From Chloroflexota bacterium (GTDB lineage Bacteria; Chloroflexota; Dehalococcoidia; Tepidiformales; Tepidiformaceae), in NCBI GenBank assembly GCA_026705605.1, contig JAPPAK010000001.1, positions 248,001 to 312,000 on the forward strand: a stretch of DNA of 64,000 bases. The letters are read 5' to 3'. The position numbers and the translations under genes were made by a program. Each line of letters opens with the position of its first letter. Position 1 is the first letter of the stretch. Under the pieces are notes generated by a model, which saw only the letters and a list, made by a program, of their open reading frames with translations, did no database searches and had not been told where the DNA came from. Shown here one piece after another: positions 1 through 64,000 of this stretch.

Positions 1-1884
1 GTCTTCGATGCCGAACGCCTCTCCGTCGCGTGGATTCATGAAGGCCGGGTTCGTGCCGCCGTCGCGCGCCGTCAGCCCCGCGATGTCGCGGCCCGAGGAG
101 TTGTAGAACTCGCGCATGCGTCGGCTGATGAGCCGGTGCGAGAACTCCTCGCCCGGCAGGTAGCCGGCGCCCTCGACGATGGGCTGCTCCCGCACCTCGG
201 CGATCTCCTCCACCAGGTCCGGCGGAGCGGCGTCGAGCCGTGCGTCCGTGCCCGCCGCCTTTGCGCCGACACGCACCTCCTCGCGCTCGAAGATGCCCCC
301 GCCGTCCACGGCCCGCACCTCGTCCAGCGGGATGCGCGACTTTGCCGTGATCAGGTCCAGCACGTCGTCCGTGCTCGGCTTCGCGTCCATGGGCATCGGG
401 CCGCCGGCCAGGTCGATCTCCGTCCCCAGCCGCTGGGCGATGCCCCAGAAGAACTCCCATTCCTCCATCACGTCGTCCTCCGCCTCGACCATCGCCGGCG
501 TGTAGTGCGCGTACGGCACTGGGTACCACGAGTCGGTCAGGACCGTCAGGTCGGGCCGCTCCAGCGAGAGCTTCGGCGCGATCACGTAGTCCGCCATCTT
601 CGCCGTCTGCGACATCTTGATGTCGATGCTCACGTTCAGGTCGAGCTGCTTCATCGCCTCGATCGTCTTCAGCTGGTCGGGCCATGCCCCCACGGGGTTG
701 CCGCCCACGCTGATGAGCGCGCGCACGCGTCCCTCGCCCGGCGTGATGATCTCGTCGCTCAGGGCCGCCGTCGGCATCTCGCCGAACACCTCGCCCAGAC
801 CGCGCACGCGGCTCGGTTCGCCCTTGCCCCAGGCGGGATTCGGCGGGTTCGCCTGCGCCAACCACGGCCGCTCCGGCCCGATGACGCCCGGGTTCGGCAC
901 CACTTCGCCCTCGCGCAGGTGGCGTCCGCAGAGCGTGTTCAGCGTCTGCACGAAGTGCTCCGTCAGGTTCGGATGGGGCGACATGTTGGCGCCCGTGCCG
1001 CTCGAGGCGACCCCGCGCTGCGCTTCCGCGAACATGCGCGCCGCGCGCTCGACCAGCGCCGCCGCCACGCCCGTGCGCTCCTCCACGTAGTCCAGCGTGA
1101 AGCTGTCGACCGCCTGCCGCAGGTCCTCTACGTGGGCCACGTTCCCGGCGAGGAAGTCGCCGTCCACGAGCCCCTCTTCGAACATCACGCGGACGATTCC
1201 CGCCAGCAGCGTCGGATCCTCACCCGGCCGCACCTGCAGGTAGAGGTCCGCCCGCTTGGCAACGTCCGTCTCCCGCGGGTCGATCACGATCAGCTTCAGT
1301 CCGCGCTTCTGCGCGTCGCGGAGCCGCTTCCACGGGTTGAACGGAGGAATCCCCCCGAACATCGACACGACCGGGTTGTTCCCGATAAGCATTGCCACGT
1401 CGGCCGTCTCGAAGTTCTGGCTGCCGCCCAGCCACGTGCCCGCCCGCGAGGCGGCGATCGCCTTGGCCGGCTGGTCGATAGTCACGCTCGTGTAGTACGA
1501 GGGCGACTCGATGCCCGCGTGCCAGGCCCGCGTCACCGAGAGCGTGATCGCGTTGCAGAAGGCGTACGTGCCGTTGTAGCTGGCGACCGAGCGAGGCCCG
1601 TGCTCGTCGATGATGGAGCGCAGCTTCTCCGCGATCTCGTCGAGCGCCTGCTCGCTCGGGATCGGCTGGAAGCTGCCGTCCGGCATGCGCTTCAGCGACG
1701 TGCGCAGCCGGTCCTCGTGGTTGTGCTGGTCCGGCAGGTGCCGTCCCTTGATGCAGGTGTACCCGCCGTAGATCGGGTCGCTCGTATCACCGCGAACCTC
1801 GATGACCTTGTTGTCTTCGACGTCCACTTCAATGGCGCAGAAGGCATGGCAAAAGCGGCAAAACGATTTCTTGGTCTCGACCAT
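1..1884 (-). CDS. Molybdopterin-dependent oxidoreductase, N-terminal 628 residues (cut by window edge)
   Basis: The open frame reads from an ATG at 1884 leftwards without a stop to base 1, so the C-terminal part, including most of the molybdopterin-dinucleotide-binding domain, lies outside. The N-terminus has the [4Fe-4S] ligand pattern of the Mo-bisPGD family: C9-x2-C12-x3-C16 and C44 in YTCIKGR. Family-typical segments follow, such as the IDPRETDVAKRADLYLQVRPG region and GTYAF near residue 105. Proteins of this family (formate dehydrogenase, polysulfide/thiosulfate reductase, acetylene hydratase-like) move electrons or water using a Mo or W bis-pterin cofactor. No Tat signal is visible, which favours a cytoplasmic enzyme. 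The substrate cannot be told from this fragment. It lies 72 bases downstream of the next minus-strand gene and may share its transcript. Confidence 0.9.
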   Translation of the reverse strand, partial: MVETKKSFCRFCHAFCAIEVDVEDNKVIEVRGDTSDPIYGGYTCIKGRHLPDQHNHEDRLRTSLKRMPDGSFQPIPSEQALDEIAEKLRSIIDEHGPRSVASYNGTYAFCNAITLSVTRAWHAGIESPSYYTSVTIDQPAKAIAASRAGTWLGGSQNFETADVAMLIGNNPVVSMFGGIPPFNPWKRLRDAQKRGLKLIVIDPRETDVAKRADLYLQVRPGEDPTLLAGIVRVMFEEGLVDGDFLAGNVAHVEDLRQAVDSFTLDYVEERTGVAAALVERAARMFAEAQRGVASSGTGANMSPHPNLTEHFVQTLNTLCGRHLREGEVVPNPGVIGPERPWLAQANPPNPAWGKGEPSRVRGLGEVFGEMPTAALSDEIITPGEGRVRALISVGGNPVGAWPDQLKTIEAMKQLDLNVSIDIKMSQTAKMADYVIAPKLSLERPDLTVLTDSWYPVPYAHYTPAMVEAEDDVMEEWEFFWGIAQRLGTEIDLAGGPMPMDAKPSTDDVLDLITAKSRIPLDEVRAVDGGGIFEREEVRVGAKAAGTDARLDAAPPDLVEEIAEVREQPIVEGAGYLPGEEFSHRLISRRMREFYNSSGRDIAGLTARDGGTNPAFMNPRDGEAFGIED

Positions 1885-1956
1885 GGGAAATCTCCAGGAA
1901 ACTGGTATGCGAGCGCGAGTCTACCAGACGAGGCCCGTCGCCCAACGAGGTGTCCG

Positions 1957-2196
1957 TTAGCGAAAAGGGTTCTCGTCGCCCGATGGAGCGGGCGCCGCCG
2001 TCTCATCGAGCCCCAGCAGCTTCAGCCGCGCCTCGTCGTAGGCCTGCTTGGCCCGCGCCTCCCGGTTCAGGAGTCCCTTCAGCCGGTCCGGCGACAACCG
2101 CTCCCCTTCCAGCAGCACCTCGTGGACGCGCTCAAGCTGCTTCATCCACGCCTGCCAGGCGTCCCGATACGCGTCGCGGGTTGCCTCGTCGGCCAT
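1957..2196 (-). CDS. Small charged hypothetical protein (79 aa)
   Basis: I do not recognise this protein. Starting at the ATG at 2196 it begins MADEATRDAYRDAWQAWMKQ and is highly charged and probably mostly helical. It ends in a short Pro/Gly-rich tail (SGDENPFR). The frame is open to 2250, but that longer start would overlap the PAS regulator gene. The 2196 start leaves a 10-base gap after that gene's stop, which suggests one transcript. No membrane segment or cysteine is present. A role as a small accessory of the adjacent regulator or oxidoreductase is possible, but nothing in the sequence shows it. Confidence 0.6.
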   Translation of the reverse strand: MADEATRDAYRDAWQAWMKQLERVHEVLLEGERLSPDRLKGLLNREARAKQAYDEARLKLLGLDETAAPAPSGDENPFR

Positions 2197-2206
2197 CCCG
2201 GTTCTG

Positions 2207-2917
2207 CTACGTCCCCGGAGGAGGGTTGCCGGGGCCGTCGGGCCACTCAAGGATGCCCCGGCGCAGGGCGGTGATCACCGCCTCCAGTTTCGTCGAGGCA
2301 TTGAGCTTGCTGCGGAAGTGGCGGACGTGGTTCCGCACCGTGTGCTGGCTGATGCCAAGCTCTGTGGCGATGTCCGCCGTCCCACGGCCGAGAGCCACCA
2401 GGTGCAGCACTTCCAGCTCGCGGCCCGTCAGCGTCGTCGAGGCTGCCGAGGCGGGGATCATCAGCGGCTGGTCCGAAACCATGTCGACGCCACTCTGCGA
2501 GAACTCCTTCCGGACCTCGTCCAGCGCTGCGTCGGCACGGCCCCGCTCCTCGCGGTCCTCGAACAGGTGAACAAGCAAGGGCGCATCCCCCACGACGCCC
2601 GACACGACAATCGGAGTAACGGAAACCGACTTCCGCTCTCCGGATGCACACAGCATCTCCAGCCTGGCGGCGCTGGGCACTCGTCCATCCTGGAGGGAGC
2701 GCATGGAGGGGCATCCGTTCAGGCATGCCGGTGTGAGACCCCCCGGAGCCACCCCCGCCACCACCTCGTAGCAGTGGCGGCCGACGACCTCGTTGGCGGC
2801 ATACCCCAGGATGCGCTCCGCTCCCCGGTTCCAGAACACGATCCGCTGGTCCAGTGACATGGCGTACACGCCGAAGTCGGCTGCTGAGAGAAGTGCCACG
2901 ATTCCTGCCGTGCTCAT
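2207..2917 (-). CDS. PAS-domain LuxR-family transcriptional regulator
   Basis: This 236-residue protein has an N-terminal PAS domain at about residues 5-115, with the typical FWNRGAERILGYAANEVVG segment and a TPACLNGC motif seen in many such sensors. A short linker follows. The C-terminal LuxR-type helix-turn-helix is at about 172-232 (LTGRELEVLHLVALG, ISQHTVRNHVRHFRSKLNA). It should sense a small ligand or redox state in the cytoplasm and bind DNA as a dimer. There is no receiver domain, so it is probably not a phosphorelay output. The start at 2917 has a strong G-rich Shine-Dalgarno (GGGGGGAG). It is the first of three minus-strand genes and may control the molybdo-enzyme below it; that is inference from position. 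Confidence 0.88.
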   Translation of the reverse strand: MSTAGIVALLSAADFGVYAMSLDQRIVFWNRGAERILGYAANEVVGRHCYEVVAGVAPGGLTPACLNGCPSMRSLQDGRVPSAARLEMLCASGERKSVSVTPIVVSGVVGDAPLLVHLFEDREERGRADAALDEVRKEFSQSGVDMVSDQPLMIPASAASTTLTGRELEVLHLVALGRGTADIATELGISQHTVRNHVRHFRSKLNASTKLEAVITALRRGILEWPDGPGNPPPGT

Positions 2918-3004
2918 TGAGCTCCCCCCACCGCAGGTTTCCTGGCCCGAAGATTTGACGCTACTCTACCGGGAACCTGACCGGGGTGTGGTCAAGGGAA
3001 GGTC

Positions 3005-4174
3005 ATGGCGGGCGGCCGTCAGCGGAACCCCTCCAGTGTTCCCACGTCCCGGAATCCCCGGTTCACGAGGGGTCGGTTTCGAGTGCTCGCGCTCATCGAG
3101 ATCAGGCGCCGGAAGCTGCAATTCGGCTTCGTCACCGGCGTAGTTGCCCTCATCGCCTATCTGATCATCATGGTCACGGGCCTCGGGCTCGGCCTCAACG
3201 AGGCCGCTGGCACTGCCCTCCTCCGGCTCAACGGCGATCACCTCGCCTACGCCGCCAACTCCAATCTCTCCGTCATCCGCTCCCGCCTGAGCGACCAGGA
3301 TGTCGCCGAGGTCCAGGCCCTCGCCGCCGCCGAGCGCGCTGCCCCCATCGGCTACGTCGCCGCCGTCATCGAGTTCGCCCCCGAGGAGAGCGATACCGCC
3401 GCCATCATCGGCGTCATCCCCGGCTCCTTCTCCGAGCCCAGCGTCGTCGAAGGCCGCTCGCTCTCCGGACCGAGCGACATTCTCATCGACCGTGCCTGGG
3501 TCCGCGTCGCCGGAACCCGCGTCGGCGAAACCCTCGCCCTCCCCGTCGGGTTCGAGACGCGCGAGTTCACCGTCGTGGGGATCGTCGACCAGGGCTACTT
3601 CTTCTTCCAGCCCGCCATGTTCGTCGACCTCGCCTCGTGGAAGGACCTCGTCTTCCTCGGCGATGCGGGGCAGCAGCCCGCCGCCAGCCTTGTCCTGATC
3701 CAGGGGCGGGATCTTGACGGAGTTCGCGGCGAGGGCTGGCGCATCGTCACCAAGCAGGACGGCTTCAACAACATCGAGGGCGTTCGGGCCCAGCAGTCCA
3801 CCGTCGACGCCCTCCGCTACATGGGCCTGCTCATCGGCGCGATGGTGATCGGCGTCTTCTTCTACGTCATCACCCTCCAGAAGGTGTCCCTCCTCGGGAT
3901 CCTCAAGGCGATCGGCGCGCCCGGAGGCTACCTTGTGGTGCAGGGGCTGCTGCAGGTGCTCATCGTCTGCGTCATCGGCGCCGTCCTCGCCGTCGGGCTC
4001 GCGCTCCTCACCGAAGCCACCGTGCTCTCCTCCGACACCATCCCTATCGATTTCACCGCGAACGCCATGGCGACGAGCTCCATCTCCGTCGTAATCGCCG
4101 GCGTCGTGGGCTCGCTGCTCTCCGCCCGACAGGTCGCCTCCGTCGACCCCATCATCGCGATGCAGCAGCAGTAG
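3005..4174 (+). CDS. ABC transporter permease, MacB/DevC-FtsX type
   Basis: The 389-residue frame has the FtsX/MacB permease layout. One membrane segment lies near the N-terminus (GFVTGVVALIAYLIIMVTG), then a large extracytoplasmic domain of about 200 residues. Three C-terminal membrane segments begin at LRYMGLLIGAMVIGVFFYVI. Such permeases pair with an ATPase for export or mechanotransmission, not uptake. The ATPase gene begins 9 bases downstream. The frame opens at ATG 3005, but GTG 3083 with an upstream GAGGGG would give a 363-residue protein starting right before the first helix, which is closer to the family's usual N-terminus. No membrane-fusion partner is nearby, so it is either a MacB-like or DevC-like exporter working with a distant partner or an independent two-gene exporter. 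Confidence 0.85.
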   Translation: MAGGRQRNPSSVPTSRNPRFTRGRFRVLALIEIRRRKLQFGFVTGVVALIAYLIIMVTGLGLGLNEAAGTALLRLNGDHLAYAANSNLSVIRSRLSDQDVAEVQALAAAERAAPIGYVAAVIEFAPEESDTAAIIGVIPGSFSEPSVVEGRSLSGPSDILIDRAWVRVAGTRVGETLALPVGFETREFTVVGIVDQGYFFFQPAMFVDLASWKDLVFLGDAGQQPAASLVLIQGRDLDGVRGEGWRIVTKQDGFNNIEGVRAQQSTVDALRYMGLLIGAMVIGVFFYVITLQKVSLLGILKAIGAPGGYLVVQGLLQVLIVCVIGAVLAVGLALLTEATVLSSDTIPIDFTANAMATSSISVVIAGVVGSLLSARQVASVDPIIAMQQQ

Positions 4175-4183
4175 GGCGTTCCC

Positions 4184-4870
4184 GTGGCCATCCTCGAACT
4201 GCGCGATGTCTCCAGGTCCTTCGGGTCTGGCGCCCGGCGCGTCGATGCCGTCCGCGAGGTGACGCTCGATGTCGATCGCGGTGAGGTAGTGGCGCTGGAG
4301 GGGCCCTCGGGATCCGGCAAGACCACCCTGCTTGCCCTTGCCGGAGCCCTCCTCACTCCGACCGCCGGCGCCATCCGCGTTGACGGAGACGACATAACCA
4401 ACTACGGCGCCCGATCCCGCACCAGGTACCGGCGCGACCGCGTCGGCTTCGTCTTCCAGGGCAGCAACATGGTCCCTTTCCTCACCGCCCGCGAGAACCT
4501 GCTCGTGGTGGGGCATTTCGGCGGCGCCGACCGGTCCGCCCTCCGCCGCCGCGCCGACGAGCTCCTCGACCAGCTCGACCTCACCGCCGTTCGCAACCAG
4601 GTCGCCACGAGCCTCTCCGGCGGCGAACGCCAGCGCGTCGCCATCGCCCGCGCGCTCATGCGCGACCCCTCCCTCCTCCTCGTCGACGAGCCTACGGCCA
4701 GCCTGAATTTCGAGCTCGGCAGCCGCGTCGTCGATGCCCTCCTGAGCGAGGTTCACTCGCGCGACAAGGCCTGCATCATGGTCACCCACGATGACCGTAT
4801 GGCGCAGCGCGCCGACCGCCTCGTCGAGATCCGCGACGGCCGCATCCTCGCAGACCGCCCCCTGCCCTAG
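4184..4870 (+). CDS. ABC transporter ATP-binding protein, MacB/LolD/DevA type
   Basis: This 228-residue nucleotide-binding subunit starts at GTG 4184. It has Walker A (GPSGSGKTT), the signature motif (LSGGERQRVAIARAL), Walker B followed by the catalytic glutamate (LLLVDEPTASL) and the H-loop histidine (VTHDD). The sequence between Walker A and signature (DDITNYGARSRTRYRRDRVG, then FVFQGSN) is typical of the LolD/MacB/DevA group that couples to FtsX-like permeases. It forms a two-gene unit with the permease just upstream. It is unlikely to energise the metal-binding lipoprotein downstream: that gene has its own promoter, and Zn importers use a different ATPase subgroup and permease fold. Confidence 0.92.
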   Translation: MAILELRDVSRSFGSGARRVDAVREVTLDVDRGEVVALEGPSGSGKTTLLALAGALLTPTAGAIRVDGDDITNYGARSRTRYRRDRVGFVFQGSNMVPFLTARENLLVVGHFGGADRSALRRRADELLDQLDLTAVRNQVATSLSGGERQRVAIARALMRDPSLLLVDEPTASLNFELGSRVVDALLSEVHSRDKACIMVTHDDRMAQRADRLVEIRDGRILADRPLP

Positions 4871-4933
4871 CTCCCCGCCGTGGCCCGCCGTGGCCATCAG
4901 AGTTGGGAGCGATGCCTGTGCGCCGCACGCGGT

Positions 4934-4962
4934 TTGACCCTCACGCCATCCCTATTGATACT
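4934..4962 (+). promoter_or_regulatory. Sigma70-type promoter of the zinc lipoprotein gene
   Basis: A -35 hexamer TTGACC (4934-4939) and a -10 hexamer GATACT (4957-4962) are separated by exactly 17 bases, about 37 bases before the GTG start at 5000. A GAGGAG Shine-Dalgarno lies nine bases before that start. This shows the lipoprotein gene can be transcribed apart from the ABC exporter genes upstream. No clear Zur operator palindrome was seen over it. Confidence 0.6.
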
Positions 4963-4999
4963 GCGTCTCACTTAGCGCCAATGTGAGGAGCGAAGCGTA

Positions 5000-7447
5000 G
5001 TGCTCAGTCGACTTGGAACCGCAGCTGTCATAGCAGTTGCCCTGCTGGTGATCGCTTGCGGTGGCGAAGAGGAGAGGGCGGACGACACCGGGACCACCCT
5101 CTCAGTCGTGACATCCACGACGATCGTCGAGGACCTGGTGAAGCAGGTGGGTGGCGACCGCGTGTCGACCACGAGCATTGTTCCCCTCAATGCGGACGTT
5201 CACACGTTCCACGTCACACCGAGTGACATCACCAGGGCGGCGGAAGCGGACCTGCTCGTGATCGTCGGCAGCTCACTGAGCGTGGTCGAGGAGCAGCTTG
5301 CGGAGAGCGCCGGGGGCGCTGTGCTGGAATTGACGCACGACATGGATCTGCGGCCCTTCCCGGAGGCACTGGCGCACGACGACCACGACGACCATGACGA
5401 CCACGATGAGCACGAGCACGAAGACGAGCACGAAGACGAGCATGAGCACGAAGACGAGCACGAGCACGAAGACGAACATGAGCACGAAGACGAACATGAG
5501 CACGAAGACGAGCACGAGCACGAAGAAGAGGGAATGCATGAGGACGAGGACGACCACGGCGCGCCCGCCCTCGTTGGCCGCCTGCTCGTTGCGGATGGCG
5601 TAGCAGCACACCTCTCCGTCATCGACCTCTCGACCGATGACGTTGACAGCGGAGCCTTCGAAATCGCCGCGCCCAACGCGACCGTCTACTCAAGCCCCAC
5701 GCACCGTTACGGCATCGTCATCGCCCGCGGGCCGGATGCCGGCGACGACCGCATCCACCTCTTCGACGGTGGCGTGTTCTACGTCCCGCACGGCGATCAC
5801 TACGACCTGGTCACCGGGCCCGTCTCGCGCCATGCGCTTGAGATCGCCGAAGAATGGCCGGTCCACTTCGTCAACAGCCACGGCTGGACCACCATCTTCG
5901 CCGACACCAACGGCCACGTAATCCTGATTAACGAGCAAGATCTGACCAGTTCGGCCGGTGACTACGAGCCGATCGTGCTTGAGGCTGGAATCCAGCACGG
6001 CGCGGCGCTCGTCATTGCCGATGGCCACGTCATCCTCAGCTCCAACAACCCGGCCTGCACCGAGTTCATCCCGGGGACATGGGAATGCCTGCCACTCGGT
6101 GTTGAGGTGCGCACGTTCGACAACGAGGTCGTCTACGACGCAGCCAACCGCTCCTGCACAAACCTGCACGGCGAGGCGCACAACGCACACGGCGCCGTCT
6201 TCGGTTGCTGGGAAGGTGTGCTCTTCGTACACGCGCACGACGGGGACTACGAGCACGAAGTCATCCCCTATCCACCGGAGGTGGGTGAAGAGGGAGAGTT
6301 CGCGCTCGGCCAGTACTACGGACATCATCACAGCGACAACTTCTTCGCCCCCGCGACCCTCTTCCCCGACGGCCAGTGCTGTGCCCTGGGGGGCGTCTGG
6401 TTGGTCGACGTGGTCAACGGCGAAATGCGCGAGGTGTTCCCCGGACCGAGTGCTGCGGCTGCGTTCTCAAGCGACGGCGAGACCTTCTACATGCTCGCCG
6501 CTGACGGCGTTCTGCGAGCGTTCGACTCTCACGACGGCGAACTAATTGACAACATGCAGTTGGTCGACCCGTTCGAGATGGTGTTCGGACGTCCCTCGCC
6601 CTCGATCATCGTCGTCGGCGAGTGGCTCTACGTCGCCGACCCGAATAGCGGTCACGTCCTCGGGGTCCATCTCACGCACATGGAGATCGAAGAGGAGTGG
6701 CACGTCGGCGGTGCGCCGTCCAGCCTCGCCTTCGTCGGCGTCATCGCCGATGCCCACGACGACCATGACGAGCACGAGCACGAAGACGAGCACGAGCACG
6801 AAGACGAGCACGAAGACGAGGACGAGCACGAAGACGAACACGAGGACGAGCACGAAGACGAGCACGAGCACGAAGACGAGCACGAGGACGAGGACGAGCA
6901 CGGGCACGAAGACGAGCACGGCCACCATGGGCACGCCCATGGCGAGTTCGACCCGCATTTCTGGATGGACATCGACCTCACGATCGAAGCCGTCGAGGCA
7001 ATCCGGGACGAGCTGTCACGCCTCGATCCGGATGGAGCGGACTACTACCGCGAGCGGGCGGACGCCTACATCGCGGAGCTGCGGGAGCTCGACGACGAGA
7101 TCCGCGAACAGCTTGCCGGACTCCCCGAGGAGCGCCGCTACCTGGTCACCTTCCACGACGCCTACGGCTACTTCGCGGACCGCTACGGGCTGACGATCCT
7201 GGGCTTCGTGGTGGAAGGTCCGGAAGAGGAGCCGAGCGCATCGGCAATCTCGGAGCTGGTGGAGAGTATCGAGGAACTGGGGATACCCTATATCTTCAGC
7301 GAACCGCAGTTCAGTGCGCGTGTGATCGAGCAGATCGCCCGCGACACGGGCACGACCGTCCGCACGATTCCTTCCGGGGCCCTGGCTGAGGAGTACCCAA
7401 CCTATGTTGAGTTCCTGCGCGCCATCGCCAACGGCATCGCGGAGTGA
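5000..7447 (+). CDS. Zinc-binding lipoprotein: ZnuA/AztC-like substrate-binding protein with an inserted AztD-like metallochaperone propeller
   Basis: This 815-residue exported lipoprotein has a signal peptide ending in LVIAC (lipidated C20). Residues about 33-118 are the N-lobe of a cluster A-I metal-binding protein, including the ligand region DVHTFHVTPSD. Residues 126-186 are a His/Asp/Glu-rich tract. About 190-584 resemble the zinc metallochaperone AztD: segments such as VHFVNSHGWTTIFAD, INEQDL and CTNLHGEAHNAHG match the AztD pattern I know. A second His-rich tract spans 586-647. Residues 649-815 resume the substrate-binding protein with DPHFWMDI (H653), then TFHDAYGYFADRYG and FSEPQFSARVIEQ. 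Known ZnuA/AztC proteins carry only a short His-rich loop at this point, and AztD is normally a separate protein. Start: GTG with a GAGGAG site. No importer genes are adjacent, so it probably serves the ABC importer encoded at 28422-30169; that is inference. Confidence 0.88.
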   Translation: MLSRLGTAAVIAVALLVIACGGEEERADDTGTTLSVVTSTTIVEDLVKQVGGDRVSTTSIVPLNADVHTFHVTPSDITRAAEADLLVIVGSSLSVVEEQLAESAGGAVLELTHDMDLRPFPEALAHDDHDDHDDHDEHEHEDEHEDEHEHEDEHEHEDEHEHEDEHEHEDEHEHEEEGMHEDEDDHGAPALVGRLLVADGVAAHLSVIDLSTDDVDSGAFEIAAPNATVYSSPTHRYGIVIARGPDAGDDRIHLFDGGVFYVPHGDHYDLVTGPVSRHALEIAEEWPVHFVNSHGWTTIFADTNGHVILINEQDLTSSAGDYEPIVLEAGIQHGAALVIADGHVILSSNNPACTEFIPGTWECLPLGVEVRTFDNEVVYDAANRSCTNLHGEAHNAHGAVFGCWEGVLFVHAHDGDYEHEVIPYPPEVGEEGEFALGQYYGHHHSDNFFAPATLFPDGQCCALGGVWLVDVVNGEMREVFPGPSAAAAFSSDGETFYMLAADGVLRAFDSHDGELIDNMQLVDPFEMVFGRPSPSIIVVGEWLYVADPNSGHVLGVHLTHMEIEEEWHVGGAPSSLAFVGVIADAHDDHDEHEHEDEHEHEDEHEDEDEHEDEHEDEHEDEHEHEDEHEDEDEHGHEDEHGHHGHAHGEFDPHFWMDIDLTIEAVEAIRDELSRLDPDGADYYRERADAYIAELRELDDEIREQLAGLPEERRYLVTFHDAYGYFADRYGLTILGFVVEGPEEEPSASAISELVESIEELGIPYIFSEPQFSARVIEQIARDTGTTVRTIPSGALAEEYPTYVEFLRAIANGIAE
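5372..5557 (+). repeat. Coding minisatellite 1 (His/Asp/Glu-rich tract)
   Basis: An in-frame degenerate tandem repeat encodes mixtures of HDD, HEH and HED triplets, starting with AHDDHD and continuing as EHEHEDE-type units of 12 to 18 bases. It corresponds to residues 125-186 of the zinc lipoprotein. It closely resembles a second tract at 6752-6940 in the same reading frame and orientation, sharing a block of roughly 30 identical bases. Confidence 0.9.
6752..6940 (+). repeat. Coding minisatellite 2 (His/Asp/Glu-rich tract)
   Basis: This is the second in-frame His/Asp/Glu-rich tandem repeat, residues 585-647 of the zinc lipoprotein. It opens with the same AHDDHD sequence as the first tract and ends in a His-richer portion (HGHHGHAHG). 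Together the two tracts bracket the propeller domain as direct repeats about 1.38 kb apart. They probably bind zinc loosely and act as flexible tethers. Confidence 0.9.
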
Positions 7448-7691
7448 GGAGGCCGCGCCGGCAATCGACGTAAGCCCTGACGACGGGCCACCCCGACCAC
7501 ACGGCCCCCGGAAGCGGTGTGGTTCGCGGTGGCCCAGGGGAAGGCTCCCCGGATGCTGGGGTGCACGGGACGCGCCTTTGGCGCCAACCGGATTCGCGGC
7601 GCGAGGTTCTCCACTCCGCCAGGGCTGGCGGGCCGGCAACGCGGCAAGAGATGGACACGACTAATGCGAAGATCGACAGGAGGAGTCAAGC

Positions 7692-8819
7692 ATGACCGGC
7701 ACCAGCAGTGACATCGTCTATGACGTCGTAGTCGTCGGCGGGGGCGCCGCAGGCGTGGGGGTCTCAGTGGCGCTCAGGCACGCCGGCATCGAGAACTTCG
7801 TCGTTCTCGAGCGTCAAACGGTCGGGGCGTCATTCGCCTCGTGGCCGGCCGAAACTCGCTTCATCACGCCCTCGTACGCCACCAATTCGATCGGCATGCT
7901 CGATTTGAACTCGATCGCAATTGGAACGTCACCTGCGTTCAGCCTGGGCGTCGAGCACCCGACAGGTGCAGAGTACGCGACGCATTTGCGTACAGTCGCA
8001 CGATTCTTTGAGTTACCCGTACGCGAGTACACCGACGTGATGCGGATCGCGAAGGATGGAGACAACTTTCTCGTCGAGACGGCCCGCGAGACCCTGCAGG
8101 CCAGGAACGTCATCTGGGCTGCAGGCGAGTTCCAGTACCCACGCCTGACCGGGTTCGCCGGGAGCGAGCTGTGTCGCCACACCGCGACCATCCCGAGCTA
8201 TGACGAGATCGACGGTGACGACTTCATCGTTGTCGGTGGCTACGAGAGTGGAGTCGATGCCGCCTTTCACCTGGCGTGTCGCGACAAACGAGTGCGATTG
8301 TTCGACATGGACTGCCCGTGGGAGGCGGAGAGCTCCGACCCCAGCATTACGCTTTCCCCGTTCACGCTCGAGCGGATGCGTGAACGACGGTTCATGAGGC
8401 AGGTGGAGCTGTTTCCGAACACACCTGTCGAATCGGTGACTTGTGTGGACGGCACCTATGAAGTCACGTCTCAGGACGGGCAACGGTTTCAAACCTGCGT
8501 GCCGCCGCTCCTGGCGGGCGGCTTCGAGGGCAGTCACAGGCTGATCTCGTACATGTTTGAACAACGCGACGATGGCTCGCTGTTTCTCAGCGAAGACGAT
8601 GAATCGACGATCGTACCGGGGATATTTCTCTGCGGCCCCGCGGTGCGCCACAACGACCACGTCTTCTGCTTCATCTTCAAATTCCGGCAACGATTTGCCG
8701 TTGTCGCCAAGGCCGTGGCGACCTCGCTGGGGCTGCCCGCGGAAGACCTGGAGGCCTACCGCGACTGGGGCATGTATCTCGATGACCTTTCCTGTTGCGG
8801 GATAGAGTGCGCATGTTGA
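7692..8819 (+). CDS. FAD/NAD(P)-dependent oxidoreductase, CzcO-like flavoprotein
   Basis: This 375-residue protein has an N-terminal FAD-binding Rossmann motif (VVVVGGGAAGVGVSVAL, residues about 12-28). A second nucleotide-binding motif (DFIVVGGYESGVDAA) lies at about 177-191, and the ATG-type motif IFLCGPAVRH near 315. This is the layout of single-component flavin monooxygenases and thioredoxin-reductase-like proteins of the CzcO group. The extreme C-terminus ends in the cysteine cluster CCGIECAC, which is unusual and could bind metal or form disulfides. An AGGAGG site lies eight bases before the ATG. Base composition is visibly lower in GC than the flanking genes, suggesting transfer. It lies 244 bases after the zinc lipoprotein gene and just before a small membrane protein gene. 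Its substrate is unknown; a link to metal handling is inferred from context and the CzcO group name. Confidence 0.82.
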   Translation: MTGTSSDIVYDVVVVGGGAAGVGVSVALRHAGIENFVVLERQTVGASFASWPAETRFITPSYATNSIGMLDLNSIAIGTSPAFSLGVEHPTGAEYATHLRTVARFFELPVREYTDVMRIAKDGDNFLVETARETLQARNVIWAAGEFQYPRLTGFAGSELCRHTATIPSYDEIDGDDFIVVGGYESGVDAAFHLACRDKRVRLFDMDCPWEAESSDPSITLSPFTLERMRERRFMRQVELFPNTPVESVTCVDGTYEVTSQDGQRFQTCVPPLLAGGFEGSHRLISYMFEQRDDGSLFLSEDDESTIVPGIFLCGPAVRHNDHVFCFIFKFRQRFAVVAKAVATSLGLPAEDLEAYRDWGMYLDDLSCCGIECAC

Positions 8820-8842
8820 GGGGAAACACTGGAGGGGTCGCC

Positions 8843-9040
8843 GTGTCTGAAGCCGTGCGAAGCCGGCTGGCAAAGGCGTGGAGCCTCAAGTGGCTCGGAC
8901 AAACGGTTGCCAGCGTTTGCTGGATTAGCAGCATGCTGGCCTACGGGATCAACTCCCCTGGGGATATGTTGCAGGTGTGCGCCGCATCCGCATGGCTGTT
9001 GGCCAACATCGCAACGCTTGCAGCTGCCGACGCCGATTGA
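8843..9040 (+). CDS. Small membrane protein (65 aa)
   Basis: From GTG 8843, which has an excellent GGAGGGG site six bases upstream, the protein is 65 residues with two predicted membrane helices (about 19-36 and 42-60) separated by a short GINSPGD turn. I do not recognise the family. Longer in-frame starts at TTG 8795 and ATG 8813 lack a good ribosome-binding site. The gene begins 23 bases after the flavoprotein stop and is presumably co-transcribed with it, so the pair may function at the membrane near the zinc lipoprotein. The 139 bases after it hold only a weak GC hairpin (9159-9170) followed by a T-rich stretch, a possible terminator facing the convergent amidohydrolase gene. Confidence 0.62.
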   Translation: MSEAVRSRLAKAWSLKWLGQTVASVCWISSMLAYGINSPGDMLQVCAASAWLLANIATLAAADAD

Positions 9041-9179
9041 CACCTCGGTAGCGTCCCGGGGAGCCGGAATCGCGCCCGTTCCGAAACGAGAAGCCTCGGA
9101 GGCGACGGTCGCCACCCTGCTCCCCTGGCGCGGCTGCAGGGCCAGCGTTTAACCGGTCGAGGCGGGCCTCTTCTGGTTT

Positions 9180-10388
9180 CTAGGCCATGCGCAGGAAGCT
9201 GGCGGCATTGCCGTACATGTGCTTCTCCAGGGCTTCCGGGCTGAAGTTCCCCCAGAAGTCCCACTCCATGACCTCCCTGGCCGTATCGGGGAAAAATGAC
9301 TGCCCGTGGGGGTAGTCCGACTGGTGCATCAGGCAGTCCTCTCCCAGGATCTTCACGCACGCCTCGGTCATCAGCGCCCCCTCGAATGGCTCGGCCGCAC
9401 ACCGGAATCGCCCCATCTGGACGTACTCCAGGGGTGTGTACTTGAGCTTGGGCGTGAGCCCCTGCGCGTAGCTCTTGTTGAAGCCCAGGCGGATCACCCA
9501 GTTGGGCAGCCAGCCGTGACCGACCTCGGACACCCCCGCCCGCAGGTTGGGGTACTTGTCAAACAGCCCCGACAGGATCAGGTAGGCGCAGAGCCTCGCG
9601 GCGCCCCAGGGATGGGCCGCGGTCCGGGCGACCACGGAATTGCCCCAGATGTCCTGGTAGCCGGGGAAGTAGGGAGGCTCCATGAAGAAGCTGTGATGCA
9701 CCAGCGGCAGGTCCAGGTCGTTCATGGTGGCGAAGACCGGGTCCAGGTCGGGATCATCCACCGGCAGGCCCGGAGGAAGATGGATCCACACAGCGGCCAC
9801 CCACTTGCTGTTGGACCACTTCTTGATCTCCGAGATAGCCCACTCGGGGTCTGCGCCCGGCACCTGGAGGCTGCTCTTCAGGCGCTCTGGCGCCACCGAC
9901 GTGTAGGTCTCCATGTAGTTGTGGTAGGCCCGGTACATCCCCTCGGCCAGGGTGACGTCCTGGTCGTAGAGACCCGTCAGGCTCGAGGCCCACATGCCGG
10001 GGAATATGAAGTCCAGGTCCCGCCCCTCTGTGTCCATGTCGATGAGGCGGCCCTCGGAGTTTTCGTCTTCGACACCCGGGGTCACGGGTCCGCGGTGCAT
10101 GCTGACCGTCCCGGGTCGAGCGCCGCCCCGTCCGGGGGCTCCAGCGGCCTGGTGCCCGGCCTCCAGCTTGGTGCCCGGCCATCGATTGAACGGCAGCGCG
10201 CCCACGCTCAACCCCACTGAACTGACCATCTCCTCGCCGGGGCCCCTGCGGATGTTCTTGCGCACCAGCTTGTACGGGTCCAACTCCGGCAGGCGGTGTC
10301 TGAAGCCGGGTTCGACGTACTTCTCCAGCACCGTCAGGTTGGGGTCGACGTGGGTGTCCATGTCGGCAACCTTGATTCCGTTGATCAT
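9180..10388 (-). CDS. Amidohydrolase family 2 protein (metal-dependent hydrolase/decarboxylase)
   Basis: This 402-residue protein starts at ATG 10388 (MINGIKVADMDTHVDPNL). The D11-x-H13 motif near the N-terminus, the VHHSFF histidines, EVGHGW and the C-terminal HQSDYPHGQ aspartate are the metal-binding and catalytic positions expected in the TIM-barrel amidohydrolase-2 family, which includes ACMSD and gamma-resorcylate decarboxylase. Members hydrolyse or decarboxylate aromatic-type substrates using one metal ion in the cytoplasm. Residues about 90-115 form a Gly/Ala/Pro-rich insertion that may be a surface loop. The frame is open well beyond 10388, but the homologous region begins at MINGIK. 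It is convergent with the zinc locus and divergent from the membrane protein gene at 10628. The actual substrate is unknown. Confidence 0.85.
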   Translation of the reverse strand: MINGIKVADMDTHVDPNLTVLEKYVEPGFRHRLPELDPYKLVRKNIRRGPGEEMVSSVGLSVGALPFNRWPGTKLEAGHQAAGAPGRGGARPGTVSMHRGPVTPGVEDENSEGRLIDMDTEGRDLDFIFPGMWASSLTGLYDQDVTLAEGMYRAYHNYMETYTSVAPERLKSSLQVPGADPEWAISEIKKWSNSKWVAAVWIHLPPGLPVDDPDLDPVFATMNDLDLPLVHHSFFMEPPYFPGYQDIWGNSVVARTAAHPWGAARLCAYLILSGLFDKYPNLRAGVSEVGHGWLPNWVIRLGFNKSYAQGLTPKLKYTPLEYVQMGRFRCAAEPFEGALMTEACVKILGEDCLMHQSDYPHGQSFFPDTAREVMEWDFWGNFSPEALEKHMYGNAASFLRMA

Positions 10389-10627
10389 GCTGCGCCTCTC
10401 TACGGGAACGACATACGTGTGTAGGCCAGACTGGAGACTGGCGGGATGATAGCAGTACGCACGCGGTCCCACGCGCCTTGTCGCTATGATGCCAACCTGA
10501 CCCGTCGGGATACCCCACGGTGATACCCCCGGAGTCGTAACCGAGTGCCACCAGTTCCGCACACCTCTCCAGCTTGTGTCCCTGCCCTGCAGGGCGGGAC
10601 GGCTTCGGGCGACGAGGACGGCAGGTA

Positions 10628-11365
10628 GTGGAGGGAAACAGCTCCGCTCAGGCAGGCCCTGATATCGGAGGCGGGCGAACGCACCCGTGGGGGGCGCCGG
10701 CCATCGTGATCGCTGTCGTGGTGGTCGCACTCCTGGCACTGCCTGGTTTTGGCGCCTACTACCTCCTCCACGGTGGTCTGGACGTTTTCTACTGCCTGCT
10801 CGCCCTGTTCTTCTCAATCAATCTCCTGATCTGCTACTGGGAGATGTGCCTGTTCTTTCGAAGGGACTACATCGAGGAGCGAGCGGAATTCTGGCGCAGA
10901 CGGCGGGAGGACACCGGTAAGACCCCCGCCGTGGAGTTCCTCACGACCAGCGTGCCGCTCAACCGGGTCCTCTCGCCGACCGTCTGGGCGGACGTCTGGG
11001 GGACGTACTCGATGTATGACTCGGCCTATGCCGATCGCAACACGTACGGGTTCAACATCGACATCGCGAACGGGTTCACCACGCCTGCATCGACCCTGAT
11101 TCTCTATGTGACCTATACCGGCGGGCTGCTGCCGGCCGTCGCCGCCGGCATTCTCGGGGCGATGCTCTTCTGGCAGTGGGTGTACGCGTCCTCGCTCTAC
11201 GTGGTGAGTTTCTTCGTGGGACAGAAGCAAACCCGCATCACGACGCGAGAGTTCTGGATCTACATCTTCAACCCGAACGCCATCTGGGTGTTGATGCCGA
11301 TGCTGGGGATGTACGTCTCGATCCGCCTGATCCTGGACCGCGACTACAGCGTTCTGGGCATCTGA
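10628..11365 (+). CDS. Polytopic membrane protein of unknown function
   Basis: Starting at GTG 10628, with a GAGGA stretch about nine bases upstream, the protein is 245 residues with about five membrane helices. The first two are close together (AIVIAVVVVALLALPGFGAY and DVFYCLLALFFSINLLICYW). A soluble loop of about 80 residues rich in aromatic residues follows (WADVWGTYSMYDSAY), then three C-terminal helices. The pattern is vaguely like emopamil-binding or EXPERA membrane proteins, but I cannot confirm that. The gene lies alone between the divergent amidohydrolase and the tRNA gene. The 239 bases before it contain no recognisable gene. GC content is lower than in the aconitase region to its right. 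Confidence 0.65.
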   Translation: MEGNSSAQAGPDIGGGRTHPWGAPAIVIAVVVVALLALPGFGAYYLLHGGLDVFYCLLALFFSINLLICYWEMCLFFRRDYIEERAEFWRRRREDTGKTPAVEFLTTSVPLNRVLSPTVWADVWGTYSMYDSAYADRNTYGFNIDIANGFTTPASTLILYVTYTGGLLPAVAAGILGAMLFWQWVYASSLYVVSFFVGQKQTRITTREFWIYIFNPNAIWVLMPMLGMYVSIRLILDRDYSVLGI

Positions 11366-11402
11366 GCGCGGCCCGGTGCCTATCAAGTTTGGCCGAGAGC
11401 CG

Positions 11403-11475
11403 TGGGCCCGGGTGGATTCGAACCACCGACCAACCGGTTATGAGCCGGGTGCTCTAACCGCTGAGCTACAGGCCC
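11403..11475 (-). tRNA. tRNA-Ile2 (anticodon CAT, expected lysidine-modified)
   Basis: The minus strand folds into a complete cloverleaf. The 7-bp acceptor stem pairs GGGCCTG with CGGGCCC (one G-U). The anticodon stem CCGG/CCGG carries the loop CTCATAA, and the T-arm is GTGG-TTCGAAT-CCAC. CAT would read AUG unless C34 is converted to lysidine. The CTCATAA loop and TTGGTCG variable region resemble the known minor tRNA-Ile2 (ileX type) rather than elongator Met (usually TTCATAC), so I assign Ile2. CCA is not encoded. Alternative: an elongator tRNA-Met. Confidence 0.82.
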
Positions 11476-11482
11476 TGCCGGC

Positions 11483-11488
11483 AGTATA
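11483..11488 (-). promoter_or_regulatory. -10 box of the tRNA-Ile2 gene
   Basis: On the minus strand TATACT ends exactly seven bases before the first base of the tRNA. The transcript would therefore begin at or very near the mature 5' end. No good -35 hexamer is seen at the expected distance. Confidence 0.5.
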
Positions 11489-11637
11489 GGCGCGCGACCG
11501 GCCACGCAGACCCTCTGCGGGTTCGGGAACGGGCTCGCGGTATACTTAGTGCGCTTCGTCCCGAAGGCGCCGAACTCGGGCCCGACGGGCCCCAGGCAAG
11601 AGACCGTGTGAAGGGAACAGGCGGGGGCGACTTCTTC

Positions 11638-14307
<2,670 letters not shown>

Positions 14308-14356
14308 CAGGAACCAGACGGCACAGGCCACACACGACTCGCTGGGAGAAGACGAC

Positions 14357-15727
14357 ATGCCCGACCTGATGAAGATTGCTCGCACCGAACACGACGGCGG
14401 CGACCTGCTCGGAGTGCTGAGCGAACTGTTCGAGCCCGCCGACGTTCGCCCCGATGGCTACCCCGACGCCGTCATCTGGCAGGGCGGCAACTTCGACGGC
14501 ACGGTGAACCCCGTCGCCCACTCCCTCACCGACGCCTACGCCCTCCTCGGCACGATCGCCGCCGTCGACATCCTCGGCCTGCCCTTCTACGGGGTCCCCA
14601 TGTGGGCGCAGTACCGCCACGACACGAAGCTCGAGGCGCTGAGCTGGTTCGGCAACATGCCCTGCACCTCGATCAAGTGGTCGACCGCCGGCGACGCCTA
14701 CGTGAACGATGGCCAGGGCGGCCGCGTGGTCGTCATGGGCAAGTCCGGGAACGCGCCTCTGCGCACGCAGGCGGGCGTCTACTGCAACGTGCGCCCCTAC
14801 GGTCCCATCACCGTCGTGCGCTGCATGCCCTGCCTCCCCTACTCCCAGAACCGTGGCGTATTCGAGGTCGACCCCGAGACCGGCAACATCCACTCCGAGA
14901 TGAACACCCCCGGCATCCAGATGGCCTACGCAGGGCGGCGCTTCCTGCAGATGGTCCACGAGACCGGCGCCATCGGCCGGGTCGCCTTCAAGCCCACGCA
15001 AGCCATGGAGGACGGCATCAACGCCGGCCTCCTCTCCTGGATGCTCGATGGCACGAAGTTCAACGTCGGCCGCAAGTACGCCGTCGACGGCTACGTCGAG
15101 CACCGCGAGCGGGTCGACCGCATCGTCAGTCTCCTCCCGGACGACTTCAAGGACGGCATGGAGAACTGGAGCGGCCAGATCGAGCAGCACATCTCCGACA
15201 CCAACTACGGCCTGCTCCTCTGGGACCTGATCGAGCAGCAGGACACGATCGTCCTCGCCACCGACCTCGACGGCGACCGTCTCACCGACCTGCTCGCCGA
15301 CGTCTCCGAGCCGCTGCGCGCTTTCGGCCAGCGCGTCGTCGATGCCGTCGGCAGCAACGCGAAGATGCGCGACCTCTGGGGGGAGATGGGCTACACCACC
15401 GGCAACGGCCGCGACATGACCTCCGTCATGTACCGCATGCACGGCCCGCCCATCCACGAGCAGACGCTGGGCTCGGCCGACGCCATGCTCCTCCGCCTGC
15501 TCGATGGCGACGAGTCCATGGGAGGCACGAAGCGCCCCTACGATCCCCGCATCCACTTCGTTCTTATCCGCGACGCCTACCGCGACGCCAACCCCGACAA
15601 CACCGCGCTGCACGCCTGGCTCGACGACGCGCTCGCGAAGTTCGATGAGGTCTACGCGGGCGAGCGCCCCGGCTTCCTCGAGGGCTACGCGCAGCTCAAG
15701 CAGGCCATCACGCCCTGGGGGGCATAG
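14357..15727 (+). CDS. Hypothetical protein downstream of aconitase (456 aa)
   Basis: I do not recognise the family. The 456-residue cytoplasmic protein has no signal or membrane segment. It contains a cysteine-bearing core at about residues 143-163 (YCNVRPYGPITVVRCMPCLP), two acidic segments, and a conserved-looking HETGAIGRVAFKPTQAMEDG stretch. The start at ATG 14357 has GGGAGAAG about five bases upstream. It begins 49 bases after acnA on the same strand, so a role tied to the TCA cycle or organic acids is possible but unproven. Codon use matches the neighbouring core genes, which argues against recent transfer. Confidence 0.75.
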   Translation: MPDLMKIARTEHDGGDLLGVLSELFEPADVRPDGYPDAVIWQGGNFDGTVNPVAHSLTDAYALLGTIAAVDILGLPFYGVPMWAQYRHDTKLEALSWFGNMPCTSIKWSTAGDAYVNDGQGGRVVVMGKSGNAPLRTQAGVYCNVRPYGPITVVRCMPCLPYSQNRGVFEVDPETGNIHSEMNTPGIQMAYAGRRFLQMVHETGAIGRVAFKPTQAMEDGINAGLLSWMLDGTKFNVGRKYAVDGYVEHRERVDRIVSLLPDDFKDGMENWSGQIEQHISDTNYGLLLWDLIEQQDTIVLATDLDGDRLTDLLADVSEPLRAFGQRVVDAVGSNAKMRDLWGEMGYTTGNGRDMTSVMYRMHGPPIHEQTLGSADAMLLRLLDGDESMGGTKRPYDPRIHFVLIRDAYRDANPDNTALHAWLDDALAKFDEVYAGERPGFLEGYAQLKQAITPWGA

Positions 15728-15788
15728 CCGTCGGCTCTACCGCATCTCCGCTCGCGAAGGAGCCTTCCCTGGGGCTTCGCCGTCCGCC

Positions 15789-16103
15789 TTACCGGTCGTG
15801 GAACGCCGCTGTGAAGAGCATGGCCAGCACGCTGCCGACGATGAGGAAGATGAGGAAGTCGTAGTAGTTCAGCGGTCCCGTTGCCGCAAGGATGAACACG
15901 ATGACCGTGGCAATGACGAAGGCGATCCCCATGCGAAAGGCGAGGCGGCTCAGCACCCAGTTCCCCAACCAGACCGAGTTGTCGCGCAGAGCGTCACGGG
16001 GGAGGCTGGGAATGCCGCCGGCTGCCCGTGCCGACTGATACGGGCGGCTGCGCCCGGCGGGCTTCGGCCTCCGTTGCCCTCGCAGCTTGCCGAGGAGGTT
16101 CAC
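15789..16103 (-). CDS. Small two-helix membrane protein (104 aa)
   Basis: From GTG 16103, preceded by GAGGTGA, the protein is 104 residues. It has a basic N-terminal half (KLRGQRRPKPAGRSRPYQ) followed by two membrane helices (about 56-75 and 81-99) and a short FHDR tail. The positive-inside rule places the N-terminus in the cytoplasm. I do not recognise the family. It is convergent with the gene ending at 15727 and divergent from the Mrp ATPase gene. The 246 bases between the divergent starts hold no gene. Confidence 0.6.
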   Translation of the reverse strand: MNLLGKLRGQRRPKPAGRSRPYQSARAAGGIPSLPRDALRDNSVWLGNWVLSRLAFRMGIAFVIATVIVFILAATGPLNYYDFLIFLIVGSVLAMLFTAAFHDR

Positions 16104-16349
16104 CGTCTCACCTCGTGTGCGGTCTTCGGGTGCAACAGGCAGTAGCGTACCGGCGCTGCCGGCCCGCGCCCAGCGCCGCTGGCCCGTGGTCGGAAGGCGC
16201 GGTACCATCGCAGTGGGCACTGTGCACATAACCCAATCAAGGGCCGCCCTTCTCTCGCGTTTCCGCCGTGATCTCCCCGCGGACTCTTTCTCCCGCTCGG
16301 CGCACACGCATTTGAGGAACACCGCCGCCATCAGGATGCCGTAGCTGTA

Positions 16350-17417
16350 ATGACCGCTCCCACCGCGGTAGACCGGGACGCCGTTCTCGCCGCACTCGCC
16401 ACCGTCAACGACCCCGAACTGCACCGTGACATCGTCTCCCTCGGGATGATCGAAGATCTGACCATTGAGGGCGGGGCCGTGAGCGTGAAGGTCGAGCTGA
16501 CGACGCCCGCCTGCCCCCTCAAGGACGTCATCGAGACTGACGTCCAGGCCGCGCTCGAGGGGCTGCCCGGCGTCGAGTCCGTGACCCTCGACTGGGGAGC
16601 GCAGGTGCGCGCCAGCGACCCGCGCGAGGGTCAGAAGCCGATCGAGGGCGTGCGCAATGTGATCGCCGTGGCCTCGAACAAGGGTGGCGTCGGAAAGTCG
16701 ACCGTCGCCACCAACCTCGCCGTTGCCCTCGCCGCTACAGGGGCGAAGGTGGGTCTCGTCGACGCCGACATCACCGGCCCCAACATCCCCACCATGTTCG
16801 GTCTGGCCGCGGGACTCCAGGCGAACCAGACCGAGGGCCTGCGTCCGGTTGAGAAGTACGGCGTCGAGCTCGTGTCCCTCGGATTCCTCCTCCCCAAGGG
16901 AACGCCCGTCGTCTGGCGCGGACCCATGATCGGCAGCGCCGTCCGCCAGCTGCTGCACGACGTGCCCTGGGAGAACATCGACTACCTCATCATCGACCTG
17001 CCACCCGGCACCAGCGATGCTTCGATGAGCATGGCGCAGGAAGCGCCCATCGCCGGAGCCGTCATCGTTTCGACCCCACAGGATGTCTCGCTGGAGGACG
17101 CCATGAAGGCGGTCTCCATGTTCGAGAAGCTCGACGTGCCCGTGTTCGGCATGATCGAGAACATGAGCTACTTCATCGCCCCAGATACGGGCACGCGATA
17201 CGACATCTTCGGGCACGGCGGTGCACGTGACGCCGCCGAGGAGCTCGGTATCGACTTCCTCGGCGAAATTCCCATAGAGCCCCAGATTCGCGAGGGCTCC
17301 GACCAGGGCGTACCGCTCGTGGTCGACAAGGGAGACTCGGCGTCAGCCGAAGGCTTCCGCGCAATCGCGGGAGCCGTCGCCGCCCGAATCAGTGTTCTGC
17401 AAAGGATGGGAACGTAA
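16350..17417 (+). CDS. Mrp/NBP35-family iron-sulfur cluster carrier ATPase
   Basis: This 355-residue protein has an N-terminal MIP18/DUF59 domain (about 8-85, with VNDPELHRDIVSLGMI and the TPACPLKD cysteine). A ParA/MinD-like ATPase domain follows, with the deviant Walker A SNKGGVGKST (G112-S117), the DADITGPNIPTMFG switch and IIDLPPGTSD. Mrp proteins bind and pass on Fe-S clusters. The C-terminal CxxC that often bridges a cluster at the dimer interface is missing here: the usual ENMSYF-x-CPxCG region reads ENMSYFIAPDTGTRYDIFG. That cysteine-free form occurs in part of the family. The NYN-domain gene starts six bases downstream. Confidence 0.93.
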   Translation: MTAPTAVDRDAVLAALATVNDPELHRDIVSLGMIEDLTIEGGAVSVKVELTTPACPLKDVIETDVQAALEGLPGVESVTLDWGAQVRASDPREGQKPIEGVRNVIAVASNKGGVGKSTVATNLAVALAATGAKVGLVDADITGPNIPTMFGLAAGLQANQTEGLRPVEKYGVELVSLGFLLPKGTPVVWRGPMIGSAVRQLLHDVPWENIDYLIIDLPPGTSDASMSMAQEAPIAGAVIVSTPQDVSLEDAMKAVSMFEKLDVPVFGMIENMSYFIAPDTGTRYDIFGHGGARDAAEELGIDFLGEIPIEPQIREGSDQGVPLVVDKGDSASAEGFRAIAGAVAARISVLQRMGT

Positions 17418-17423
17418 CCCCAC

Positions 17424-18551
17424 ATGGCACTCAATTTTCTGACCGGCAGCCGCACCTCCGAGGAGGAGGCGCCGGAAGCAAACGAAACCGAAACCACAAC
17501 GACCAACACCACCGACGAAGACGAGAGCCCCGCCCCCGCCCGGCGACGCCGCCGCGGAACGCGGGGTGGACGCTCGAGCGCGGCCAGGACCGCCGACGCG
17601 GCTGAGGCCGAAACCACCGAGGAGGAGCCGCCCGCCCCGAGGCGCGCCAGCTCCCGCCGCCGCGCCACCGAGGATGATGAGGAAGCGGCCCCGGCCCGAC
17701 CTTCTCGCCGCCGCGCCCCCGCCAGGGCCAGCAGCGATGAGGACGAGGACGCCCCCGCGCCCCGCCCCTCTCGCCGCCGTGCCCCTGCCGCCAGGGCCAG
17801 CGAGGAAGACGACGCCCCGCCGCGACCAACCCGCAGGCGTGCACCCGCCGCGAAGGCGAGCGACCAGGAACCGGAGAAGGAGGCGCCCAAGCGTGCCGCC
17901 CCGCGCCGCCGTTCCCGCCCCGCCGCCGCCGAGGAAAACGGCGCTGATGCCGCCCTCCTGGACGCCCTGAAGGAGCAGACCGAGCAGCTTGCCCGCCTGG
18001 TCGAACTGCAGGAGCGCGCAATCGACCGGCTCTCCGGCAACGGCAAGGCTGGCCTCGGAACCATGCCCCGCGTCGGCGTCTTCGTCGACAGCGCGAACGT
18101 CGAGCTGGCGCGCGACCGCACTCGCGGTGGCAGGCCCATCGACTGGGGGCTCGTGCTGGATCGTGTGACCGAAGGCCGCCGCCTCGTCCGCGCCATAGCC
18201 TACTCCCCCGTGCACGATGACCCCGGCGTCAGCCGCGAGACCCAGCGCTTCGTCGAGCCGTTCCTCGGCAAGGGCTTCAAGATCGTGACCAAGCCGCTCA
18301 AGCGCTTCGCCGACGGCTCCATCAAGGCCAACGTCGACATCGAGCTCGCGCTCGACGTGATCACGATGGCCGACCGGCTCGACGTCGCCGTCCTCGCCTC
18401 CGGAGACGGTGACTTCCAGCACCTCGTCGAGGTCCTGCAGAGCCGCGGCATCCGCGTCGAGGTAGCAGGGCTCGGGCAGTCCGTGGCCGGCAACCTGAAG
18501 AGGGCCGCCGATCACTACATCGAGCTGGACTTCGCCCAGAAGAAGAAGTAG
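17424..18551 (+). CDS. NYN/PIN-like RNase-type protein with low-complexity N-terminus
   Basis: The first 170 or so residues of this 375-residue protein are low-complexity, rich in Arg, Ala, Pro and Glu with repeated PRPSRRRAPA-type units, and are likely disordered and RNA-binding. A short coiled segment (ALLDALKEQTEQLARLVELQ) follows. Residues about 212-370 form an NYN (LabA-like) nuclease domain whose acidic positions are visible: VDSANVE, NVDIELALDV and SGDGDFQHLV. NYN domains are PIN-like metal-dependent RNases. The start at ATG 17424 lies six bases after the Mrp stop, so the two genes are probably translated together. Confidence 0.88.
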   Translation: MALNFLTGSRTSEEEAPEANETETTTTNTTDEDESPAPARRRRRGTRGGRSSAARTADAAEAETTEEEPPAPRRASSRRRATEDDEEAAPARPSRRRAPARASSDEDEDAPAPRPSRRRAPAARASEEDDAPPRPTRRRAPAAKASDQEPEKEAPKRAAPRRRSRPAAAEENGADAALLDALKEQTEQLARLVELQERAIDRLSGNGKAGLGTMPRVGVFVDSANVELARDRTRGGRPIDWGLVLDRVTEGRRLVRAIAYSPVHDDPGVSRETQRFVEPFLGKGFKIVTKPLKRFADGSIKANVDIELALDVITMADRLDVAVLASGDGDFQHLVEVLQSRGIRVEVAGLGQSVAGNLKRAADHYIELDFAQKKK

Positions 18552-18557
18552 GCGCGC

Positions 18558-19160
18558 CTACCGCACGCCCGCGGCCTCCCGGTTCGGGTTGCCCCGTTCG
18601 CGCTCGATGATGTCGACGAGTTCGTCGACGGCCTCCTCGAGCGCGCCCTCGCGGTTCACGACCACGTAGTCGTTGTTGGGCGCGTCCGCGAGCTCTTCGT
18701 CGACCTCCGCGAGCCGTCGCGCGAGCGTCTCGGCCGTCTCCGTTTCGCGCGCGGTGAGCCGGGCGCGAAGCGCCTCGCGGCTCTCCGCCGTCAGTAGCAC
18801 GAAAACGGCGCCTCGGAGCAGCCCCCGCAGGGAGCGGGCCCCCTGCAGGTCCGTGCGGACGAGGACGTCCCGTCCCTCCGCGAGGGGCCCCTCCAGCTCG
18901 CGTCGCTCCAGCCCCTTCAAGTCGTCGTAGACCTGCGCGTGCTCGATGAACTCGTTGGCTTCGATCTTGCGTCGAAACTCCTCGGGGGTGAGGAAGTGGT
19001 AGTCGACACCGTCGACCTCACCCTCACGCTTAAGGCGGCTGTTGCTGCTCGTGGCCCGGTGGATGCCCGTCCGTTCCCGCAGCCTCGCGATGACGGTGTC
19101 CTTCCCGACCCCCGAGGGGCCGTGCAGCACGATCACGAGGGGGCGGAGCTCCGCGCTCAC
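18558..19160 (-). CDS. gmk: Guanylate kinase
   Basis: The 200-residue protein starts MSAELRPLVIVLHGPSGVGKD, with the P-loop GPSGVGKDT at about 14-22. The GMP-binding region has R41 and the conserved GEVDGVDYHFLTPEEF segment, then EFIEHAQVYDD. The lid includes RLTARETETAETLARRL. Guanylate kinase phosphorylates GMP to GDP. The usual S-x-x-T-R-x-P-R-x-G-E stretch reads TSSNSRLKREGE, a modest deviation. It is the last gene of a minus-strand run and overlaps the end of aroA by four bases (ATGA). Confidence 0.9.
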   Translation of the reverse strand: MSAELRPLVIVLHGPSGVGKDTVIARLRERTGIHRATSSNSRLKREGEVDGVDYHFLTPEEFRRKIEANEFIEHAQVYDDLKGLERRELEGPLAEGRDVLVRTDLQGARSLRGLLRGAVFVLLTAESREALRARLTARETETAETLARRLAEVDEELADAPNNDYVVVNREGALEEAVDELVDIIERERGNPNREAAGVR

Positions 19161-20455
19161 GCCGTCTGCGCGGCCTCGGGCGCGGCGGCCTCGAGCGCCT
19201 GCCAGAAGTCCGGGTAGGAGACCGAGACGGCGTCGTTCTCGATGCGCGTCTCCCCGCTGGCGAGCGCTCCGGCGACCGCGCCGAGCATACCCATGCGGTG
19301 GTCGTTGGCGGCGTCGAGTCGGGCGCCGTGGAGCTGGCTCGGTCCCTCGACGACGAAGCCGTCCGCCGTCGCCTCGATCGAGGCGCCCAGGGCCGCCAGC
19401 ATCGTCACCACCGTCTCGATGCGGTTCGACTCCTTCACGATCAGCTCCTCCGCCTCCCGCACCACCGTGGTTCCGTGGGCGAAGCAGCCAAGCAGGGCGA
19501 CCAGCGGCAGCTCGTCGATGGCCCGCGGAATCTCGTTGCCCTGCACCGTCACGCCGCTCAGCGTGGAGGAGCGCACCACGAGGTCGGCCACCGGCTCGCC
19601 GCTCGTCTCGCGTTCCTCCTGCAGTTCGATTGAGGCGCCCATGCGCCCGAGGATGTCGAGCAGGCCGGTGCGCGTCGGGTTGATGCCGACCCCCTCGATG
19701 TGGAGCTCGGCGTCCGGGTGGCAGGCCCCCAGCACGAGCCAGGGAGCGGCGCTGGAGATATCGGCGGGAACGCGCATGCCCAACGGCTGGAGGCGCCCCG
19801 GGCGGCGGACTGTCACCGTTCGCCCCTCCCGCGCGACGGGGGCGCCCATCGCTGCCAGCATCTTCTCGGTGTGGTCACGCGTGGGGACCGGCTCCGTAAT
19901 CCGCGTCCGGCCCTCCACGGAGAGCCCCGCCAGCAGCAGCGCCGACTTCACCTGCGCACTGAAGACGGGCATCTCGTACTGGATGGCCCGCAGGTTCCCG
20001 CCTCGGATGGCGATGGGGGCGAGGGTATCGCCACGCCGGGCGCTGATGCGGGCGCCCATGCGGCGCAGCGGCTCGATCACGCGCCCCATCGGGCGGGTGC
20101 GCAGGGAGTCGTCTCCCGTCAGCACGCTGAAGAGCGGTTGGGCCGCGAGCAGCCCCGTCAGGAGCCGCATCGTCGTGCCGCTGTTGCCGCAATCGAGGGT
20201 GTCGTCGCTTTCGTAGAGACCGTGCAGCCCCGCCCCCCGGATACGAGCCTCCGTGGAGCCCGCGGGCCAGTCGATCTCGACCCCGAGGGCGGCCATGCAC
20301 GCCGCCGTCGAGCGCACATCGTCTGAGTCGAGCAGGTTCTCGACCCGCGCCTCGCCCTCGGCGATGCCGTTGAGGATGAGGGCCCGGTGCGAAATGGACT
20401 TGTCGGGCGGAACGCGCAGGGTGGCGCGCAGGCGGCCGGGGCTTCGGACCCTCAC
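19157..20455 (-). CDS. aroA: 3-phosphoshikimate 1-carboxyvinyltransferase (EPSP synthase)
   Basis: This 432-residue enzyme joins phosphoenolpyruvate to shikimate-3-phosphate in aromatic amino acid synthesis. Visible family signatures are PPDKSISHRALIL near the N-terminus, LDCGNSGTTMRLLTGLLA, the RPMGRVIEPLRRMGA region, EPVPTRDHTEKML, and the C-terminal KESNRIETVVTMLAALGA and DAANDHRMGMLGA. Both pseudosymmetric domains are complete. It overlaps tyrA upstream and gmk downstream by four bases each, so all three are almost certainly translated from one mRNA. Next to tyrA it forms an aromatic-acid pair. Confidence 0.97.
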   Translation of the reverse strand: MRVRSPGRLRATLRVPPDKSISHRALILNGIAEGEARVENLLDSDDVRSTAACMAALGVEIDWPAGSTEARIRGAGLHGLYESDDTLDCGNSGTTMRLLTGLLAAQPLFSVLTGDDSLRTRPMGRVIEPLRRMGARISARRGDTLAPIAIRGGNLRAIQYEMPVFSAQVKSALLLAGLSVEGRTRITEPVPTRDHTEKMLAAMGAPVAREGRTVTVRRPGRLQPLGMRVPADISSAAPWLVLGACHPDAELHIEGVGINPTRTGLLDILGRMGASIELQEERETSGEPVADLVVRSSTLSGVTVQGNEIPRAIDELPLVALLGCFAHGTTVVREAEELIVKESNRIETVVTMLAALGASIEATADGFVVEGPSQLHGARLDAANDHRMGMLGAVAGALASGETRIENDAVSVSYPDFWQALEAAAPEAAQTA

Positions 20456-21567
20456 CGGTTGGGGCGTTCGCCCCGGCGGCGGGCGGCTTCGCGCTCCCGT
20501 TCTTCGCCCCGGTTCAGTTGCTCCTTCAGCCGCCCGTACAGGTAGGCCCCCATGAACATCTGCCCGATCATGTCGCCGGAGCGTGGCGTTTCCGTGCCTT
20601 CCTTCGGGATCTGGCGGCCAACGAGGCGGTCGTCGAAGACGAAGCGCTCCAGCCGCGCCCGCGTGAAGAGGCTCTCGATGAGGGCGTCGGCCCCTGTCGC
20701 GGCTGACTCATCCCCGTCGTCGGGAAGCTCGATGCCCTCCGCCAGCTGCTCCGTCTCTTCATCGCTCAGTTCGAGTGCCTCGATGATCGTGTCGAGCTCG
20801 CCCTGGTAGCGCCGCAGCCAGGAGAGGATGGCGGTGCGGTTGGTGCCGACGATGCTGGTCGCCATTTCCGGGTCGCCCATTACCAGGCGCGTCATGTCGC
20901 GGAAGCCGGGCCCCGCGAGCTGCTCCGCGTCCTCCCAGAAGGCGCTGTCCCGCACCAGCTTGAAGAGCGCGACCGAAAGCAGCAGGGGCACGTGGCTCAC
21001 CGCCGCCACGACCTCGTCGTGCTCGGCCGGGTCGACGTAGATCGGTACCGCCCCCGCCTGCTCGATCATGCCCAGCACGACCCGTACCGAAGACTCACTC
21101 GCGACGGCCGACGGAGTCACCGCCCAGGCCGCCCCCTGGAACAGGTCGATGCTCGCGGCGGAGGGGCCGCTGCGCTCGGAGCCGGCCATCGGATGCGTGC
21201 CGATCACGCTCACCCGGTTGCTGTACACCTCATGGGCCTTCGCCATGAAGGACGCCTTGGTGCTGCACGTGTCCGTGATGATGGTCCCTTCCGAGACGTG
21301 GGGCTCCATCGCCACCAGCATCTCCTCGGCCGCGCGCGAGGGCACGGCGAGCACGATCATGCTCGCGTCCCGCACCGCCTCGTCGAGGTAGCGGACCGTG
21401 TCGTCGACCGCGCCCATCTCCCTGGCCGCACGAGCGTTCTGGCGGCTGCGATCGACGCCCACGACCTCGTACTTGCGGTCCTTGCGGGCCATCAGGTTCA
21501 GGCCAACCGAGGCCCCGATGAGGCCCGTGCCAATGATGACGATCTTCGATTCTCTGGAGTCGGCCAT
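20452..21567 (-). CDS. tyrA: Prephenate dehydrogenase family protein
   Basis: From ATG 21567 the protein is 371 residues. The N-terminal NAD(P)-binding Rossmann motif is VIIGTGLIGASVGLNLM, followed by the TDTCSTKASFM and IGTHPMAGSERSG signatures of TyrA, then AEHDEVVAAVSHVPLLLS and a helical dimerisation domain. It should oxidatively decarboxylate prephenate or arogenate towards tyrosine. The C-terminal 90 residues form an unusual charged extension (about 285-371) ending in an Arg-rich tail (EREREAARRRGERPNR). This tail is not an ACT domain and may be lineage-specific. The frame is open upstream of 21567, but the Rossmann start fixes the N-terminus. Confidence 0.93.
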   Translation of the reverse strand: MADSRESKIVIIGTGLIGASVGLNLMARKDRKYEVVGVDRSRQNARAAREMGAVDDTVRYLDEAVRDASMIVLAVPSRAAEEMLVAMEPHVSEGTIITDTCSTKASFMAKAHEVYSNRVSVIGTHPMAGSERSGPSAASIDLFQGAAWAVTPSAVASESSVRVVLGMIEQAGAVPIYVDPAEHDEVVAAVSHVPLLLSVALFKLVRDSAFWEDAEQLAGPGFRDMTRLVMGDPEMATSIVGTNRTAILSWLRRYQGELDTIIEALELSDEETEQLAEGIELPDDGDESAATGADALIESLFTRARLERFVFDDRLVGRQIPKEGTETPRSGDMIGQMFMGAYLYGRLKEQLNRGEEREREAARRRGERPNR

Positions 21568-21584
21568 GCGTGTTCCGTCGCGAT

Positions 21585-22067
21585 TCAGGTAGCGGCGTCG
21601 GCGCGCTGCAGGAGGGCTAGCATAGCATCCTGCCCTGCCGGCCGATGGTGCAGGCGCGTGAGCTCGACCACCCGCGGCGAGGCCCCCGCGGCGACCAGCA
21701 GCTCCGCCCCTCGCTGGCTGTGTGTGCGGCTGCGCGCGAGCGCCCGGCGCATCTCGAAGCGTGACGCCTCGGCGGCGACGAGCGGCTCCGGCAGCCACTC
21801 CGTGAGCACGTGCATGATGCGATCGCGCGTCCGCTGGGCGCCTTTGCCCGCGTCGTGCAGCAGGGCCGCCACGAGCAGATCGTGGTCGCTGGCGTGGCCG
21901 TGCTCGATAAGCCAGCGGGTCGTGCTTGCCGAGTGGCGCTGGTCCCGCGGCTCCTGTGCACCGAAGAGCCCCAGCAGGTCTCCAGCCAGGAACTCGCGCG
22001 CCAGCGCAAGGTCGTCGGCATCGGGACCGATGGAGGCCTCGCGGACCTGGCGGACACGGTCGAGCAT
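21585..22067 (-). CDS. HD-domain phosphohydrolase-like protein (160 aa)
   Basis: From ATG 22067 this 160-residue cytoplasmic protein contains an HD-type metal site: histidines near 47 and 57, then the HD pair in LLVAALLHDAGKGA, and a later RTHSQRGAELL helix. HD domains hydrolyse phosphate esters such as nucleotides or cyclic nucleotides. Its ATG overlaps the end of the upstream M50 protease gene by one base, and the tyrA gene starts 17 bases downstream, so it is part of the same minus-strand operon. The substrate is unknown. The longer frame reaching back through the protease gene is not real. Confidence 0.8.
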   Translation of the reverse strand: MLDRVRQVREASIGPDADDLALAREFLAGDLLGLFGAQEPRDQRHSASTTRWLIEHGHASDHDLLVAALLHDAGKGAQRTRDRIMHVLTEWLPEPLVAAEASRFEMRRALARSRTHSQRGAELLVAAGASPRVVELTRLHHRPAGQDAMLALLQRADAAT

Positions 22068-22753
22068 CAGGTGATGACCTCCAGGAAGAGGTCTGCCGCC
22101 CCGTCGAAGATCCACAGGATCGGGCTGTACTCGGGCGCGATGAAGCCGATGAGGATCAGCCCGATCAGGAGCGCCGGGCCCCACCGGCTGAGCGACGCCA
22201 GCGGCCGCGCCAGTTCGTCCGGCAGCACCCCGAGGAGCACCTTGAAGCCGTCCAGTGGGTGAATGGGGATCAGGTTGAAGACCCCGAGGATGACGTTCAG
22301 GAACGCGATCAACAGGAGGAACGTCCCCAGTATCTGGGTGCCGCTCGCCAGCTCGATGTAGTCGAACGAGATGGGCTCGACCCACCCGAAGATGAGCGGA
22401 ATCGAGGCGATGAACGCGAACACGAAGTTCGAGATCGGCCCCGCCACCGCCACGAGCATGTTGCCGCGCTTCACCCCCACGCGCAGCCGGTAGGGGTTGA
22501 CCGGTGTCGGCCTTCCCCAGCCGATCCCCACGACGAACAGCAGGATCGTCCCCATCGGGTCGAGGTGGGCGAGCGGGTTCAACGTAAGCCTGCCCTGTTT
22601 CGCGGCCGTGTCGTCGCCGAGTTCGTTCGCCGCCCACGCGTGGCTGAATTCGTGGAAAGCGATGCCCGTGACCAGCGCGATCGCGATCGCCCCCAGGTAG
22701 GCGAAGAACGCCGCCGGGTTCTCGCGGAGCACGTCGATGAGCTGGAAGATCAC
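22067..22753 (-). CDS. Site-2 protease family (M50) membrane zinc metalloprotease
   Basis: This 228-residue integral membrane protein starts at GTG 22753. The zinc-binding motif HEFSH is at 34-38 within the first long helix, and the third ligand lies in the C-terminal NLIPIHPLDG motif. About five to six membrane segments are predicted. There is no PDZ domain, so it belongs to the short M50B group (YwhC/FtsH-independent type) rather than RseP. Such proteases cut transmembrane segments of regulators. A TAGCAT -10-like hexamer lies nine bases before the start, suggesting a very short leader. It is the first gene of the minus-strand run M50-HD-tyrA-aroA-gmk. Confidence 0.92.
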   Translation of the reverse strand: MIFQLIDVLRENPAAFFAYLGAIAIALVTGIAFHEFSHAWAANELGDDTAAKQGRLTLNPLAHLDPMGTILLFVVGIGWGRPTPVNPYRLRVGVKRGNMLVAVAGPISNFVFAFIASIPLIFGWVEPISFDYIELASGTQILGTFLLLIAFLNVILGVFNLIPIHPLDGFKVLLGVLPDELARPLASLSRWGPALLIGLILIGFIAPEYSPILWIFDGAADLFLEVIT

Positions 22754-22820
22754 GCTTCGTTCATGCTAGCAGCCGCCCGCTTGGCGGCTACGCCGGGCCT
22801 TTCCCGGACCGTTCCGAGCA

Positions 22821-22889
22821 TTGACCGATCGCGGGGTGCTTGCTAGGTTCGCAATGGTGTTCTCCGGCGAACCACACCGTTCGCCGGAG
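22821..22889 (+). promoter_or_regulatory. Promoter with perfect 11-bp hairpin in its 5' leader
   Basis: TTGACC (22821-22826) and TAGGTT (22844-22849) are 17 bases apart. Starting about 13 bases later is a perfect inverted repeat: CTCCGGCGAAC at 22862-22872 pairs with GTTCGCCGGAG at 22879-22889 around a six-base loop. The gene begins at 22979, leaving a 90-base stretch after the hairpin. The hairpin is not followed by T residues, so it is more likely an operator or mRNA structure than a terminator. Confidence 0.55.
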
Positions 22890-22978
22890 GTGCGGGGATA
22901 CTCCTGCGCCTGCTGAGACGGTCCCGGTCGAGCGGGTCCAGGTCCTCGGTACGGCTCCAGTCGTAGATCCCCACACCC

Positions 22979-24136
22979 ATGAACGCACCATCCTTCCGCC
23001 GCCGCCTTACCCCCTTGCTGGCCCGCTCGCGAGCAGTTGCCGGGCGCCTGCGCGCGCGCGCCGCGCAGGATCGCCGGCGCCCGTTCGCGGTCCTCGCGCT
23101 GGCCGTGGTGCTCCTCGGTGTGGCGACCGCGGCGCTGCTCGCGCAGAGCGGCGGTCCCCCGCGGACCGCCTTCGCCGGCGCCGCCAGCGGCCAGTACGCG
23201 GTTGTGGCGAAGAACACCGGTGCAGCCACCGTCGTCACCGTGGTGGGCGCGACTTCGAGCGCCGCCCCCATCGAGATCGCGACCATTCCCCACCTGCCGG
23301 GATTTAGCCTGCGCGGCGCCGTCTCGCCCACGGGCCGCCACGTCGCCCTGCTCACGCCCGATAGCGCCATCGCGGGCCGGCCCCTGGCGGCCCTGATCGC
23401 GCTCGACCTGGAGACGGGCCTCTCCCTCCGGCTCGCCGAGGACCTTGAACCCCTCCAGGACGTCCTCTGGACCCCCGACGCGACCGCCCTGGTTGTCACC
23501 CGCAACGTGCGCACGGCGGCCGGGGAGCCCGGTGTGGCGGTGGCCCGCGTCGGGTTCGACGGCACGGAATCCGTGCTCGAGACCCACCTGGGCGCGGGCA
23601 TGGTCGCGCCGGTCGGGTTCGACGCGCAGGGGCGCCTGCTGGCCGTCCGCATCGACGGTCGTGGCTCGACCCTGACGCGCGACGGCGCCGAGATCCTCTG
23701 GCTGAGCACCCATGTCACCCGCGACTGGGCCCTCAGTCCCGACGGCGCCCGTCTGGCCTTCGTCGAGGTGAACCTGTGGGAGGGACTGCGCTACCTCCCT
23801 CACGTCGTCTCCATTGACGGGGGCGGTGGCGGCGGCGTCACCGCCGCGTCGACACCGACGGAGCAGGCGCTCGGCGTGGCCTGGTCCCCCTCGGGTGAAG
23901 CGCCCAGCTTTGGCAGCGAGCCGCCCGCGCTGCCTCCGGGCAGCGTCAGCGCGCAGGGTCCGGCCGGATTCGATGTACCCCTCGCCTACAGCCGCGACGG
24001 CGCCGCCCTCGCCGTCCACCACTGGAGCGGCTACAGCTTCGACGAGCCGGGAACCCCCCGGCTCGAGATCCTGAGCGGGTTGGGGCGGCAGTCACTAGAC
24101 GGATTTTCGAGGTTCTTCGGATGGTCCGCGCGTTAG
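22979..24136 (+). CDS. Membrane-anchored beta-propeller-like protein
   Basis: This 385-residue protein has a basic N-terminus, one membrane helix at about 36-55 (PFAVLALAVVLLGVATAALLA), and a long extracytoplasmic domain. That domain has repeating segments typical of TolB/WD40-like propellers: RGAVSPTGRHVALL, DVLWTPDATALVV, DWALSPDGARLAFVE, LGVAWSPSG and PLAYSRDGAALAVHH. I see no catalytic motif. It overlaps the next gene, a lytic-transglycosylase-like protein, by 16 bases, so the two exported products are made together. A role in envelope structure or regulation of the muramidase is possible but inferred only from this linkage. Confidence 0.7.
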   Translation: MNAPSFRRRLTPLLARSRAVAGRLRARAAQDRRRPFAVLALAVVLLGVATAALLAQSGGPPRTAFAGAASGQYAVVAKNTGAATVVTVVGATSSAAPIEIATIPHLPGFSLRGAVSPTGRHVALLTPDSAIAGRPLAALIALDLETGLSLRLAEDLEPLQDVLWTPDATALVVTRNVRTAAGEPGVAVARVGFDGTESVLETHLGAGMVAPVGFDAQGRLLAVRIDGRGSTLTRDGAEILWLSTHVTRDWALSPDGARLAFVEVNLWEGLRYLPHVVSIDGGGGGGVTAASTPTEQALGVAWSPSGEAPSFGSEPPALPPGSVSAQGPAGFDVPLAYSRDGAALAVHHWSGYSFDEPGTPRLEILSGLGRQSLDGFSRFFGWSAR

Positions 24137-25932
24137 CGGCGCTGGCCGTGGCCGCAGCCGTCCTCATGGTCGTTTTCTCGGGGCGGGACGACGGGGCGGA
24201 GGCGCAAGCCTGCTTCGGCATCGAGCCCTTCGAGTTCGACACCTACGAGGCCTACGACAACGCCGGCCTCTACCTCGCTGCGATCGAGCTGGCCGCTGCG
24301 GGCGAGGCGGTCACCTTCCTGACGACGCCATCCGGTGAGCCCCACAACCTCGAGTACCCCGGCCTGCTCACGGGCTCCCGCGACGAGCGCCTCGGGCAGG
24401 AGCCCGACACCTCCCTGCGCATCCCGCCGACGCTGCTGAAGGCCGTGGTCTGGGTCGAGTCCGAGTTTGCCCACGCGAACAGCAACGTCCCCTGGGGGGG
24501 TGTCGGCCCCGTCCAGCGCTCCTTCGACTGCGGATTCGGCCTCGGCCAGATCACCTCCGGCATGGAGAACCACTCGGGCAGCCCCAACGCCAAGCAGGCG
24601 CTCGTGGGCACCCACTTTGTCTTCAACGTCGCCGAGGCCGCGCGCATGCTCGCCCAGAAGTGGAATGACGTGTCCGTGCCCATCGCCGGCGACGGCGACC
24701 CCGCCAATCTGGAGGACTGGTACTACGCCGTCTGGGCCTACAACGGTCTCTTCCTCACGAACCACCCCCTGTACGACTTCGACCACCAATCCCAGTGGCT
24801 GTCCTGGTGGGACTCGAGCCAGTACCCCTTCCGCGACCCGCTCCGGGGCGAGGTCTGGCACTGCGACGACACGACGTCCCCCACCTGGATCAGCTCGGGC
24901 TACGGCGCCACCCCCTGGTTCGACTATGGCGACTACACCTATCCCGAGCGCGTCTACGGCTGCATGCGCTATCCGCCCGAGTACCCCGCCCGGTTGTACG
25001 ACGACCCCGAGTACGCCCCCACCCCCTGGCCAGAGCCCGTGCCCACGGAGACCCCGGTAGCGCAAGAAGGCGGCGACGAGGTCGCAAGCGAAGCCGGCGA
25101 GGGCGACGAAACAACGACCGACGAGGAGACCGCGGAGGAGGCGACCCCCGAGCCCACCCCCACGCCTGAGGCCGCGCCCGCTGGCGACCCCTGGCCCGCG
25201 CCCGGACCCGACGGCATCCCCCGGCTCTGGCCGCCGGTGCAGGTCAACATGCCCGACTTCACCATCCCCGCCGTGGCGGCCGCGTTCTCACCCCAGGTCT
25301 ACTTCCCCTGCTCCGACTCCTTCTGGTACGACGGCTGTCCCGCCCTGCACTTCCCCACCTCCTTCCCCGACCTCGGCATCGAACCCCACCAGGACCCCAC
25401 GCCTCCGGTCGACACGAGCCTGCGCGCCCGCCTCATCGGAGCGCCCGACTTGCGGGTGACCGCTCCCGGTGATGTTTCCATCGCGATCGACGAGGAGGGC
25501 ATCCCCGGCAGCGTCGAGGTCAGGATCGAGAACCGCGGCACCTGGATCGGTCCCTATCGCATCGAGACGTCCGCCCCATGGATCCTCGTGCAGCGTTCCG
25601 GCGGGGACGATCGCATCCACGGCGGCGTCGCCATCGGCGCCGAGACCACGGTCTGGATCTGTCGGGCCATGTACTGCGGTAAGGATGTCACCAGTGAGGG
25701 GCACGTCGCCCACCTCGAGATCACGCTCGACCTCGAAGAGTTACCCGAAGGCGAAGCCGTAACCGGCTACGTCCTGATCGAGCCCCTGGTCGGCATGGGC
25801 GAAACGAAGCGCATCGTCGTGCACGCGGGCTCGGGCGTCGAAGAGACCACCAGCGCCGAAGAGAACGAAGAGGATGGGCTGAAGCTCAAGCACCGTATCG
25901 TCATCCCCAACGTGGGCAAGGACGAGGAGTAG
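24121..25932 (+). CDS. Exported lytic-transglycosylase-like protein
   Basis: This 603-residue protein has an N-terminal signal peptide (residues 1-29, ending GAEAQA). Residues about 100-215 resemble an SLT (soluble lytic transglycosylase) domain: PPTLLKAVVWVESEFAHAN carries the catalytic-type glutamate, then FGLGQITSGM, NVAEAARMLAQKWND and WYYAVWAYNGL. A Pro/Glu/Thr-rich linker (about 305-350) follows, and then a C-terminal beta-sandwich region (about 440-575) that may bind cell wall or mediate contacts. The enzyme would cleave peptidoglycan glycan strands outside the membrane. The catalytic assignment is by motif similarity; the spacing between motifs is longer than in classic Slt. Confidence 0.78.
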   Translation: MVRALAALAVAAAVLMVVFSGRDDGAEAQACFGIEPFEFDTYEAYDNAGLYLAAIELAAAGEAVTFLTTPSGEPHNLEYPGLLTGSRDERLGQEPDTSLRIPPTLLKAVVWVESEFAHANSNVPWGGVGPVQRSFDCGFGLGQITSGMENHSGSPNAKQALVGTHFVFNVAEAARMLAQKWNDVSVPIAGDGDPANLEDWYYAVWAYNGLFLTNHPLYDFDHQSQWLSWWDSSQYPFRDPLRGEVWHCDDTTSPTWISSGYGATPWFDYGDYTYPERVYGCMRYPPEYPARLYDDPEYAPTPWPEPVPTETPVAQEGGDEVASEAGEGDETTTDEETAEEATPEPTPTPEAAPAGDPWPAPGPDGIPRLWPPVQVNMPDFTIPAVAAAFSPQVYFPCSDSFWYDGCPALHFPTSFPDLGIEPHQDPTPPVDTSLRARLIGAPDLRVTAPGDVSIAIDEEGIPGSVEVRIENRGTWIGPYRIETSAPWILVQRSGGDDRIHGGVAIGAETTVWICRAMYCGKDVTSEGHVAHLEITLDLEELPEGEAVTGYVLIEPLVGMGETKRIVVHAGSGVEETTSAEENEEDGLKLKHRIVIPNVGKDEE

Positions 25933-25953
25933 CCGGCCCCAGGCCCGACCGGG

Positions 25954-27132
25954 CTAGCCGCGAGGCAGCCCCAGGCCCCGTGTGGCGATGATGTCGCGCT
26001 GGATTTCCCCGGCGCCGCCCGCGATCGGTCCCGACACCGCGAGCAGGTACGAGGTTTCGACCCGGCCATGAAGCTGCGCCCACTTCGAGCCCGGCGCCAG
26101 CTGCCCGTAGCCGCCCATCAGGTTCACGCCCGCGTTCGCGACCTTGATGCCGTACATCGCGAACCACACCTTGCCGATGCTCGCCTCGTAGTTCGGCACC
26201 TCGCCCTTCGATTGCAGCCACGCCGTCCGGTACGCCACCAGCCGCCCGATCTCGCCCTCGGCGTAGAGCCCCGCGAGCTTGTTGCGCACGTGGATGTCGT
26301 CCCAGGGGCGCAGGCCGCCGTGCTCCTCCTTCGCCCAGCGAATGAGGTCGGCCACCGTGCGCCGCGCCCCGCTGATGGCGGCGATGTTCGAGCGCTCGTA
26401 GTCGAGCACCGTCATCGCGACGCGCCAGCCGTTGTTCTCGCCGCCCAGCAGGTCGTCGGCGGGCACGCGCACGTCCTCGAAGAACACCTGGTTGAAGTCG
26501 TTCCGGTAGGCGATGTTGGGCACCGGCTGCACGGTCACGCCGGGGGCGTGCATGTCCAGGATGAAGGCGCTGATGCCCCGGTGCTTCTGCACCTCCTGGT
26601 CCGTCCGCGCCAGCACGATCATCTTGTCGGCGAGGTGTGCGTTCGAGGTCCAGATCTTCTGGCCCTGGATCACGTAGTCGTCGCCGTCGCGAACCGCCCG
26701 CGTCTGGAGCGAGGCCAGGTCGCTGCCGGTCTCCGGCTCGCTGAACCCCTGGCAGTACCAGGCGTCCCCAGAGGCCATCTCCGGGAGGAGTCGCGACTTC
26801 TGCTCCTCCGTGCCGTGCACGAGCACCGTCGGACCCGTGATGCCGATGGTGAACAGCCGCCCGCCCGAAGGTGCGCGGTGATAGGCCAGCTCCTCGTTCA
26901 GCACCATCTGCTCGAGGGCGGTTGCGCCCATCCCGCCGTACTCCTTCGGCCAGGGAGGCGCCAGCCAGGTCCGCTCGCCGAGCTTCCGCATGAACTGCCT
27001 CGCGAAGGGCGCCTGCTCCTCGTTATCGAAGAAGTCGTCGTCGCCTTCGAAGTCCTCGGGAATCTCCGCGCGCAGGAACTCGACGAGCTCGCCGCGCCAG
27101 CGCTCGGTCTCGGTCGGCAGGTGGAAATCCAT
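25954..27132 (-). CDS. Acyl-CoA dehydrogenase family protein
   Basis: This 392-residue FAD enzyme has the full three-domain layout. The helical N-domain begins MDFHLPTETERWRGELVEF, the middle beta-domain has QGFSEPETGSDLASLQTRAV and GQKIWTSNAHLADKMIVLAR, and the C-terminal helical bundle ends with SGPIAGGAGEIQRDIIATRG. Such enzymes dehydrogenate acyl-CoA thioesters between C2 and C3 and pass electrons to ETF. No ETF or other beta-oxidation genes are adjacent, so the substrate (fatty, branched or steroid-derived acyl-CoA) is open. A TAGACT -10-like hexamer lies nine bases before the ATG at 27132, with no Shine-Dalgarno, suggesting a nearly leaderless mRNA. Confidence 0.95.
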   Translation of the reverse strand: MDFHLPTETERWRGELVEFLRAEIPEDFEGDDDFFDNEEQAPFARQFMRKLGERTWLAPPWPKEYGGMGATALEQMVLNEELAYHRAPSGGRLFTIGITGPTVLVHGTEEQKSRLLPEMASGDAWYCQGFSEPETGSDLASLQTRAVRDGDDYVIQGQKIWTSNAHLADKMIVLARTDQEVQKHRGISAFILDMHAPGVTVQPVPNIAYRNDFNQVFFEDVRVPADDLLGGENNGWRVAMTVLDYERSNIAAISGARRTVADLIRWAKEEHGGLRPWDDIHVRNKLAGLYAEGEIGRLVAYRTAWLQSKGEVPNYEASIGKVWFAMYGIKVANAGVNLMGGYGQLAPGSKWAQLHGRVETSYLLAVSGPIAGGAGEIQRDIIATRGLGLPRG

Positions 27133-27201
27133 GGGAGCGCTAGTCTACAGCCGCCGCCGTTAGCCGCTGGCGTCGCGCTTGGGTACGATCAGGCCCTGCG
27201 C

Positions 27202-27275
27202 GGTGGGCGTAGCGTAGTGGTTAACGCGTCAGGTTGTGGCCCTGAAGATCGAGGGTTCAAATCCCTCCGTCCACC
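27202..27275 (+). tRNA. tRNA-His (GTG)
   Basis: The cloverleaf is complete. The acceptor stem GTGGGCG pairs with CGTCCAC (one G-U), with the extra G at position -1 opposite C73 that is diagnostic for tRNA-His. The anticodon stem CAGG/CCTG encloses TTGTGGC with anticodon GTG. The T-arm is GAGGG-TTCAAAT-CCCTC. A TACGAT -10-like hexamer at 27184-27189 lies upstream. CCA is not encoded. Confidence 0.95.
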
Positions 27276-27385
27276 CCAGCACTCTCCTTCGCTTCGGCGG
27301 CCGGCGTAACCACGCGGTCCAGATGCCACTGCCCTCTTCTTGCAGCCAATTGCAACTGCAACCCTCGGACGGTACGCTGCCCGTC

Positions 27386-28429
27386 GTGCCCCTCCACGCG
27401 ACCACCGGCGCCTTGAGACGGCTCGCCCTCGCGGCGCTGCTGATCCTGCTTCCTGGCGCGTTGGCCGTCGCCTGCGGCGGCGGCGATACCGCCCCGGCAA
27501 GCGACGGCGAGACCGCTTCCACCATCCATGTCGTGACGACCGTCTCGCCCATTCGCAACATCATCGAGAACGTCGGCGGCGACCGCGTCAGCGTGACCGC
27601 CATCGTCCCCGAAGGCACGAACTCCCACACCTTCGAACCCGCCCCCTCCGTCGCGCAGGACATCGCCCGCGCAGACCTCATCGTCGCCAACGGCCTCAAT
27701 CTCGAGCTCCCCGCGCTTGAACTCGCCGAGGCGAACCGCCGGGACGGCGTCGAGATCGTGCTGCTCGGGGAAGCCACCGTGACGCCTGACGAGTACGTCT
27801 ACGACTTCTCCTTCCCCCGCGACGGCGGCGACCCCAACCCCCACCTCTGGACCGACCCCATCCTTGCCGGCGAATACGCCGCCCACGTGCGCGATGCGCT
27901 TACCCGCCTCGACCCCGACAACGCCAGCTACTACGCCGCCAACACCGCCGCCTTCGTCGCCCGCCTGCAGCAGCTCGACGAGGCCATCAGGGAGGCCGTG
28001 GCCACCGTGCCCGAGGCGCAACGCGTGCTCCTCACCTACCACGACTCCTTCCCCTACTTCGCCCCCCGCTACGGCTTCACGATCATCGGCGCGATCCAGC
28101 CGTCCGACTTCTCCGAGCCCTCCCCCCGCGAAGTCGCCGACCTGATCAAGCAGATCCGCGCCTCGGGAGCGCCCGCCATCTTCGGCTCCGAGGTCTTCCC
28201 CTCCGAGGTGCTGGACACGATCGCGAGCGAGGCCGGCGCCGTGCAGGTCGCCACCCTGCGTGACGACGACCTCCCTGGCGACCGCGGTGATCCGGAGAAC
28301 ACCTACCTCGCCATGATGGTCGAGAACGTCCGCACCATCGTGACCAGCCTCGGCGGCGACGCCTCCGCCCTCGATGGCTTCGACGTGAGCCTTAGCTGGA
28401 CCCCCTTCGAGGAGTACGCCGGTGGTTGA
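27386..28429 (+). CDS. Metal ABC transporter substrate-binding lipoprotein (ZnuA/MntC-like)
   Basis: From GTG 27386 the protein is 347 residues with a lipoprotein signal (LALAALLILLPGALAVAC). The cluster A-I metal-binding fold shows the ligand regions GTNSHTFEPAPS, NPHLWTDP, TYHDSFPYFAPRYG and IFGSEVFPSEV. It binds Zn or Mn outside the membrane for the importer encoded just downstream. Unlike the 815-residue lipoprotein at 5000, it has no His-rich loop and no propeller. The frame is open to 27236, but that would run into tRNA-His; ATG 27323 is an alternative start that would give a less typical signal peptide. It overlaps the ATPase gene by eight bases. Confidence 0.93.
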   Translation: MPLHATTGALRRLALAALLILLPGALAVACGGGDTAPASDGETASTIHVVTTVSPIRNIIENVGGDRVSVTAIVPEGTNSHTFEPAPSVAQDIARADLIVANGLNLELPALELAEANRRDGVEIVLLGEATVTPDEYVYDFSFPRDGGDPNPHLWTDPILAGEYAAHVRDALTRLDPDNASYYAANTAAFVARLQQLDEAIREAVATVPEAQRVLLTYHDSFPYFAPRYGFTIIGAIQPSDFSEPSPREVADLIKQIRASGAPAIFGSEVFPSEVLDTIASEAGAVQVATLRDDDLPGDRGDPENTYLAMMVENVRTIVTSLGGDASALDGFDVSLSWTPFEEYAGG

Positions 28430-29294
28430 GCTTGCCCCCAGCGCCCCCGGACACCGCCCGCCGCCCCATCCCGATGGCGAACCCCTGGTGGAGCTCCGCG
28501 ACCTGAGCACGGGCTACGAGCGCACGCCCGTGCTCCAGAACGTCGACTTCACCCTGCGGCGCGGCGAGTTCGCCGGCGTCGTCGGGCCGAGCGGGTCGGG
28601 CAAGACGACCCTGCTGCGCGCCATCGCCGGCCAGACTCGGCGCTTCGCCGGCGCCATCGAGGCGACGCCGCGAGCCGGGGAGCGCGCCCTCCGGCTCGGC
28701 TATGTGCCCCAGGTCGAGGCCATCAACTGGAACTTCCCCCTCACGGTCGGCCAGGCCGTCCTGCTGGGACGCTGGCGGGAGATGGGCTGGCGGCCCTGGC
28801 CCCGCCGCCATGACCGCGAGCTGCTCGCGAACATCCTCGAGCGGCTCGGCATCGGGCACCTCGCGAACCGGCAGATCAGGGCGCTCTCGGGAGGCCAGCA
28901 GCAGCGCACCTTCCTCGCCCGCGCCCTCATCGGCGACCCCGACCTCCTCCTCCTTGACGAACCCACCAGCGGCGTCGACATCAAGACGCGCCACGAGATC
29001 ATGCACCTCCTCGGCGAGCTGAACCGCGCCGGCACCACCATCCTCATGTCCACCCACGACCTCAACGCCGTCGCCACCCACCTCCCCCGCCTCGTCTGCG
29101 TGGGCGAGGGCGCCCTCGTCGCCGACGGCTCCCCCGAGGAGGTGCTCACGCCCGAGGTCCTGCGCCGCACCTACGGCGCCGAGATGCTCGTGCTGCGCCG
29201 CGGCGATGCCATCTACGTCGTCGAGCACCTCGACGACGCCATGACCGGCGACGCCGAGGAGACCCCCGTCCCCGTGGCCCCCGTGGGCGGCTAG
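28422..29294 (+). CDS. Metal ABC transporter ATP-binding protein (ZnuC-like)
   Basis: This 290-residue ATPase starts at GTG 28422. It has Walker A (GPSGSGKTT), the Q-loop, the signature SGGQQQRTFLARAL, Walker B and glutamate (LLLLDEPTSGVD) and the H-loop (STHDL). The segment VPQVEAINWNFPLTVGQAVLLGR is typical of the Zn/Mn/Fe (ZnuC/MntB/SitB) subgroup. The N-terminal 20 residues are a Pro/His-rich extension (PGHRPPPHPDGEP) and the C-terminus carries an extra 25-residue acidic/Pro tail. It sits between the substrate-binding and permease genes and could also energise uptake of zinc delivered by the lipoprotein at 5000. Confidence 0.95.
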   Translation: MVELAPSAPGHRPPPHPDGEPLVELRDLSTGYERTPVLQNVDFTLRRGEFAGVVGPSGSGKTTLLRAIAGQTRRFAGAIEATPRAGERALRLGYVPQVEAINWNFPLTVGQAVLLGRWREMGWRPWPRRHDRELLANILERLGIGHLANRQIRALSGGQQQRTFLARALIGDPDLLLLDEPTSGVDIKTRHEIMHLLGELNRAGTTILMSTHDLNAVATHLPRLVCVGEGALVADGSPEEVLTPEVLRRTYGAEMLVLRRGDAIYVVEHLDDAMTGDAEETPVPVAPVGG

Positions 29295-29296
29295 CC

Positions 29297-30169
29297 GTGG
29301 GCGATCTGACCGAGCCGTTCCAGTTCGAGTTCTTTGTGCGCGGCATGGTAGCCGCCACGCTGGTTGGCCTGCTGTGCGGAGCCGTCGGCGTGTACGTCGT
29401 GCTCCGCAGCCTCGCCTACATCGGCCACGGGCTCGCGCACAGCATTTTCGGCGGGGCCGTCGTCTCCTTCGTCTCCGGCATCAGCTTCTATATCGGCGCG
29501 ACGCTCTGGGGCGTGTTCACCGTCCTCCTCATCAACGCCGCCGCCCGCCGCCGCCAGATCGGCGGAGACGCCGCCATCGGCATCATCACCACCTGCGCCT
29601 TCGCCCTCGGTGTCGCCCTGATCAGCCGCCACGGCCAGTTCACCCGCGACTTCGACGCAGCGCTCTTCGGCGAGATTCTGGGCATTACCAGCGGCGATCT
29701 CGCCGTCATCGGTGGGGTCCTCGTCCTCGCCGCTGCCGTCGTCTTCGCCTTCTGGAAGCAGCTCCTCTTCACCACCTTCGACTCTGACGTCGCCAGCACC
29801 TACGGCGTTCCCGTCCCCTGGGTGGAGGCGCTCTTCTCGCTCGTGCTCGCGGCGACCGTGATCGCCTCCCTCCAGGTGCTCGGCGCGACCCTGATAGCAG
29901 CCGCCCTCGTCATCCCCCCCGTCACCGCCCGCCTCCTGACCGACTCATTCACCCGCATGTTCACGCTGGCCGCCTTGCTGGGCGGGGCCAGTGGGCTCGT
30001 CGGCGTGTACGTCTCCTGGTTCATCGACGTCTCCTCCGGCGCGACCGTCGTGCTCCTGCAGGGCGCGCTCTTCGCCCTCGCGCTGGTCTGGGCGGTCGCC
30101 CGCTCGCGCTGGCCCGGCAGCGGCAGCGGCGAGCGCCTCGCCGCCATCGAAGGCGCCGCCATCGACTGA
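29297..30169 (+). CDS. Metal ABC transporter permease (ZnuB-like)
   Basis: This 290-residue ABC-3 family permease starts at GTG 29297, two bases after the ATPase stop. It has eight to nine membrane helices, the early GLLCGAVGVYVVLRSLAYIG motif, SIFGGAVVSF, and the coupling region TYGVPVPWVEALFSLVLAATV followed by GATLIAAALVIPPVTARLL, which are typical of ZnuB/MntC-type subunits. It forms the membrane channel of the Zn/Mn importer. The last 22 codons (from 30102) also occur, slightly diverged, at 31301-31368 beyond an HNH gene, showing that something inserted at the 3' end of this gene. Confidence 0.95.
   Translation: MGDLTEPFQFEFFVRGMVAATLVGLLCGAVGVYVVLRSLAYIGHGLAHSIFGGAVVSFVSGISFYIGATLWGVFTVLLINAAARRRQIGGDAAIGIITTCAFALGVALISRHGQFTRDFDAALFGEILGITSGDLAVIGGVLVLAAAVVFAFWKQLLFTTFDSDVASTYGVPVPWVEALFSLVLAATVIASLQVLGATLIAAALVIPPVTARLLTDSFTRMFTLAALLGGASGLVGVYVSWFIDVSSGATVVLLQGALFALALVWAVARSRWPGSGSGERLAAIEGAAID
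30102..30169 (+). repeat. Direct repeat copy A: 3' end of the permease gene
   Basis: These 68 bases, ending in the permease stop codon, match 63 of 68 bases at 31301-31368 in the same orientation. Copy A encodes SRWPGSGSGERLAAIEGAAI; copy B encodes the same peptide with two Ser to Thr changes. Together they flank the HNH cassette. Confidence 0.95.
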
Positions 30170-31300
30170 CCGCGATGACTGCTCGGTAGCAGGGGTGAGA
30201 ACGCGGTGCCGAGTCACCCTGCACCTACTGCAACCGCGCTCAACGCCGTTCTCTGCAGGTCGGGACGGGGCGTTGACTGGCGGAACAGCAGAAAACTATC
30301 CTGCGCCGACGCTATAGGTAGCGCCTAGATCTCACCCTAACGGCTCTCTTGGACGTATTGGCATGGGAATCAACATTGTGGTGGCTGTGACCGACTACGA
30401 CTGGTACACCACTCTCCGCGCCCGGCCAGAGTTGACGGAGATCAATTTCTGGTCTCCTTCGGCTCGTGGCTTCCAAGCTCTGCGCGAGGGTGAGCTCTTC
30501 CTCTTCAAGCTGCACGCCCCGCATAACAAGATCGTCGGAGGCGGCATTTTCGCGTACTCCAACACACTACCTTCCTCACTCGCTTGGGAGGCCTTCGGGG
30601 AAGGGAACGGTGCGCGCTCCCTTCTTGAGATGCGAGATCGCATCGTCAAGTACCGGCGTGGGCAACCGGAAAGGGCGGGGGAGTTTGACATAGGATGCCG
30701 GGTTCTGACCCAACCATTCTTCTTTGACGAGAGCGACTGGATCGACCCTCCAGCATCGTGGAAACCAAACATCGTGACCTATAAGGGCTTCGACACCGAC
30801 AGTGAGGAAGGTCGGCGCCTTTGGACCGCAGTGCAAACGGCGATTCGCAGCTCAGGGGTGGTGGCCCGAGAAGAGGAACCTGCTCGTTTCGGAGACCCTC
30901 AGGTTGTACAGCCCCGCCTCGGCCAAGGGCTGTTTCGGGTGAGAGTGACAGACCTCTATGGCCGACGCTGCGCCGTTACAGGGGAGCGAACTCTGCCGGC
31001 GCTCGATGCGGCACACATTGTTCCCTACGCCCAAGGTGGAACCCATGACGCCAATAACGGGCTCTTGCTACGCCGTGATGTTCACAGCCTGTTCGATGCT
31101 GGGTATGTCACAGTGACCCCTTCCTTCCAGTTCAGAGTCAGCAGGATGATTGAAGCGGAGTTTAGGAATGGACGTTCCTACTACACCTTGGACGGGAGCC
31201 GGATCCGGGTCCCCGATCGTGAGGAACTGAGACCTGCTCAAGATGCACTCGCCTGGCACAACGAAACCCTGTACCGGGGCTAGGTTGGGAGAACCGTCTG
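30170..31300 (+). mobile_element. Inserted HNH-endonuclease cassette (about 1.13 kb) that regenerated its target's 3' end
   Basis: The segment between the two 68-base direct repeats carries only one gene, an HNH endonuclease at 30363-31283, plus 193 bases of leader with no other gene seen. Its base composition is visibly lower in GC than the transporter genes before it and dnaE after it. No transposase, integrase or terminal inverted repeat was found. The structure fits entry of a selfish or defence cassette into the permease 3' end, carried with or followed by a replacement 3' end so the permease stayed intact. The mechanism is inferred. Confidence 0.65.
30363..31283 (+). CDS. HNH endonuclease (COG3440-type predicted restriction endonuclease)
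   Basis: This 306-residue protein has an N-terminal domain (about 1-150) with the recognisable DYDWYTTLRARPELTEINFW, LFLFKLHAPHNKIVGGGIFA and SLAWEAFGEGNG segments of the COG3440 family. A C-terminal HNH nuclease domain follows (about 200-250): C and H218 in LDAAHIVPYAQGG, N231/N232 in NNGLLL, and H241 in RDVHSLFDAGY. All catalytic positions are present, so it is probably active. Family members are predicted modification-dependent or defence nucleases; a PUA/EVE-like role for the N-terminal domain is my guess. It is full length. It lies alone in a cassette bracketed by duplicated permease 3' ends, and its base composition differs from its neighbours. Confidence 0.88.
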   Translation: MGINIVVAVTDYDWYTTLRARPELTEINFWSPSARGFQALREGELFLFKLHAPHNKIVGGGIFAYSNTLPSSLAWEAFGEGNGARSLLEMRDRIVKYRRGQPERAGEFDIGCRVLTQPFFFDESDWIDPPASWKPNIVTYKGFDTDSEEGRRLWTAVQTAIRSSGVVAREEEPARFGDPQVVQPRLGQGLFRVRVTDLYGRRCAVTGERTLPALDAAHIVPYAQGGTHDANNGLLLRRDVHSLFDAGYVTVTPSFQFRVSRMIEAEFRNGRSYYTLDGSRIRVPDREELRPAQDALAWHNETLYRG

Positions 31301-31368
31301 GCTCGCGCTGGCCCGGCACGGGCACCGGTGAGCGCCTCGCCGCCATCGAAGGTGCCGCCATCGACTGA
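31301..31368 (+). repeat. Direct repeat copy B: orphaned permease 3' end
   Basis: This is the second copy of the permease tail, 63 of 68 bases identical to 30102-30169, with the same stop codon. No start or upstream permease sequence precedes it; the HNH gene stops 17 bases earlier. It is a remnant marking the right junction of the cassette. The 180 bases between it and dnaE contain a small C5/G5 hairpin at 31433-31448 and no gene. Confidence 0.93.
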
Positions 31369-31549
31369 CCCGTGACCCTCTGGGACATAAACGGCAGCCC
31401 CCGCTTCAGGCTGTCGAAGGGTGACGTAACCGCCCCCGTTGATGGGGGATCGCGCCGGTAGAGTTTCCATCGGCCGGCCCGTCGCAAAATTCCCCGCGAA
31501 AGCCCTCGAAAGGCGACTCTCCACGGGGTACGATGAGCCGCACACCAAA

Positions 31550-34500
31550 ATGTTCACGCACTTACACACGCACACCGAATTTTCGCTTCTCGACGGACTG
31601 TCCCGCATCCCCCAGCTCCTCGATCGCGCGCAGGAACTGCGGATGGAAGCCATCGCGATGACGGACCACGGCGCCCTCTACGGCGCGCTCGATTTCTACC
31701 GGGAAGCGAAGGAGCGCGGCATCAAGCCGATCATCGGGCTTGAGGCCTACGTCGCCCCCGAGTCACGCCACAGCCGCACCCGCGAGCGCCAGCCCTACCA
31801 CCTCACGATGCTCGCCCGCGACCTGACCGGCTACCGCAACCTCCTCCAGCTGGTCACCAAGTCCAACCTGGAGGGCTTCTACTACAAGCCCCGCATCGAC
31901 CGGGAGCTGCTCGAGCAGCACAGCGCCGGCATCACCGTCCTCAGCGGCTGCCCCTCCAGCGAGTTCTTCGAGCGGCTGAGCGAAGGCGACCGCGACGGCG
32001 CGATCGAGATCGCGCGTTGGTACCGCGAGGTCTTCGACGGGCACTACGCGCTCGAGGTGCAGGAGCACGGTGTCGAGCGCTTCAGCCGCGTCAACCCCGA
32101 AATCCTCTCCATCGGCCGCGAGCTCGACATCCCCGTCGTCGCCACCAACGACGGGCACTTCACGCGCGCGGGCGAAGCCGAGGCGCACGACGTCCTCCTC
32201 TGCATCGGCACGAACGCCACCGTCGATCAGGAGGACCGCTTCCGAATCGACGGCGAGGGTTACTACCTCCGCAGCGACGAGGAGATGCGTGCGCTCTTCC
32301 CCGAAACCCCCGAGGTCATCACCAACACGGAGATGCTCGCCGCGGCCTGCGACCTCGAGTTGAGCTTCGATCGCGCGCTCCTGCCCGAGCCGGATACCCC
32401 CGACGGGGTCACCAACGACGCCTACCTGCGCCAGCTTTGCCGCGATGGCCTCACCGGTCGCGTCGGAACGCTCACGCGCGAGCTGGAGCAGCGCCTCGAC
32501 TACGAGCTCGACGTGCTCCGCGAGACCGGCTTCACCGACTACTTCTTCGTCGTCAAGGAGATCTCCGATTTCGCCCGCAAGGAGCGCATCCCCATGGGCA
32601 TGCGCGGCTCCGCGGCCGCTTCGCTGGCCCTTTACTCGCTCGGCGTCACCGACATCGACCCCGTCGCCAACAACCTCGTCTTCGAGCGCTTCCTCAATGT
32701 CGAGCGCCGCCAGATGCCGGACGTGGACTTCGACTTCGCCGACGACCGCCGCGACGAGGTCATCCGCTTCGCCTACGAGCGCTTCGGCGAGGACAAGGTC
32801 GCCCAGATCATCACTTTCGGAACCCTCGGCGCGAAGGCCGCCATCCGCGACGTCGGCCGCGCCCTCGGCATGACCTACGCCGATACCGACCGCGTCGCCC
32901 GCTACGTCCCCAACGCCCTCCACATCACCCTCGAGGACGCCCTCTCCCAGTCCAGTGACCTCAAGGAGGCGTACGACACGGACGCGCAGGTGAAGCGTCT
33001 TGTCGATATGGCGCAGCAGCTCGAGGGCGTCGCCCGCCACGCCAGCACGCACGCCGCGGGAGTCGTCATCTCCCGCGAACCGCTGGCCGAGGTCGTCCCG
33101 CTCCAGCGCACCGGTCGCGGCGACGAGCACGCCATCCCCACCACCCAGTTCGCGATGGAGCAGGTCGATGCGATGGGTTTGCTCAAGGTCGACTTCCTCG
33201 GCCTCTCGAACCTGACCATCCTCGGCCGTGCCGTCGACCTCGTCCGCGAGACAACCGGCGTCGAAGTCGACCTGCTCAAGCTCCCCGAGGCGGACCCGGC
33301 GACCATGGACACGCTCGGCCGCGGTGAAACGTTCGGCGTGTTCCAGCTGGAGTCGGCCGGCATGCGGCGCTACGTCCAGGAGCTGAAGCCCAAGAGCGTC
33401 GCCGAGATTTGCGCCATGGTCGCCCTCTACCGCCCCGGCCCCATGGCCCACATCCCCACCTACATCCGCGCCAGCCACGGCGACGAGGCCATCCAGCACC
33501 CCCATCCCGACCTGGCCGAGATCCTCGCCGATACCCACGGCGTCATCGTCTACCAGGACCAGGTGCTCCAGATCGCCCAGCGATTCGCCGGCTACACGCT
33601 GGGCGAGGCGGACGTGATGCGGAAGGCGATGGGCAAGAAGAAGGCCGAGGTGATGGCGGCCGAGAGCTCGCGCTTCATCGAGGGGGCGGTGGCGAACGGC
33701 TACCCCGAGGACCGGGCGAAGGCCGTCTGGGAGCTCATCGAGCCGTTCGCAGGCTACGCCTTCAACAAGGCCCATGCCTGGTGCTACGGGAACATCGCCT
33801 ACCAGACCGCCTACCTCAAGACGAACCACCCGGTCGAATACCTGACCGCCGTTCTCCAGCTTGCCGGCAGCTCCCCCGACCCCTTCGAGCGCATCGCCCA
33901 GGCCGTCGCCGAGTGCACCCGGCTCGGTATCGAGGTGCTCCCCCCCGACATCAATGCCAGCAAGAAGACGTTCGCCGTCGAGCACCGCGACGACGGCTCG
34001 CTTGGGATCCGCTTCGGCCTCGGCGACATCAAGAACGTCGGCCCGGCGGCGGTCGAGGGCATCATCGCCGTCCGCGAGAAGGACGGCGCCTACCGGGACG
34101 TGGACGACTTCTGCAAGCGCGCCGACCTCGAAGGGGCCACCAGCCGAACCATCGAGCACCTTGCACTCGCCGGCGCCCTCGATGAAATCGGCGACCGGGG
34201 CACTTTGCGCGCCAACAGCGAGCGCATCGCCAACCTCGCCAAGCGCGAACGCGAACTCCGCGACAGCGGCCAGTCGACCATGTTCGACCTCTTCGGCAGC
34301 GAGGTGGACACGCCCATGCCCGCGCTTGAGCTCATCGACGCTCCACTCGACCAGGACGAGCGGCTGCGCCAGGAGAAGGAGCTGCTCGGCGTGTACCTCA
34401 GCGAGCACCCCTTCCGCCGCGCCGCCCAGGAGCTCGCCGCCCACAACCCCGTCCAGCTCGCCGACCTCTCCCTGGAGCTTGCCGGCCAGACCGTGCGCGT

Positions 34501-35245
34501 CGCGGGGATGATCACGCAGGTCACCGTCCGCTACACGCGCGATAACCGCCGCTACTACCTGGTCACGCTCGAGGACCTGTCCGGCCGGGCCGAGCTCGCG
34601 GTCTGGAGCGACGTGCTCGAGATCTCCAGCGAGGACACCTGGGCCGAGGGTCAGATCGTGCTCGCGTCGGTGGACTGCCGCGACCGTGGCGACCGGCTCA
34701 ACCTGAGTGCCCGCCGAGCCGCCCCCTGGGATGCGACCGAGGGCACGCTCATCGGCTTCCGTCCGGAGGAGTGGCAGGTGGAACCGCGCCGTGGTGGCGG
34801 CCGCCGCCGTCCCCCCGCCCAACGATCCCCCGCGCCCCAGACCCCGCCCCCCGCTGCCGCCCGCCCCGCGAACGGAAACGCCAATGGCGCCTCCCCTCCA
34901 CCACCGCCTCCCGCCGCCACGACGGAAGCCGAGTCTCCGGCGGTGCGCTCGCCGGTCGGGCGCGACTCCGCCCAGCTCGTCATCACCATCTACGAAACAG
35001 AGGACGAGATGACCGACAAGGCCCTGCTGAGCAGCGTCGCGGCGCTCCTGCAGGACCGCCCGGGCTCGGACGAGGTGCGCCTCGTCATCCACGACACCGA
35101 CGGCCTGGAGCAGGAGTTCGACCTGGAGCGCGCGGCCGTCAGCGAGGAGCTCGCCCGCAGCATCGAGAAGGTGCTCGCGGCGAACAAGGGGACCGCGCGC
35201 CTCTCGCGCAGCCGCCAGCTGGCCGCCGCGGGGGCCGGCGGCTAA
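31550..35245 (+). CDS. dnaE: DNA polymerase III subunit alpha
   Basis: From ATG 31550 the protein is 1231 residues. The N-terminal PHP domain starts MFTHLHTHTEFSLLDG. The catalytic aspartates are in MPDVDFDFADDRRDEVIRF and GLLKVDFLGLSNL. HARHASTHAAG-like sequence (GVARHASTHAAGVVIS), ALYRPGPM and QDQVLQIA are further C-family polymerase signatures. An OB-fold near 985-1075 (VRVAGMITQVTVRYTRDNRR) is followed by a Pro/Ala-rich linker and a small C-terminal domain that probably contacts other replisome subunits. It is the chromosomal replicase. The frame is open to 31439, but the MFTHLHTHTE start is the family start. A TACGAT -10-like hexamer lies 15 bases before it and no clear Shine-Dalgarno is seen. 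Confidence 0.98.
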   Translation: MFTHLHTHTEFSLLDGLSRIPQLLDRAQELRMEAIAMTDHGALYGALDFYREAKERGIKPIIGLEAYVAPESRHSRTRERQPYHLTMLARDLTGYRNLLQLVTKSNLEGFYYKPRIDRELLEQHSAGITVLSGCPSSEFFERLSEGDRDGAIEIARWYREVFDGHYALEVQEHGVERFSRVNPEILSIGRELDIPVVATNDGHFTRAGEAEAHDVLLCIGTNATVDQEDRFRIDGEGYYLRSDEEMRALFPETPEVITNTEMLAAACDLELSFDRALLPEPDTPDGVTNDAYLRQLCRDGLTGRVGTLTRELEQRLDYELDVLRETGFTDYFFVVKEISDFARKERIPMGMRGSAAASLALYSLGVTDIDPVANNLVFERFLNVERRQMPDVDFDFADDRRDEVIRFAYERFGEDKVAQIITFGTLGAKAAIRDVGRALGMTYADTDRVARYVPNALHITLEDALSQSSDLKEAYDTDAQVKRLVDMAQQLEGVARHASTHAAGVVISREPLAEVVPLQRTGRGDEHAIPTTQFAMEQVDAMGLLKVDFLGLSNLTILGRAVDLVRETTGVEVDLLKLPEADPATMDTLGRGETFGVFQLESAGMRRYVQELKPKSVAEICAMVALYRPGPMAHIPTYIRASHGDEAIQHPHPDLAEILADTHGVIVYQDQVLQIAQRFAGYTLGEADVMRKAMGKKKAEVMAAESSRFIEGAVANGYPEDRAKAVWELIEPFAGYAFNKAHAWCYGNIAYQTAYLKTNHPVEYLTAVLQLAGSSPDPFERIAQAVAECTRLGIEVLPPDINASKKTFAVEHRDDGSLGIRFGLGDIKNVGPAAVEGIIAVREKDGAYRDVDDFCKRADLEGATSRTIEHLALAGALDEIGDRGTLRANSERIANLAKRERELRDSGQSTMFDLFGSEVDTPMPALELIDAPLDQDERLRQEKELLGVYLSEHPFRRAAQELAAHNPVQLADLSLELAGQTVRVAGMITQVTVRYTRDNRRYYLVTLEDLSGRAELAVWSDVLEISSEDTWAEGQIVLASVDCRDRGDRLNLSARRAAPWDATEGTLIGFRPEEWQVEPRRGGGRRRPPAQRSPAPQTPPPAAARPANGNANGASPPPPPPAATTEAESPAVRSPVGRDSAQLVITIYETEDEMTDKALLSSVAALLQDRPGSDEVRLVIHDTDGLEQEFDLERAAVSEELARSIEKVLAANKGTARLSRSRQLAAAGAGG

Positions 35246-35758
35246 TTACTCCGGCGGGCGCGCGCGGCGCTCTTGCGCGCCGTCCGCCGTCTCGCCGAGG
35301 AGCGCCTCGATCTGCCCCAGGTGGGCGGCGTCGTGCCCCGCCCAGATCTGGACGAACTGCGCGACGGTGATGGGTTCGTCGCGGGGACCGGGGGCGGTGC
35401 GCTCCCAGTCGGACTCGCGCATGGTCGCGATCAGGTTCAGCGACGCCTGCCGCTGTAGCGCAAAGTCGCCCAGCAGCACGCTCTTGTCGTCGCGCTCCTG
35501 GTTACGCTCGCGCTCCCACTCGTCCGGCGGGAGGAAGTAGAGGGTGGGGTTTGGCTCGGCGATCAGCCGCTCCAGCCCCACGCGGAACTCCAGCATCTCC
35601 GCGTCGCGCAGGTGCGCGAGCACGACGCGCGCCGACCACTCGCCTTCCGGGGCGGCGTCGAGCACGTCGTCGCCGGCCTCGACGGTGAGGTGGGCGAGCC
35701 TGGTCGGGGTGGCCGCGAGCTGGCCCAGTGCTCGCTCGAGTTCAGGGTTGTCTGGCAT
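35246..35758 (-). CDS. DinB-family protein (170 aa)
   Basis: This 170-residue four-helix-bundle protein has the three metal-binding histidines expected in the DinB/YfiT fold: HLRDAEMLEF near residue 49 and the GHDAAHLGQ pair near the C-terminus. These proteins often act as thiol-dependent (for example mycothiol or bacillithiol) transferases or metal-dependent hydrolases; the substrate here is unknown. It is convergent with dnaE, its stop abutting dnaE's stop. TAGAAT lies exactly six bases before the ATG at 35758 with no Shine-Dalgarno, so the mRNA is probably leaderless. Two further DinB paralogues are at 56639 and 57181. Confidence 0.85.
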   Translation of the reverse strand: MPDNPELERALGQLAATPTRLAHLTVEAGDDVLDAAPEGEWSARVVLAHLRDAEMLEFRVGLERLIAEPNPTLYFLPPDEWERERNQERDDKSVLLGDFALQRQASLNLIATMRESDWERTAPGPRDEPITVAQFVQIWAGHDAAHLGQIEALLGETADGAQERRARPPE

Positions 35759-35764
35759 GCACGG

Positions 35765-35828
35765 ATTCTAGCCGCCCCGAGGCTCGCGGCCCGGCCGGGG
35801 AGCGCCTGAGCGCGACCGCGGCGATAAT
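35765..35828. promoter_or_regulatory. Divergent pair of leaderless promoters
   Basis: Two -10 boxes point away from each other. TAGAAT on the minus strand (35765-35770) lies six bases before the DinB ATG at 35758. GATAAT on the plus strand (35823-35828) lies six bases before the hydrolase GTG at 35835. Neither start has a Shine-Dalgarno. The spacing puts transcription start at or next to the first codon. Confidence 0.6.
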
Positions 35829-35834
35829 CGCGCG

Positions 35835-36695
35835 GTGCAGCCGACCGAGGGGCGCGTGCAGGTGAACGGCGTGGAGCTCGCCTTCTTCGGGCGCGAGGGT
35901 CGCGAACCGACCGTCCTCTTCGCCCACGCGACGGGGTTCCACGCCCGTTGCTGGGACGCCATCGCCGAGCCCCTCGACCAGCGCAGCATCGCCCTCGACC
36001 TGCGCGGCCACGGCCGCAGCGAGAAGCCCGAGCCGCCCTATCCATGGAGCGACGTCGCCGACGATGTCGCTGCCTTCTGCGAGACCCTCGACCTGCGTGG
36101 CGCCATCGGTGTGGGCCACTCGAAGGGTGGCGCCGCTGTCGCCGCCGCAGCCGCCCTTCGACCCGGCACCTTCTCGGCGCTCCTCCTCGTCGACCCCGTC
36201 CTGATGAAACCGTCCCTCTACGAGCGCGAGCCCGCGTTCGAAGCCGAGCACTTCGTGGCCCGCCGGCGCAACGAGTGGTCCTCGCCCGACGAGATGGTCG
36301 CGAGCTTCGCGGGCCGCGACCCGTTCCGTCGCTGGGAGCCCCGCGTCCTCCGCGACTACTGCGAGCACGGCCTCCTCCCCGCGCCCGCTGGCGAGGGCTA
36401 CGTGCTCGCCTGCCCGCCCCTCGTCGAGGCGGCCGTCTACGCCGGCAACCGGAACTGGGACCCGTACCCGCTCCTTCGCGAGCTCGACCTCCCCATCCGC
36501 ATCCTCCGCGCCCCGCCCCCAACCCCCGACCAGCAGTGGAGCATGATGGTCTCCCCCACCTGGCCCGGCCTCGCCGGCGAGCTTCGCAACGCCGAGGAGC
36601 TGGTGCTGGAAGAGAACAGCCACTTCATCCCGATGGAGTCACCGGGGCTGGTGGTCGAGCAGATCCGGGAGCTTGCGGAGCGGGTACGGGCCTAA
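35835..36695 (+). CDS. Alpha/beta-fold hydrolase
   Basis: This 286-residue protein begins at GTG 35835. It has the alpha/beta hydrolase oxyanion region FAHATGFHARCWD, the DLRGHGRSEKP motif, the nucleophile elbow GHSKGG (serine near 97), and the catalytic histidine in ENSHFIPMESP. It could be an esterase, haloalkane-dehalogenase-like or epoxide-hydrolase-like enzyme; the sequence does not decide which. It is probably cytoplasmic, as no signal is present. Its mRNA seems leaderless, with GATAAT six bases upstream. Its stop overlaps the last four bases of the convergent PSP1-domain gene. Confidence 0.9.
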   Translation: MQPTEGRVQVNGVELAFFGREGREPTVLFAHATGFHARCWDAIAEPLDQRSIALDLRGHGRSEKPEPPYPWSDVADDVAAFCETLDLRGAIGVGHSKGGAAVAAAAALRPGTFSALLLVDPVLMKPSLYEREPAFEAEHFVARRRNEWSSPDEMVASFAGRDPFRRWEPRVLRDYCEHGLLPAPAGEGYVLACPPLVEAAVYAGNRNWDPYPLLRELDLPIRILRAPPPTPDQQWSMMVSPTWPGLAGELRNAEELVLEENSHFIPMESPGLVVEQIRELAERVRA

Positions 36696-37966
36696 GAGTC
36701 GCCGGCCGCGGCGTTCCCGCCCCCTCCACTGCCCCCGCGACGCCGTCGCCTTCTGCGGCGTCGGCGCCCGCTGCCCTGCGGCTGGTCGCCGCCGGAGCTG
36801 GCGGCGGGCTGGCCGGAGGACTGCGAGTCGCCCGGTGGCTGGCCCGAGGGTCGGTTGCCGGACGAGCGCCGGAAGACCCGGCCCTTCGGCGCTTCATCGC
36901 CCTGCTGCTGTTGATCCTGCCGGCTGCCGCCGCCCCGGCGGCCCCGTCCGCGGCGACGGGAGGGACGCGAGCGCTCCCGTCCGGGGGCGTCGGCGGACTC
37001 GCGGCCAAGCTCGATGGGGGCGGCCTCGGGCATCGCCGCGACTGGCTGCAGTTCGGGCTCCGGCTCTTCCTCGGGCTCGATCAATCCCTGCGCGATCGCT
37101 TCCTCACGCGTGATGCTGGGCGGTGGCTCCGCGTTGCGTGCCGAAGGATCCCAGCGCACGACCAGCCCGAGGTCGCGGTCGCCAACCTCGATCCGCTGAC
37201 CGCCCACGTTGAGCGTCACCTGGCGGCGCAGGACGTTGATGCCGACGACCTTGCCCTCGCCCGTGGGCGTGCTGCAGCGCTGGCCCATCCGCGGGAGGGT
37301 CTTCTTCATCTCCTTGTACCCCTCCTCCTCGTAGGAGAGGCAGCAGAGCAGGCGGCCGCAGAGGCCGCTGATCTTCTCCGGATTGAGCGGCAGCTCCTGG
37401 TCCTTGGCAAGGCGGATGGAGACCGACGGGAACGTCTCGAGCCAGTTGGAGCAGCACAGCTCCCGCCCGCAGATGCCGTAGCCCCCCGCGAGGCGGGCGC
37501 GGTCGCGCGCGCCGATGCGCCGCACCGAAGCGCGCACGTCCCAGCGCCGCCCTGCCTCCCGCGAGAACTCGCGCTGGCCGCCTGCCCCCTCCCCGCTCAC
37601 GAGGAACGTGAGCCGCTCCCCGTCGAGCGTGAACTCGGCCCGGTCGACGCGCCCCTCCAGCCCCGCCTCCTCGGCGAGCCGGCGCGCTTCGGGTAGCAAC
37701 TCCTCGGCGCGCGCGGCGAGGTCGCTGGCGTGGACGAGGTCATCCTCCGTCGCGAGGCGGAGGATGGGGTGCAGGTTGTCTTCGCCGAGCTCGTTCACGA
37801 CGACCTGCTCGGGGGCGATCACGACGCGCGCGACCTCGGGCCCGCGGCTCGTCTCGACGATGACCGATTCCCCAACTTCCAGGCGCATCCCGGCCGCGTG
37901 GAAGTACTCGATAGGTCCGGCGTTGCGGAAGCGGACTCCGGCGACGTTCTGCCGGGGATCGGTCAT
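36692..37966 (-). CDS. PSP1-domain protein (RicT/YaaT-like) with Arg-rich tail
   Basis: From ATG 37966 the protein is 424 residues. Residues about 1-265 are a PSP1 domain with the cysteine-rich signature GGYGICGRELCCSNWL and ISGLCGRLLCCLSYE, which in Bacillus RicT helps bind Fe-S clusters with RicA and RicF in a complex that affects RNase Y. A long disordered C-terminal half follows, ending in ten or so consecutive arginines and a Gly-rich tail, suggestive of RNA binding. It overlaps the delta-prime gene by four bases, an arrangement also common in Firmicutes (holB-yaaT). The Arg-rich tail is absent in Bacillus RicT. Confidence 0.88.
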   Translation of the reverse strand: MTDPRQNVAGVRFRNAGPIEYFHAAGMRLEVGESVIVETSRGPEVARVVIAPEQVVVNELGEDNLHPILRLATEDDLVHASDLAARAEELLPEARRLAEEAGLEGRVDRAEFTLDGERLTFLVSGEGAGGQREFSREAGRRWDVRASVRRIGARDRARLAGGYGICGRELCCSNWLETFPSVSIRLAKDQELPLNPEKISGLCGRLLCCLSYEEEGYKEMKKTLPRMGQRCSTPTGEGKVVGINVLRRQVTLNVGGQRIEVGDRDLGLVVRWDPSARNAEPPPSITREEAIAQGLIEPEEEPEPELQPVAAMPEAAPIELGRESADAPGRERSRPSRRRGRGRRGGGSRQDQQQQGDEAPKGRVFRRSSGNRPSGQPPGDSQSSGQPAASSGGDQPQGSGRRRRRRRRRRGGSGGGGNAAAGDS

Positions 37967-38988
37967 GATTCGTTCTCGTTTCGGGAGGAGGCGGGGGCGC
38001 CCTCGGCGGCCAGTGTAACCGCGGGGAAGCGCAGGAGCATGAGCTCCAGGGCCATGCGCGCCACCACCTGCGCGTCCAGGTCGCTGCGCGCTTCGGCCAC
38101 CGCCTGCAGCGCCCCGAGGGCGTCGCGGGCCTCGTCCTCGGCCCCGACCTCCTTGCGCAGCCGCTCCTCCCAGAATGTCTCCCACACGTCCAGCTCCGTC
38201 AGAACGAGCTCCCGGTCCCGACGCCAGCGCTCGGCGAGGTCGCCCGCATAGGTCATGCGCTCGGCGGCGCGCGCCCCGGCCAGCTCCGCGCAGCGATCGA
38301 GCAGTCGCCCGCGGTCGTCCATCAGGTCGGGCTGCTCGGCGAACGCGAGCGCGTCCGCGGGGCGCCGCCGCGACTCCGCCGCGGCCCGCGCCGCCAGCTC
38401 CTCCGGGAACCCCCGTTCCCGCAGCCCCTCCGCCACCACCGCATCGGGCACGAGCGCGACGGTCAGGGTCCGGCAGCGGCTGCGAATCGTTTCCAGCAGG
38501 TTCTCTGGCGCCGCGGTGATGAGCGCGATCACGGTTGCCGGTGGGGGTTCCTCCAGCGTCTTCAGCAGCGTGTTCGCGGCCTCGAGGCCCATGCGGTCCG
38601 CCGGTTCGATGATGATGACGCGGAAGCGCCCCTCGAACGGGTAGCGCGAGACCGATTCGATCAGGCCCCGCACCTGGCAGATGCGGATGTCGCGTGAGCC
38701 GGGATGGGGCTGATGCCCGCCGCCGCCCCGGCAGAAGCTGTCGCCGGGCTCCAGGTGGAGCACGTCGGGGTGGTTCCGCTCGGCGATCAGGCGGCAGGCC
38801 CGGCACTCGCAGGGGCGGTCGTCAGGCGCGGGGGCGTCGCAATTCAGCAGGGTCGCAAGCTCCAGTGCGAGCAGCGTCCGGCCCGTTCGGGCCGGTCCCG
38901 AGAAGAGCAGCGCGTGCGGCGGTTCATCCATCGCGGCGATGGCGCGCAGCGCCCGCCGCAGCCCCTCGTGCCCGATGATTTCCGCCAT
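37963..38988 (-). CDS. DNA polymerase III subunit delta-prime-like clamp-loader protein
   Basis: This 341-residue AAA+ protein begins MAEIIGHEGLRRALRAI. The Walker A region reads GPARTGRT (31-38), with Arg replacing the usual Lys, so it probably does not hydrolyse ATP, as is typical of delta-prime. A zinc-binding cluster CECRACRLI follows near 60-67, then the DRMGLEAANTLLKTLEEPP region and the sensor SRC motif (IRSRCRTL). It is a stator subunit of the clamp loader. It is followed by the PSP1 gene with a four-base overlap. An Fe-S or Zn role for the cysteines is inferred from DnaX/HolB homologues. Confidence 0.9.
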   Translation of the reverse strand: MAEIIGHEGLRRALRAIAAMDEPPHALLFSGPARTGRTLLALELATLLNCDAPAPDDRPCECRACRLIAERNHPDVLHLEPGDSFCRGGGGHQPHPGSRDIRICQVRGLIESVSRYPFEGRFRVIIIEPADRMGLEAANTLLKTLEEPPPATVIALITAAPENLLETIRSRCRTLTVALVPDAVVAEGLRERGFPEELAARAAAESRRRPADALAFAEQPDLMDDRGRLLDRCAELAGARAAERMTYAGDLAERWRRDRELVLTELDVWETFWEERLRKEVGAEDEARDALGALQAVAEARSDLDAQVVARMALELMLLRFPAVTLAAEGAPASSRNENES

Positions 38989-39060
38989 CGAGCCAGCTTA
39001 CCAGCGGGGCTGGCCCCTCCCGCGTCTGCAAGGCACGCCTTTGCTATTATCCAACTCGCT

Positions 39061-39864
39061 ATGTCTAGCACCGTCGACGCTACGGATCCCGAAGTGATCG
39101 CCGGGGACGAGACCCCCGGCGAGAGCGACCTTGCCGTCGACGATGTAGTCGCCCGCTTCCGCGAGGACGTCCGCGCCGGAATGCACTGGTTCGAGGCCCT
39201 GCTCGACGCGATCGGGCGCTGGCGAGCCCCCGGCGAAACCCGTAGCGGTCGCCGCTACGACTACCTCATCGCGGGCGAAGCTTTCGACTGGCTCCTCCTC
39301 GCCGAACGCCTGCTCGACGAGATTCCCGAGCTGGCTCCGGCGAGCGAGGTGGAAGCGCTCCTCTTCACCGGCCGCTGGCCCATCGACCTCGACGACGACG
39401 AGTTCGCGGCCCGCCTTGGCGCGGCCAAGTACAGCGCCCACCTCAACTACACCTACGGCGTGCTCGTCGAAACGGCGTTGCAGCTCAGCGTCGAGGAAGA
39501 GGTCCACAAGGAGAACCACGCCAGCCCCTGGGGCGACGACCTGCGCGCCCACGAGAGCATGTTCCAGCGCGTCTACGGCGCCGACCGCGAACACCTGCGC
39601 GCCGCCTACTACGAGGACACCGGCACGATGCTCCAGGAGGACCTCTCCCTGCGAGAGTGGGAGACCTTCGTCTACTGGCTCTTCAAGCAGCGCCTCAAGC
39701 GCCAGGACAAGGCCCGCGTCGCCAGCGACACGCGCAAGGGACTGGCGCAGCTCTCCCGCATGGAGCTGGCCGTCAGCGAGCGTCGCCACGGCTTCCGCCT
39801 CAGCGAGGACGAGTTCAGCGAGCGCTACGTGCCCAGGACCGGCCAGTCGAGGCGCGCGGTTTGA
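39061..39864 (+). CDS. Hypothetical soluble protein (267 aa)
   Basis: I do not recognise a named family. From ATG 39061 the 267-residue protein is acidic and mostly helical, with segments such as FREDVRAGMHWFEALLDAIG, YDYLIAGEAFDWLLLAERLL and LREWETFVYWLFKQRLKRQD. No signal or membrane helix is present. A TATTAT -10-like hexamer lies ten bases before the start and no Shine-Dalgarno is seen. Its stop overlaps the TTG start of the next gene by four bases, so the two are translationally coupled. Similar proteins occur in Chloroflexota as far as I can recall, but no function is known to me. Confidence 0.7.
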   Translation: MSSTVDATDPEVIAGDETPGESDLAVDDVVARFREDVRAGMHWFEALLDAIGRWRAPGETRSGRRYDYLIAGEAFDWLLLAERLLDEIPELAPASEVEALLFTGRWPIDLDDDEFAARLGAAKYSAHLNYTYGVLVETALQLSVEEEVHKENHASPWGDDLRAHESMFQRVYGADREHLRAAYYEDTGTMLQEDLSLREWETFVYWLFKQRLKRQDKARVASDTRKGLAQLSRMELAVSERRHGFRLSEDEFSERYVPRTGQSRRAV

Positions 39865-40238
39865 CCGAGGCTCGCGCGTTCCGTACCTTCCGTTTCGCCT
39901 TGGGTACCTCTTTCTGGCAGCGAACCCTTGTCGTGGCAGGCCTGCTCGCGCTGGTCGGCGTGCTCGCCCTCGGAAGCGCGACCCCCGGTCTTGCGGCGCA
40001 CTCGCCCGCGCCCGGAAACGCCGCCTCCGCCGGCAACGCCTCCCAGGCGCCCGCAACCCCCACAACCACGAACGCCCCCGCGCAGGAGGGCGAAGAAGAA
40101 CCGGCAGAGGCCGACCCCCAGTACGCCGAGCGCGATACGAGCACCGACAACACGTGGATCATCCTCGCGGTCGTGATGATGATCGTCCTCACCGTGCTCG
40201 GGTTTGCGCTGGCTGGATTGGGCCTCAGCGCCGAGTAG
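39861..40238 (+). CDS. Two-helix membrane protein with Pro/Ala-rich linker (125 aa)
   Basis: Starting at TTG 39861 (overlapping the previous stop as TTGA) the protein is 125 residues. A first membrane helix is at about 24-45 (LVVAGLLALVGVLALGSATPG), followed by an extracytoplasmic linker of low complexity (Ala, Pro, Thr, Glu) and a C-terminal helix at 97-120 (WIILAVVMMIVLTVLGFALAG). The first helix could also be a cleaved signal peptide ending at GLAA. GTG 39932 is an alternative start but would lose the basic lead. Function is unknown; translational coupling suggests partnership with the 267-residue protein. Confidence 0.6.
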   Translation: MTEARAFRTFRFALGTSFWQRTLVVAGLLALVGVLALGSATPGLAAHSPAPGNAASAGNASQAPATPTTTNAPAQEGEEEPAEADPQYAERDTSTDNTWIILAVVMMIVLTVLGFALAGLGLSAE

Positions 40239-40258
40239 GCGCCCCTTCTCCGTCTCGG

Positions 40259-41995
40259 CTACTCGTCCCCGTGGAGCGATTCGCCCCGGTGCAGTCGTGC
40301 CGCGATGTCGAACGTCTGCAGGCGCGAACGCACCGTCGGTGAGTGGGCGGTGAGGAAGCGCGCGACGCCTGTCAGGATGTGGTCACCCTCCGGCTGCCCG
40401 GCGAAGTGCTGGTACTGGCGCACCCCGGCCTCGTAGATCTGGAACTCGTGGAAGCCCGAGTCCTCCCGTAGCAGCGCCTGCCCCAGCACCTCGACCACCT
40501 GCTCGCGCCAGCCCGCGCCGAGCAGGTCCGCGACGATCCGGGCCGTCTCGTCGACCTGGCCCTGCACGTCGAAGGCGGGCAGGAGGGCATCCGGCAGGAC
40601 GGGATCGCCCGAAAGGGCGGGATGAGGCTGCTTGGGCACATTCAGGAACCGCTCCAGGTACACCGACATCGCTCCGTCGAAGATGCCCCGCGCGAGCAGC
40701 TTCGAGGGCGAGCGCCGCATCGCCTGGTCGACCGCGTTCGCGTAGGTGAAGGAGTGGTGCACCGTGTCCCAGTCCCCGAACTCGTTGGACACATGGAAGT
40801 GCACGGCGCGCCGGGCGGCCGCGTATGCCACCGTCGCGGAAAGCTCCTCCAGCGGCACGCCCTCGCGCACCAGCGCCAGCATGCGTTCCAGCGTCGCGTC
40901 CGGCTCGCCGTCGAGGATCTGGTCGGCGAGGTCGCGATGACCGCGCCAGTCGCGCTGCCGCCCGTCGCCGGCTGCGATCGCGTCGTCGAGCTGGCCGTGC
41001 ACGTCCTCGAGCAGCGCCGCCAGGTCGACGGGATGCCGCCAGCTTGAGCTTTCCTCCATGCGTCGCGCGCCCGTGAGCCCCGGCACGATGGAGGGAAGGA
41101 CCTCTTCCGCGTGCTCCCAGCCGATGTGGTCCACCAGCTCGAACGCCTTGTTGGCGAAGTCGAGCGTGTGGCCCGTATCGAGGAAGAGGTGGTCGGTGCA
41201 GGCCGCGAACACCATCTCGGCGATGGCGTCCCGCGGCAGGTCGAGGTGGATGGCTGAACGGAGCGTGCGCTCCGCCGCCTGCGTCGAGCGCGTCTCCACG
41301 AACCGCCGGAACCACTCCAGGTAGCGGTCCGGGTCGCGCAGCTCCGTCTCCAGCGGTGCGAGGTCGAAGTTCGGCGGCTGGTTCGCCGTCGAACGCCCCA
41401 CATGGACGACCCCGTGGAAGGTGGCGACGGGCCGGTCCTCCTCCTGGAGCACGGGCAGGACGTTCGCCATCGCCGTCAGGATCGAGAGCCCCGTGCTCCA
41501 GCCGCTTGCGCGATTCCGCACCCCGAAGAGCGCCGCCGCCCGCAGCACGTCGTTCGTCGCCCCGAGCTCGTTCAACCCGATCACGCTCTTCGCCAGCACG
41601 AGCGAGAGCTGCCCCTCCAGCCCCTCTCGCAGCTTCGTCTCCCAGTGGCTGCGCCGGTCCGACTCGATCGGGCTCGGGTCCACGAACACGTCGCCGTCGT
41701 GAGTCTCGATGCGGAAGGCGGGCACGTCGTCGGCGAACGGGTCGAGCGTGCAGCCACCGGAGAGGTCGAACTTGGCGTGGTGCCAGTGGCAGGTCAGGAT
41801 GCCGTCGCGTACGGCGCCCCGGCGCAGCGGGAAGCCCATGTGGGGACAGCGGTTGTCGAGGGCGTACAGCCGCCCCTCGTCGTGGACGATGAGGATGGTG
41901 CGGCCCTCGGCCGAGATGACCTTCATCCCCTCGTGCTCGATCTCCTCGAGCGACCCCGCGCGGACGAGCGTCCCCTGCTCCGAAATGGTGGTCAT
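40259..41995 (-). CDS. Rieske [2Fe-2S] protein fused to a large helical domain (578 aa)
   Basis: From ATG 41995, preceded by GGGAGGTG, residues 8-110 form a Rieske domain with ligands C50-P-H52 and C69-H-W-H72. The remaining 460 residues are a His-rich, mostly helical domain that I cannot name. It has repeated His-bearing helices such as FHGVVHVGRST, RSAIHLDLPRDAIAEM, CTDHLFLDTGHTLDFANKAF, VHFHVSNEFGDWDTVHHSF and YEAGVRQYQHF. The layout suggests an oxygenase or oxidase in which the Rieske centre feeds electrons to a metal or substrate site in the helical part. It is not the usual Rieske/StAR-like catalytic domain of ring-hydroxylating enzymes. It stands alone, divergent from the toxin-antitoxin pair. 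A CATACT -10-like box lies upstream. Confidence 0.82.
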   Translation of the reverse strand: MTTISEQGTLVRAGSLEEIEHEGMKVISAEGRTILIVHDEGRLYALDNRCPHMGFPLRRGAVRDGILTCHWHHAKFDLSGGCTLDPFADDVPAFRIETHDGDVFVDPSPIESDRRSHWETKLREGLEGQLSLVLAKSVIGLNELGATNDVLRAAALFGVRNRASGWSTGLSILTAMANVLPVLQEEDRPVATFHGVVHVGRSTANQPPNFDLAPLETELRDPDRYLEWFRRFVETRSTQAAERTLRSAIHLDLPRDAIAEMVFAACTDHLFLDTGHTLDFANKAFELVDHIGWEHAEEVLPSIVPGLTGARRMEESSSWRHPVDLAALLEDVHGQLDDAIAAGDGRQRDWRGHRDLADQILDGEPDATLERMLALVREGVPLEELSATVAYAAARRAVHFHVSNEFGDWDTVHHSFTYANAVDQAMRRSPSKLLARGIFDGAMSVYLERFLNVPKQPHPALSGDPVLPDALLPAFDVQGQVDETARIVADLLGAGWREQVVEVLGQALLREDSGFHEFQIYEAGVRQYQHFAGQPEGDHILTGVARFLTAHSPTVRSRLQTFDIAARLHRGESLHGDE

Positions 41996-42097
41996 GGCCG
42001 CACCTCCCGCGGGTGTGCCTCCAGTATGCGCTGTCCGCACAGGCGCTGCCGCTGCTCCTGTGCAATCATGGCAGGGGACGCAGCAGGGAGAGCGACC

Positions 42098-42325
42098 GTG
42101 ATCAGGACCATCCGGGCCAGGTATTCGAATGGCAAGCTTGAGCCGTTGGAGCCGCTCGCGCTGGAGGAGGGGGAGGAGATCGAGGTGACGCTGAGTGAGC
42201 AGGTTCACGAGAGCGAAGAGGCGGAGGATGCTGCCCTTCGAAGGGCGATCGAGGAAGGACTGACGACCGAGCGGGTCGACAAGCAGGAAGTGCTCGACAT
42301 GCTGCGAAACCCGGATGGAGGTTGA
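42098..42325 (+). CDS. AF2212/DUF104-type antitoxin
   Basis: From GTG 42098 the protein is 75 residues. The N-terminal segment IRTIRARYSNGKLEPLEPLA followed by EEGEEIEVTL is the typical DUF104/AF2212-like antitoxin fold, and the acidic C-terminal half would bind the toxin. AGGGAGAG lies about five bases upstream. ATG 42068 is an in-frame alternative giving ten more residues. It overlaps the downstream RelE-type gene by 11 bases, the usual arrangement for a type II toxin-antitoxin module. It probably autoregulates, although DUF104 proteins lack a classic DNA-binding motif. Confidence 0.85.
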   Translation: MIRTIRARYSNGKLEPLEPLALEEGEEIEVTLSEQVHESEEAEDAALRRAIEEGLTTERVDKQEVLDMLRNPDGG

Positions 42326-42581
42326 GTTCACCTCCAGCTTCACGCGGGACCTCAGGCGACTGCGGAACGCGGAGTTGCGAGGCCGGGTGGAGCGCATCAT
42401 CGAAGAGATGGAGCGCGCCCCAGAGATTAATGCGGTCGCCGGGGTGGCCAGGCTCAAGGGGCCAGGCCAGTTCTACCGAGTCCGGGTGGGTGATTACCGA
42501 ATTGCCCTCTCTGTGGAGGGTGGCGCAGCTGTCGTGACGCGCTTCCTGCACCGGCGGGACATCTACCGGTACTTCCCCTGA
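42315..42581 (+). CDS. RelE/ParE-family toxin
   Basis: This 88-residue basic protein starts at ATG 42315 inside the end of the antitoxin gene. It has the RelE/ParE superfamily pattern: FTSSFTRDLRRL at the N-terminus, a helical hairpin (RGRVERIIEEMERAP), and the C-terminal core GQFYRVRVGDYRIALSVEGG then FLHRRDIYRYF. The arginine and tyrosine positions resemble active mRNA interferases such as RelE. It would cleave mRNA on the ribosome or, if ParE-like, inhibit gyrase. Length is normal and no lesion is visible, so the module is probably functional. Confidence 0.9.
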   Translation: MEVEFTSSFTRDLRRLRNAELRGRVERIIEEMERAPEINAVAGVARLKGPGQFYRVRVGDYRIALSVEGGAAVVTRFLHRRDIYRYFP

Positions 42582-42584
42582 AGG

Positions 42585-43745
42585 CTAGTTGCCCCCTTGC
42601 TCTCCCACCGGCACGAATAGCGCCAGGCTCGCCGTGAACCCGTGAACGAAGGGCGTGCCGCCCACGGGCCCGATCTCGCCGTTGCAGAACAGACCAGCGA
42701 TGGGCACCGAACCGAGCCGGTCCGCTACCGCGGCCGCGTCGTGGTCGGGCTCGCCGAACATCCCCTGGCCGCGCCCGTTGCAGGCGCACAGCAGCCCTCC
42801 GGCCGCCTCCCCCGCCATCGCCTCGCGGGCCCGGTCCAGGAGGGCGTTCAGCTCTTCCGTGGCCGCCTCCGCGTCTCGAAGCTGGAACTGCAGCGTCTGG
42901 CCCACCCGCACGTAGTCGTTGATGGCGATCGCTCCCCGCTCCCGGTCGACGCCGAGCAGGTTGCGAATGAGGAAGTCGCCGCGCCCGAGGTCGTCCGCGT
43001 ATTCGTCCATCGCGAGCCCCGCCAGCAGGTTGCGTCCCGCCCGCTCCTGGACGTCCGCCGGCAGGTCCCGGAGCGTCTCCATGAGCACGTCGAGCGCGGG
43101 CCGGCCGCCGATGCCGACGACGACGTTCCGCTCCGCCTCCGTGATCGTCCACGACTCGCCGATCGGCGCCGCCCCCTGCGAAACGACGGGATGAATCGTC
43201 CAGCCGCCGCCTACTGCCAGCAGCAGCGCGCCCCCCGGAGCGAGGTTGCCGCCTTCGAACAGGTAGGCGCTGCGCCCGCCGGGAAAGGCGGAGGCCATCC
43301 CCCCGAGGATGGGCGTCCCCGGATACGCCTCGGCCAGCGCCGCCACCAGCGTCTCCGTGTTGATGCTGAAGGGGTCGGAGAGGAGCACCCAGGCGTTCAC
43401 CTCGTCCGGCGGGAGGAGGCGCTCCGCCAACGGCGTCTCGGCGTCGAGGTCCTCCTGGCTGACGCGCTTCAGGGTCAGGTCGGCGCCCGGCAGGGCGAGC
43501 GACATGACCGTGATTCCCGGTCGTCCTTCTATCTCGCGGCCCGTCGTGATGACCGCCTGCCCCGAGCACCCCAGCAGGAGGCGCGGCCCCAGCCGCTCGT
43601 GGATCGCCCCCACGATCTCCGGGTAGCGCTCCGAGTGGTGGTAGCTGGCGAACAGGAAGACCACGTCGGAGTCCGAGCGCACGCCCTGAAGGGCCTGGTC
43701 GACTGCGACCTGCCAATCGGCCGAGGTGCTCGCTCCCGTATCCAT
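42585..43745 (-). CDS. FIST signal-transduction domain protein
   Basis: From ATG 43745, with a very strong AGGGGAGGGG site, the protein is 386 residues. It contains an N-terminal FIST domain (about 10-210, with SDVVFLFASYHHSERYPEIV, LLGCSGQAVITTGREIEG and PILGGMASAFPGGRSAYLFE) and a C-terminal FIST_C domain (about 220-365, ending LCACNGRGQGMFGEPDHD and AGLFCNGEIGPVGGTPFVHG). FIST domains are cytoplasmic sensors, proposed to bind small ligands such as amino acids. No histidine kinase or other output domain is attached. The frame is open to 43883 but would overlap the divergent nitroreductase gene. Confidence 0.93.
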   Translation of the reverse strand: MDTGASTSADWQVAVDQALQGVRSDSDVVFLFASYHHSERYPEIVGAIHERLGPRLLLGCSGQAVITTGREIEGRPGITVMSLALPGADLTLKRVSQEDLDAETPLAERLLPPDEVNAWVLLSDPFSINTETLVAALAEAYPGTPILGGMASAFPGGRSAYLFEGGNLAPGGALLLAVGGGWTIHPVVSQGAAPIGESWTITEAERNVVVGIGGRPALDVLMETLRDLPADVQERAGRNLLAGLAMDEYADDLGRGDFLIRNLLGVDRERGAIAINDYVRVGQTLQFQLRDAEAATEELNALLDRAREAMAGEAAGGLLCACNGRGQGMFGEPDHDAAAVADRLGSVPIAGLFCNGEIGPVGGTPFVHGFTASLALFVPVGEQGGN

Positions 43746-43845
43746 GTCCCCTCCCCTGCCCGCCGCATGGTACGGGACGCACACGGCGGCGGGGGCGTCG
43801 GGAGCAGAAGGGGTGGGCCGGTAGAATTCCGCGCGGGAGGCGCTC

Positions 43846-44532
43846 ATGGCGGCTGACGGCGACCCCGGTCTCTTCGAATCCATCTACTCAATGCGGGCGC
43901 TCCGGCGCTTCCGCCCCGACCCTATCCCCGACGATGTGCTGTTCCAGCTCTTCGACGCGGCCATTCGCGCCCCCTCCGGCCAGAATGCCCAGGACTGGCG
44001 CTTCATCGTCATCACCGACCCCGATGTGAAAGCGAAGATGCAGGGCTGGGCCGAGATCGGCTGGAGCCGCTACCAACCCGAGTTCTCCGCCCACCCGGAG
44101 AAGATCGACGACCTCCCGCGCACCCAGCGGCTCACCCTCCGCAGCGTCCAGCACCTCGTCGAGAACCTGCACGAGGCGCCCGCCATCATTGCCGTGCTCG
44201 GGCTGAAGGGGCGGCACTCGACGCCCGGCGGGAGCACGTTTCCGGCGGTCCAGAACCTCATGCTCTCGGCGCGGGCGCTGGGGCTCGGATGCTCCGTGTT
44301 CAACCTGCCCATGCGCGGCGGGGACGAACTGCTGGAGTTGCTCGAAATCCCCGAGAACAACCAGCTCTACTGCCTTCTCCCCATCGGCTACCCGACGGAT
44401 CGGTTCGGTCCGGTGAACCGCAAGCCCGTGAAGGCGGTGGTCTACCGCGAGCGCTTCGGGGAGAGGTGGCCGTTCGCCGAGGAGCAGCCGGATAAGGGCT
44501 GGCAGGCCCGCTGGCTGGGAGGAGACGTATGA
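43846..44532 (+). CDS. Nitroreductase-family FMN oxidoreductase
   Basis: This 228-residue protein has the nitroreductase fold signatures: YSMRALRRFRPDPIPDD at the N-terminus (FMN phosphate binding), AAIRAPSGQNAQDWRFIVI, and the C-terminal LSARALGLGCSVFNLP then IPENNQLYCLLPIGYP. It would bind FMN as a dimer and reduce nitro compounds, quinones or unsaturated carbonyls with NAD(P)H. TAGAAT at 43822-43827 and a GGGAGG site precede the ATG. It overlaps the DUF429-like gene by four bases, starting a three-gene operon with that gene and a BKACE enzyme. Confidence 0.93.
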   Translation: MAADGDPGLFESIYSMRALRRFRPDPIPDDVLFQLFDAAIRAPSGQNAQDWRFIVITDPDVKAKMQGWAEIGWSRYQPEFSAHPEKIDDLPRTQRLTLRSVQHLVENLHEAPAIIAVLGLKGRHSTPGGSTFPAVQNLMLSARALGLGCSVFNLPMRGGDELLELLEIPENNQLYCLLPIGYPTDRFGPVNRKPVKAVVYRERFGERWPFAEEQPDKGWQARWLGGDV

Positions 44533-45179
44533 GAGTGGGCGACCTGGTACTTGGATTCGACCCCGGCGGTGTCAGGCGGTTTGGCTGGGCCGTGTGTGAA
44601 GACCGCGGCGACTTGTTGAGGGTCCATCAGTGTGGTGTCGCCAGCGATGCCGAGGAGGCCTTCAACCGAGCGGGCGCCAACCTCCTACCGGATGCGAGCG
44701 TTGTGGCGGCGGGCGTAGATGCTCCGATGTTCTGGGGTAGGACAGGAAACAGAGCGGTTGATGCCAGCATCCGGCACGCAGTGGACGCAAGTGGCGATCC
44801 GAATGCGGCTGGTACCGTCCAACAGGTCAACTCTCTCTGGGGTGCCTGCTTGGCTCAGGGGATTCTCCTGGGGAGCTTCCTGCGCGAGGGCTTTCCCGAT
44901 GCCGAAATCACGGAAGCGCACCCAAAGGCGCTTCTGTGGCTGCTGGGAGTTGCAACTCGGGCCCACCCAGCGAGTGACGTTACGCTCGACGAATTGCCCC
45001 ACCTCGGCGGTGCGACTGGCCCCGCCGTGTCAGAGCATGAACGAGACGCCGTCCTCGCGGCTTTCGCCGCCTGGTCGATGTGCAGGCGCGAGCCGGGGTG
45101 GCGGAACCTGTTCGAAGATGAGCCCAGCCCTGTGTTGCCACTCGGCACGCCTGCGAGCTACTGGATGCCTTTGCCATGA
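44529..45179 (+). CDS. DUF429-like predicted RNase H-fold nuclease
   Basis: This 216-residue protein begins MRVGDLVLGFDPGGVRRFGW, an RNase H-like first strand with the acidic residue. It later shows VVAAGVDAPMFWGR, the ITEAHPKALLWLLGV motif and SEHERDAVLAAFAAWSM, which together resemble DUF429 proteins, a predicted nuclease family with an RNase H fold. Its base composition is lower in GC than the genes on both sides, which hints at transfer even though it overlaps both neighbours by four bases (ATGA). The biological role is unknown. Confidence 0.75.
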   Translation: MRVGDLVLGFDPGGVRRFGWAVCEDRGDLLRVHQCGVASDAEEAFNRAGANLLPDASVVAAGVDAPMFWGRTGNRAVDASIRHAVDASGDPNAAGTVQQVNSLWGACLAQGILLGSFLREGFPDAEITEAHPKALLWLLGVATRAHPASDVTLDELPHLGGATGPAVSEHERDAVLAAFAAWSMCRREPGWRNLFEDEPSPVLPLGTPASYWMPLP

Positions 45180-46075
45180 CTGCGACCGACCTCACCGACG
45201 CCGTCATCATCGAAGCGGCTATCAACGGCGCGACTCCGAAGTCGCGGAATGCCACTGTCCCGCGCACGCCGCCCGAGATCGCCGAGGACGGGCTCCGCTG
45301 CCTCGAAGCGGGCGCCGCCATCGTCCACAACCACAACGACGAGCCAGTCGTCGGCGACGCGCCCGAGCACGACCCCACCCCCTACCTCGAGGCCTGGGAC
45401 GTCATCCTCGCCGAACGCCCCGACGCCCTCCTCTACCCCACCATGCCGAGCGGCGGTCCCCACACCACGTTCGAGCGTCGCTACGCCCACATCCCCGCCC
45501 TCGCCGAGGCCGGCGTGCTCCGTATCGGGCTCGTGGACCCCGGTTCCGTGAACGTCGGCGGTCGCGGCCCCGACGGCCGCGCCGCCGACATAGAGGCGAC
45601 CTACCTCAACACCTTCCGCGACGCCCGCAAGATGTTCGACACCTGCCACCGGCACAATCTCGGGCCGTCCATCTCCATCTTCGAGCCGGGTTTCCTGCGC
45701 GTGGCGCTGGCCGAGCACGAGGCCGGGTCGCTCCCGCCCGGGTCGCTGGTCAAGTTCTACTTTGGCAGCGAACGCACCCTCTCCGGGCTCCCGCCGACGC
45801 CCGCCGGCCTCGAGGCCTACCTCGACATGCTCGCGGGGACCGGCCTGCCCTGGTCGGCCGCCGTGCGCGCCGGCGACGTGACCGCCTGCGGCATGTCCGC
45901 CCTCGCGATCTCGCGCGGCGGCCACGTGCGTATCGGCCTCGAGGACTACGCCGGTCCGGGGGAGCCCTCCAACGTGGAGCTCCTGCAGGCCCTCCTCGAT
46001 GTCATCGAGCAGGCCGGCAAGCGTCCCGCCACCCCCGACGAGGCTGCTGCCATCCTTGGGATTCCCGCCCGCTAG
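45176..46075 (+). CDS. Beta-keto acid cleavage enzyme family (BKACE, DUF849)
   Basis: This 299-residue TIM-barrel protein has the DUF849/BKACE signatures: AVIIEAAINGATPKSRN at the start, the zinc ligands H51 and H53 in AAIVHNHND, the YPTMPSGGPHTTFE strand, the FEPGFLRVALAEHE region and VRIGLEDYAG near the C-terminus. BKACE enzymes use zinc to cleave a beta-keto acid with acetyl-CoA, giving acetoacetate and a new CoA thioester; Kce of lysine fermentation is the prototype. The specific keto acid cannot be read from the sequence. Its stop overlaps the convergent PNPOx-like gene by four bases. Confidence 0.92.
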   Translation: MTATDLTDAVIIEAAINGATPKSRNATVPRTPPEIAEDGLRCLEAGAAIVHNHNDEPVVGDAPEHDPTPYLEAWDVILAERPDALLYPTMPSGGPHTTFERRYAHIPALAEAGVLRIGLVDPGSVNVGGRGPDGRAADIEATYLNTFRDARKMFDTCHRHNLGPSISIFEPGFLRVALAEHEAGSLPPGSLVKFYFGSERTLSGLPPTPAGLEAYLDMLAGTGLPWSAAVRAGDVTACGMSALAISRGGHVRIGLEDYAGPGEPSNVELLQALLDVIEQAGKRPATPDEAAAILGIPAR

Positions 46076-46533
46076 TCGAAGTCGACGGTGTAGCGCTCGG
46101 GCCCGATGCCGAGGACGACGGTGATGCGTCGCGGGGCGATGCAGTAGAGGTTCCCGATCTTGGTGAAGTAGTTGGAGAGCCAGTTCTTCGCGACCAGCGC
46201 GTCGAAGTAACCCTCGTAGCGGGGGTCGTCGGGATCGATACGCTCGGCCGTGCCCTCGATGGTCACGCGGTCGAAAGCCGGCCAGTCGTAGCCGAGCACG
46301 TCCCGGTTGTCGATGAGGAACGCAACTTCGGGGATGGCCTCGGTGTCACGCGTGTGCTGAGACTCGATGACGCTGCCGTAGATGACCTCGCCCTCGTCCG
46401 TGAGGTGGAAGAGGACGAAAGCCGGGTAGGGCGTGCCGTCGTCCTCGTGGATGGTGGCGAGCGTGCCTCCGAACTGGGAGTCGGCCACGCGCAGCGCTTC
46501 CTTGAGGATCTCTTCGGGAGAGAGTTCGGCCAT
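46072..46533 (-). CDS. Pyridoxamine 5'-phosphate oxidase-like flavoprotein (153 aa)
   Basis: This 153-residue protein has the split-barrel FMN-binding fold of the PNPOx-like/HugZ group: GGTLATIHEDDGTPYPAFVLF, VAFLIDNRDVLG and DRVTIEGTAERIDPDDPRYE. A C-terminal segment NYFTKIGNLYCIAPRRITVV follows. Such proteins bind FMN, F420 or haem and reduce various substrates. The length is short, so it is not true PdxH. It lies immediately downstream of the HNH gene at 46534, with no gap between them, so they are probably co-transcribed. The substrate is unknown; F420 use would fit a genome with LLM oxidoreductases. Confidence 0.85.
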   Translation of the reverse strand: MAELSPEEILKEALRVADSQFGGTLATIHEDDGTPYPAFVLFHLTDEGEVIYGSVIESQHTRDTEAIPEVAFLIDNRDVLGYDWPAFDRVTIEGTAERIDPDDPRYEGYFDALVAKNWLSNYFTKIGNLYCIAPRRITVVLGIGPERYTVDFD

Positions 46534-47061
46534 CTAGACGGCGGCCTTCGCCTTCTCCGCGCCCGGGATGAACTTGCCCCAGCCCTGGTAGCGGCGGAGA
46601 TACTGGAGGTAGCCGTGGTAGATCGGCACGCGAGGCTCCGCGGGCCGGGTGCGCAGGCGCATGCGCGCCTCGCCCGGTGTACGACCCGCCTTCCGGTGAT
46701 TGCACGGCTTGCACGCGCTCACGAGGTTGTCCCAGCTGTGCGTCCCCCCGCGGTAGCGGGGCACCACATGGTCGAGTGTGAGGTCCTTGCTCGCGCGGCC
46801 GCAGTAGGCGCAGGCCCAGCCGTCTCGGGCGAACACCTCGCGCCGGGAGAGCCGCAGTTTCGGTCGCGGCCGGCGAACGTAGTACACCATGCGGATGACC
46901 GAGGGCAGGGCGAAGTGGCGGTTCGCGCTGTGGATGACCCCCTTCGCCGTCTCGATCACCTCGGCCTTTCCCCGCAGCACGAGGACGAGGGCGCGGCGCA
47001 CGTTGCACACGTTCAGCGGCTCGTAGTTCTGGTTGAGAACAAGCGCGAGCGAGCCACTCAT
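46534..47061 (-). CDS. HNH endonuclease (175 aa)
   Basis: From ATG 47061 the 175-residue protein starts MSGSLALVLNQNYEPLNVCN, the hallmark of a very widespread bacterial HNH family. The nuclease core is CAYCGRASKDLTLDHVVPRY, then GGTHSWDNLVSACKPCNHRK, with two zinc-binding CxxC pairs and the HNH residues in place. The family is chromosomal and conserved across Actinobacteria, Chloroflexota and Deinococci; its cellular task is not settled. GGAGG precedes the start and TACCAT is a -10 candidate. It is unrelated to the HNH gene in the cassette at 30363, which belongs to a different family. Confidence 0.93.
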   Translation of the reverse strand: MSGSLALVLNQNYEPLNVCNVRRALVLVLRGKAEVIETAKGVIHSANRHFALPSVIRMVYYVRRPRPKLRLSRREVFARDGWACAYCGRASKDLTLDHVVPRYRGGTHSWDNLVSACKPCNHRKAGRTPGEARMRLRTRPAEPRVPIYHGYLQYLRRYQGWGKFIPGAEKAKAAV

Positions 47062-47268
47062 GGGGGGCGACCTCCGCGGGATGGTAGCAAGCGCCCCACA
47101 ACGCGGCAATTTGGGAAAGCCGCGGTTCGCGCCCGCGAGCGCCTCGGGTGGTACGCTTGAAGGTGTTCTCCGAACGCCGGCGGCGAGAAGGCATGGCGGG
47201 CTTCGGAGGACCAGAGCAAGAGCCTTGGAAGTAATGAGCCGGCGTGCCGGCAAAGGAGCAGAACCGAG

Positions 47269-47595
47269 ATGGCAGCAACCCCCGAGGTGACGGACGCGAC
47301 GTTCGACGCAGACGTGATGAAGAGCGATCTGCCCGTGCTGGTGGACTTCTGGGCGCCGTGGTGCGGCCCCTGCCGCATGGTGGCCCCGATCGTCGAGGAG
47401 CTTGGCGAGGAGTACGCCGGGCGCGTCAGCTTCTACAAGATGAACACCGACGAGAACCCCGCCGTCCCCTCCCAGTACGGCATCCGCAGCATCCCCTCGC
47501 TCCTGATCTTCAACGGCGGCGAGTTGAAGGGCACCATCGTCGGTTTCCGCCCCAAGAGCGACCTCAAGAAGCGCCTCGAGGAGGCGATCGCCTAG
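47269..47595 (+). CDS. trxA: Thioredoxin
   Basis: This 108-residue protein has the active site WAPWCGPCR with C32 and C35 and the cis-proline region IRSIPSLLIFNGGE. It reduces protein disulfides in the cytoplasm using electrons from the thioredoxin reductase encoded 34 bases downstream. The gene is preceded by 207 bases without another gene, long enough for its own promoter; TACGCT near 47154 is a weak -10 candidate. Confidence 0.97.
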   Translation: MAATPEVTDATFDADVMKSDLPVLVDFWAPWCGPCRMVAPIVEELGEEYAGRVSFYKMNTDENPAVPSQYGIRSIPSLLIFNGGELKGTIVGFRPKSDLKKRLEEAIA

Positions 47596-47629
47596 CGAGA
47601 GCGCAGCACAGGCGCATGGTGGCCCCGGC

Positions 47630-48580
47630 ATGACCGCGGAGAGGCCCGAGACCTACGACATCGCCGTCATCGGCGCCGGTGGCGCCGGCCTCACCGCCGC
47701 GCTCTACGGCGCGCGCGCCCGCAGGCGCACGGTCGTCTTCGAGCGCCTCATGTCGGGCGGCCAGATCGCGACCACGGAGCTCGTCGAGAACTACCCCGGC
47801 TTTCCCCAGGGCATCAACGGCACCGATTTCGCCATGAACCTCGTGCAGCAGGTGGACCGCTTCGGCGCCGAGCTTCGGTACGAGGACGTGCAGTCGATCG
47901 ACCCCCGCCCCGGCGCACCCTTCCGCATCGAGACGAGTGAAGGCTCGTACGAGGCGCACGCCGTCGTCGCGACTGCCGGCGCCGACTACAACAAGCTCGG
48001 CGTCCCCGGCGAGGATGAGTTCATCGGGCGCGGCGTGAGCTACTGCGCCACCTGCGATGCTGCCTTCTTCCAGAACCAGGAGGCGGTCGTCGTCGGCGGC
48101 GGGGACGCCGCCTTTGACGAGGCGCTCTTCACGAGCCGCCACGTCAGCAAGGTCTGGCTGGTCCACCGCCGCGACACGTTCCGGGCGAGCGCGCTCCTGC
48201 AGGAGCGGGTGTTCGCCAACCCCAAGATCGAGATCATCCGCAACACGGTCGTCGAGCGGATCGTCGGCACGGACGGCGTCGAGGGGGCGGAACTGCGCAA
48301 CGTGCAGACCGGCGAGGTCCGCACGTTGCCCGTGAGCGCCGTTTTCATCTTCATCGGCCAGACGCCGAACAGCCACCTGCTCAAGGGTCTCGTCGAACTC
48401 GACGAGGGCGGCCACGCCCGCGTCGACCTGCGCATGCGTACGGCCGTGCCCGGCCTGTTCGTCGCCGGCGACCTGCGAATCGAAGCCGCGCGGCAGCTGG
48501 TGAGCGCCTGCGGCGACGGCGCCACCGCCGCCCTGGCCGCCGAGGCGTACCTTGCCGAGGCTGGCATCGGCGAAGGCTAA
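47630..48580 (+). CDS. trxB: Thioredoxin reductase
   Basis: This 316-residue FAD/NADPH enzyme has the N-terminal FAD motif VIGAGGAGLTAALYGARA, the redox centre CATC (C139 and C142, in SYCATCDAAFF), the NADPH-binding VVVGGGDAAFDEAL motif and the C-terminal PGLFVAGDLR. It reduces the thioredoxin encoded just upstream. The second glycine-rich motif has DAAFDEA rather than the usual DSAxEEA, a mild change. The zinc-ribbon gene follows after 12 bases and is probably in the same transcript. Confidence 0.97.
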   Translation: MTAERPETYDIAVIGAGGAGLTAALYGARARRRTVVFERLMSGGQIATTELVENYPGFPQGINGTDFAMNLVQQVDRFGAELRYEDVQSIDPRPGAPFRIETSEGSYEAHAVVATAGADYNKLGVPGEDEFIGRGVSYCATCDAAFFQNQEAVVVGGGDAAFDEALFTSRHVSKVWLVHRRDTFRASALLQERVFANPKIEIIRNTVVERIVGTDGVEGAELRNVQTGEVRTLPVSAVFIFIGQTPNSHLLKGLVELDEGGHARVDLRMRTAVPGLFVAGDLRIEAARQLVSACGDGATAALAAEAYLAEAGIGEG

Positions 48581-48592
48581 CGGGAGGTCGGG

Positions 48593-48892
48593 ATGCCGCT
48601 GTACGAGTTCGCCTGCGAACGCTGCGGGGCGCGAGACGAGGTGTTCAAGCAGCGCATGACCAGCGACATCGAGCCACCGCCCTGCCCGGAGCCCCCCGAG
48701 GACGGGGAGTGCCGGATGACCCGGGTGATGAGCGGGTTCGCGCATCACCTCAGCTTCGCCACCAAGGTGGCCGAAGCGGAGGCGACCTACGGCGCCGAGG
48801 TCGACGCCGCTATGGGCCCTGAGCCCGACATCGGCAAGTTCGCCCGCCGCTACGACGAGGCCGCGAAGGACCTCCCCCCGGGCGAGAGCTAG
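48593..48892 (+). CDS. FmdB-like zinc-ribbon protein (99 aa)
   Basis: The start MPLYEFACERCGARDEVFKQ matches the FmdB/CxxC zinc-ribbon family. The first CxxC pair (C8, C11) is intact, but the second pair, normally CPxCG, is spread out here as CPEPPEDGEC, an inserted proline/acid loop. Whether it still binds zinc is uncertain. The C-terminal half is acidic and helical. It is the last gene of the trxA-trxB run. Such small ribbons are often called putative regulatory proteins, without firm evidence. Confidence 0.82.
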   Translation: MPLYEFACERCGARDEVFKQRMTSDIEPPPCPEPPEDGECRMTRVMSGFAHHLSFATKVAEAEATYGAEVDAAMGPEPDIGKFARRYDEAAKDLPPGES

Positions 48893-48894
48893 CT

Positions 48895-48909
48895 GTCGGA
48901 TTGTCCGAC
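48895..48909 (+). terminator. GC hairpin after the trx operon
   Basis: GTCGGA (48895-48900) and TCCGAC (48904-48909) form a perfect 6-bp stem around a TTG loop just after the zinc-ribbon stop. It is not followed by a run of T, so it is at best a weak or factor-assisted terminator. Its right arm overlaps the first DnaA-box-like motif. Confidence 0.35.
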
Positions 48910-49023
48910 AAGTTGTCCAAGGAGTTGTCCGGGTCGTGATCCTTCAGGGAGCCCGGTAGCGCTGAGGTCTTGCGCGATCGAGGACGAAGGCAGGCCATCA
49001 GGTTGTCCACAGAGTTGTCCGGC
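48901..49023 (+). repeat. 12-bp-phased array of DnaA-box-like TTGTCC motifs
   Basis: Five TTGTCC-starting 9-mers lie in 123 bases: TTGTCCGAC (48901), TTGTCCAAG (48913), TTGTCCGGG (48925), TTGTCCACA (49003) and TTGTCCGGC (49015). Those within each group are spaced exactly 12 bases apart. TTGTCCACA equals the DnaA box preferred in high-GC bacteria. The array fills the gap between two convergent genes, where no promoter is expected. Confidence 0.7.
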
Positions 49024-50144
49024 TAGCTGTGCTCTCCCCGAAGCGCCAGCGACGAGTCGAACCACTCCAGGATGGCCGCGTTCTCCTCACGCGGGTAGGC
49101 GTGCGCGAGGTCCGCGATCTCGTGGTAGCGCACGTGCGCGCCTGCCTCCCGCAGCGCCTGCTGCGCGGCCTGGGCGAGCTGCACCGGGAACATCCAGTCC
49201 TTCGTGCCGTGCGTGATCGAGATGCGCTTCCCCTCCGCCCCCGCGATGGCCCCGCCCTCGACGTTCTTCGGGTGCAGGACCCCCGCGACGGCCGCCATCG
49301 CCGCGAATGGCGCATCGCCCGAGAGAAACGTCGAGAGGCCGTAGGTAGCGCCGTCGGAGAGTCCCGTCAGCAGGATGCGGTCGCCGTCGACGTTGCACTG
49401 TTCGCGTACGAACTCGACCGAGCGCAGCAGGCGCTGGCGGTCGGCGTCCGGCCCCATCAGGGCCCACGTCGGACCGACCGAAGTCGGTGCCAGCAGCAGG
49501 AAGCGGCGGCTGCGCGCCTCCCGCAGCCACGTCCAGAGGAAGTCCCGCCCGTGCCCCATACCCCCGTGCAGGGCCACGACAAGGGGCCGCGCCTCGCTGC
49601 CGTCCAGCGATTCCGGGACGTACAGGTGGAACTCGCCGCGGGCGTCCGGGTCGTCGTCGGGGCCGCTGCGCTGGATGCCCGTCCCCGGGTCGGAGCTGTG
49701 CGCGTCGAGCGCGTCGAGGTCGCTCCGGACGGCGGGCTCGGCGAAGAGCCCGCCTAGCGAGGGATGCAGCGACCGCAGCGGATACAGCAGTTCCTGGGCG
49801 TGGGCGAGGCCGCGCATGCCCGTGAGCACGTTCCCCGAGCGCTCCGCCCGCGGGACCGGCCGCGTGAAGGCGCTGAGTGCCTCCAGCGCCGCGTCCGCGC
49901 CGCCCCCGAGCTGGTCGCGGATGGGAACGAAGCGATCGGGGAGCGGCGCCTCGCGCAGGTCGGCGAGCGCCGCCTCGAGTTGCTCCTGCAGCGGGCGAAG
50001 CTGCGACTGCAGCTCCCACATCGAGCCCCTGTCGAGATGGCGGAAGGCGCCGCCGAGCGCCTCGATGGCCTCGACCGTCACCGGAGCCAGTGCGCGGGCC
50101 GTGTCGCGGATGGCGTCGGCGTCGCCGGGTGTGGGGTTGGTCAT
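49023..50144 (-). CDS. Alpha/beta-hydrolase esterase (phospholipase/carboxylesterase-like) with helical N-terminus
   Basis: From ATG 50144 the protein is 373 residues. The first 150 are a helical region (ALGGAFRHLDRGSMWELQSQ and onwards) of unknown role. The catalytic half shows LVVALHGGMGHGRDFLWTWL (oxyanion hole), the nucleophile elbow LTGLSDGATYG, HGTKDWMFPV with the acid, and ADLAHAYP with the histidine. This resembles phospholipase/carboxylesterase or PHB-depolymerase-like esterases. There is no signal peptide. The stop codon falls at the right end of the TTGTCC motif array. The longer open frame to 50798 overlaps the GNAT gene and is rejected. Confidence 0.85.
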   Translation of the reverse strand: MTNPTPGDADAIRDTARALAPVTVEAIEALGGAFRHLDRGSMWELQSQLRPLQEQLEAALADLREAPLPDRFVPIRDQLGGGADAALEALSAFTRPVPRAERSGNVLTGMRGLAHAQELLYPLRSLHPSLGGLFAEPAVRSDLDALDAHSSDPGTGIQRSGPDDDPDARGEFHLYVPESLDGSEARPLVVALHGGMGHGRDFLWTWLREARSRRFLLLAPTSVGPTWALMGPDADRQRLLRSVEFVREQCNVDGDRILLTGLSDGATYGLSTFLSGDAPFAAMAAVAGVLHPKNVEGGAIAGAEGKRISITHGTKDWMFPVQLAQAAQQALREAGAHVRYHEIADLAHAYPREENAAILEWFDSSLALRGEHS

Positions 50145-50170
50145 GGCGGGAGTGTAGCGCCTGGCTCCGC

Positions 50171-50740
50171 TCAGTCCTCCGTGGTGTCGAACTCCTCGCG
50201 GGTCAGGCCGAAGAGCAGGATGTCGAGGTAGCGACCCTCGGTGTACGCGGCGCGACGGATGCGCCCCTCCTCCCGGCACCCCAGGCGCTTTGCCTGGCGG
50301 ATGATCGCGTCGTTCGTCTCCAGGCAGCGCAGGTTGTACTTCTGGAAGCGCAGCTCCTGGAAGGCGTAGCGGAGGACCATTCGCTTCGCCTCGAGCGCGT
50401 ATCCCCGCCCGCGGTACGGACGGAAGATCCGCGTGCCAGTTTCGAAGACGCCGGTGCGCCGGTCCATGCCGTGGATGTTGATGTTCCCCACGTAGTCGCG
50501 CGCCAGCGTTTCGATGGAGAAGAAGATGAACTCCTCGGCCTTGCTGAAATTCGCGAACGTTGCCGCCCATTCCTCCGCCATAGCCGCTGACTTCGGCAGC
50601 TCCATGCCGAAGTTCAACCCCCGGATGGCCTCGCTGTCGGCGTCCTCGGCGAGCCATGCCGCGGCGTCCTCGACGGCGAGCGCACGCAGCCGAACGAGCT
50701 CGCCCTGCCAGTAGTTCGCGTCCACATCCGGCTTCGCCAT
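50171..50740 (-). CDS. GNAT-family N-acetyltransferase
   Basis: From ATG 50740 the 189-residue protein has the GNAT pattern of the RimJ/RimL group: GELVRLRALAVEDAAAWLAE at the start, the acetyl-CoA pyrophosphate loop in RPYRGRGYALEAKRM, and the C-terminal NLRCLETNDAIIRQAKRLGC followed by EEGRIRRAAYTEGRYLDILL. It would acetylate an amine on a protein N-terminus, aminoglycoside-like compound or small metabolite. It precedes the esterase gene by 26 bases and may be co-transcribed with it. Confidence 0.9.
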   Translation of the reverse strand: MAKPDVDANYWQGELVRLRALAVEDAAAWLAEDADSEAIRGLNFGMELPKSAAMAEEWAATFANFSKAEEFIFFSIETLARDYVGNINIHGMDRRTGVFETGTRIFRPYRGRGYALEAKRMVLRYAFQELRFQKYNLRCLETNDAIIRQAKRLGCREEGRIRRAAYTEGRYLDILLFGLTREEFDTTED

Positions 50741-50836
50741 GGTTCGAGCGTGGGGTGGGGCTTGCCTTCGCACAAGCCGTAGCCGACGGGGGTATCATCG
50801 CGGCGGCCCCGAACCGGGGCGGCAGGAGGAGCGCTG

Positions 50837-51787
50837 ATGGGTATGCGAATCATTACCAGGGCACCGGGGGGCGGGGGCGACGGCTCCGTCGCCTCCATCG
50901 TCGACGCCTATAAGCACATAGAGGCCGAGGGTTTCCAGTCGGCCTGGGTCGGCAACCACCTCAACCACGACGCCATGACCCTCTGTGCGCTCGCCGGGCA
51001 GGCCACGAGCACGCTCGAGCTGGGCACCGCGGTCGTGCCCACCTACCCGCGCCACCCGATGGTCATGGCGCAGCAGGCGCTCACGACGAACTTCGCCTGC
51101 GGCGGACGCTTCGTCCTCGGGCTGGGCCTCAGCCACAAGTTCATTGTCGAGGACTGGCAGGGACTGACCTGGTCCACGCCCGTGCGCCACCTGCGCGAGT
51201 ACCTCGAAGTGCTCAACGCACTGCTCGACGGCGACCTCGTGAACCACAACGGGCAGGAGTACCGGGTTCACATGAACAACGCCCCCTTCACCCAGCTTGA
51301 TGTGCCCGGCGGCGGACGCCCGAAGGTGCTGATCGCGGCCCTCGGCCCCGGGATGCTCAAGGTGACGGGCGAGCTCGCCGACGGGACCAGCATGTTCTGG
51401 TGCGGCCCCAACTACATCGAGCAAACAGCCGTCCCGACCATCACGAAGGCTGCCGACTCCGCCGGCCGTCCGGCGCCCCGCATCATCGCCGGTATCCCCA
51501 TCTCCGTGACCAACAACGAGGAAGCGGCCCGCGCTTCCTGCGGCAAGGTCTGGGAGGTCTACGGAAAGATCTACTCGTACCGGAAGGTCATCGCCGCCGA
51601 AGGGGTCAGCGGCGTCGCCGAGATGGCCATCGTCGGCGACGAGGCCACCGTGCGCGCGCAGCTGAAGCGCCTGGAGTCGATCGGTGTGACCGACTACAAC
51701 GGCGCTATCCTTCCCGTTCCCGAGGATCCCGATGCGCCCCAGCGCACCTACGACCTCCTGAAGGACCTGAACACGAACGGCATCTAG
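50837..51787 (+). CDS. LLM-class flavin/F420-dependent oxidoreductase
   Basis: This 316-residue TIM-barrel enzyme of the luciferase-like monooxygenase superfamily has FQSAWVGNHL, LELGTAVVPTYPRHPMVMAQ, GGRFVLGLGLSHKFIVED and REYLEVLNALLDG. Many such proteins in Chloroflexota and Actinobacteria use F420 rather than FMN, but the sequence alone does not decide. Its substrate is unknown. A GGAGGAG site lies before the ATG. A perfect GCCCCG/CGGGGC hairpin (50806-50820) lies in the leader, and TATCAT (50793-50798) is a -10 candidate. It starts the plus-strand run leading into the cox-like genes. Confidence 0.92.
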   Translation: MGMRIITRAPGGGGDGSVASIVDAYKHIEAEGFQSAWVGNHLNHDAMTLCALAGQATSTLELGTAVVPTYPRHPMVMAQQALTTNFACGGRFVLGLGLSHKFIVEDWQGLTWSTPVRHLREYLEVLNALLDGDLVNHNGQEYRVHMNNAPFTQLDVPGGGRPKVLIAALGPGMLKVTGELADGTSMFWCGPNYIEQTAVPTITKAADSAGRPAPRIIAGIPISVTNNEEAARASCGKVWEVYGKIYSYRKVIAAEGVSGVAEMAIVGDEATVRAQLKRLESIGVTDYNGAILPVPEDPDAPQRTYDLLKDLNTNGI

Positions 51788-51829
51788 CCTCCGATACGCT
51801 GAACGCAGCGGAGAGGGACGAGGGCGAGC

Positions 51830-52276
51830 GTGGAGATCAAGGGCGAGCAGGAATTCAACGGGCCGCGAGAGCTGCTTTACGAGCTCCTGCTCGACCCGGA
51901 CGTGCTCGCCGGCGCCCTCCCGGGAGTGGAACGCTTCGAGGAAGTCGGGCCCGAGACCTACGAGTCGACCATGCGCGTCGGCATCGCCTCCGTGCGCGGC
52001 ACCTACACCGGCCGCGTCGAGGTGCTTGAGCAAGCCCCGCCGGAGGCGTACCGCCTCAGGATCGATGGGTCGGGCAAGCCAGGCGGCGTACGCGCCGACG
52101 CCACCGTTGAGCTTTCGGAAAACGGCAGCGGCACGACCATGCACTACCGCGCCGAGGTGAAGGCGCGGGGCACGATCGCGCGGCTCGGCGGCCGTCTCCT
52201 GGGCGGCGTCGCCCGTCTCCTCATCGGCCAGTTCTTCAAGTCAATCGAGCAACAGGTAGACGACCGAGCCGCCTGA
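51830..52276 (+). CDS. coxG: CoxG-like SRPBCC-fold protein
   Basis: This 148-residue protein starts at GTG 51830 with [20 protein letters not shown] and the [20 protein letters not shown] motif that marks the CO-dehydrogenase subunit G (SRPBCC) family. CoxG is thought to recruit molybdo-hydroxylase components to the membrane in Oligotropha. Here the C-terminus is short and lacks an obvious membrane anchor. It is the first of four consecutive genes (G, S, L, M type) for a molybdenum hydroxylase, 40 bases upstream of the [2Fe-2S] subunit gene. Confidence 0.88.
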
Positions 52277-52315
52277 TGGCGGCGCCACCCATACGAGGGC
52301 GACAAGGAGGTCGCG

Positions 52316-52795
52316 ATGTCTGAACCGGTCCCGATCACTATCAACGTGAACGGCCGCAAACGCTCTGCCATGGTCGAGCCGCGGCTGCTGCTCGTGCACT
52401 TCCTGCGCGAGAGCCTGAACCTCACGGGCACGCACGTCGGCTGCGATACCAGCCAGTGCGGCGCCTGCACGGTTCTCCTGGACGGGAGCAGCGCGAAGTC
52501 CTGCACCGTCTTTGCCGTGCAGGCCGACGGCTCCGAGGTCCAGACCATCGAAGGCCTCGCCGACGGCGACGAGCTCCATCCCCTGCAGGACGGCTTCTGG
52601 GAGGAGCACGGCCTCCAGTGCGGCTACTGCACCCCCGGCATGATCATGTCGGCCGTCAACCTGCTGGAGGAGAACCCGGCGCCCAGCGAGGCGGAGATCC
52701 GCGAGGGCATCTCGGGGAACCTCTGTCGCTGCACCGGCTACCAGCACATCGTCAACGCCATTCAGCACGCGGCGGAAAGGATGGCGCAGTCATGA
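52316..52795 (+). CDS. Molybdenum hydroxylase [2Fe-2S] subunit (CoxS-like)
   Basis: The 159-residue protein carries both [2Fe-2S] clusters of the family: C43, C48, C51 and C63 in the plant-ferredoxin-like N-domain ([12 protein letters not shown]), and C102, C105, C137 and C139 in the helical C-domain ([11 protein letters not shown] and [10 protein letters not shown]). It passes electrons from the molybdenum centre to FAD. AAGGAGG precedes the ATG. Its stop overlaps the large-subunit ATG (ATGA), so the two are translated in tandem. Confidence 0.95.
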
Positions 52796-55179
52796 CCATC
52801 GCAGACGGCCCCGCTCTTCCCAAGCTCATCGGCGAGCGCGTCAAGCGCCGCGAGGACCCGCGCCTCATCCAGGGCCAGGCCACCTACGTCGATGACATCA
52901 AGCTGCCCGGCATGCTGCATCTGGCCTTCAAGCGCAGCGACATCGCCCACGGCGTCATCCGCAGCATCGATACGAGCGCCGCTGCCGCCATGGAGGGCGT
53001 CGAACTCGTCATTACTGGTGCGGAGCTGGCCGAGCACCTTGGCCCGATGCCCATCGGCACGCCCTTCCCCGCGCCCGACCACTTCTCGGTGGCGACCGAC
53101 AAGGTGCGCTACGTCGGCGAGCCCGTGGCCGTCGTCGTCGCCGAGGACCGCTATATCGCGCGCGACGCCGCCGATGCCATCGAGGTCGAGTACGACGAGC
53201 TTCCCGCCGTCGTCGATCCCGAGGCGGCGATGGAAGCGGACTCCGCCACCCTGCACGAGGGGTTTGAGCGCAACATCGCCGTCGAGAGCTACTGGGGCGG
53301 CACGGGCGTCAATCCCGAGACCGCCCAGCCCGAGGATGATAGCGCCGTCGATGCGGCCTTCGCCGAGGCGGACGTGGTGGTCTCGCAGCGCATGCTGAAC
53401 CAGCGCCTCGCCCCGAATGCGATGGAGCCTCGCGGCGTGGTCGCGCAGTACGAGCCCGGCCGCGAATACCTGACCGTCTGGAGCGCGACCCAGAACCCGC
53501 ACATCCTGCGCACCCTCGTGGCGGCGATGATGGGTCTGGGCGAGCACCAGGTCCGCGCCGTTGCCCCCGAGGTGGGTGGCGGCTTCGGCTGCAAGATCAA
53601 CATCTACGGCGAGGAGTACGTGGCCGCCGCCCTCTCGCGGCTGGTCAAGGCGCCGGTCAAGTGGATCGAGGACCGCACCGAGGCGTTCCTCACCACCACC
53701 CACGGACGCGACCTTCTCGGCTACATCGACCTCGCCGCCAAGAGCGACGGCACCATCACGGGCCTAAAGGCTCGCATCATCGCCGATATCGGCGCCTACG
53801 AAGTGCTGCTGACCGCGATGATCCCGACCCTCACCGGACTGATGATGAACGGCGTCTACCGCCTCCCAGTCGTCAGGCACGAGCTGACCGAGGTCTTCAC
53901 CAACAAGACGCCGACCGACGCCTATCGCGGCGCCGGCCGGCCCGAGGGTCTCTACTTCCTCGAGCGAGCGGTCGACATGGTCGCCCGCGAGCTCGACATG
54001 GACCCCGCCGAGATCCGGCGCAAGAACTTCGTCCCGGCCGACGAGTTCCCCTTCGCTACGCAGAGCGGGCTCGTCTACGACTCCGGCAACTACGAGCCCT
54101 GCCTCGACAAGGCGCTGGAGGTGGCCGACTGGCAGGGGCTGCTCGCTGAGCGCGATGCCGCCCGTGCCGAGGGCCGCATCGTCGGCGTGGGCCTCTCCTT
54201 CTACGTTGAGGTCTGCGGCCTCGGTCCCTCCGCGGTCGTCCCCACGGGTGGCTGGGAGCACTCCGGCGTCACCGTCGAGCGCGGCGGCAAGGTGACCGCC
54301 ACGACCGGCGCCTCGCCCCACGGCCAGGGCAACGAGACGACCTTCGCCCAGATGCTCGCCGACCACTTCTCCATCCCCCTGGAGGACATCACCATCCTCC
54401 ACGGCGATACGGGGGTCGTGAAGCAGGGCATCGGCACCTTCGGCAGCCGCTCGCAGGCCGTCGGCGGCGCCGCTCTCATCTCCGCCGCCGGCAAGGCGGG
54501 CGACAAGATGAAGCAGTTCGCCGCGGCGCTCATGACCGACCAGGAGGTCAGCCCCGAGGACCTTGTCTTCGAGGACGGACGCATCCAGGTCGAAGGAGCG
54601 CCGGAGGTCAGCAAGACCTTTGCCGAGGTTGCCGACTACGCCTACGTGCCGGTACCGCTCCCGCCGGGAATGGAGCCGGGCGTCTCCGAGGAGGCGTTCT
54701 TCGAGCCGGAGAACAACACCTACCCGTTCGGCTGTCACATCTCGATGGTCGAGGTGGACCGCGACACCGGCGAGACGAAGCTCCTCAAGCTCATCGCCGT
54801 CGATGACTGTGGCAACGTCATCAACCCCCTCATCGTCGATGGCCAGGTGCACGGCGGGCTCGCCCAGGGCATCGGCCAGGCGATGTTTGAGGAGGTCGTT
54901 TACGACGAGGACGGCCAGCCGGTCACCGCGAGCTTCATGGACTACGTCATGCCGCGCGCGGCCGATTTGCCGGTCTTCGAGCTCGACCGCACGGTCACGC
55001 CGACACCCATCAACCCGCTCGGCGCCAAGGGCGTGGGCGAAGCCGGCACCATCGGCTCCACGCCCTGCGTCGTCAACGCCGCCGTGGATGCGCTCGCGCC
55101 GTTCGGCGTGACGCACATCGAGATGCCTCTCCGCCCCGAACGGATGTGGCGCCTCATCAACGAAGGGGGCCAGTCGTGA
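52792..55179 (+). CDS. Molybdenum hydroxylase large subunit, form II CoxL-like
   Basis: From ATG 52792 the protein is 795 residues, normal for the xanthine dehydrogenase/CO dehydrogenase large subunit. The active-site loop reads AYRGAGR (377-383), the form II signature; form I CO dehydrogenase has AYRCSFR with the copper-binding cysteine. The base-catalytic glutamate is E750 in GVGEAGT. Other family segments are [29 protein letters not shown] and [11 protein letters not shown]. It therefore is probably a molybdenum hydroxylase of some aromatic or heterocyclic substrate or aldehyde rather than a true CO oxidiser. It overlaps the small-subunit and FAD-subunit genes. Confidence 0.95.
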
Positions 55180-56027
55180 TTCCCACCGCGTTCGAATATC
55201 GACGAGCGGGGAGCGTCGCCGAGGCGCTGTCCCTCCTGCAGGAAGGCGGCCCCGAGGCCAAGCTCCTCGCCGGCGGCCACAGCCTCATCCCCATGATGAA
55301 GCAGCGCCTGGCTGAGCCCGGCCTGCTCATCGACATCGGCGGCCTCGACGAGCTGCGCGGCATCCAGGAGGACGGCGGCGAGATCGCCATCGGCGCGGCC
55401 ATGACCCACGCCGAGATCGCTGCTTCCGACCTCCTCCGCGCCCAGGCCCCCATCGTGGCCGAGACCGCCGCCAACATTGGCGATGCCCAGGTCCGCAATC
55501 GCGGCACCATCGGCGGCAGCCTCGCCCACGCCGACCCCGGCGCCGACCTGCCCGCCGTCATGGTCGCCCTCGACGCGACGATCGCGCTTCTCGGCCCGAA
55601 CGGTGAGCGCAAGGTGCAGGCCGAGGACTTCTTCCAGGACATCCTCACCGTCGACCTCGCCGAGGACGAGATCGTGACGGGCGTCTGCTTCCAGGCGTGC
55701 CGTAGTGCGGCCTACGCCAAGCTTGAGCAGCGCGCCTCCAAGTTCGCGCTCGTCGGCGTGGCCGCGGCCCTCTCGCTCGATGGAGGCACGTGCTCGTCGG
55801 CGCGCGTTGCCGTCACTGGCGCGTCGAGCCACGCCCAGCGCCTCTCCGGCGTCGAGGGCGCCCTCGCGGGCGCGTCGCTGCCCGACGGGGCGGCGTCCGC
55901 CGCCTCGGGCGCGGGCGACGCGCTCGACTTCGTCAACGAGGACCTGCACGGCAGTGAGGAGTACCGACGCGCAATGACCGCCGTGTTCGCACGGCGCGCG
56001 ATCGAGGCGGCAGCCGGGAGGAGCTAG
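55176..56027 (+). CDS. Molybdenum hydroxylase FAD-binding subunit (CoxM-like)
   Basis: From GTG 55176, overlapping the large-subunit stop, the protein is 283 residues. The FAD-binding motifs KLLAGGHSLIPMMKQRLA and RNRGTIGGSLAHADPGADLP are intact, followed by the C-terminal CO_deh_flav_C domain (YAKLEQRASKFALVGVAAAL). It accepts electrons from the [2Fe-2S] subunit and passes them to an outside acceptor. The genes for molybdopterin cytosine dinucleotide insertion (coxDEF-type) are not in the window. Its stop overlaps the convergent NTF2-like gene by four bases. Confidence 0.94.
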   Translation: MIPTAFEYRRAGSVAEALSLLQEGGPEAKLLAGGHSLIPMMKQRLAEPGLLIDIGGLDELRGIQEDGGEIAIGAAMTHAEIAASDLLRAQAPIVAETAANIGDAQVRNRGTIGGSLAHADPGADLPAVMVALDATIALLGPNGERKVQAEDFFQDILTVDLAEDEIVTGVCFQACRSAAYAKLEQRASKFALVGVAAALSLDGGTCSSARVAVTGASSHAQRLSGVEGALAGASLPDGAASAASGAGDALDFVNEDLHGSEEYRRAMTAVFARRAIEAAAGRS

Positions 56028-56587
56028 CGGTTGGAGGCGTCGAAGGGGCGTCCTTCGATGTGGGTGTAGCGAAGCGAACGGCGGCGAATGCGCCAGCCGA
56101 CCGCTTCGCGCACGCACTCGTCCTCGTAGGTGCCGTAGATGACCGTGTTCGTGCCCGCCACGAGCGTAGGCGTCTTGTCGGTCGTGTCCGGGGGCACTTC
56201 CTCGCCCTCGATGGGCAGGGTGTGGGTGGCCTGCAGGTAGCTGCGGAGCCGCGCCTTGCCCCCGAGACGCACCCCGTCCCGCTCGACCGGAGCCTCGTCG
56301 ATGAGCACCAGCGGGGGCGCGATGAAGTGCTGCGTGCCCCCGAACGAACCAAGCGCTCGCGCGCAGAACTCCGCCCAGCCGTCCGCCCCGTGGACGTTGA
56401 CCGGGTCGGCGCTGAGGTCCTCGAAGATGAAGTCCTGGGCGAAGGCCGTGCGCAGGATTCCCTGGCCCCGTTCGTAGAGGGCGTCGTCGTCCCGGTTGCG
56501 GGCGCGACCGAGCATGTCGAGCGCGTGCCCGTAGCGGATGGGGAGCTGCATCAGCTCGACGTAGTCGGAGGTCTCGTTCGCGTCCAT
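56024..56587 (-). CDS. SnoaL/NTF2-like domain protein (187 aa)
   Basis: This 187-residue protein has the cone-shaped NTF2-like fold pattern of SnoaL proteins: a helical start (YVELMQLPIRYGHALDMLGR), the strand FAQDFIFEDLSADPVNVHGA, a QHFIAPPLVLID strand and the C-terminal REAVGWRIRRRSLRYTHIEG. Such proteins act as cyclases, isomerases or dehydratases, or as small subunits of oxygenases. There is no clear catalytic diad to choose between these. TAGAAT lies exactly six bases before its ATG, and the whole 26-base start region is identical to that of the DinB gene starting at 57145. Confidence 0.8.
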   Translation of the reverse strand: MDANETSDYVELMQLPIRYGHALDMLGRARNRDDDALYERGQGILRTAFAQDFIFEDLSADPVNVHGADGWAEFCARALGSFGGTQHFIAPPLVLIDEAPVERDGVRLGGKARLRSYLQATHTLPIEGEEVPPDTTDKTPTLVAGTNTVIYGTYEDECVREAVGWRIRRRSLRYTHIEGRPFDASNR

Positions 56588-56605
56588 GGCCGGATTCTAG
56601 AGGAG
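56580..56605 (-). promoter_or_regulatory. Leaderless promoter/start region, copy 1 of an identical 26-base pair
   Basis: On the minus strand TAGAAT (56594-56599) is followed by six bases and the ATG of the NTF2-like gene. The surrounding 26 bases are identical to 57138-57163, which holds the start of a DinB gene, although the two proteins are unrelated. No Shine-Dalgarno is present. Confidence 0.65.
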
Positions 56606-56638
56606 AGCGCGGTGCCTCCGCGCGGCGAATAGGCGGAC

Positions 56639-57145
56639 TCAGGGGGAGCGGTGGAACGGGAGGTCGATCTCCCGCATGTCGAGGAACTCCATGTAGTCGA
56701 GCTGGCCCGGTGAGTACCCGAGCCGGGTCAGTAGCTCGGCGGCCTCCGCGCGGTGCTGGGCGCTGTGCATGAGGACATGGGTGATGCCGGCCGCCAGTGT
56801 CCCGCGGTCGCGAGGACCGGGATCGCGCTCGATCGCACGGCCTAGGTCGGCGGGTTCCAGGTCCGCGAGGAACGCGCGCACCTCGGCCTGCAGCGCCATC
56901 CAGCCCCTGGCCACGCCCGCGACGCTGTCGGGCCGGAAACGGACGTGCTCCTCGCGTCTCTGAAAGCGCCTGAGCCAGCGGCCCTCGGCCGACACGATGT
57001 GCGCGAGCGTGTCGCGCAGACTGAGGCCGTCGGGACGGCTTGGCTCGGCGGCGAGCTCGGGCGGCACTTCCCGCGCCCGGCCAAGGAGGCGGTCCATCGA
57101 CCAGGCGTGGTGGTCGTAGAGCTCGCGCAGGCCGACGGCGTCCAT
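56639..57145 (-). CDS. DinB-family protein (168 aa), tandem paralogue 1
   Basis: The start LRELYDHHAWSMDRLLGRAR is the typical DinB first helix, and the metal ligands are the helix-1 histidines (HHAW), a histidine in TLAHIVSAEGRWL and the HSAQHRAEAAELL pair. The 168-residue length is normal. It is closely similar to the next gene (57181) over its whole length, so the two arose by tandem duplication. The ATG at 57145 has TAGAAT six bases upstream and no Shine-Dalgarno, within a 26-base block identical to the start of the NTF2-like gene. Confidence 0.88.
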   Translation of the reverse strand: MDAVGLRELYDHHAWSMDRLLGRAREVPPELAAEPSRPDGLSLRDTLAHIVSAEGRWLRRFQRREEHVRFRPDSVAGVARGWMALQAEVRAFLADLEPADLGRAIERDPGPRDRGTLAAGITHVLMHSAQHRAEAAELLTRLGYSPGQLDYMEFLDMREIDLPFHRSP

Positions 57146-57163
57146 GGCCGGATTCTAGAGGAG
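57138..57163 (-). promoter_or_regulatory. Leaderless promoter/start region, copy 2 of an identical 26-base pair
   Basis: Identical over 26 bases to 56580-56605. TAGAAT at 57152-57157 lies six bases before the DinB ATG at 57145. The identity covers the first codon or two, the leader-less spacer and the -10 box, then ends. Confidence 0.65.
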
Positions 57164-57180
57164 GGGCCGCCCGGCCAGAC

Positions 57181-57684
57181 CTAGCGGATTCGTAAGAGCG
57201 CTTCCCGGTGTTCAAGGAAGTCGATGTAGTCGAGCTCGCCCGGTGAGCGCCCGCAATCGGATAAGAGCACGGCCGCCTCGGCTCGGTGCTGGGCCGCGTG
57301 CAGGAGCACGTGCATGATCCCCGCTGCCAGCGTCTCCCGGCCCCCGCCGATCGGTTGGCGCAGCTCCAGCATTCGCCCCAGCTCGTCCTCTTCAACGTCC
57401 GCCAGGAAGGCTCGGGTCTCTGCCTGGAGAGCCATCCAGTGGTCCGAGACTTCGGCGATGCTTTCCGGCCAGTCGAAGTGCGGGCGTTCCTTCCCTTGCC
57501 AGTTGGCAAGCCAGTAGCGCTCCGCCGTGATGATGTGCGTGAGCGTGTCCTCGAGGCTGGCAACGCCCTTCCAGGGCATCGCCTCCGCCTCCTCCTGCGT
57601 GACCTCGGAGGCGTGCGACAGCAGCGCTCCCATCGACCACGCGTGATGGTCGTACAGTTCGCGAAGGCCCCTCGGCGTAACCAC
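57181..57684 (-). CDS. DinB-family protein (167 aa), tandem paralogue 2
   Basis: From GTG 57684 the protein begins VVTPRGLRELYDHHAWSMGA and is 167 residues. It shares the same metal-site histidines as its neighbour at 56639 (DHHAW, THIITAERYW, HAAQHRAEAAVLL) and the same C-terminal GELDYIDFLEHRE-type ending. Fold and probable chemistry are as for the other DinB proteins in this window; no substrate can be named. TAGAAT lies seven bases before the start, again without a Shine-Dalgarno. The longer open frame to 57846 would run over the promoter region of the divergent LLM gene and is rejected. Confidence 0.87.
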   Translation of the reverse strand: MVTPRGLRELYDHHAWSMGALLSHASEVTQEEAEAMPWKGVASLEDTLTHIITAERYWLANWQGKERPHFDWPESIAEVSDHWMALQAETRAFLADVEEDELGRMLELRQPIGGGRETLAAGIMHVLLHAAQHRAEAAVLLSDCGRSPGELDYIDFLEHREALLRIR

Positions 57685-57773
57685 GGGCGCGATTCTACTG
57701 CGCCGGCGCGGTGCCCGGCGCAGCGGGGGCAGGTATCCTGCGGCGACCTCGCCTGGTCGTGAAGGAGTGACGC

Positions 57774-58694
57774 ATGGCTTCCGGGAAGATTCCGTTCGGG
57801 TTCGCGCTGCCGCAGGTTTCCCCGACCGAACCGGTCGACATCGCACCCATCGGGCACGTCGCCCGCCGCGCCGAGGAGCTTGGCTTCCAGAGCCTCTGGA
57901 CGCTGGACCAGGTGCTCGGCGGGAGCCGCAACCTCGAGCCCGTCAGCCTGCTCTCGTACGTGGCCGCTCTCACCACCCGGGTACGGCTGGGAACGGCCGT
58001 CTTCGTGCTGCCCCAGCACAACCCCGTGCAGCTCGCGAAAGACCTGGCCACGCTCGACGTCCTCAGCGGCGGACGCGTCGACGCCGGCTTCGGCATCGGC
58101 AACGAGAATCCCCCGCACGACGCTGCCTTCGGCATCCCCTCGGGCCGCCGCGTCAAGCGCATGACCGAGTCCCTCGCCGTCATGCGCGCCCTCTGGTCGG
58201 AGCGCAGGGCGTCCTACGACGGCGAGTTCTTCCAGTTGAAGGACATCCGCATGGAACCGAAGCCGGTCCAGCAGCCGGGACCGCCCGTGTGGTTCGGGGG
58301 TCGCGTCGAGCCTGCCCTCCGCCGCGCCGTCCGTCTCGGCGACGCCTGGATGGGCCCCGGCTCATCGAGCATCGACGAGTTCCGCGAGCACGTCGCCATC
58401 CTCCGCCGCGCCCTCGACGAGCAGGACCGCGACCCGGCCACCTTCACCCTCTCGAAGCGCCTCTACCTCGCCATCGACGACAACCGCGACCGCGCCGAGG
58501 GCCGCCTGCGCGAGTGGTTCGCGCACGTCTACGGCAGCGCCGACCTCGCGAACGCCGTGGCGGTGTGGGGACCTGCCGCCTACATCAACGAACGTATCGC
58601 CGAGGTCATCGACATCGGCGCCGAGCACATGCTTCTCCACCCCGTCTTCGACTTCGACGAGCACCTCGACGCGCTGGCTCACTGGGCCAACTGA
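57774..58694 (+). CDS. LLM-class flavin-dependent oxidoreductase
   Basis: This 306-residue luciferase-like monooxygenase starts at ATG 57774 with an AAGGAG site. It has FGFALPQVSPTEPVDI, RAEELGFQSLWTLDQVLGG, VRLGTAVFVLPQHNPVQLAK, LSGGRVDAGFGIGNENPPHD and PPVWFGGRVEPALRRAVRLG. It probably binds F420 or FMN in a TIM barrel and acts on an unknown substrate. It is distantly related to the enzyme encoded at 50837 but not a recent duplicate. It faces the divergent DinB gene; TATCCT upstream is a -10 candidate. Confidence 0.93.
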   Translation: MASGKIPFGFALPQVSPTEPVDIAPIGHVARRAEELGFQSLWTLDQVLGGSRNLEPVSLLSYVAALTTRVRLGTAVFVLPQHNPVQLAKDLATLDVLSGGRVDAGFGIGNENPPHDAAFGIPSGRRVKRMTESLAVMRALWSERRASYDGEFFQLKDIRMEPKPVQQPGPPVWFGGRVEPALRRAVRLGDAWMGPGSSSIDEFREHVAILRRALDEQDRDPATFTLSKRLYLAIDDNRDRAEGRLREWFAHVYGSADLANAVAVWGPAAYINERIAEVIDIGAEHMLLHPVFDFDEHLDALAHWAN

Positions 58695-58718
58695 GGCGGG
58701 CGCTCCCGAGCGGGCGCG

Positions 58719-59210
58719 TCAGGCCCGGTTCACTTCCGTCGTGACCACTGCGGCGCCTTCGAGCGCGTTGTAGCGCACGACCCGGCGCCCCGACTCCACG
58801 GGACCCGCGTCGTCGTCCAGCTCGACAACGAACCAGTGCCCCGCCGCCGGTGGCGCGGCCGGTTGCTCCGAGGCCCGGATCAGGTGGACGTGGAGGAACG
58901 GCGTCTCCTGGTAGGCGCCGAAGTTCACGACGATCAGGGCCGAGTCCCAGCCAGCGGACGCGATCCACCCCCGGACGTCCTCCTGGAGCCGCTGCGCCTC
59001 CGCCCGCGGCAGGTCGAGGATTCCGGCCGCGTACCGCGTGGGGACCAGCAGGTAGTGCTGGCCTCGCGGATGGAGCGGATGCCTGAACACCACCGAGTGC
59101 CGCAGCCGCTGGGCCGGGGTCAGCGGGAGGCGCGCCAGCCGCACGACAAGCCAGTGATAGAACCGTGCCGGAAGCAGGCTCCCGATGAGGCGTGTCATCG
59201 CCCACCCCAT
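58719..59210 (-). CDS. HIT-like domain protein (163 aa)
   Basis: The 163-residue protein has the HIT-fold segments HYLLVPTRYAAGILDL, LIVVNFGAYQETPFLHVHLI. The usual catalytic H-x-H-x-H triad is partly replaced: the motif reads PFLHVHLI, keeping two of three histidines with Phe at the first position, so nucleotidyl hydrolase or transferase activity is uncertain. A strongly basic and hydrophobic N-terminus (LLPARFYHWLVVRLARLPL) may contact the membrane. ATG 59210 is used here; ATG 59198, with GGGGTGGG in front, is an alternative start four codons in. Confidence 0.65.
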   Translation of the reverse strand: MGWAMTRLIGSLLPARFYHWLVVRLARLPLTPAQRLRHSVVFRHPLHPRGQHYLLVPTRYAAGILDLPRAEAQRLQEDVRGWIASAGWDSALIVVNFGAYQETPFLHVHLIRASEQPAAPPAAGHWFVVELDDDAGPVESGRRVVRYNALEGAAVVTTEVNRA

Positions 59211-59297
59211 CTAACTTCTGACGTCATGACCATGGCCTCCTGCGCCCCGCCCCATCGCACCTGCGATGGTAGGATTGCCCCGCCGCCGGAGGGGCCT

Positions 59298-59855
59298 ATG
59301 CAGCGCGATCGCGCCTGGGAAATTCTCGCCGAATTCGCGCAGGAAGAGCGCACCCGCAGGCACGGCATCTCCGTCGAGGCCGTCATGCAGGCCTACGCCC
59401 GCAAGCTCGGCCAGGACGAGGAGAAGTGGGGCATCGTCGGCCTCCTTCACGACTTCGACTGGGAGATTCACCCCACCGAGGAGCTCCACCCCAAGGAGGG
59501 CTCGAAGCTCCTCGAAGCGCGCGGCGTTCCCGAGGACATCCGCTACTCGATCCTCTGTCATGCCCCCTTCCTCGGCCTCGACTACACCCAGGATATGGAC
59601 CGCGCCATCTACGCCGCCGACGAGATGGCCGGCTTCGTCATCGCCTGCACGCTCGTCCGCCCCGATAAGTCCCTCTCCACGCTCAAGGCCTCCTCGGTCA
59701 AGAAGAAGATGAAGGACAAGGCCTTCGCTCGCAGCGTCAGCCGCGACGACCTGCGAAACGGCGCCGCCGACTTCGGCGTCGAGCTCGACGAGCACATCCT
59801 CTTCGTTGCCGATGCGCTCAGGCCCGTAGCCGAACAGCTGGGCGTAAATCCATGA
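59298..59855 (+). CDS. HD-domain hydrolase (185 aa)
   Basis: From ATG 59298, with GGAGGGG upstream, the 185-residue protein has the HD-domain pattern of small bacterial phosphohydrolases: RRHGISVEAVMQAYARKL, the HD pair in GIVGLLHDFDWEIHP, a later LCHAPFLGLDYTQDMDRAIY, and the C-terminal SSVKKKMKDKAFARSVSRDD. This subfamily (often annotated only as hydrolase or HDIG protein) lies next to metabolism genes in many phyla. It overlaps glpX by four bases, so it is translationally coupled to fructose bisphosphatase. TAGGAT at about 59269 is a -10 candidate. Confidence 0.87.
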   Translation: MQRDRAWEILAEFAQEERTRRHGISVEAVMQAYARKLGQDEEKWGIVGLLHDFDWEIHPTEELHPKEGSKLLEARGVPEDIRYSILCHAPFLGLDYTQDMDRAIYAADEMAGFVIACTLVRPDKSLSTLKASSVKKKMKDKAFARSVSRDDLRNGAADFGVELDEHILFVADALRPVAEQLGVNP

Positions 59856-60832
59856 ACGACATCTCTCCCGACCGCAATATCTCCATGGAGCTCGCTCGCG
59901 CCACGGAGGCCGCCGCCCTCGGCGCCGTCCCCTGGACCGGTCGTGGTGACAAGAACGGTGCCGACGGCGGCGCCGTCGATGCCATGCGCACCATGCTCAA
60001 CAGCATCGATATCGATGGCGTCGTCGTCATCGGCGAAGGCGAGAAGGACGAGGCGCCGATGCTGTTCAACGGCGAACAGGTCGGCACCGGCAGCGGCCCC
60101 CAGGTCGACATCGCCGTCGACCCCATCGACGGCACCACGCTCCTCTCCCTGGGCCGCGCCAACGCCGTCAGTGTCATCGCCGCCGCCCCCCGCGGCGCCA
60201 TGTACAACCCGCACGACATTTTCTACATGGAGAAGATCGTCGTCGGTCCCGAGGCGAAGGGGAAAATCGACCTCGCCGCCCCCGTCCGCTGGAACCTCGA
60301 GCAGGTGGCGAAGGCTCGCGGTATCCCCCTTACGGAGGTGACCGTCACCCTCCTCGACCGCCCCCGCAACGACGACATCGTCTCCGACATCCGCGACGCC
60401 GGCGCCCGCATCATCTCCATCACCGACGGCGACGTCGCCGGCGCCGTCATGGCCGGCATGGACGGCACCGGTGTCGACATGCTCCTCGGCATCGGCGGCT
60501 CCCCCGAGGGCGTCTCCGCCGCTTGCGCCATCAAGGCGCTCGATGGCGACATGCAGTGCCGCCTCTGGCCCCGCCACGACGACGACCGCGCCCTCGCCGC
60601 CGAACGCGGCCTCGACCTGAGCCAGGTTCTCTCCCTCGACGACCTCGTGAGCGGCGACGACTGCTTCTTCGCCCTCACCGGCATCACGACCGGCTACCTC
60701 CTGCGCGGCGTCGAGGTCACCCGGTCGGGCGCCCGCACGCATTCGCTCGTGATGCGCAGCCGTTCCCGCACGATCCGCACCATCGAGGCGGAGCACCACA
60801 CCCACAAGGTCGAACAGTTCCTCGCCATCTAG
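59852..60832 (+). CDS. glpX: Fructose-1,6-bisphosphatase class II
   Basis: This 326-residue enzyme dephosphorylates fructose 1,6-bisphosphate in gluconeogenesis. Family signatures are ALGAVPWTGRGDKNGADG, GVVVIGEGEKDEAPMLFNGE, DIAVDPIDGTTLLSLGR (metal ligands), GTGVDMLLGIGGSPEGVSAA, the GDMQCRLWPR segment and the C-terminal GVEVTRSGARTHSLVMRSRS. The length is normal. It is coupled to the upstream HD-domain gene by a four-base overlap, and a small NTF2-like gene follows after 22 bases. Confidence 0.97.
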   Translation: MNDISPDRNISMELARATEAAALGAVPWTGRGDKNGADGGAVDAMRTMLNSIDIDGVVVIGEGEKDEAPMLFNGEQVGTGSGPQVDIAVDPIDGTTLLSLGRANAVSVIAAAPRGAMYNPHDIFYMEKIVVGPEAKGKIDLAAPVRWNLEQVAKARGIPLTEVTVTLLDRPRNDDIVSDIRDAGARIISITDGDVAGAVMAGMDGTGVDMLLGIGGSPEGVSAACAIKALDGDMQCRLWPRHDDDRALAAERGLDLSQVLSLDDLVSGDDCFFALTGITTGYLLRGVEVTRSGARTHSLVMRSRSRTIRTIEAEHHTHKVEQFLAI

Positions 60833-60854
60833 GAACGTCGCCGGAGGCACAGCC

Positions 60855-61244
60855 ATGACTACCGAAGCCGAACTTGCCGCCTGGGTTCGCGAATACAGCG
60901 ACCACTTCGGGTTCTCGTACCACGCCAAGGACCCGACCATGATGCGCCCCTACTGCCACGTTCCCGCCCTCGGCATCGGTGGCGGTCAGGTGAACCTCAT
61001 CTCCACCGTCGAGGAGTCAGACGCGCGCTGGGCCGCCGCCCACGCCGGCCTCCCCGACGACTACGACCACAGCATCCTCCACACCGTCGAGGTCACCTTC
61101 ACCAGCCCGACCGCCGCCTACGTCACCGTCAACTGCGGGCGCTACAACAAGGCCGGCGAAGAGTACGTCAACTTCGACGCCTCCTACGTCGTCGCCCAGG
61201 TGGAAGAAGGCTGGCGCATCACCACCTGGATCGGCCACCGCTAG
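60855..61244 (+). CDS. Small NTF2/SnoaL-like protein (129 aa)
   Basis: This 129-residue protein has the alternating helix and strand pattern of the NTF2-like fold: a helical start (LAAWVREYSDHFGFSYHAKD), the strand QVNLISTVEESDARWAAAHA and the C-terminal strands YVNFDASYVVAQVEEGWRIT. A GGAGG site precedes the ATG. No catalytic residues can be assigned with confidence. It probably belongs to the glpX transcript. Function unknown. Confidence 0.7.
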   Translation: MTTEAELAAWVREYSDHFGFSYHAKDPTMMRPYCHVPALGIGGGQVNLISTVEESDARWAAAHAGLPDDYDHSILHTVEVTFTSPTAAYVTVNCGRYNKAGEEYVNFDASYVVAQVEEGWRITTWIGHR

Positions 61245-61253
61245 GGCGAGCGC

Positions 61254-61715
61254 CTACTCCGGCTTCGTGACCGAGAGGATCCGCTCGCGCCCCGCCGAGG
61301 GCAGCAACTCCAGCCGCACTCCGAGTTCGCTGTTGATGTAGGTGACGCCCAGGATGCGCTCGCCCGCCTCGTCGACGCTCGCCATCTCCAGATCGGCCCC
61401 CTCCGCCGTGAGGCGCTCGATCTCCGCGTCGAGGTCGTCGACGAAGGCGCCGAGGTGGTGGATACGCGAGCCCTCGCCCGCCTCCCACGGCGTTCCCGGC
61501 ACCGCCTCGATCAGCTCGATGTAGGGCGGCCCCTCGGCCGTGTAGGCGAAGCGCGAGTTCATCACCTGCACCCCCGCCTTCGTTCGAACGCGGATGCTCG
61601 CCGAGCCCGCCGGCCGCGGCCAACTCGCCCCGAACCGCTTCGCGATCTCCGCCATCCCTTCGTCGATATCGGGCACGATGATCCCGACGTGGAAAACGTC
61701 GTCGTAGTTGATCAC
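61254..61715 (-). CDS. VOC-superfamily (glyoxalase/dioxygenase-like) protein 1
   Basis: This 153-residue protein starts at GTG 61715 (FHVGIIVPDIDEGMAEIAKR). It has the beta-alpha-beta-beta-beta modules of the vicinal-oxygen-chelate fold, with possible metal ligands in FHVGI, YIELIEAVPGTPWEAGEG and RIHHLGAFVDDLDAEIERL. Relatives include methylmalonyl-CoA epimerase and glyoxalase I. It is a tandem paralogue of the gene at 61718, sharing long identical stretches including the TPWEAGEGSRIHHLGAFVDD core. Two bases separate the genes. The substrate is unknown. Confidence 0.88.
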   Translation of the reverse strand: MINYDDVFHVGIIVPDIDEGMAEIAKRFGASWPRPAGSASIRVRTKAGVQVMNSRFAYTAEGPPYIELIEAVPGTPWEAGEGSRIHHLGAFVDDLDAEIERLTAEGADLEMASVDEAGERILGVTYINSELGVRLELLPSAGRERILSVTKPE

Positions 61716-61717
61716 GG

Positions 61718-62182
61718 CTAAGCGCCCTCGCCCCGCAGGTTCGCGAGCATCCCCTCGCGCAGGTGTCCCGGCAGCAGTTCCTGGCGTATGCCCAGCGGGC
61801 CGTTCATGTACGAAACCGCCATCATCCCGCCCCCGACGTCGAGCGTCGCTTCGAGTTCCACGCCCTCCGCCATCAGCCGCGCCACCTCGTCGTCGAGGTC
61901 GTCGACGAAAGCGCCCAGGTGGTGGATGCGGGAGCCCTCACCGGCTTCCCACGGCGTTCCCGGCACCGCCCGGATCACCTCCAGGAAAGGAGGCCCCTCG
62001 GCCGAGTAGACGCCGATCACCTCGGCCCGCGTCTCGCCCGTCGCTGTCTTCACGAGCACGTCCGCCCCCGAGGTGGGAGGCGGATCCGGGAACGTGACCC
62101 CGAACCGGTTCGCGATCTCTCTCAAGCCCGACTCAAGGTCTGGCACGATGATGCCCACGTGGAACATGTCTTCGTACTTCAT
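61718..62182 (-). CDS. VOC-superfamily (glyoxalase/dioxygenase-like) protein 2
   Basis: From ATG 62182 the 154-residue protein begins MKYEDMFHVGIIVPDLESGL and shares the VOC fold and the TPWEAGEGSRIHHLGAFVDD core with the downstream paralogue, so the pair arose by tandem duplication. The three probable metal-binding positions (H in FHVGI, E in FLEVIRAVPG, H in RIHHLG) are kept. It might epimerise, isomerise or cleave a small chelating substrate. A weak TACGGT lies seven bases before the ATG, and there is no Shine-Dalgarno, in keeping with a leaderless start. Confidence 0.88.
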   Translation of the reverse strand: MKYEDMFHVGIIVPDLESGLREIANRFGVTFPDPPPTSGADVLVKTATGETRAEVIGVYSAEGPPFLEVIRAVPGTPWEAGEGSRIHHLGAFVDDLDDEVARLMAEGVELEATLDVGGGMMAVSYMNGPLGIRQELLPGHLREGMLANLRGEGA

Positions 62183-62226
62183 GGGCCGCACCGTACGCCC
62201 CCGCTCGCCCGCCCCGCAAGCGTGAG

Positions 62227-64000
62227 CTACAGCCCGAACCGTGTCTTCACGTAGTTGACTAGGTGGGGACCGTACAACTCCGTTGTTGATGGCCCCGTCC
62301 GGACAAAGAACTGATCGGGACTGCCTGGCGACTGAAGATACACAGGCTGCGGAGAGCGCTCGCACGAGACCTTGAGAACGCGGCTGTCCTCGTGGCCGTC
62401 GAGGGGATAGTCGTCGAACTGCTGGTGCATCAGCGTTGGGATTGCATCCCCCATCCGTGCCTTCACCAGATTCGTCAAGTGTAGGCTCATCTTGTCCTCA
62501 CCCTGAAACAGGTCCTTCTCAATGCCGACGGGGGTCCCATCATCAGCCACGCCGATGACAAGTGTGCCGCCACCCGTGTTGAGGAACGCCGCAAGCGTCT
62601 TCAGTACGGCGTGCTCCATGCGTCCATCCTTCTCGCCCGTGTTCAGGTTGACTCGCAGCGTCGACTTGAACTCGACGGAGTCGGATTCGCCGCCCGAGAT
62701 CAATTCCATAAGAGCGTCGTCACTGCCTTCGACGGGCTGCTCCAGCCCTTCGCTGAGCCTGCCGTAGCCCCGGTGGACTACCTCCGCCATCAGTTCCCGT
62801 CGAAGCCTTAGGAACGTCTCATAGTCCAGCGACTCCCAGCCGGGTGGCAGCGCGTGAGCCTCGTACGCGGCTGCCAATTCTCCATCGCTGAAGCCCTTCG
62901 TGAGTGCAGGCAGGTACTCCGCCGGGCACTTGTCTGAGGCCTGGATGTTGTCCGACCACTCAACGGAAGCAAGGTTGGCTACCTGATTGATCTGCGTCCG
63001 GTCGGTAATCCCCTGCCCAGCCAAGCAGTTGGCTGGCCAGAGATGGTGGCGCTCGAGTGCTGACCGGTTAGCGTGAAGCGATGGGTCGCTGAGCGCTCCT
63101 ACCCCTTCGCGAGAGAAGAGCGCCGGAGCGTCGAGGATCACCTGTGCCGCTTCGTAGGTAGCCAGTGATGGGCTTGTCGTCGAGGAGGTCGCCAACTCGT
63201 TCGGGAGCGTAATCGTCCAGAAGTCCTCCGTTAGGGTGATCGCGCAGACATGCTCGAGTTGCGAGACGAATCGGTAGCTGTCGTTGACGCCACGCAGCAT
63301 CGCCAGATCCGACTCCATTGCTGACTCCGCCGATGCTGTGTATCGCCCAGTGATGGTGGCCATGAAGAACCATTGCGCGATTACGCGGCGTAGCGTGTGC
63401 TCGGGAACCCGAAACTCCGTTCGCCCAATCAGGTAGAGAACGTAGCAGTAGATCAGCGTTGTCCCCGAGCGGATTGGCTTCCGAAAGCCGGCCCCGTGGA
63501 TGCACTTCAGGAAGTCGTGCCAGTGCTGGAGGTTGATGACGTGCTGCTGTGCTTCCTTCAGGAGTTCAAACTGGGCGACCTGGGCTTCTTCGCTGTACTC
63601 GTTTGCCTCAAGGTCCTTGCCTCGCAGGATGGAGTACACCGACTGGAGACGCGCTCGCCGGAACGCAAGTCCGATGCCGGCCCGGAGTAACTGGTCGGGG
63701 TTGGGTTCGATGAAGTAGTTGAAGGGTGAAGGTCCGTCCTTTGCTGGCGAGCGCGCATCGCGGCAAAACCGCTCTAGAGCTACTCGGCCCTCGTCCCAGA
63801 ACACTGACATGAGCGTCAGGATGAAGTCGGCTTGATTGAGCGGTTTCCCGGTGCTGTTGATCCTCACGAAGACGTCGGCAACGGCCTCCTCCGACGTCTC
63901 AGCAGAGAGCTCAAGCGAGGTCAGGGGGAACATTCTCAACTCATGGAGACGCATGATTGCGTCGTCGATCGCCATGCTCTCCTCATCGGAGATTTGCCTC
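62227..64000 (-). CDS. DUF262/DUF1524-like protein fused to a Schlafen AlbA_2 domain (5' end outside window)
   Basis: The frame stays open to base 64000, where it reads RQISDEESMAIDD, so the N-terminal part of the DUF262 (GmrS/ParB-like) domain is outside. The visible portion begins with the end of that domain (DVFVRINSTGKPLNQADFIL), followed by a helical region. Then comes a DUF1524-like HNH segment (RSALERHHLWPANCLAGQGI and LASVEWSDNIQASDKCPAEY), and finally an AlbA_2/Schlafen-type domain at the C-terminus (SDSVEFKSTLRVNL, FLNTGGGTLVIGVADDGTPV, FFVRTGPST). DUF262-DUF1524 proteins include the GmrSD modified-DNA restriction family; AlbA_2 domains bind nucleic acid. The fusion is likely a defence protein. 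Its base composition is lower in GC than the VOC genes beside it. Confidence 0.82.
   Translation of the reverse strand, partial: RQISDEESMAIDDAIMRLHELRMFPLTSLELSAETSEEAVADVFVRINSTGKPLNQADFILTLMSVFWDEGRVALERFCRDARSPAKDGPSPFNYFIEPNPDQLLRAGIGLAFRRARLQSVYSILRGKDLEANEYSEEAQVAQFELLKEAQQHVINLQHWHDFLKCIHGAGFRKPIRSGTTLIYCYVLYLIGRTEFRVPEHTLRRVIAQWFFMATITGRYTASAESAMESDLAMLRGVNDSYRFVSQLEHVCAITLTEDFWTITLPNELATSSTTSPSLATYEAAQVILDAPALFSREGVGALSDPSLHANRSALERHHLWPANCLAGQGITDRTQINQVANLASVEWSDNIQASDKCPAEYLPALTKGFSDGELAAAYEAHALPPGWESLDYETFLRLRRELMAEVVHRGYGRLSEGLEQPVEGSDDALMELISGGESDSVEFKSTLRVNLNTGEKDGRMEHAVLKTLAAFLNTGGGTLVIGVADDGTPVGIEKDLFQGEDKMSLHLTNLVKARMGDAIPTLMHQQFDDYPLDGHEDSRVLKVSCERSPQPVYLQSPGSPDQFFVRTGPSTTELYGPHLVNYVKTRFGL

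Follow-up and report, generated by a model that had tools for sequence, protein, structure and literature searches.

A ZnuA/AztC-type lipoprotein with an AztD-like propeller nested between its lobes in a Chloroflexota bacterium

Introduction

In AztABCD of Paracoccus denitrificans, the substrate-binding protein (SBP) AztC and the metallochaperone AztD are two distinct proteins whose contact is only brief (PMC6689063). Site 2 of AztD, to which the N- and C-terminal strands and one hairpin contribute, is the only site giving zinc to AztC, and site 1 has been suggested to serve for storage (PMC6689063). According to the docking model, site 2 enters the AztC cleft and a loop of AztC enters the propeller pore; direct transfer from AztD to AztC is slow since the proteins must first meet (PMC6689063). 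In AdcA, the known fusion of an SBP with a chaperone, import did not require the second domain (PMC7858048); by analogy, a domain fused to an SBP may prove dispensable.

Here we describe a gene in a 64,000-nucleotide stretch of Chloroflexota DNA (the window), for which an earlier note, made from the letters alone, had proposed that an AztD-like propeller is nested inside a zinc-binding lipoprotein of the ZnuA/AztC type.

Domain architecture of the nested protein

Positions 5000-7447 of the window form a single reading frame on the plus strand with a GTG start and 815 open codons, encoding 815 amino acids. The N-terminus carries a lipoprotein signal (lipobox LVIAC, Cys20), followed by the N-lobe, a His/Asp/Glu tract, the AztD-like propeller, a second tract and the C-lobe. 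The features are:

5000..7447, plus strand: nested lipoprotein gene, 815 aa (reading frame, Pfam and NCBIfam profiles)
5057..5059, plus strand: lipobox Cys20 (Cys in 29 of the 31 nested proteins of the alignment)
5075..5353, plus strand: SBP N-lobe, residues 26-118, with ligand H68 at 5201-5203 (profiles, alignment)
5372..5566, plus strand: first His/Asp/Glu tract (tract 1), residues 125-189 (tandemly repeated DNA, period 18; pLDDT below 50 for 137-188)
5567..6751, plus strand: AztD-like propeller, residues 190-584 (profiles, structure match, model)
5789..5806, plus strand: AztD site 2, H264, H267 and D269, corresponding to H99, H102 and D104 of P. denitrificans (structure-sequence alignment)
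5864..6169, plus strand: AztD site 1, H289 (5864), H333 (5996) and H390 (6167), corresponding to H124, H167 and H218 of P. denitrificans (alignment)
6155..6208, plus strand: C386 and C403, counterpart of the AztD disulfide C214-C231 (alignment)
6755..6940, plus strand: second His/Asp/Glu tract (tract 2), residues 586-647 (tandemly repeated DNA, period 18; pLDDT below 50 for 586-646)
6944..7444, plus strand: SBP C-lobe, residues 649-815, with ligands H653 (6956) and H719 (7154) (profiles, alignment)

The Pfam profile ZnuA (PF01297; 1.9e-60) matches two stretches at both ends of the protein, and its 205.1 bits exceed the gathering threshold of 29. The NCBIfam profile AztC (NF040870; 3.9e-61) likewise matches in two stretches, and AztD (NF038015; 4.5e-32) covers residues 197-579 with nearly its full length (profile positions 1-354 of 356). 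Both NCBIfam scores (206.9 bits for AztC, 111.2 bits for AztD) lie below the curated cut-offs of 350 and 400, respectively, so that "AztC-like" and "AztD-like" are the proper wording. Residues 190-584 alone match the solved AztD structures 6ck1 (6.6e-17) and 6cmk (4.6e-11). The ZinT family was absent among the listed Pfam and NCBIfam matches, and the chain ends with the C-lobe. The profile borders (N-lobe 26-111, propeller 191-582, C-lobe 642-814) agree with those that the earlier note had drawn.

Structure prediction gave a model with a mean pLDDT of 79.5 and a pTM of 0.59, in which the propeller and the lobes have high confidence and both tracts fall below 50. Its best nine Foldseek matches were AztD chains (TMt 0.84-0.86; blades were not counted), followed by ZnuA/AztC-type SBPs matching over one lobe. 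A second model, for the short-tract protein L054 from another family of the phylum, reached a mean pLDDT of 85.4 and again a pTM of 0.59; AztD chains were its best matches (TMt 0.84-0.87). Most SBP chains matched one lobe only, but some, holo AztC 5w57_A among them, aligned over about 690 columns (TMt 0.87, reported rmsd 10.9). We read this as two lobes predicted to close around the insert and form one complete SBP. The placement of the propeller relative to the SBP remains undetermined, given the pTM of 0.59 in both models.

Profile searches and predicted structures thus agree on the nested order in one chain, on the AztD relationship of the propeller and on the ZnuA/AztC relationship of the joined lobes, all of which the earlier note had inferred.

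Occurrence in other genomes

The same order of N-lobe, propeller and C-lobe was sought elsewhere, in 99 related genomes, in a contig scan (22 loci) and in wider searches, with the frames read by three profiles. It was found in 31 distinct complete proteins from 29 genome handles, distributed over Chloroflexota and a class labelled Acidimicrobiia; one further case (L036) is cut by a contig end and stands outside the 31. Both the AztC and the AztD profile match all 31. Nine pairs are more than 90% identical, so the 31 proteins are not 31 independent cases. In every one of them the insert lies in the SBP loop and never at an SBP end, in a search that itself used parts of the window protein.

Could the join be an assembly chimera, created through the repeats that encode histidine? 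The tract DNA is repetitive and does break or gap assemblies in this genus, with 10 N in L050 and L206 and 100 N in L205. The same order nevertheless occurs in 31 distinct proteins of independent assemblies. In a second genome of the genus (G006, locus L023), it was found on a separate 287-kb contig with 94% protein identity to the window protein and with the same flanking genes. This genome and the 29 further distinct proteins exclude a false join of two genes and refute a chimera as the origin of the design; we see practically no room left for it. The nested architecture of a zinc SBP with an AztD-like propeller is therefore confirmed as real and is no assembly artefact. None of the outcomes that would have overturned the earlier proposal (no propeller, no similarity to AztD, an artefactual join) occurred.

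How frequent the design is depends on the group sampled. In a sample of 400 genomes from the phylum, five gave propeller matches at 1e-10, and each of the five encodes a nested propeller; within genus g38, 10 of 11 sampled genomes encode a nested SBP. The class of G475, labelled Acidimicrobiia, gave propeller matches in 11 of 296 genomes: five fully nested, L036 cut by the contig end, and five un-nested. An Actinomycetota sample around G475 gave an AztD match at 1e-20 in 15 of 296 genomes, with nesting only in G475. Nine of the remaining 14 were read from their DNA, two have separate propellers and three were judged from open frames that are too short; in seven of the nine, an SBP gene lies near a separate propeller gene, as in AztABCD. 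G1087, a candidate because of its 838-residue frame, proved not to be nested when its DNA was read. A search of viral contigs found no relative. Many of the records carry isolate names that we take to denote sponge metagenomes.

Some loci depart from the common form. L164 (G848) encodes a very divergent nested protein, 29% identical to that of the window, with znuC, znuB and fur around it. Genomes near that of the window hold other propeller arrangements: a 991-aa chain with two AztD-like propellers (L030, 6243-9218) and two adjacent separate propeller genes (L032, 6091-9191).

Conservation of metal ligands

The SBP histidines H68, H653 and H719, the site 2 residues H264 and D269 and the cysteines C386 and C403 are present in all 31 nested proteins of the alignment; H267 is kept in 30, H289 in 30, H333 in 29 and H390 in 28. 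All six AztD site residues and both cysteines coincide with residues of the window protein in the AztD alignment. Losses of site residues are confined to L054, L055 and L163, in which the site 1 histidines are partly gone and D269 and H264 of site 2 are still present; L055 additionally lacks H267. As far as this alignment goes, site 2 is better conserved than site 1 across the nested proteins. The fourth ligand of site 2, a C-terminal histidine in AztD, may have its counterpart in H586, which stands at the ungapped place in a hand count on the alignment.

The acidic fourth SBP ligand (Asp/Glu near residue 280) is absent in all 31 nested proteins; the column of residue 793, mapped by alignment, holds Gly in 17, Gln in 13 and Val in one. 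We considered its absence as a hallmark of nesting and rejected this, since 36 of 54 un-nested SBPs also lack Asp/Glu there (18 have it). The tracts of L163 and L164 contain just two or three histidines each.

Gene neighbourhood

In 14 of the 31 nested loci, the gene immediately downstream on the same strand encodes a ZnuC-like ATPase. Twelve of the borders between the two genes range from a 13-nt overlap to adjacency; in L080 and L165 the overlap of the longest frame is about 107 nt. A znuB-like gene lies further on in 13 of the 14 (4 kb off in L029); the flank of L055 ends too soon. In seven other loci (L047, L031, L039 and L157-L160), a znuB-like gene is located downstream on the opposite strand. 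The nested gene is often the sole SBP-like gene in a znuA-znuC-znuB order, and a fur-family gene is found upstream of the nested genes of L040 and L164.

The nested gene of the window has neither znuB nor znuC next to it. An FtsX-type permease and its ATPase are encoded upstream and a pyridine-nucleotide oxidoreductase downstream; the latter (7692-8819, 375 aa, Pyr_redox_3) has relatives within 2 kb of nested genes, four loci in all (the window, L023, L038 and L161), and also lies beside the gapped SBP of L050. The same genome encodes a separate aztD as well as a canonical znuA-znuC-znuB with divergent fur (znuA at L046, 7885-9312). Elsewhere in the window (27203-30169), a second AztC-like SBP gene, which lacks a His tract, comes directly after a tRNA-His gene (27203-27278). 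The frames behind it resemble those of an ATPase and a permease. Since the GTG start codon at 27236 overlaps the tRNA, translation of this SBP must begin later.

Upstream of the nested gene we found a repeat:

4955..4971, no strand assigned: imperfect inverted repeat, 28 nt before the nested start codon, with 2 mismatches to a perfect repeat before aztD

It is possibly an operator of the Fur/Zur family, going by its letters. Allowing up to two mismatches, the pattern derived from the aztD repeat occurs at 5 sites in 2.79 Mb and a reversed control pattern at none; the match at aztD itself is true by construction. A like repeat (L198, 3797-3813) immediately precedes the genes of a Peripla_BP_2 lipoprotein and a FecCD permease, and thus one metal regulator may control aztD, the nested gene and this importer. 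At L197 and L199, two of the five sites, no metal gene is evident in the expected position, and the repeat at the genome's canonical znuA is merely a looser one, so that Zur regulation is a lead and no more. A near-perfect inverted repeat resembling a Fur/Zur box is also present upstream of L033, L043 and L099, which comprise nested and un-nested SBP genes; L099 and L033 share the same repeat.

Probable exchange of the propeller between hosts

Judged from the comparisons below, the propeller behaves as a portable cassette that was exchanged between different host ZnuA genes. Thirteen pairs, chosen for contrast, were compared for propeller and lobe identity. The window protein and L026 share 79% of the propeller and 38% of the lobes, and L026 and L054 the reverse, 35% and 79%. 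Similar contrasts were seen for L035/L026 (77% and 38%) and L038/L037 (79% and 39%), and little contrast for L157/L037 (87% and 77%). The window propeller is 75-79% identical to those of L026, L028, L029, L033, L043, L089 and L031; the lobes of these proteins share only 31-47% identity with those of the window protein.

The window lobes resemble instead the canonical ZnuA of the same genome, with 71% identity in the N-lobe and 100%, after rounding, in the C-lobe. The DNA of the two genes has 11 mismatches in the last 545 nt, two of them in the stop codon, and none at positions 31-400 from the end; the N-lobe DNA is about 79% identical. Gene conversion or a partial duplication reaching up to the second tract may have produced this C-lobe.

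A simpler history would have an old nested gene inherited vertically, its propeller and lobes changing at different rates. Propellers are under constraint, and transfer of whole genes between phyla explains part of the spread, yet different rates do not fit identity contrasts that run both ways, as in the pairs window/L026 and L026/L054. The trees speak against it as well: the window lobes group with un-nested ZnuA of their own genus (starred support of 100), and AU tests rejected a single clade of nested lobes (p 2e-45), a single clade of propellers from f21 hosts (p 1.7e-12) and one clade of lobes joining the window, L004 and the f21 group (p 2.4e-6; this group was named after the tree had been seen). 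In the lobe tree, the nested lobes stand in several places and require 6 changes, at least 4 of them forced by starred branches; the propeller tree needs 5, with the truncated L036 counted as un-nested. Support in these quickly built trees comes from SH-aLRT alone, and the branch of L164 is long. Taken together, we regard purely vertical inheritance as very unlikely and prefer exchange of the propeller.

Where would such an exchange be joined? In six chosen pairs that were scanned, the level of identity shifts in the tracts, near residues 181-200 and 581-600. The two tracts of one protein are more alike than tracts of different proteins (0 of 2000 permutations, tripeptides), and the Glu shares of tracts 1 and 2 are correlated (Spearman 0.68); kinship was not corrected for in either comparison. 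The repetitive His-tract DNA is thus a probable recombination joint. The propeller of L031 is itself mosaic compared with L005, with a change near residue 420, so exchange was not at the tracts alone.

The un-nested SBP L099 (G621), lying on a 6-kb stretch without any N, is identical to the nested L033 at 261 of 268 lobe positions (97.4%) and has one tract and no insert. Its single His tract supports the view, put forward in the earlier note, that the insertion sits where the usual His-rich loop is. Its placement inside a nested clade favours loss of the propeller in G621; the direction is unproven. The syntenic locus of G003 (L050) has both lobes and no propeller, but 10 N in its tract make it uninformative as an empty site. 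G001 and G005 each encode a second un-nested SBP without gaps, in neighbourhoods that differ from the nested locus.

It can thus be suggested, as a hypothesis for which we would give slightly less than even chances, that the His loop of ZnuA is a landing site at which propellers were gained, lost and swapped across phyla through a joint of His/Asp/Glu-coding DNA, giving single-chain relays from site 2 to the cleft.

Proposed function

We consider it somewhat probable that the protein is a surface lipoprotein of the ZnuA/AztC type, its loop replaced by tract, propeller and tract, in which zinc is passed within the chain from site 2 to the cleft, and whose propeller is an exchanged cassette. It would be a cell-surface cluster A-I SBP, with its tracts and the propeller collecting zinc. 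In AztD, site 2 is located at the terminal strands, and nesting through the termini sets it beside both junctions; from this position and the published docking model, a tethered collector can be inferred. Site 2 would then hand zinc within the chain to the three-histidine cleft of H68, H653 and H719, and the loaded lobes would dock on a ZnuBC transporter and deliver zinc to ZnuB. Where znuC and znuB follow, this transporter might be the protein's own; in the window genome it might be the transporter whose genes adjoin the canonical znuA. The encounter of the two proteins, which limits transfer from AztD to AztC, would drop out as a step. A chaperone held at the cleft and the hand-over of zinc are inferences; there are no binding, transfer or uptake data.

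It might also be possible that the propeller serves as an accessory buffer or store of zinc, feeding the surroundings or helping under severe shortage without direct hand-over to its own cleft. The dispensable ZinT domain of AdcA offers a precedent (PMC7858048), the long tracts are disordered with low confidence in both models, and site 1, the suggested storage site (PMC6689063), is kept in at least 28 of the 31 proteins. However, site 2 and not site 1 is the better conserved, and the insert is in the SBP loop in all 31, even if parts of the window protein served as queries. A buffer is thus a possibility to be kept in mind, which we hold to be rather unlikely.

A role in trans, in which the protein loads other SBPs, for instance the genome's canonical ZnuA, would suit the window copy, which has no adjacent znuB or znuC while ZnuA and ZnuCB are encoded elsewhere in the genome. 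It does not fit the 14 of 31 loci in which the nested gene is the SBP gene directly before znuC, nor the retention of the three SBP histidines in all 31, and a C-lobe identical to that of the canonical ZnuA is what docking on the same transporter would lead one to expect. We therefore judge action in trans improbable and retain the in-chain relay as our preferred reading.

A chain in which SBP and chaperone are fused at the loop governing their encounter would allow the transfer step to be studied without association. L099 and L033 provide a natural comparison without and with the propeller. Beyond zinc, the mosaic record suggests that low-complexity metal-binding tracts can be joints for the exchange of whole folded domains.

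Comparison with known systems

Literature searches found no description of the nested order among the matches listed, with subscription journals mostly outside their scope; protein databases with names were not part of the search, and an unreported annotation may exist. As a correction to the earlier note, the protein is not singular, since the design occurs in at least 29 genome handles.

AdcA of Streptococcus pneumoniae is likewise a single lipoprotein in which a zinc SBP, of cluster A-I, is combined with an accessory domain that binds zinc (PMC7858048). That domain, ZinT, follows the SBP at the C-terminus through a linker of 11 residues, whereas the propeller of the nested protein lies inside a loop. 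The "anchored repeat" zinc SBPs of Corynebacteria (TIGR03772) offer a further comparison: the window C-lobe matches positions 311-482 of the 486-position profile, which leaves space for an insert ahead of the C-lobe. A search for members in 119 genomes at E 1e-80 found none, but no control matched either. The genome's own canonical ZnuA (L046, 7885-9312) has an identical C-lobe, an N-lobe with 71% identity and a His-rich loop at the same place; in contrast to the nested protein, it has no propeller, and its gene is followed by znuC and znuB with fur divergent.

The closest likeness is to AztC and AztD themselves, to which the halves of the nested protein are homologous by profile and fold and with which it shares the residues of site 1, site 2 and the disulfide. 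What are two proteins there is one chain here, and the propeller replaces the very loop of AztC that was modelled to enter the AztD pore (PMC6689063).
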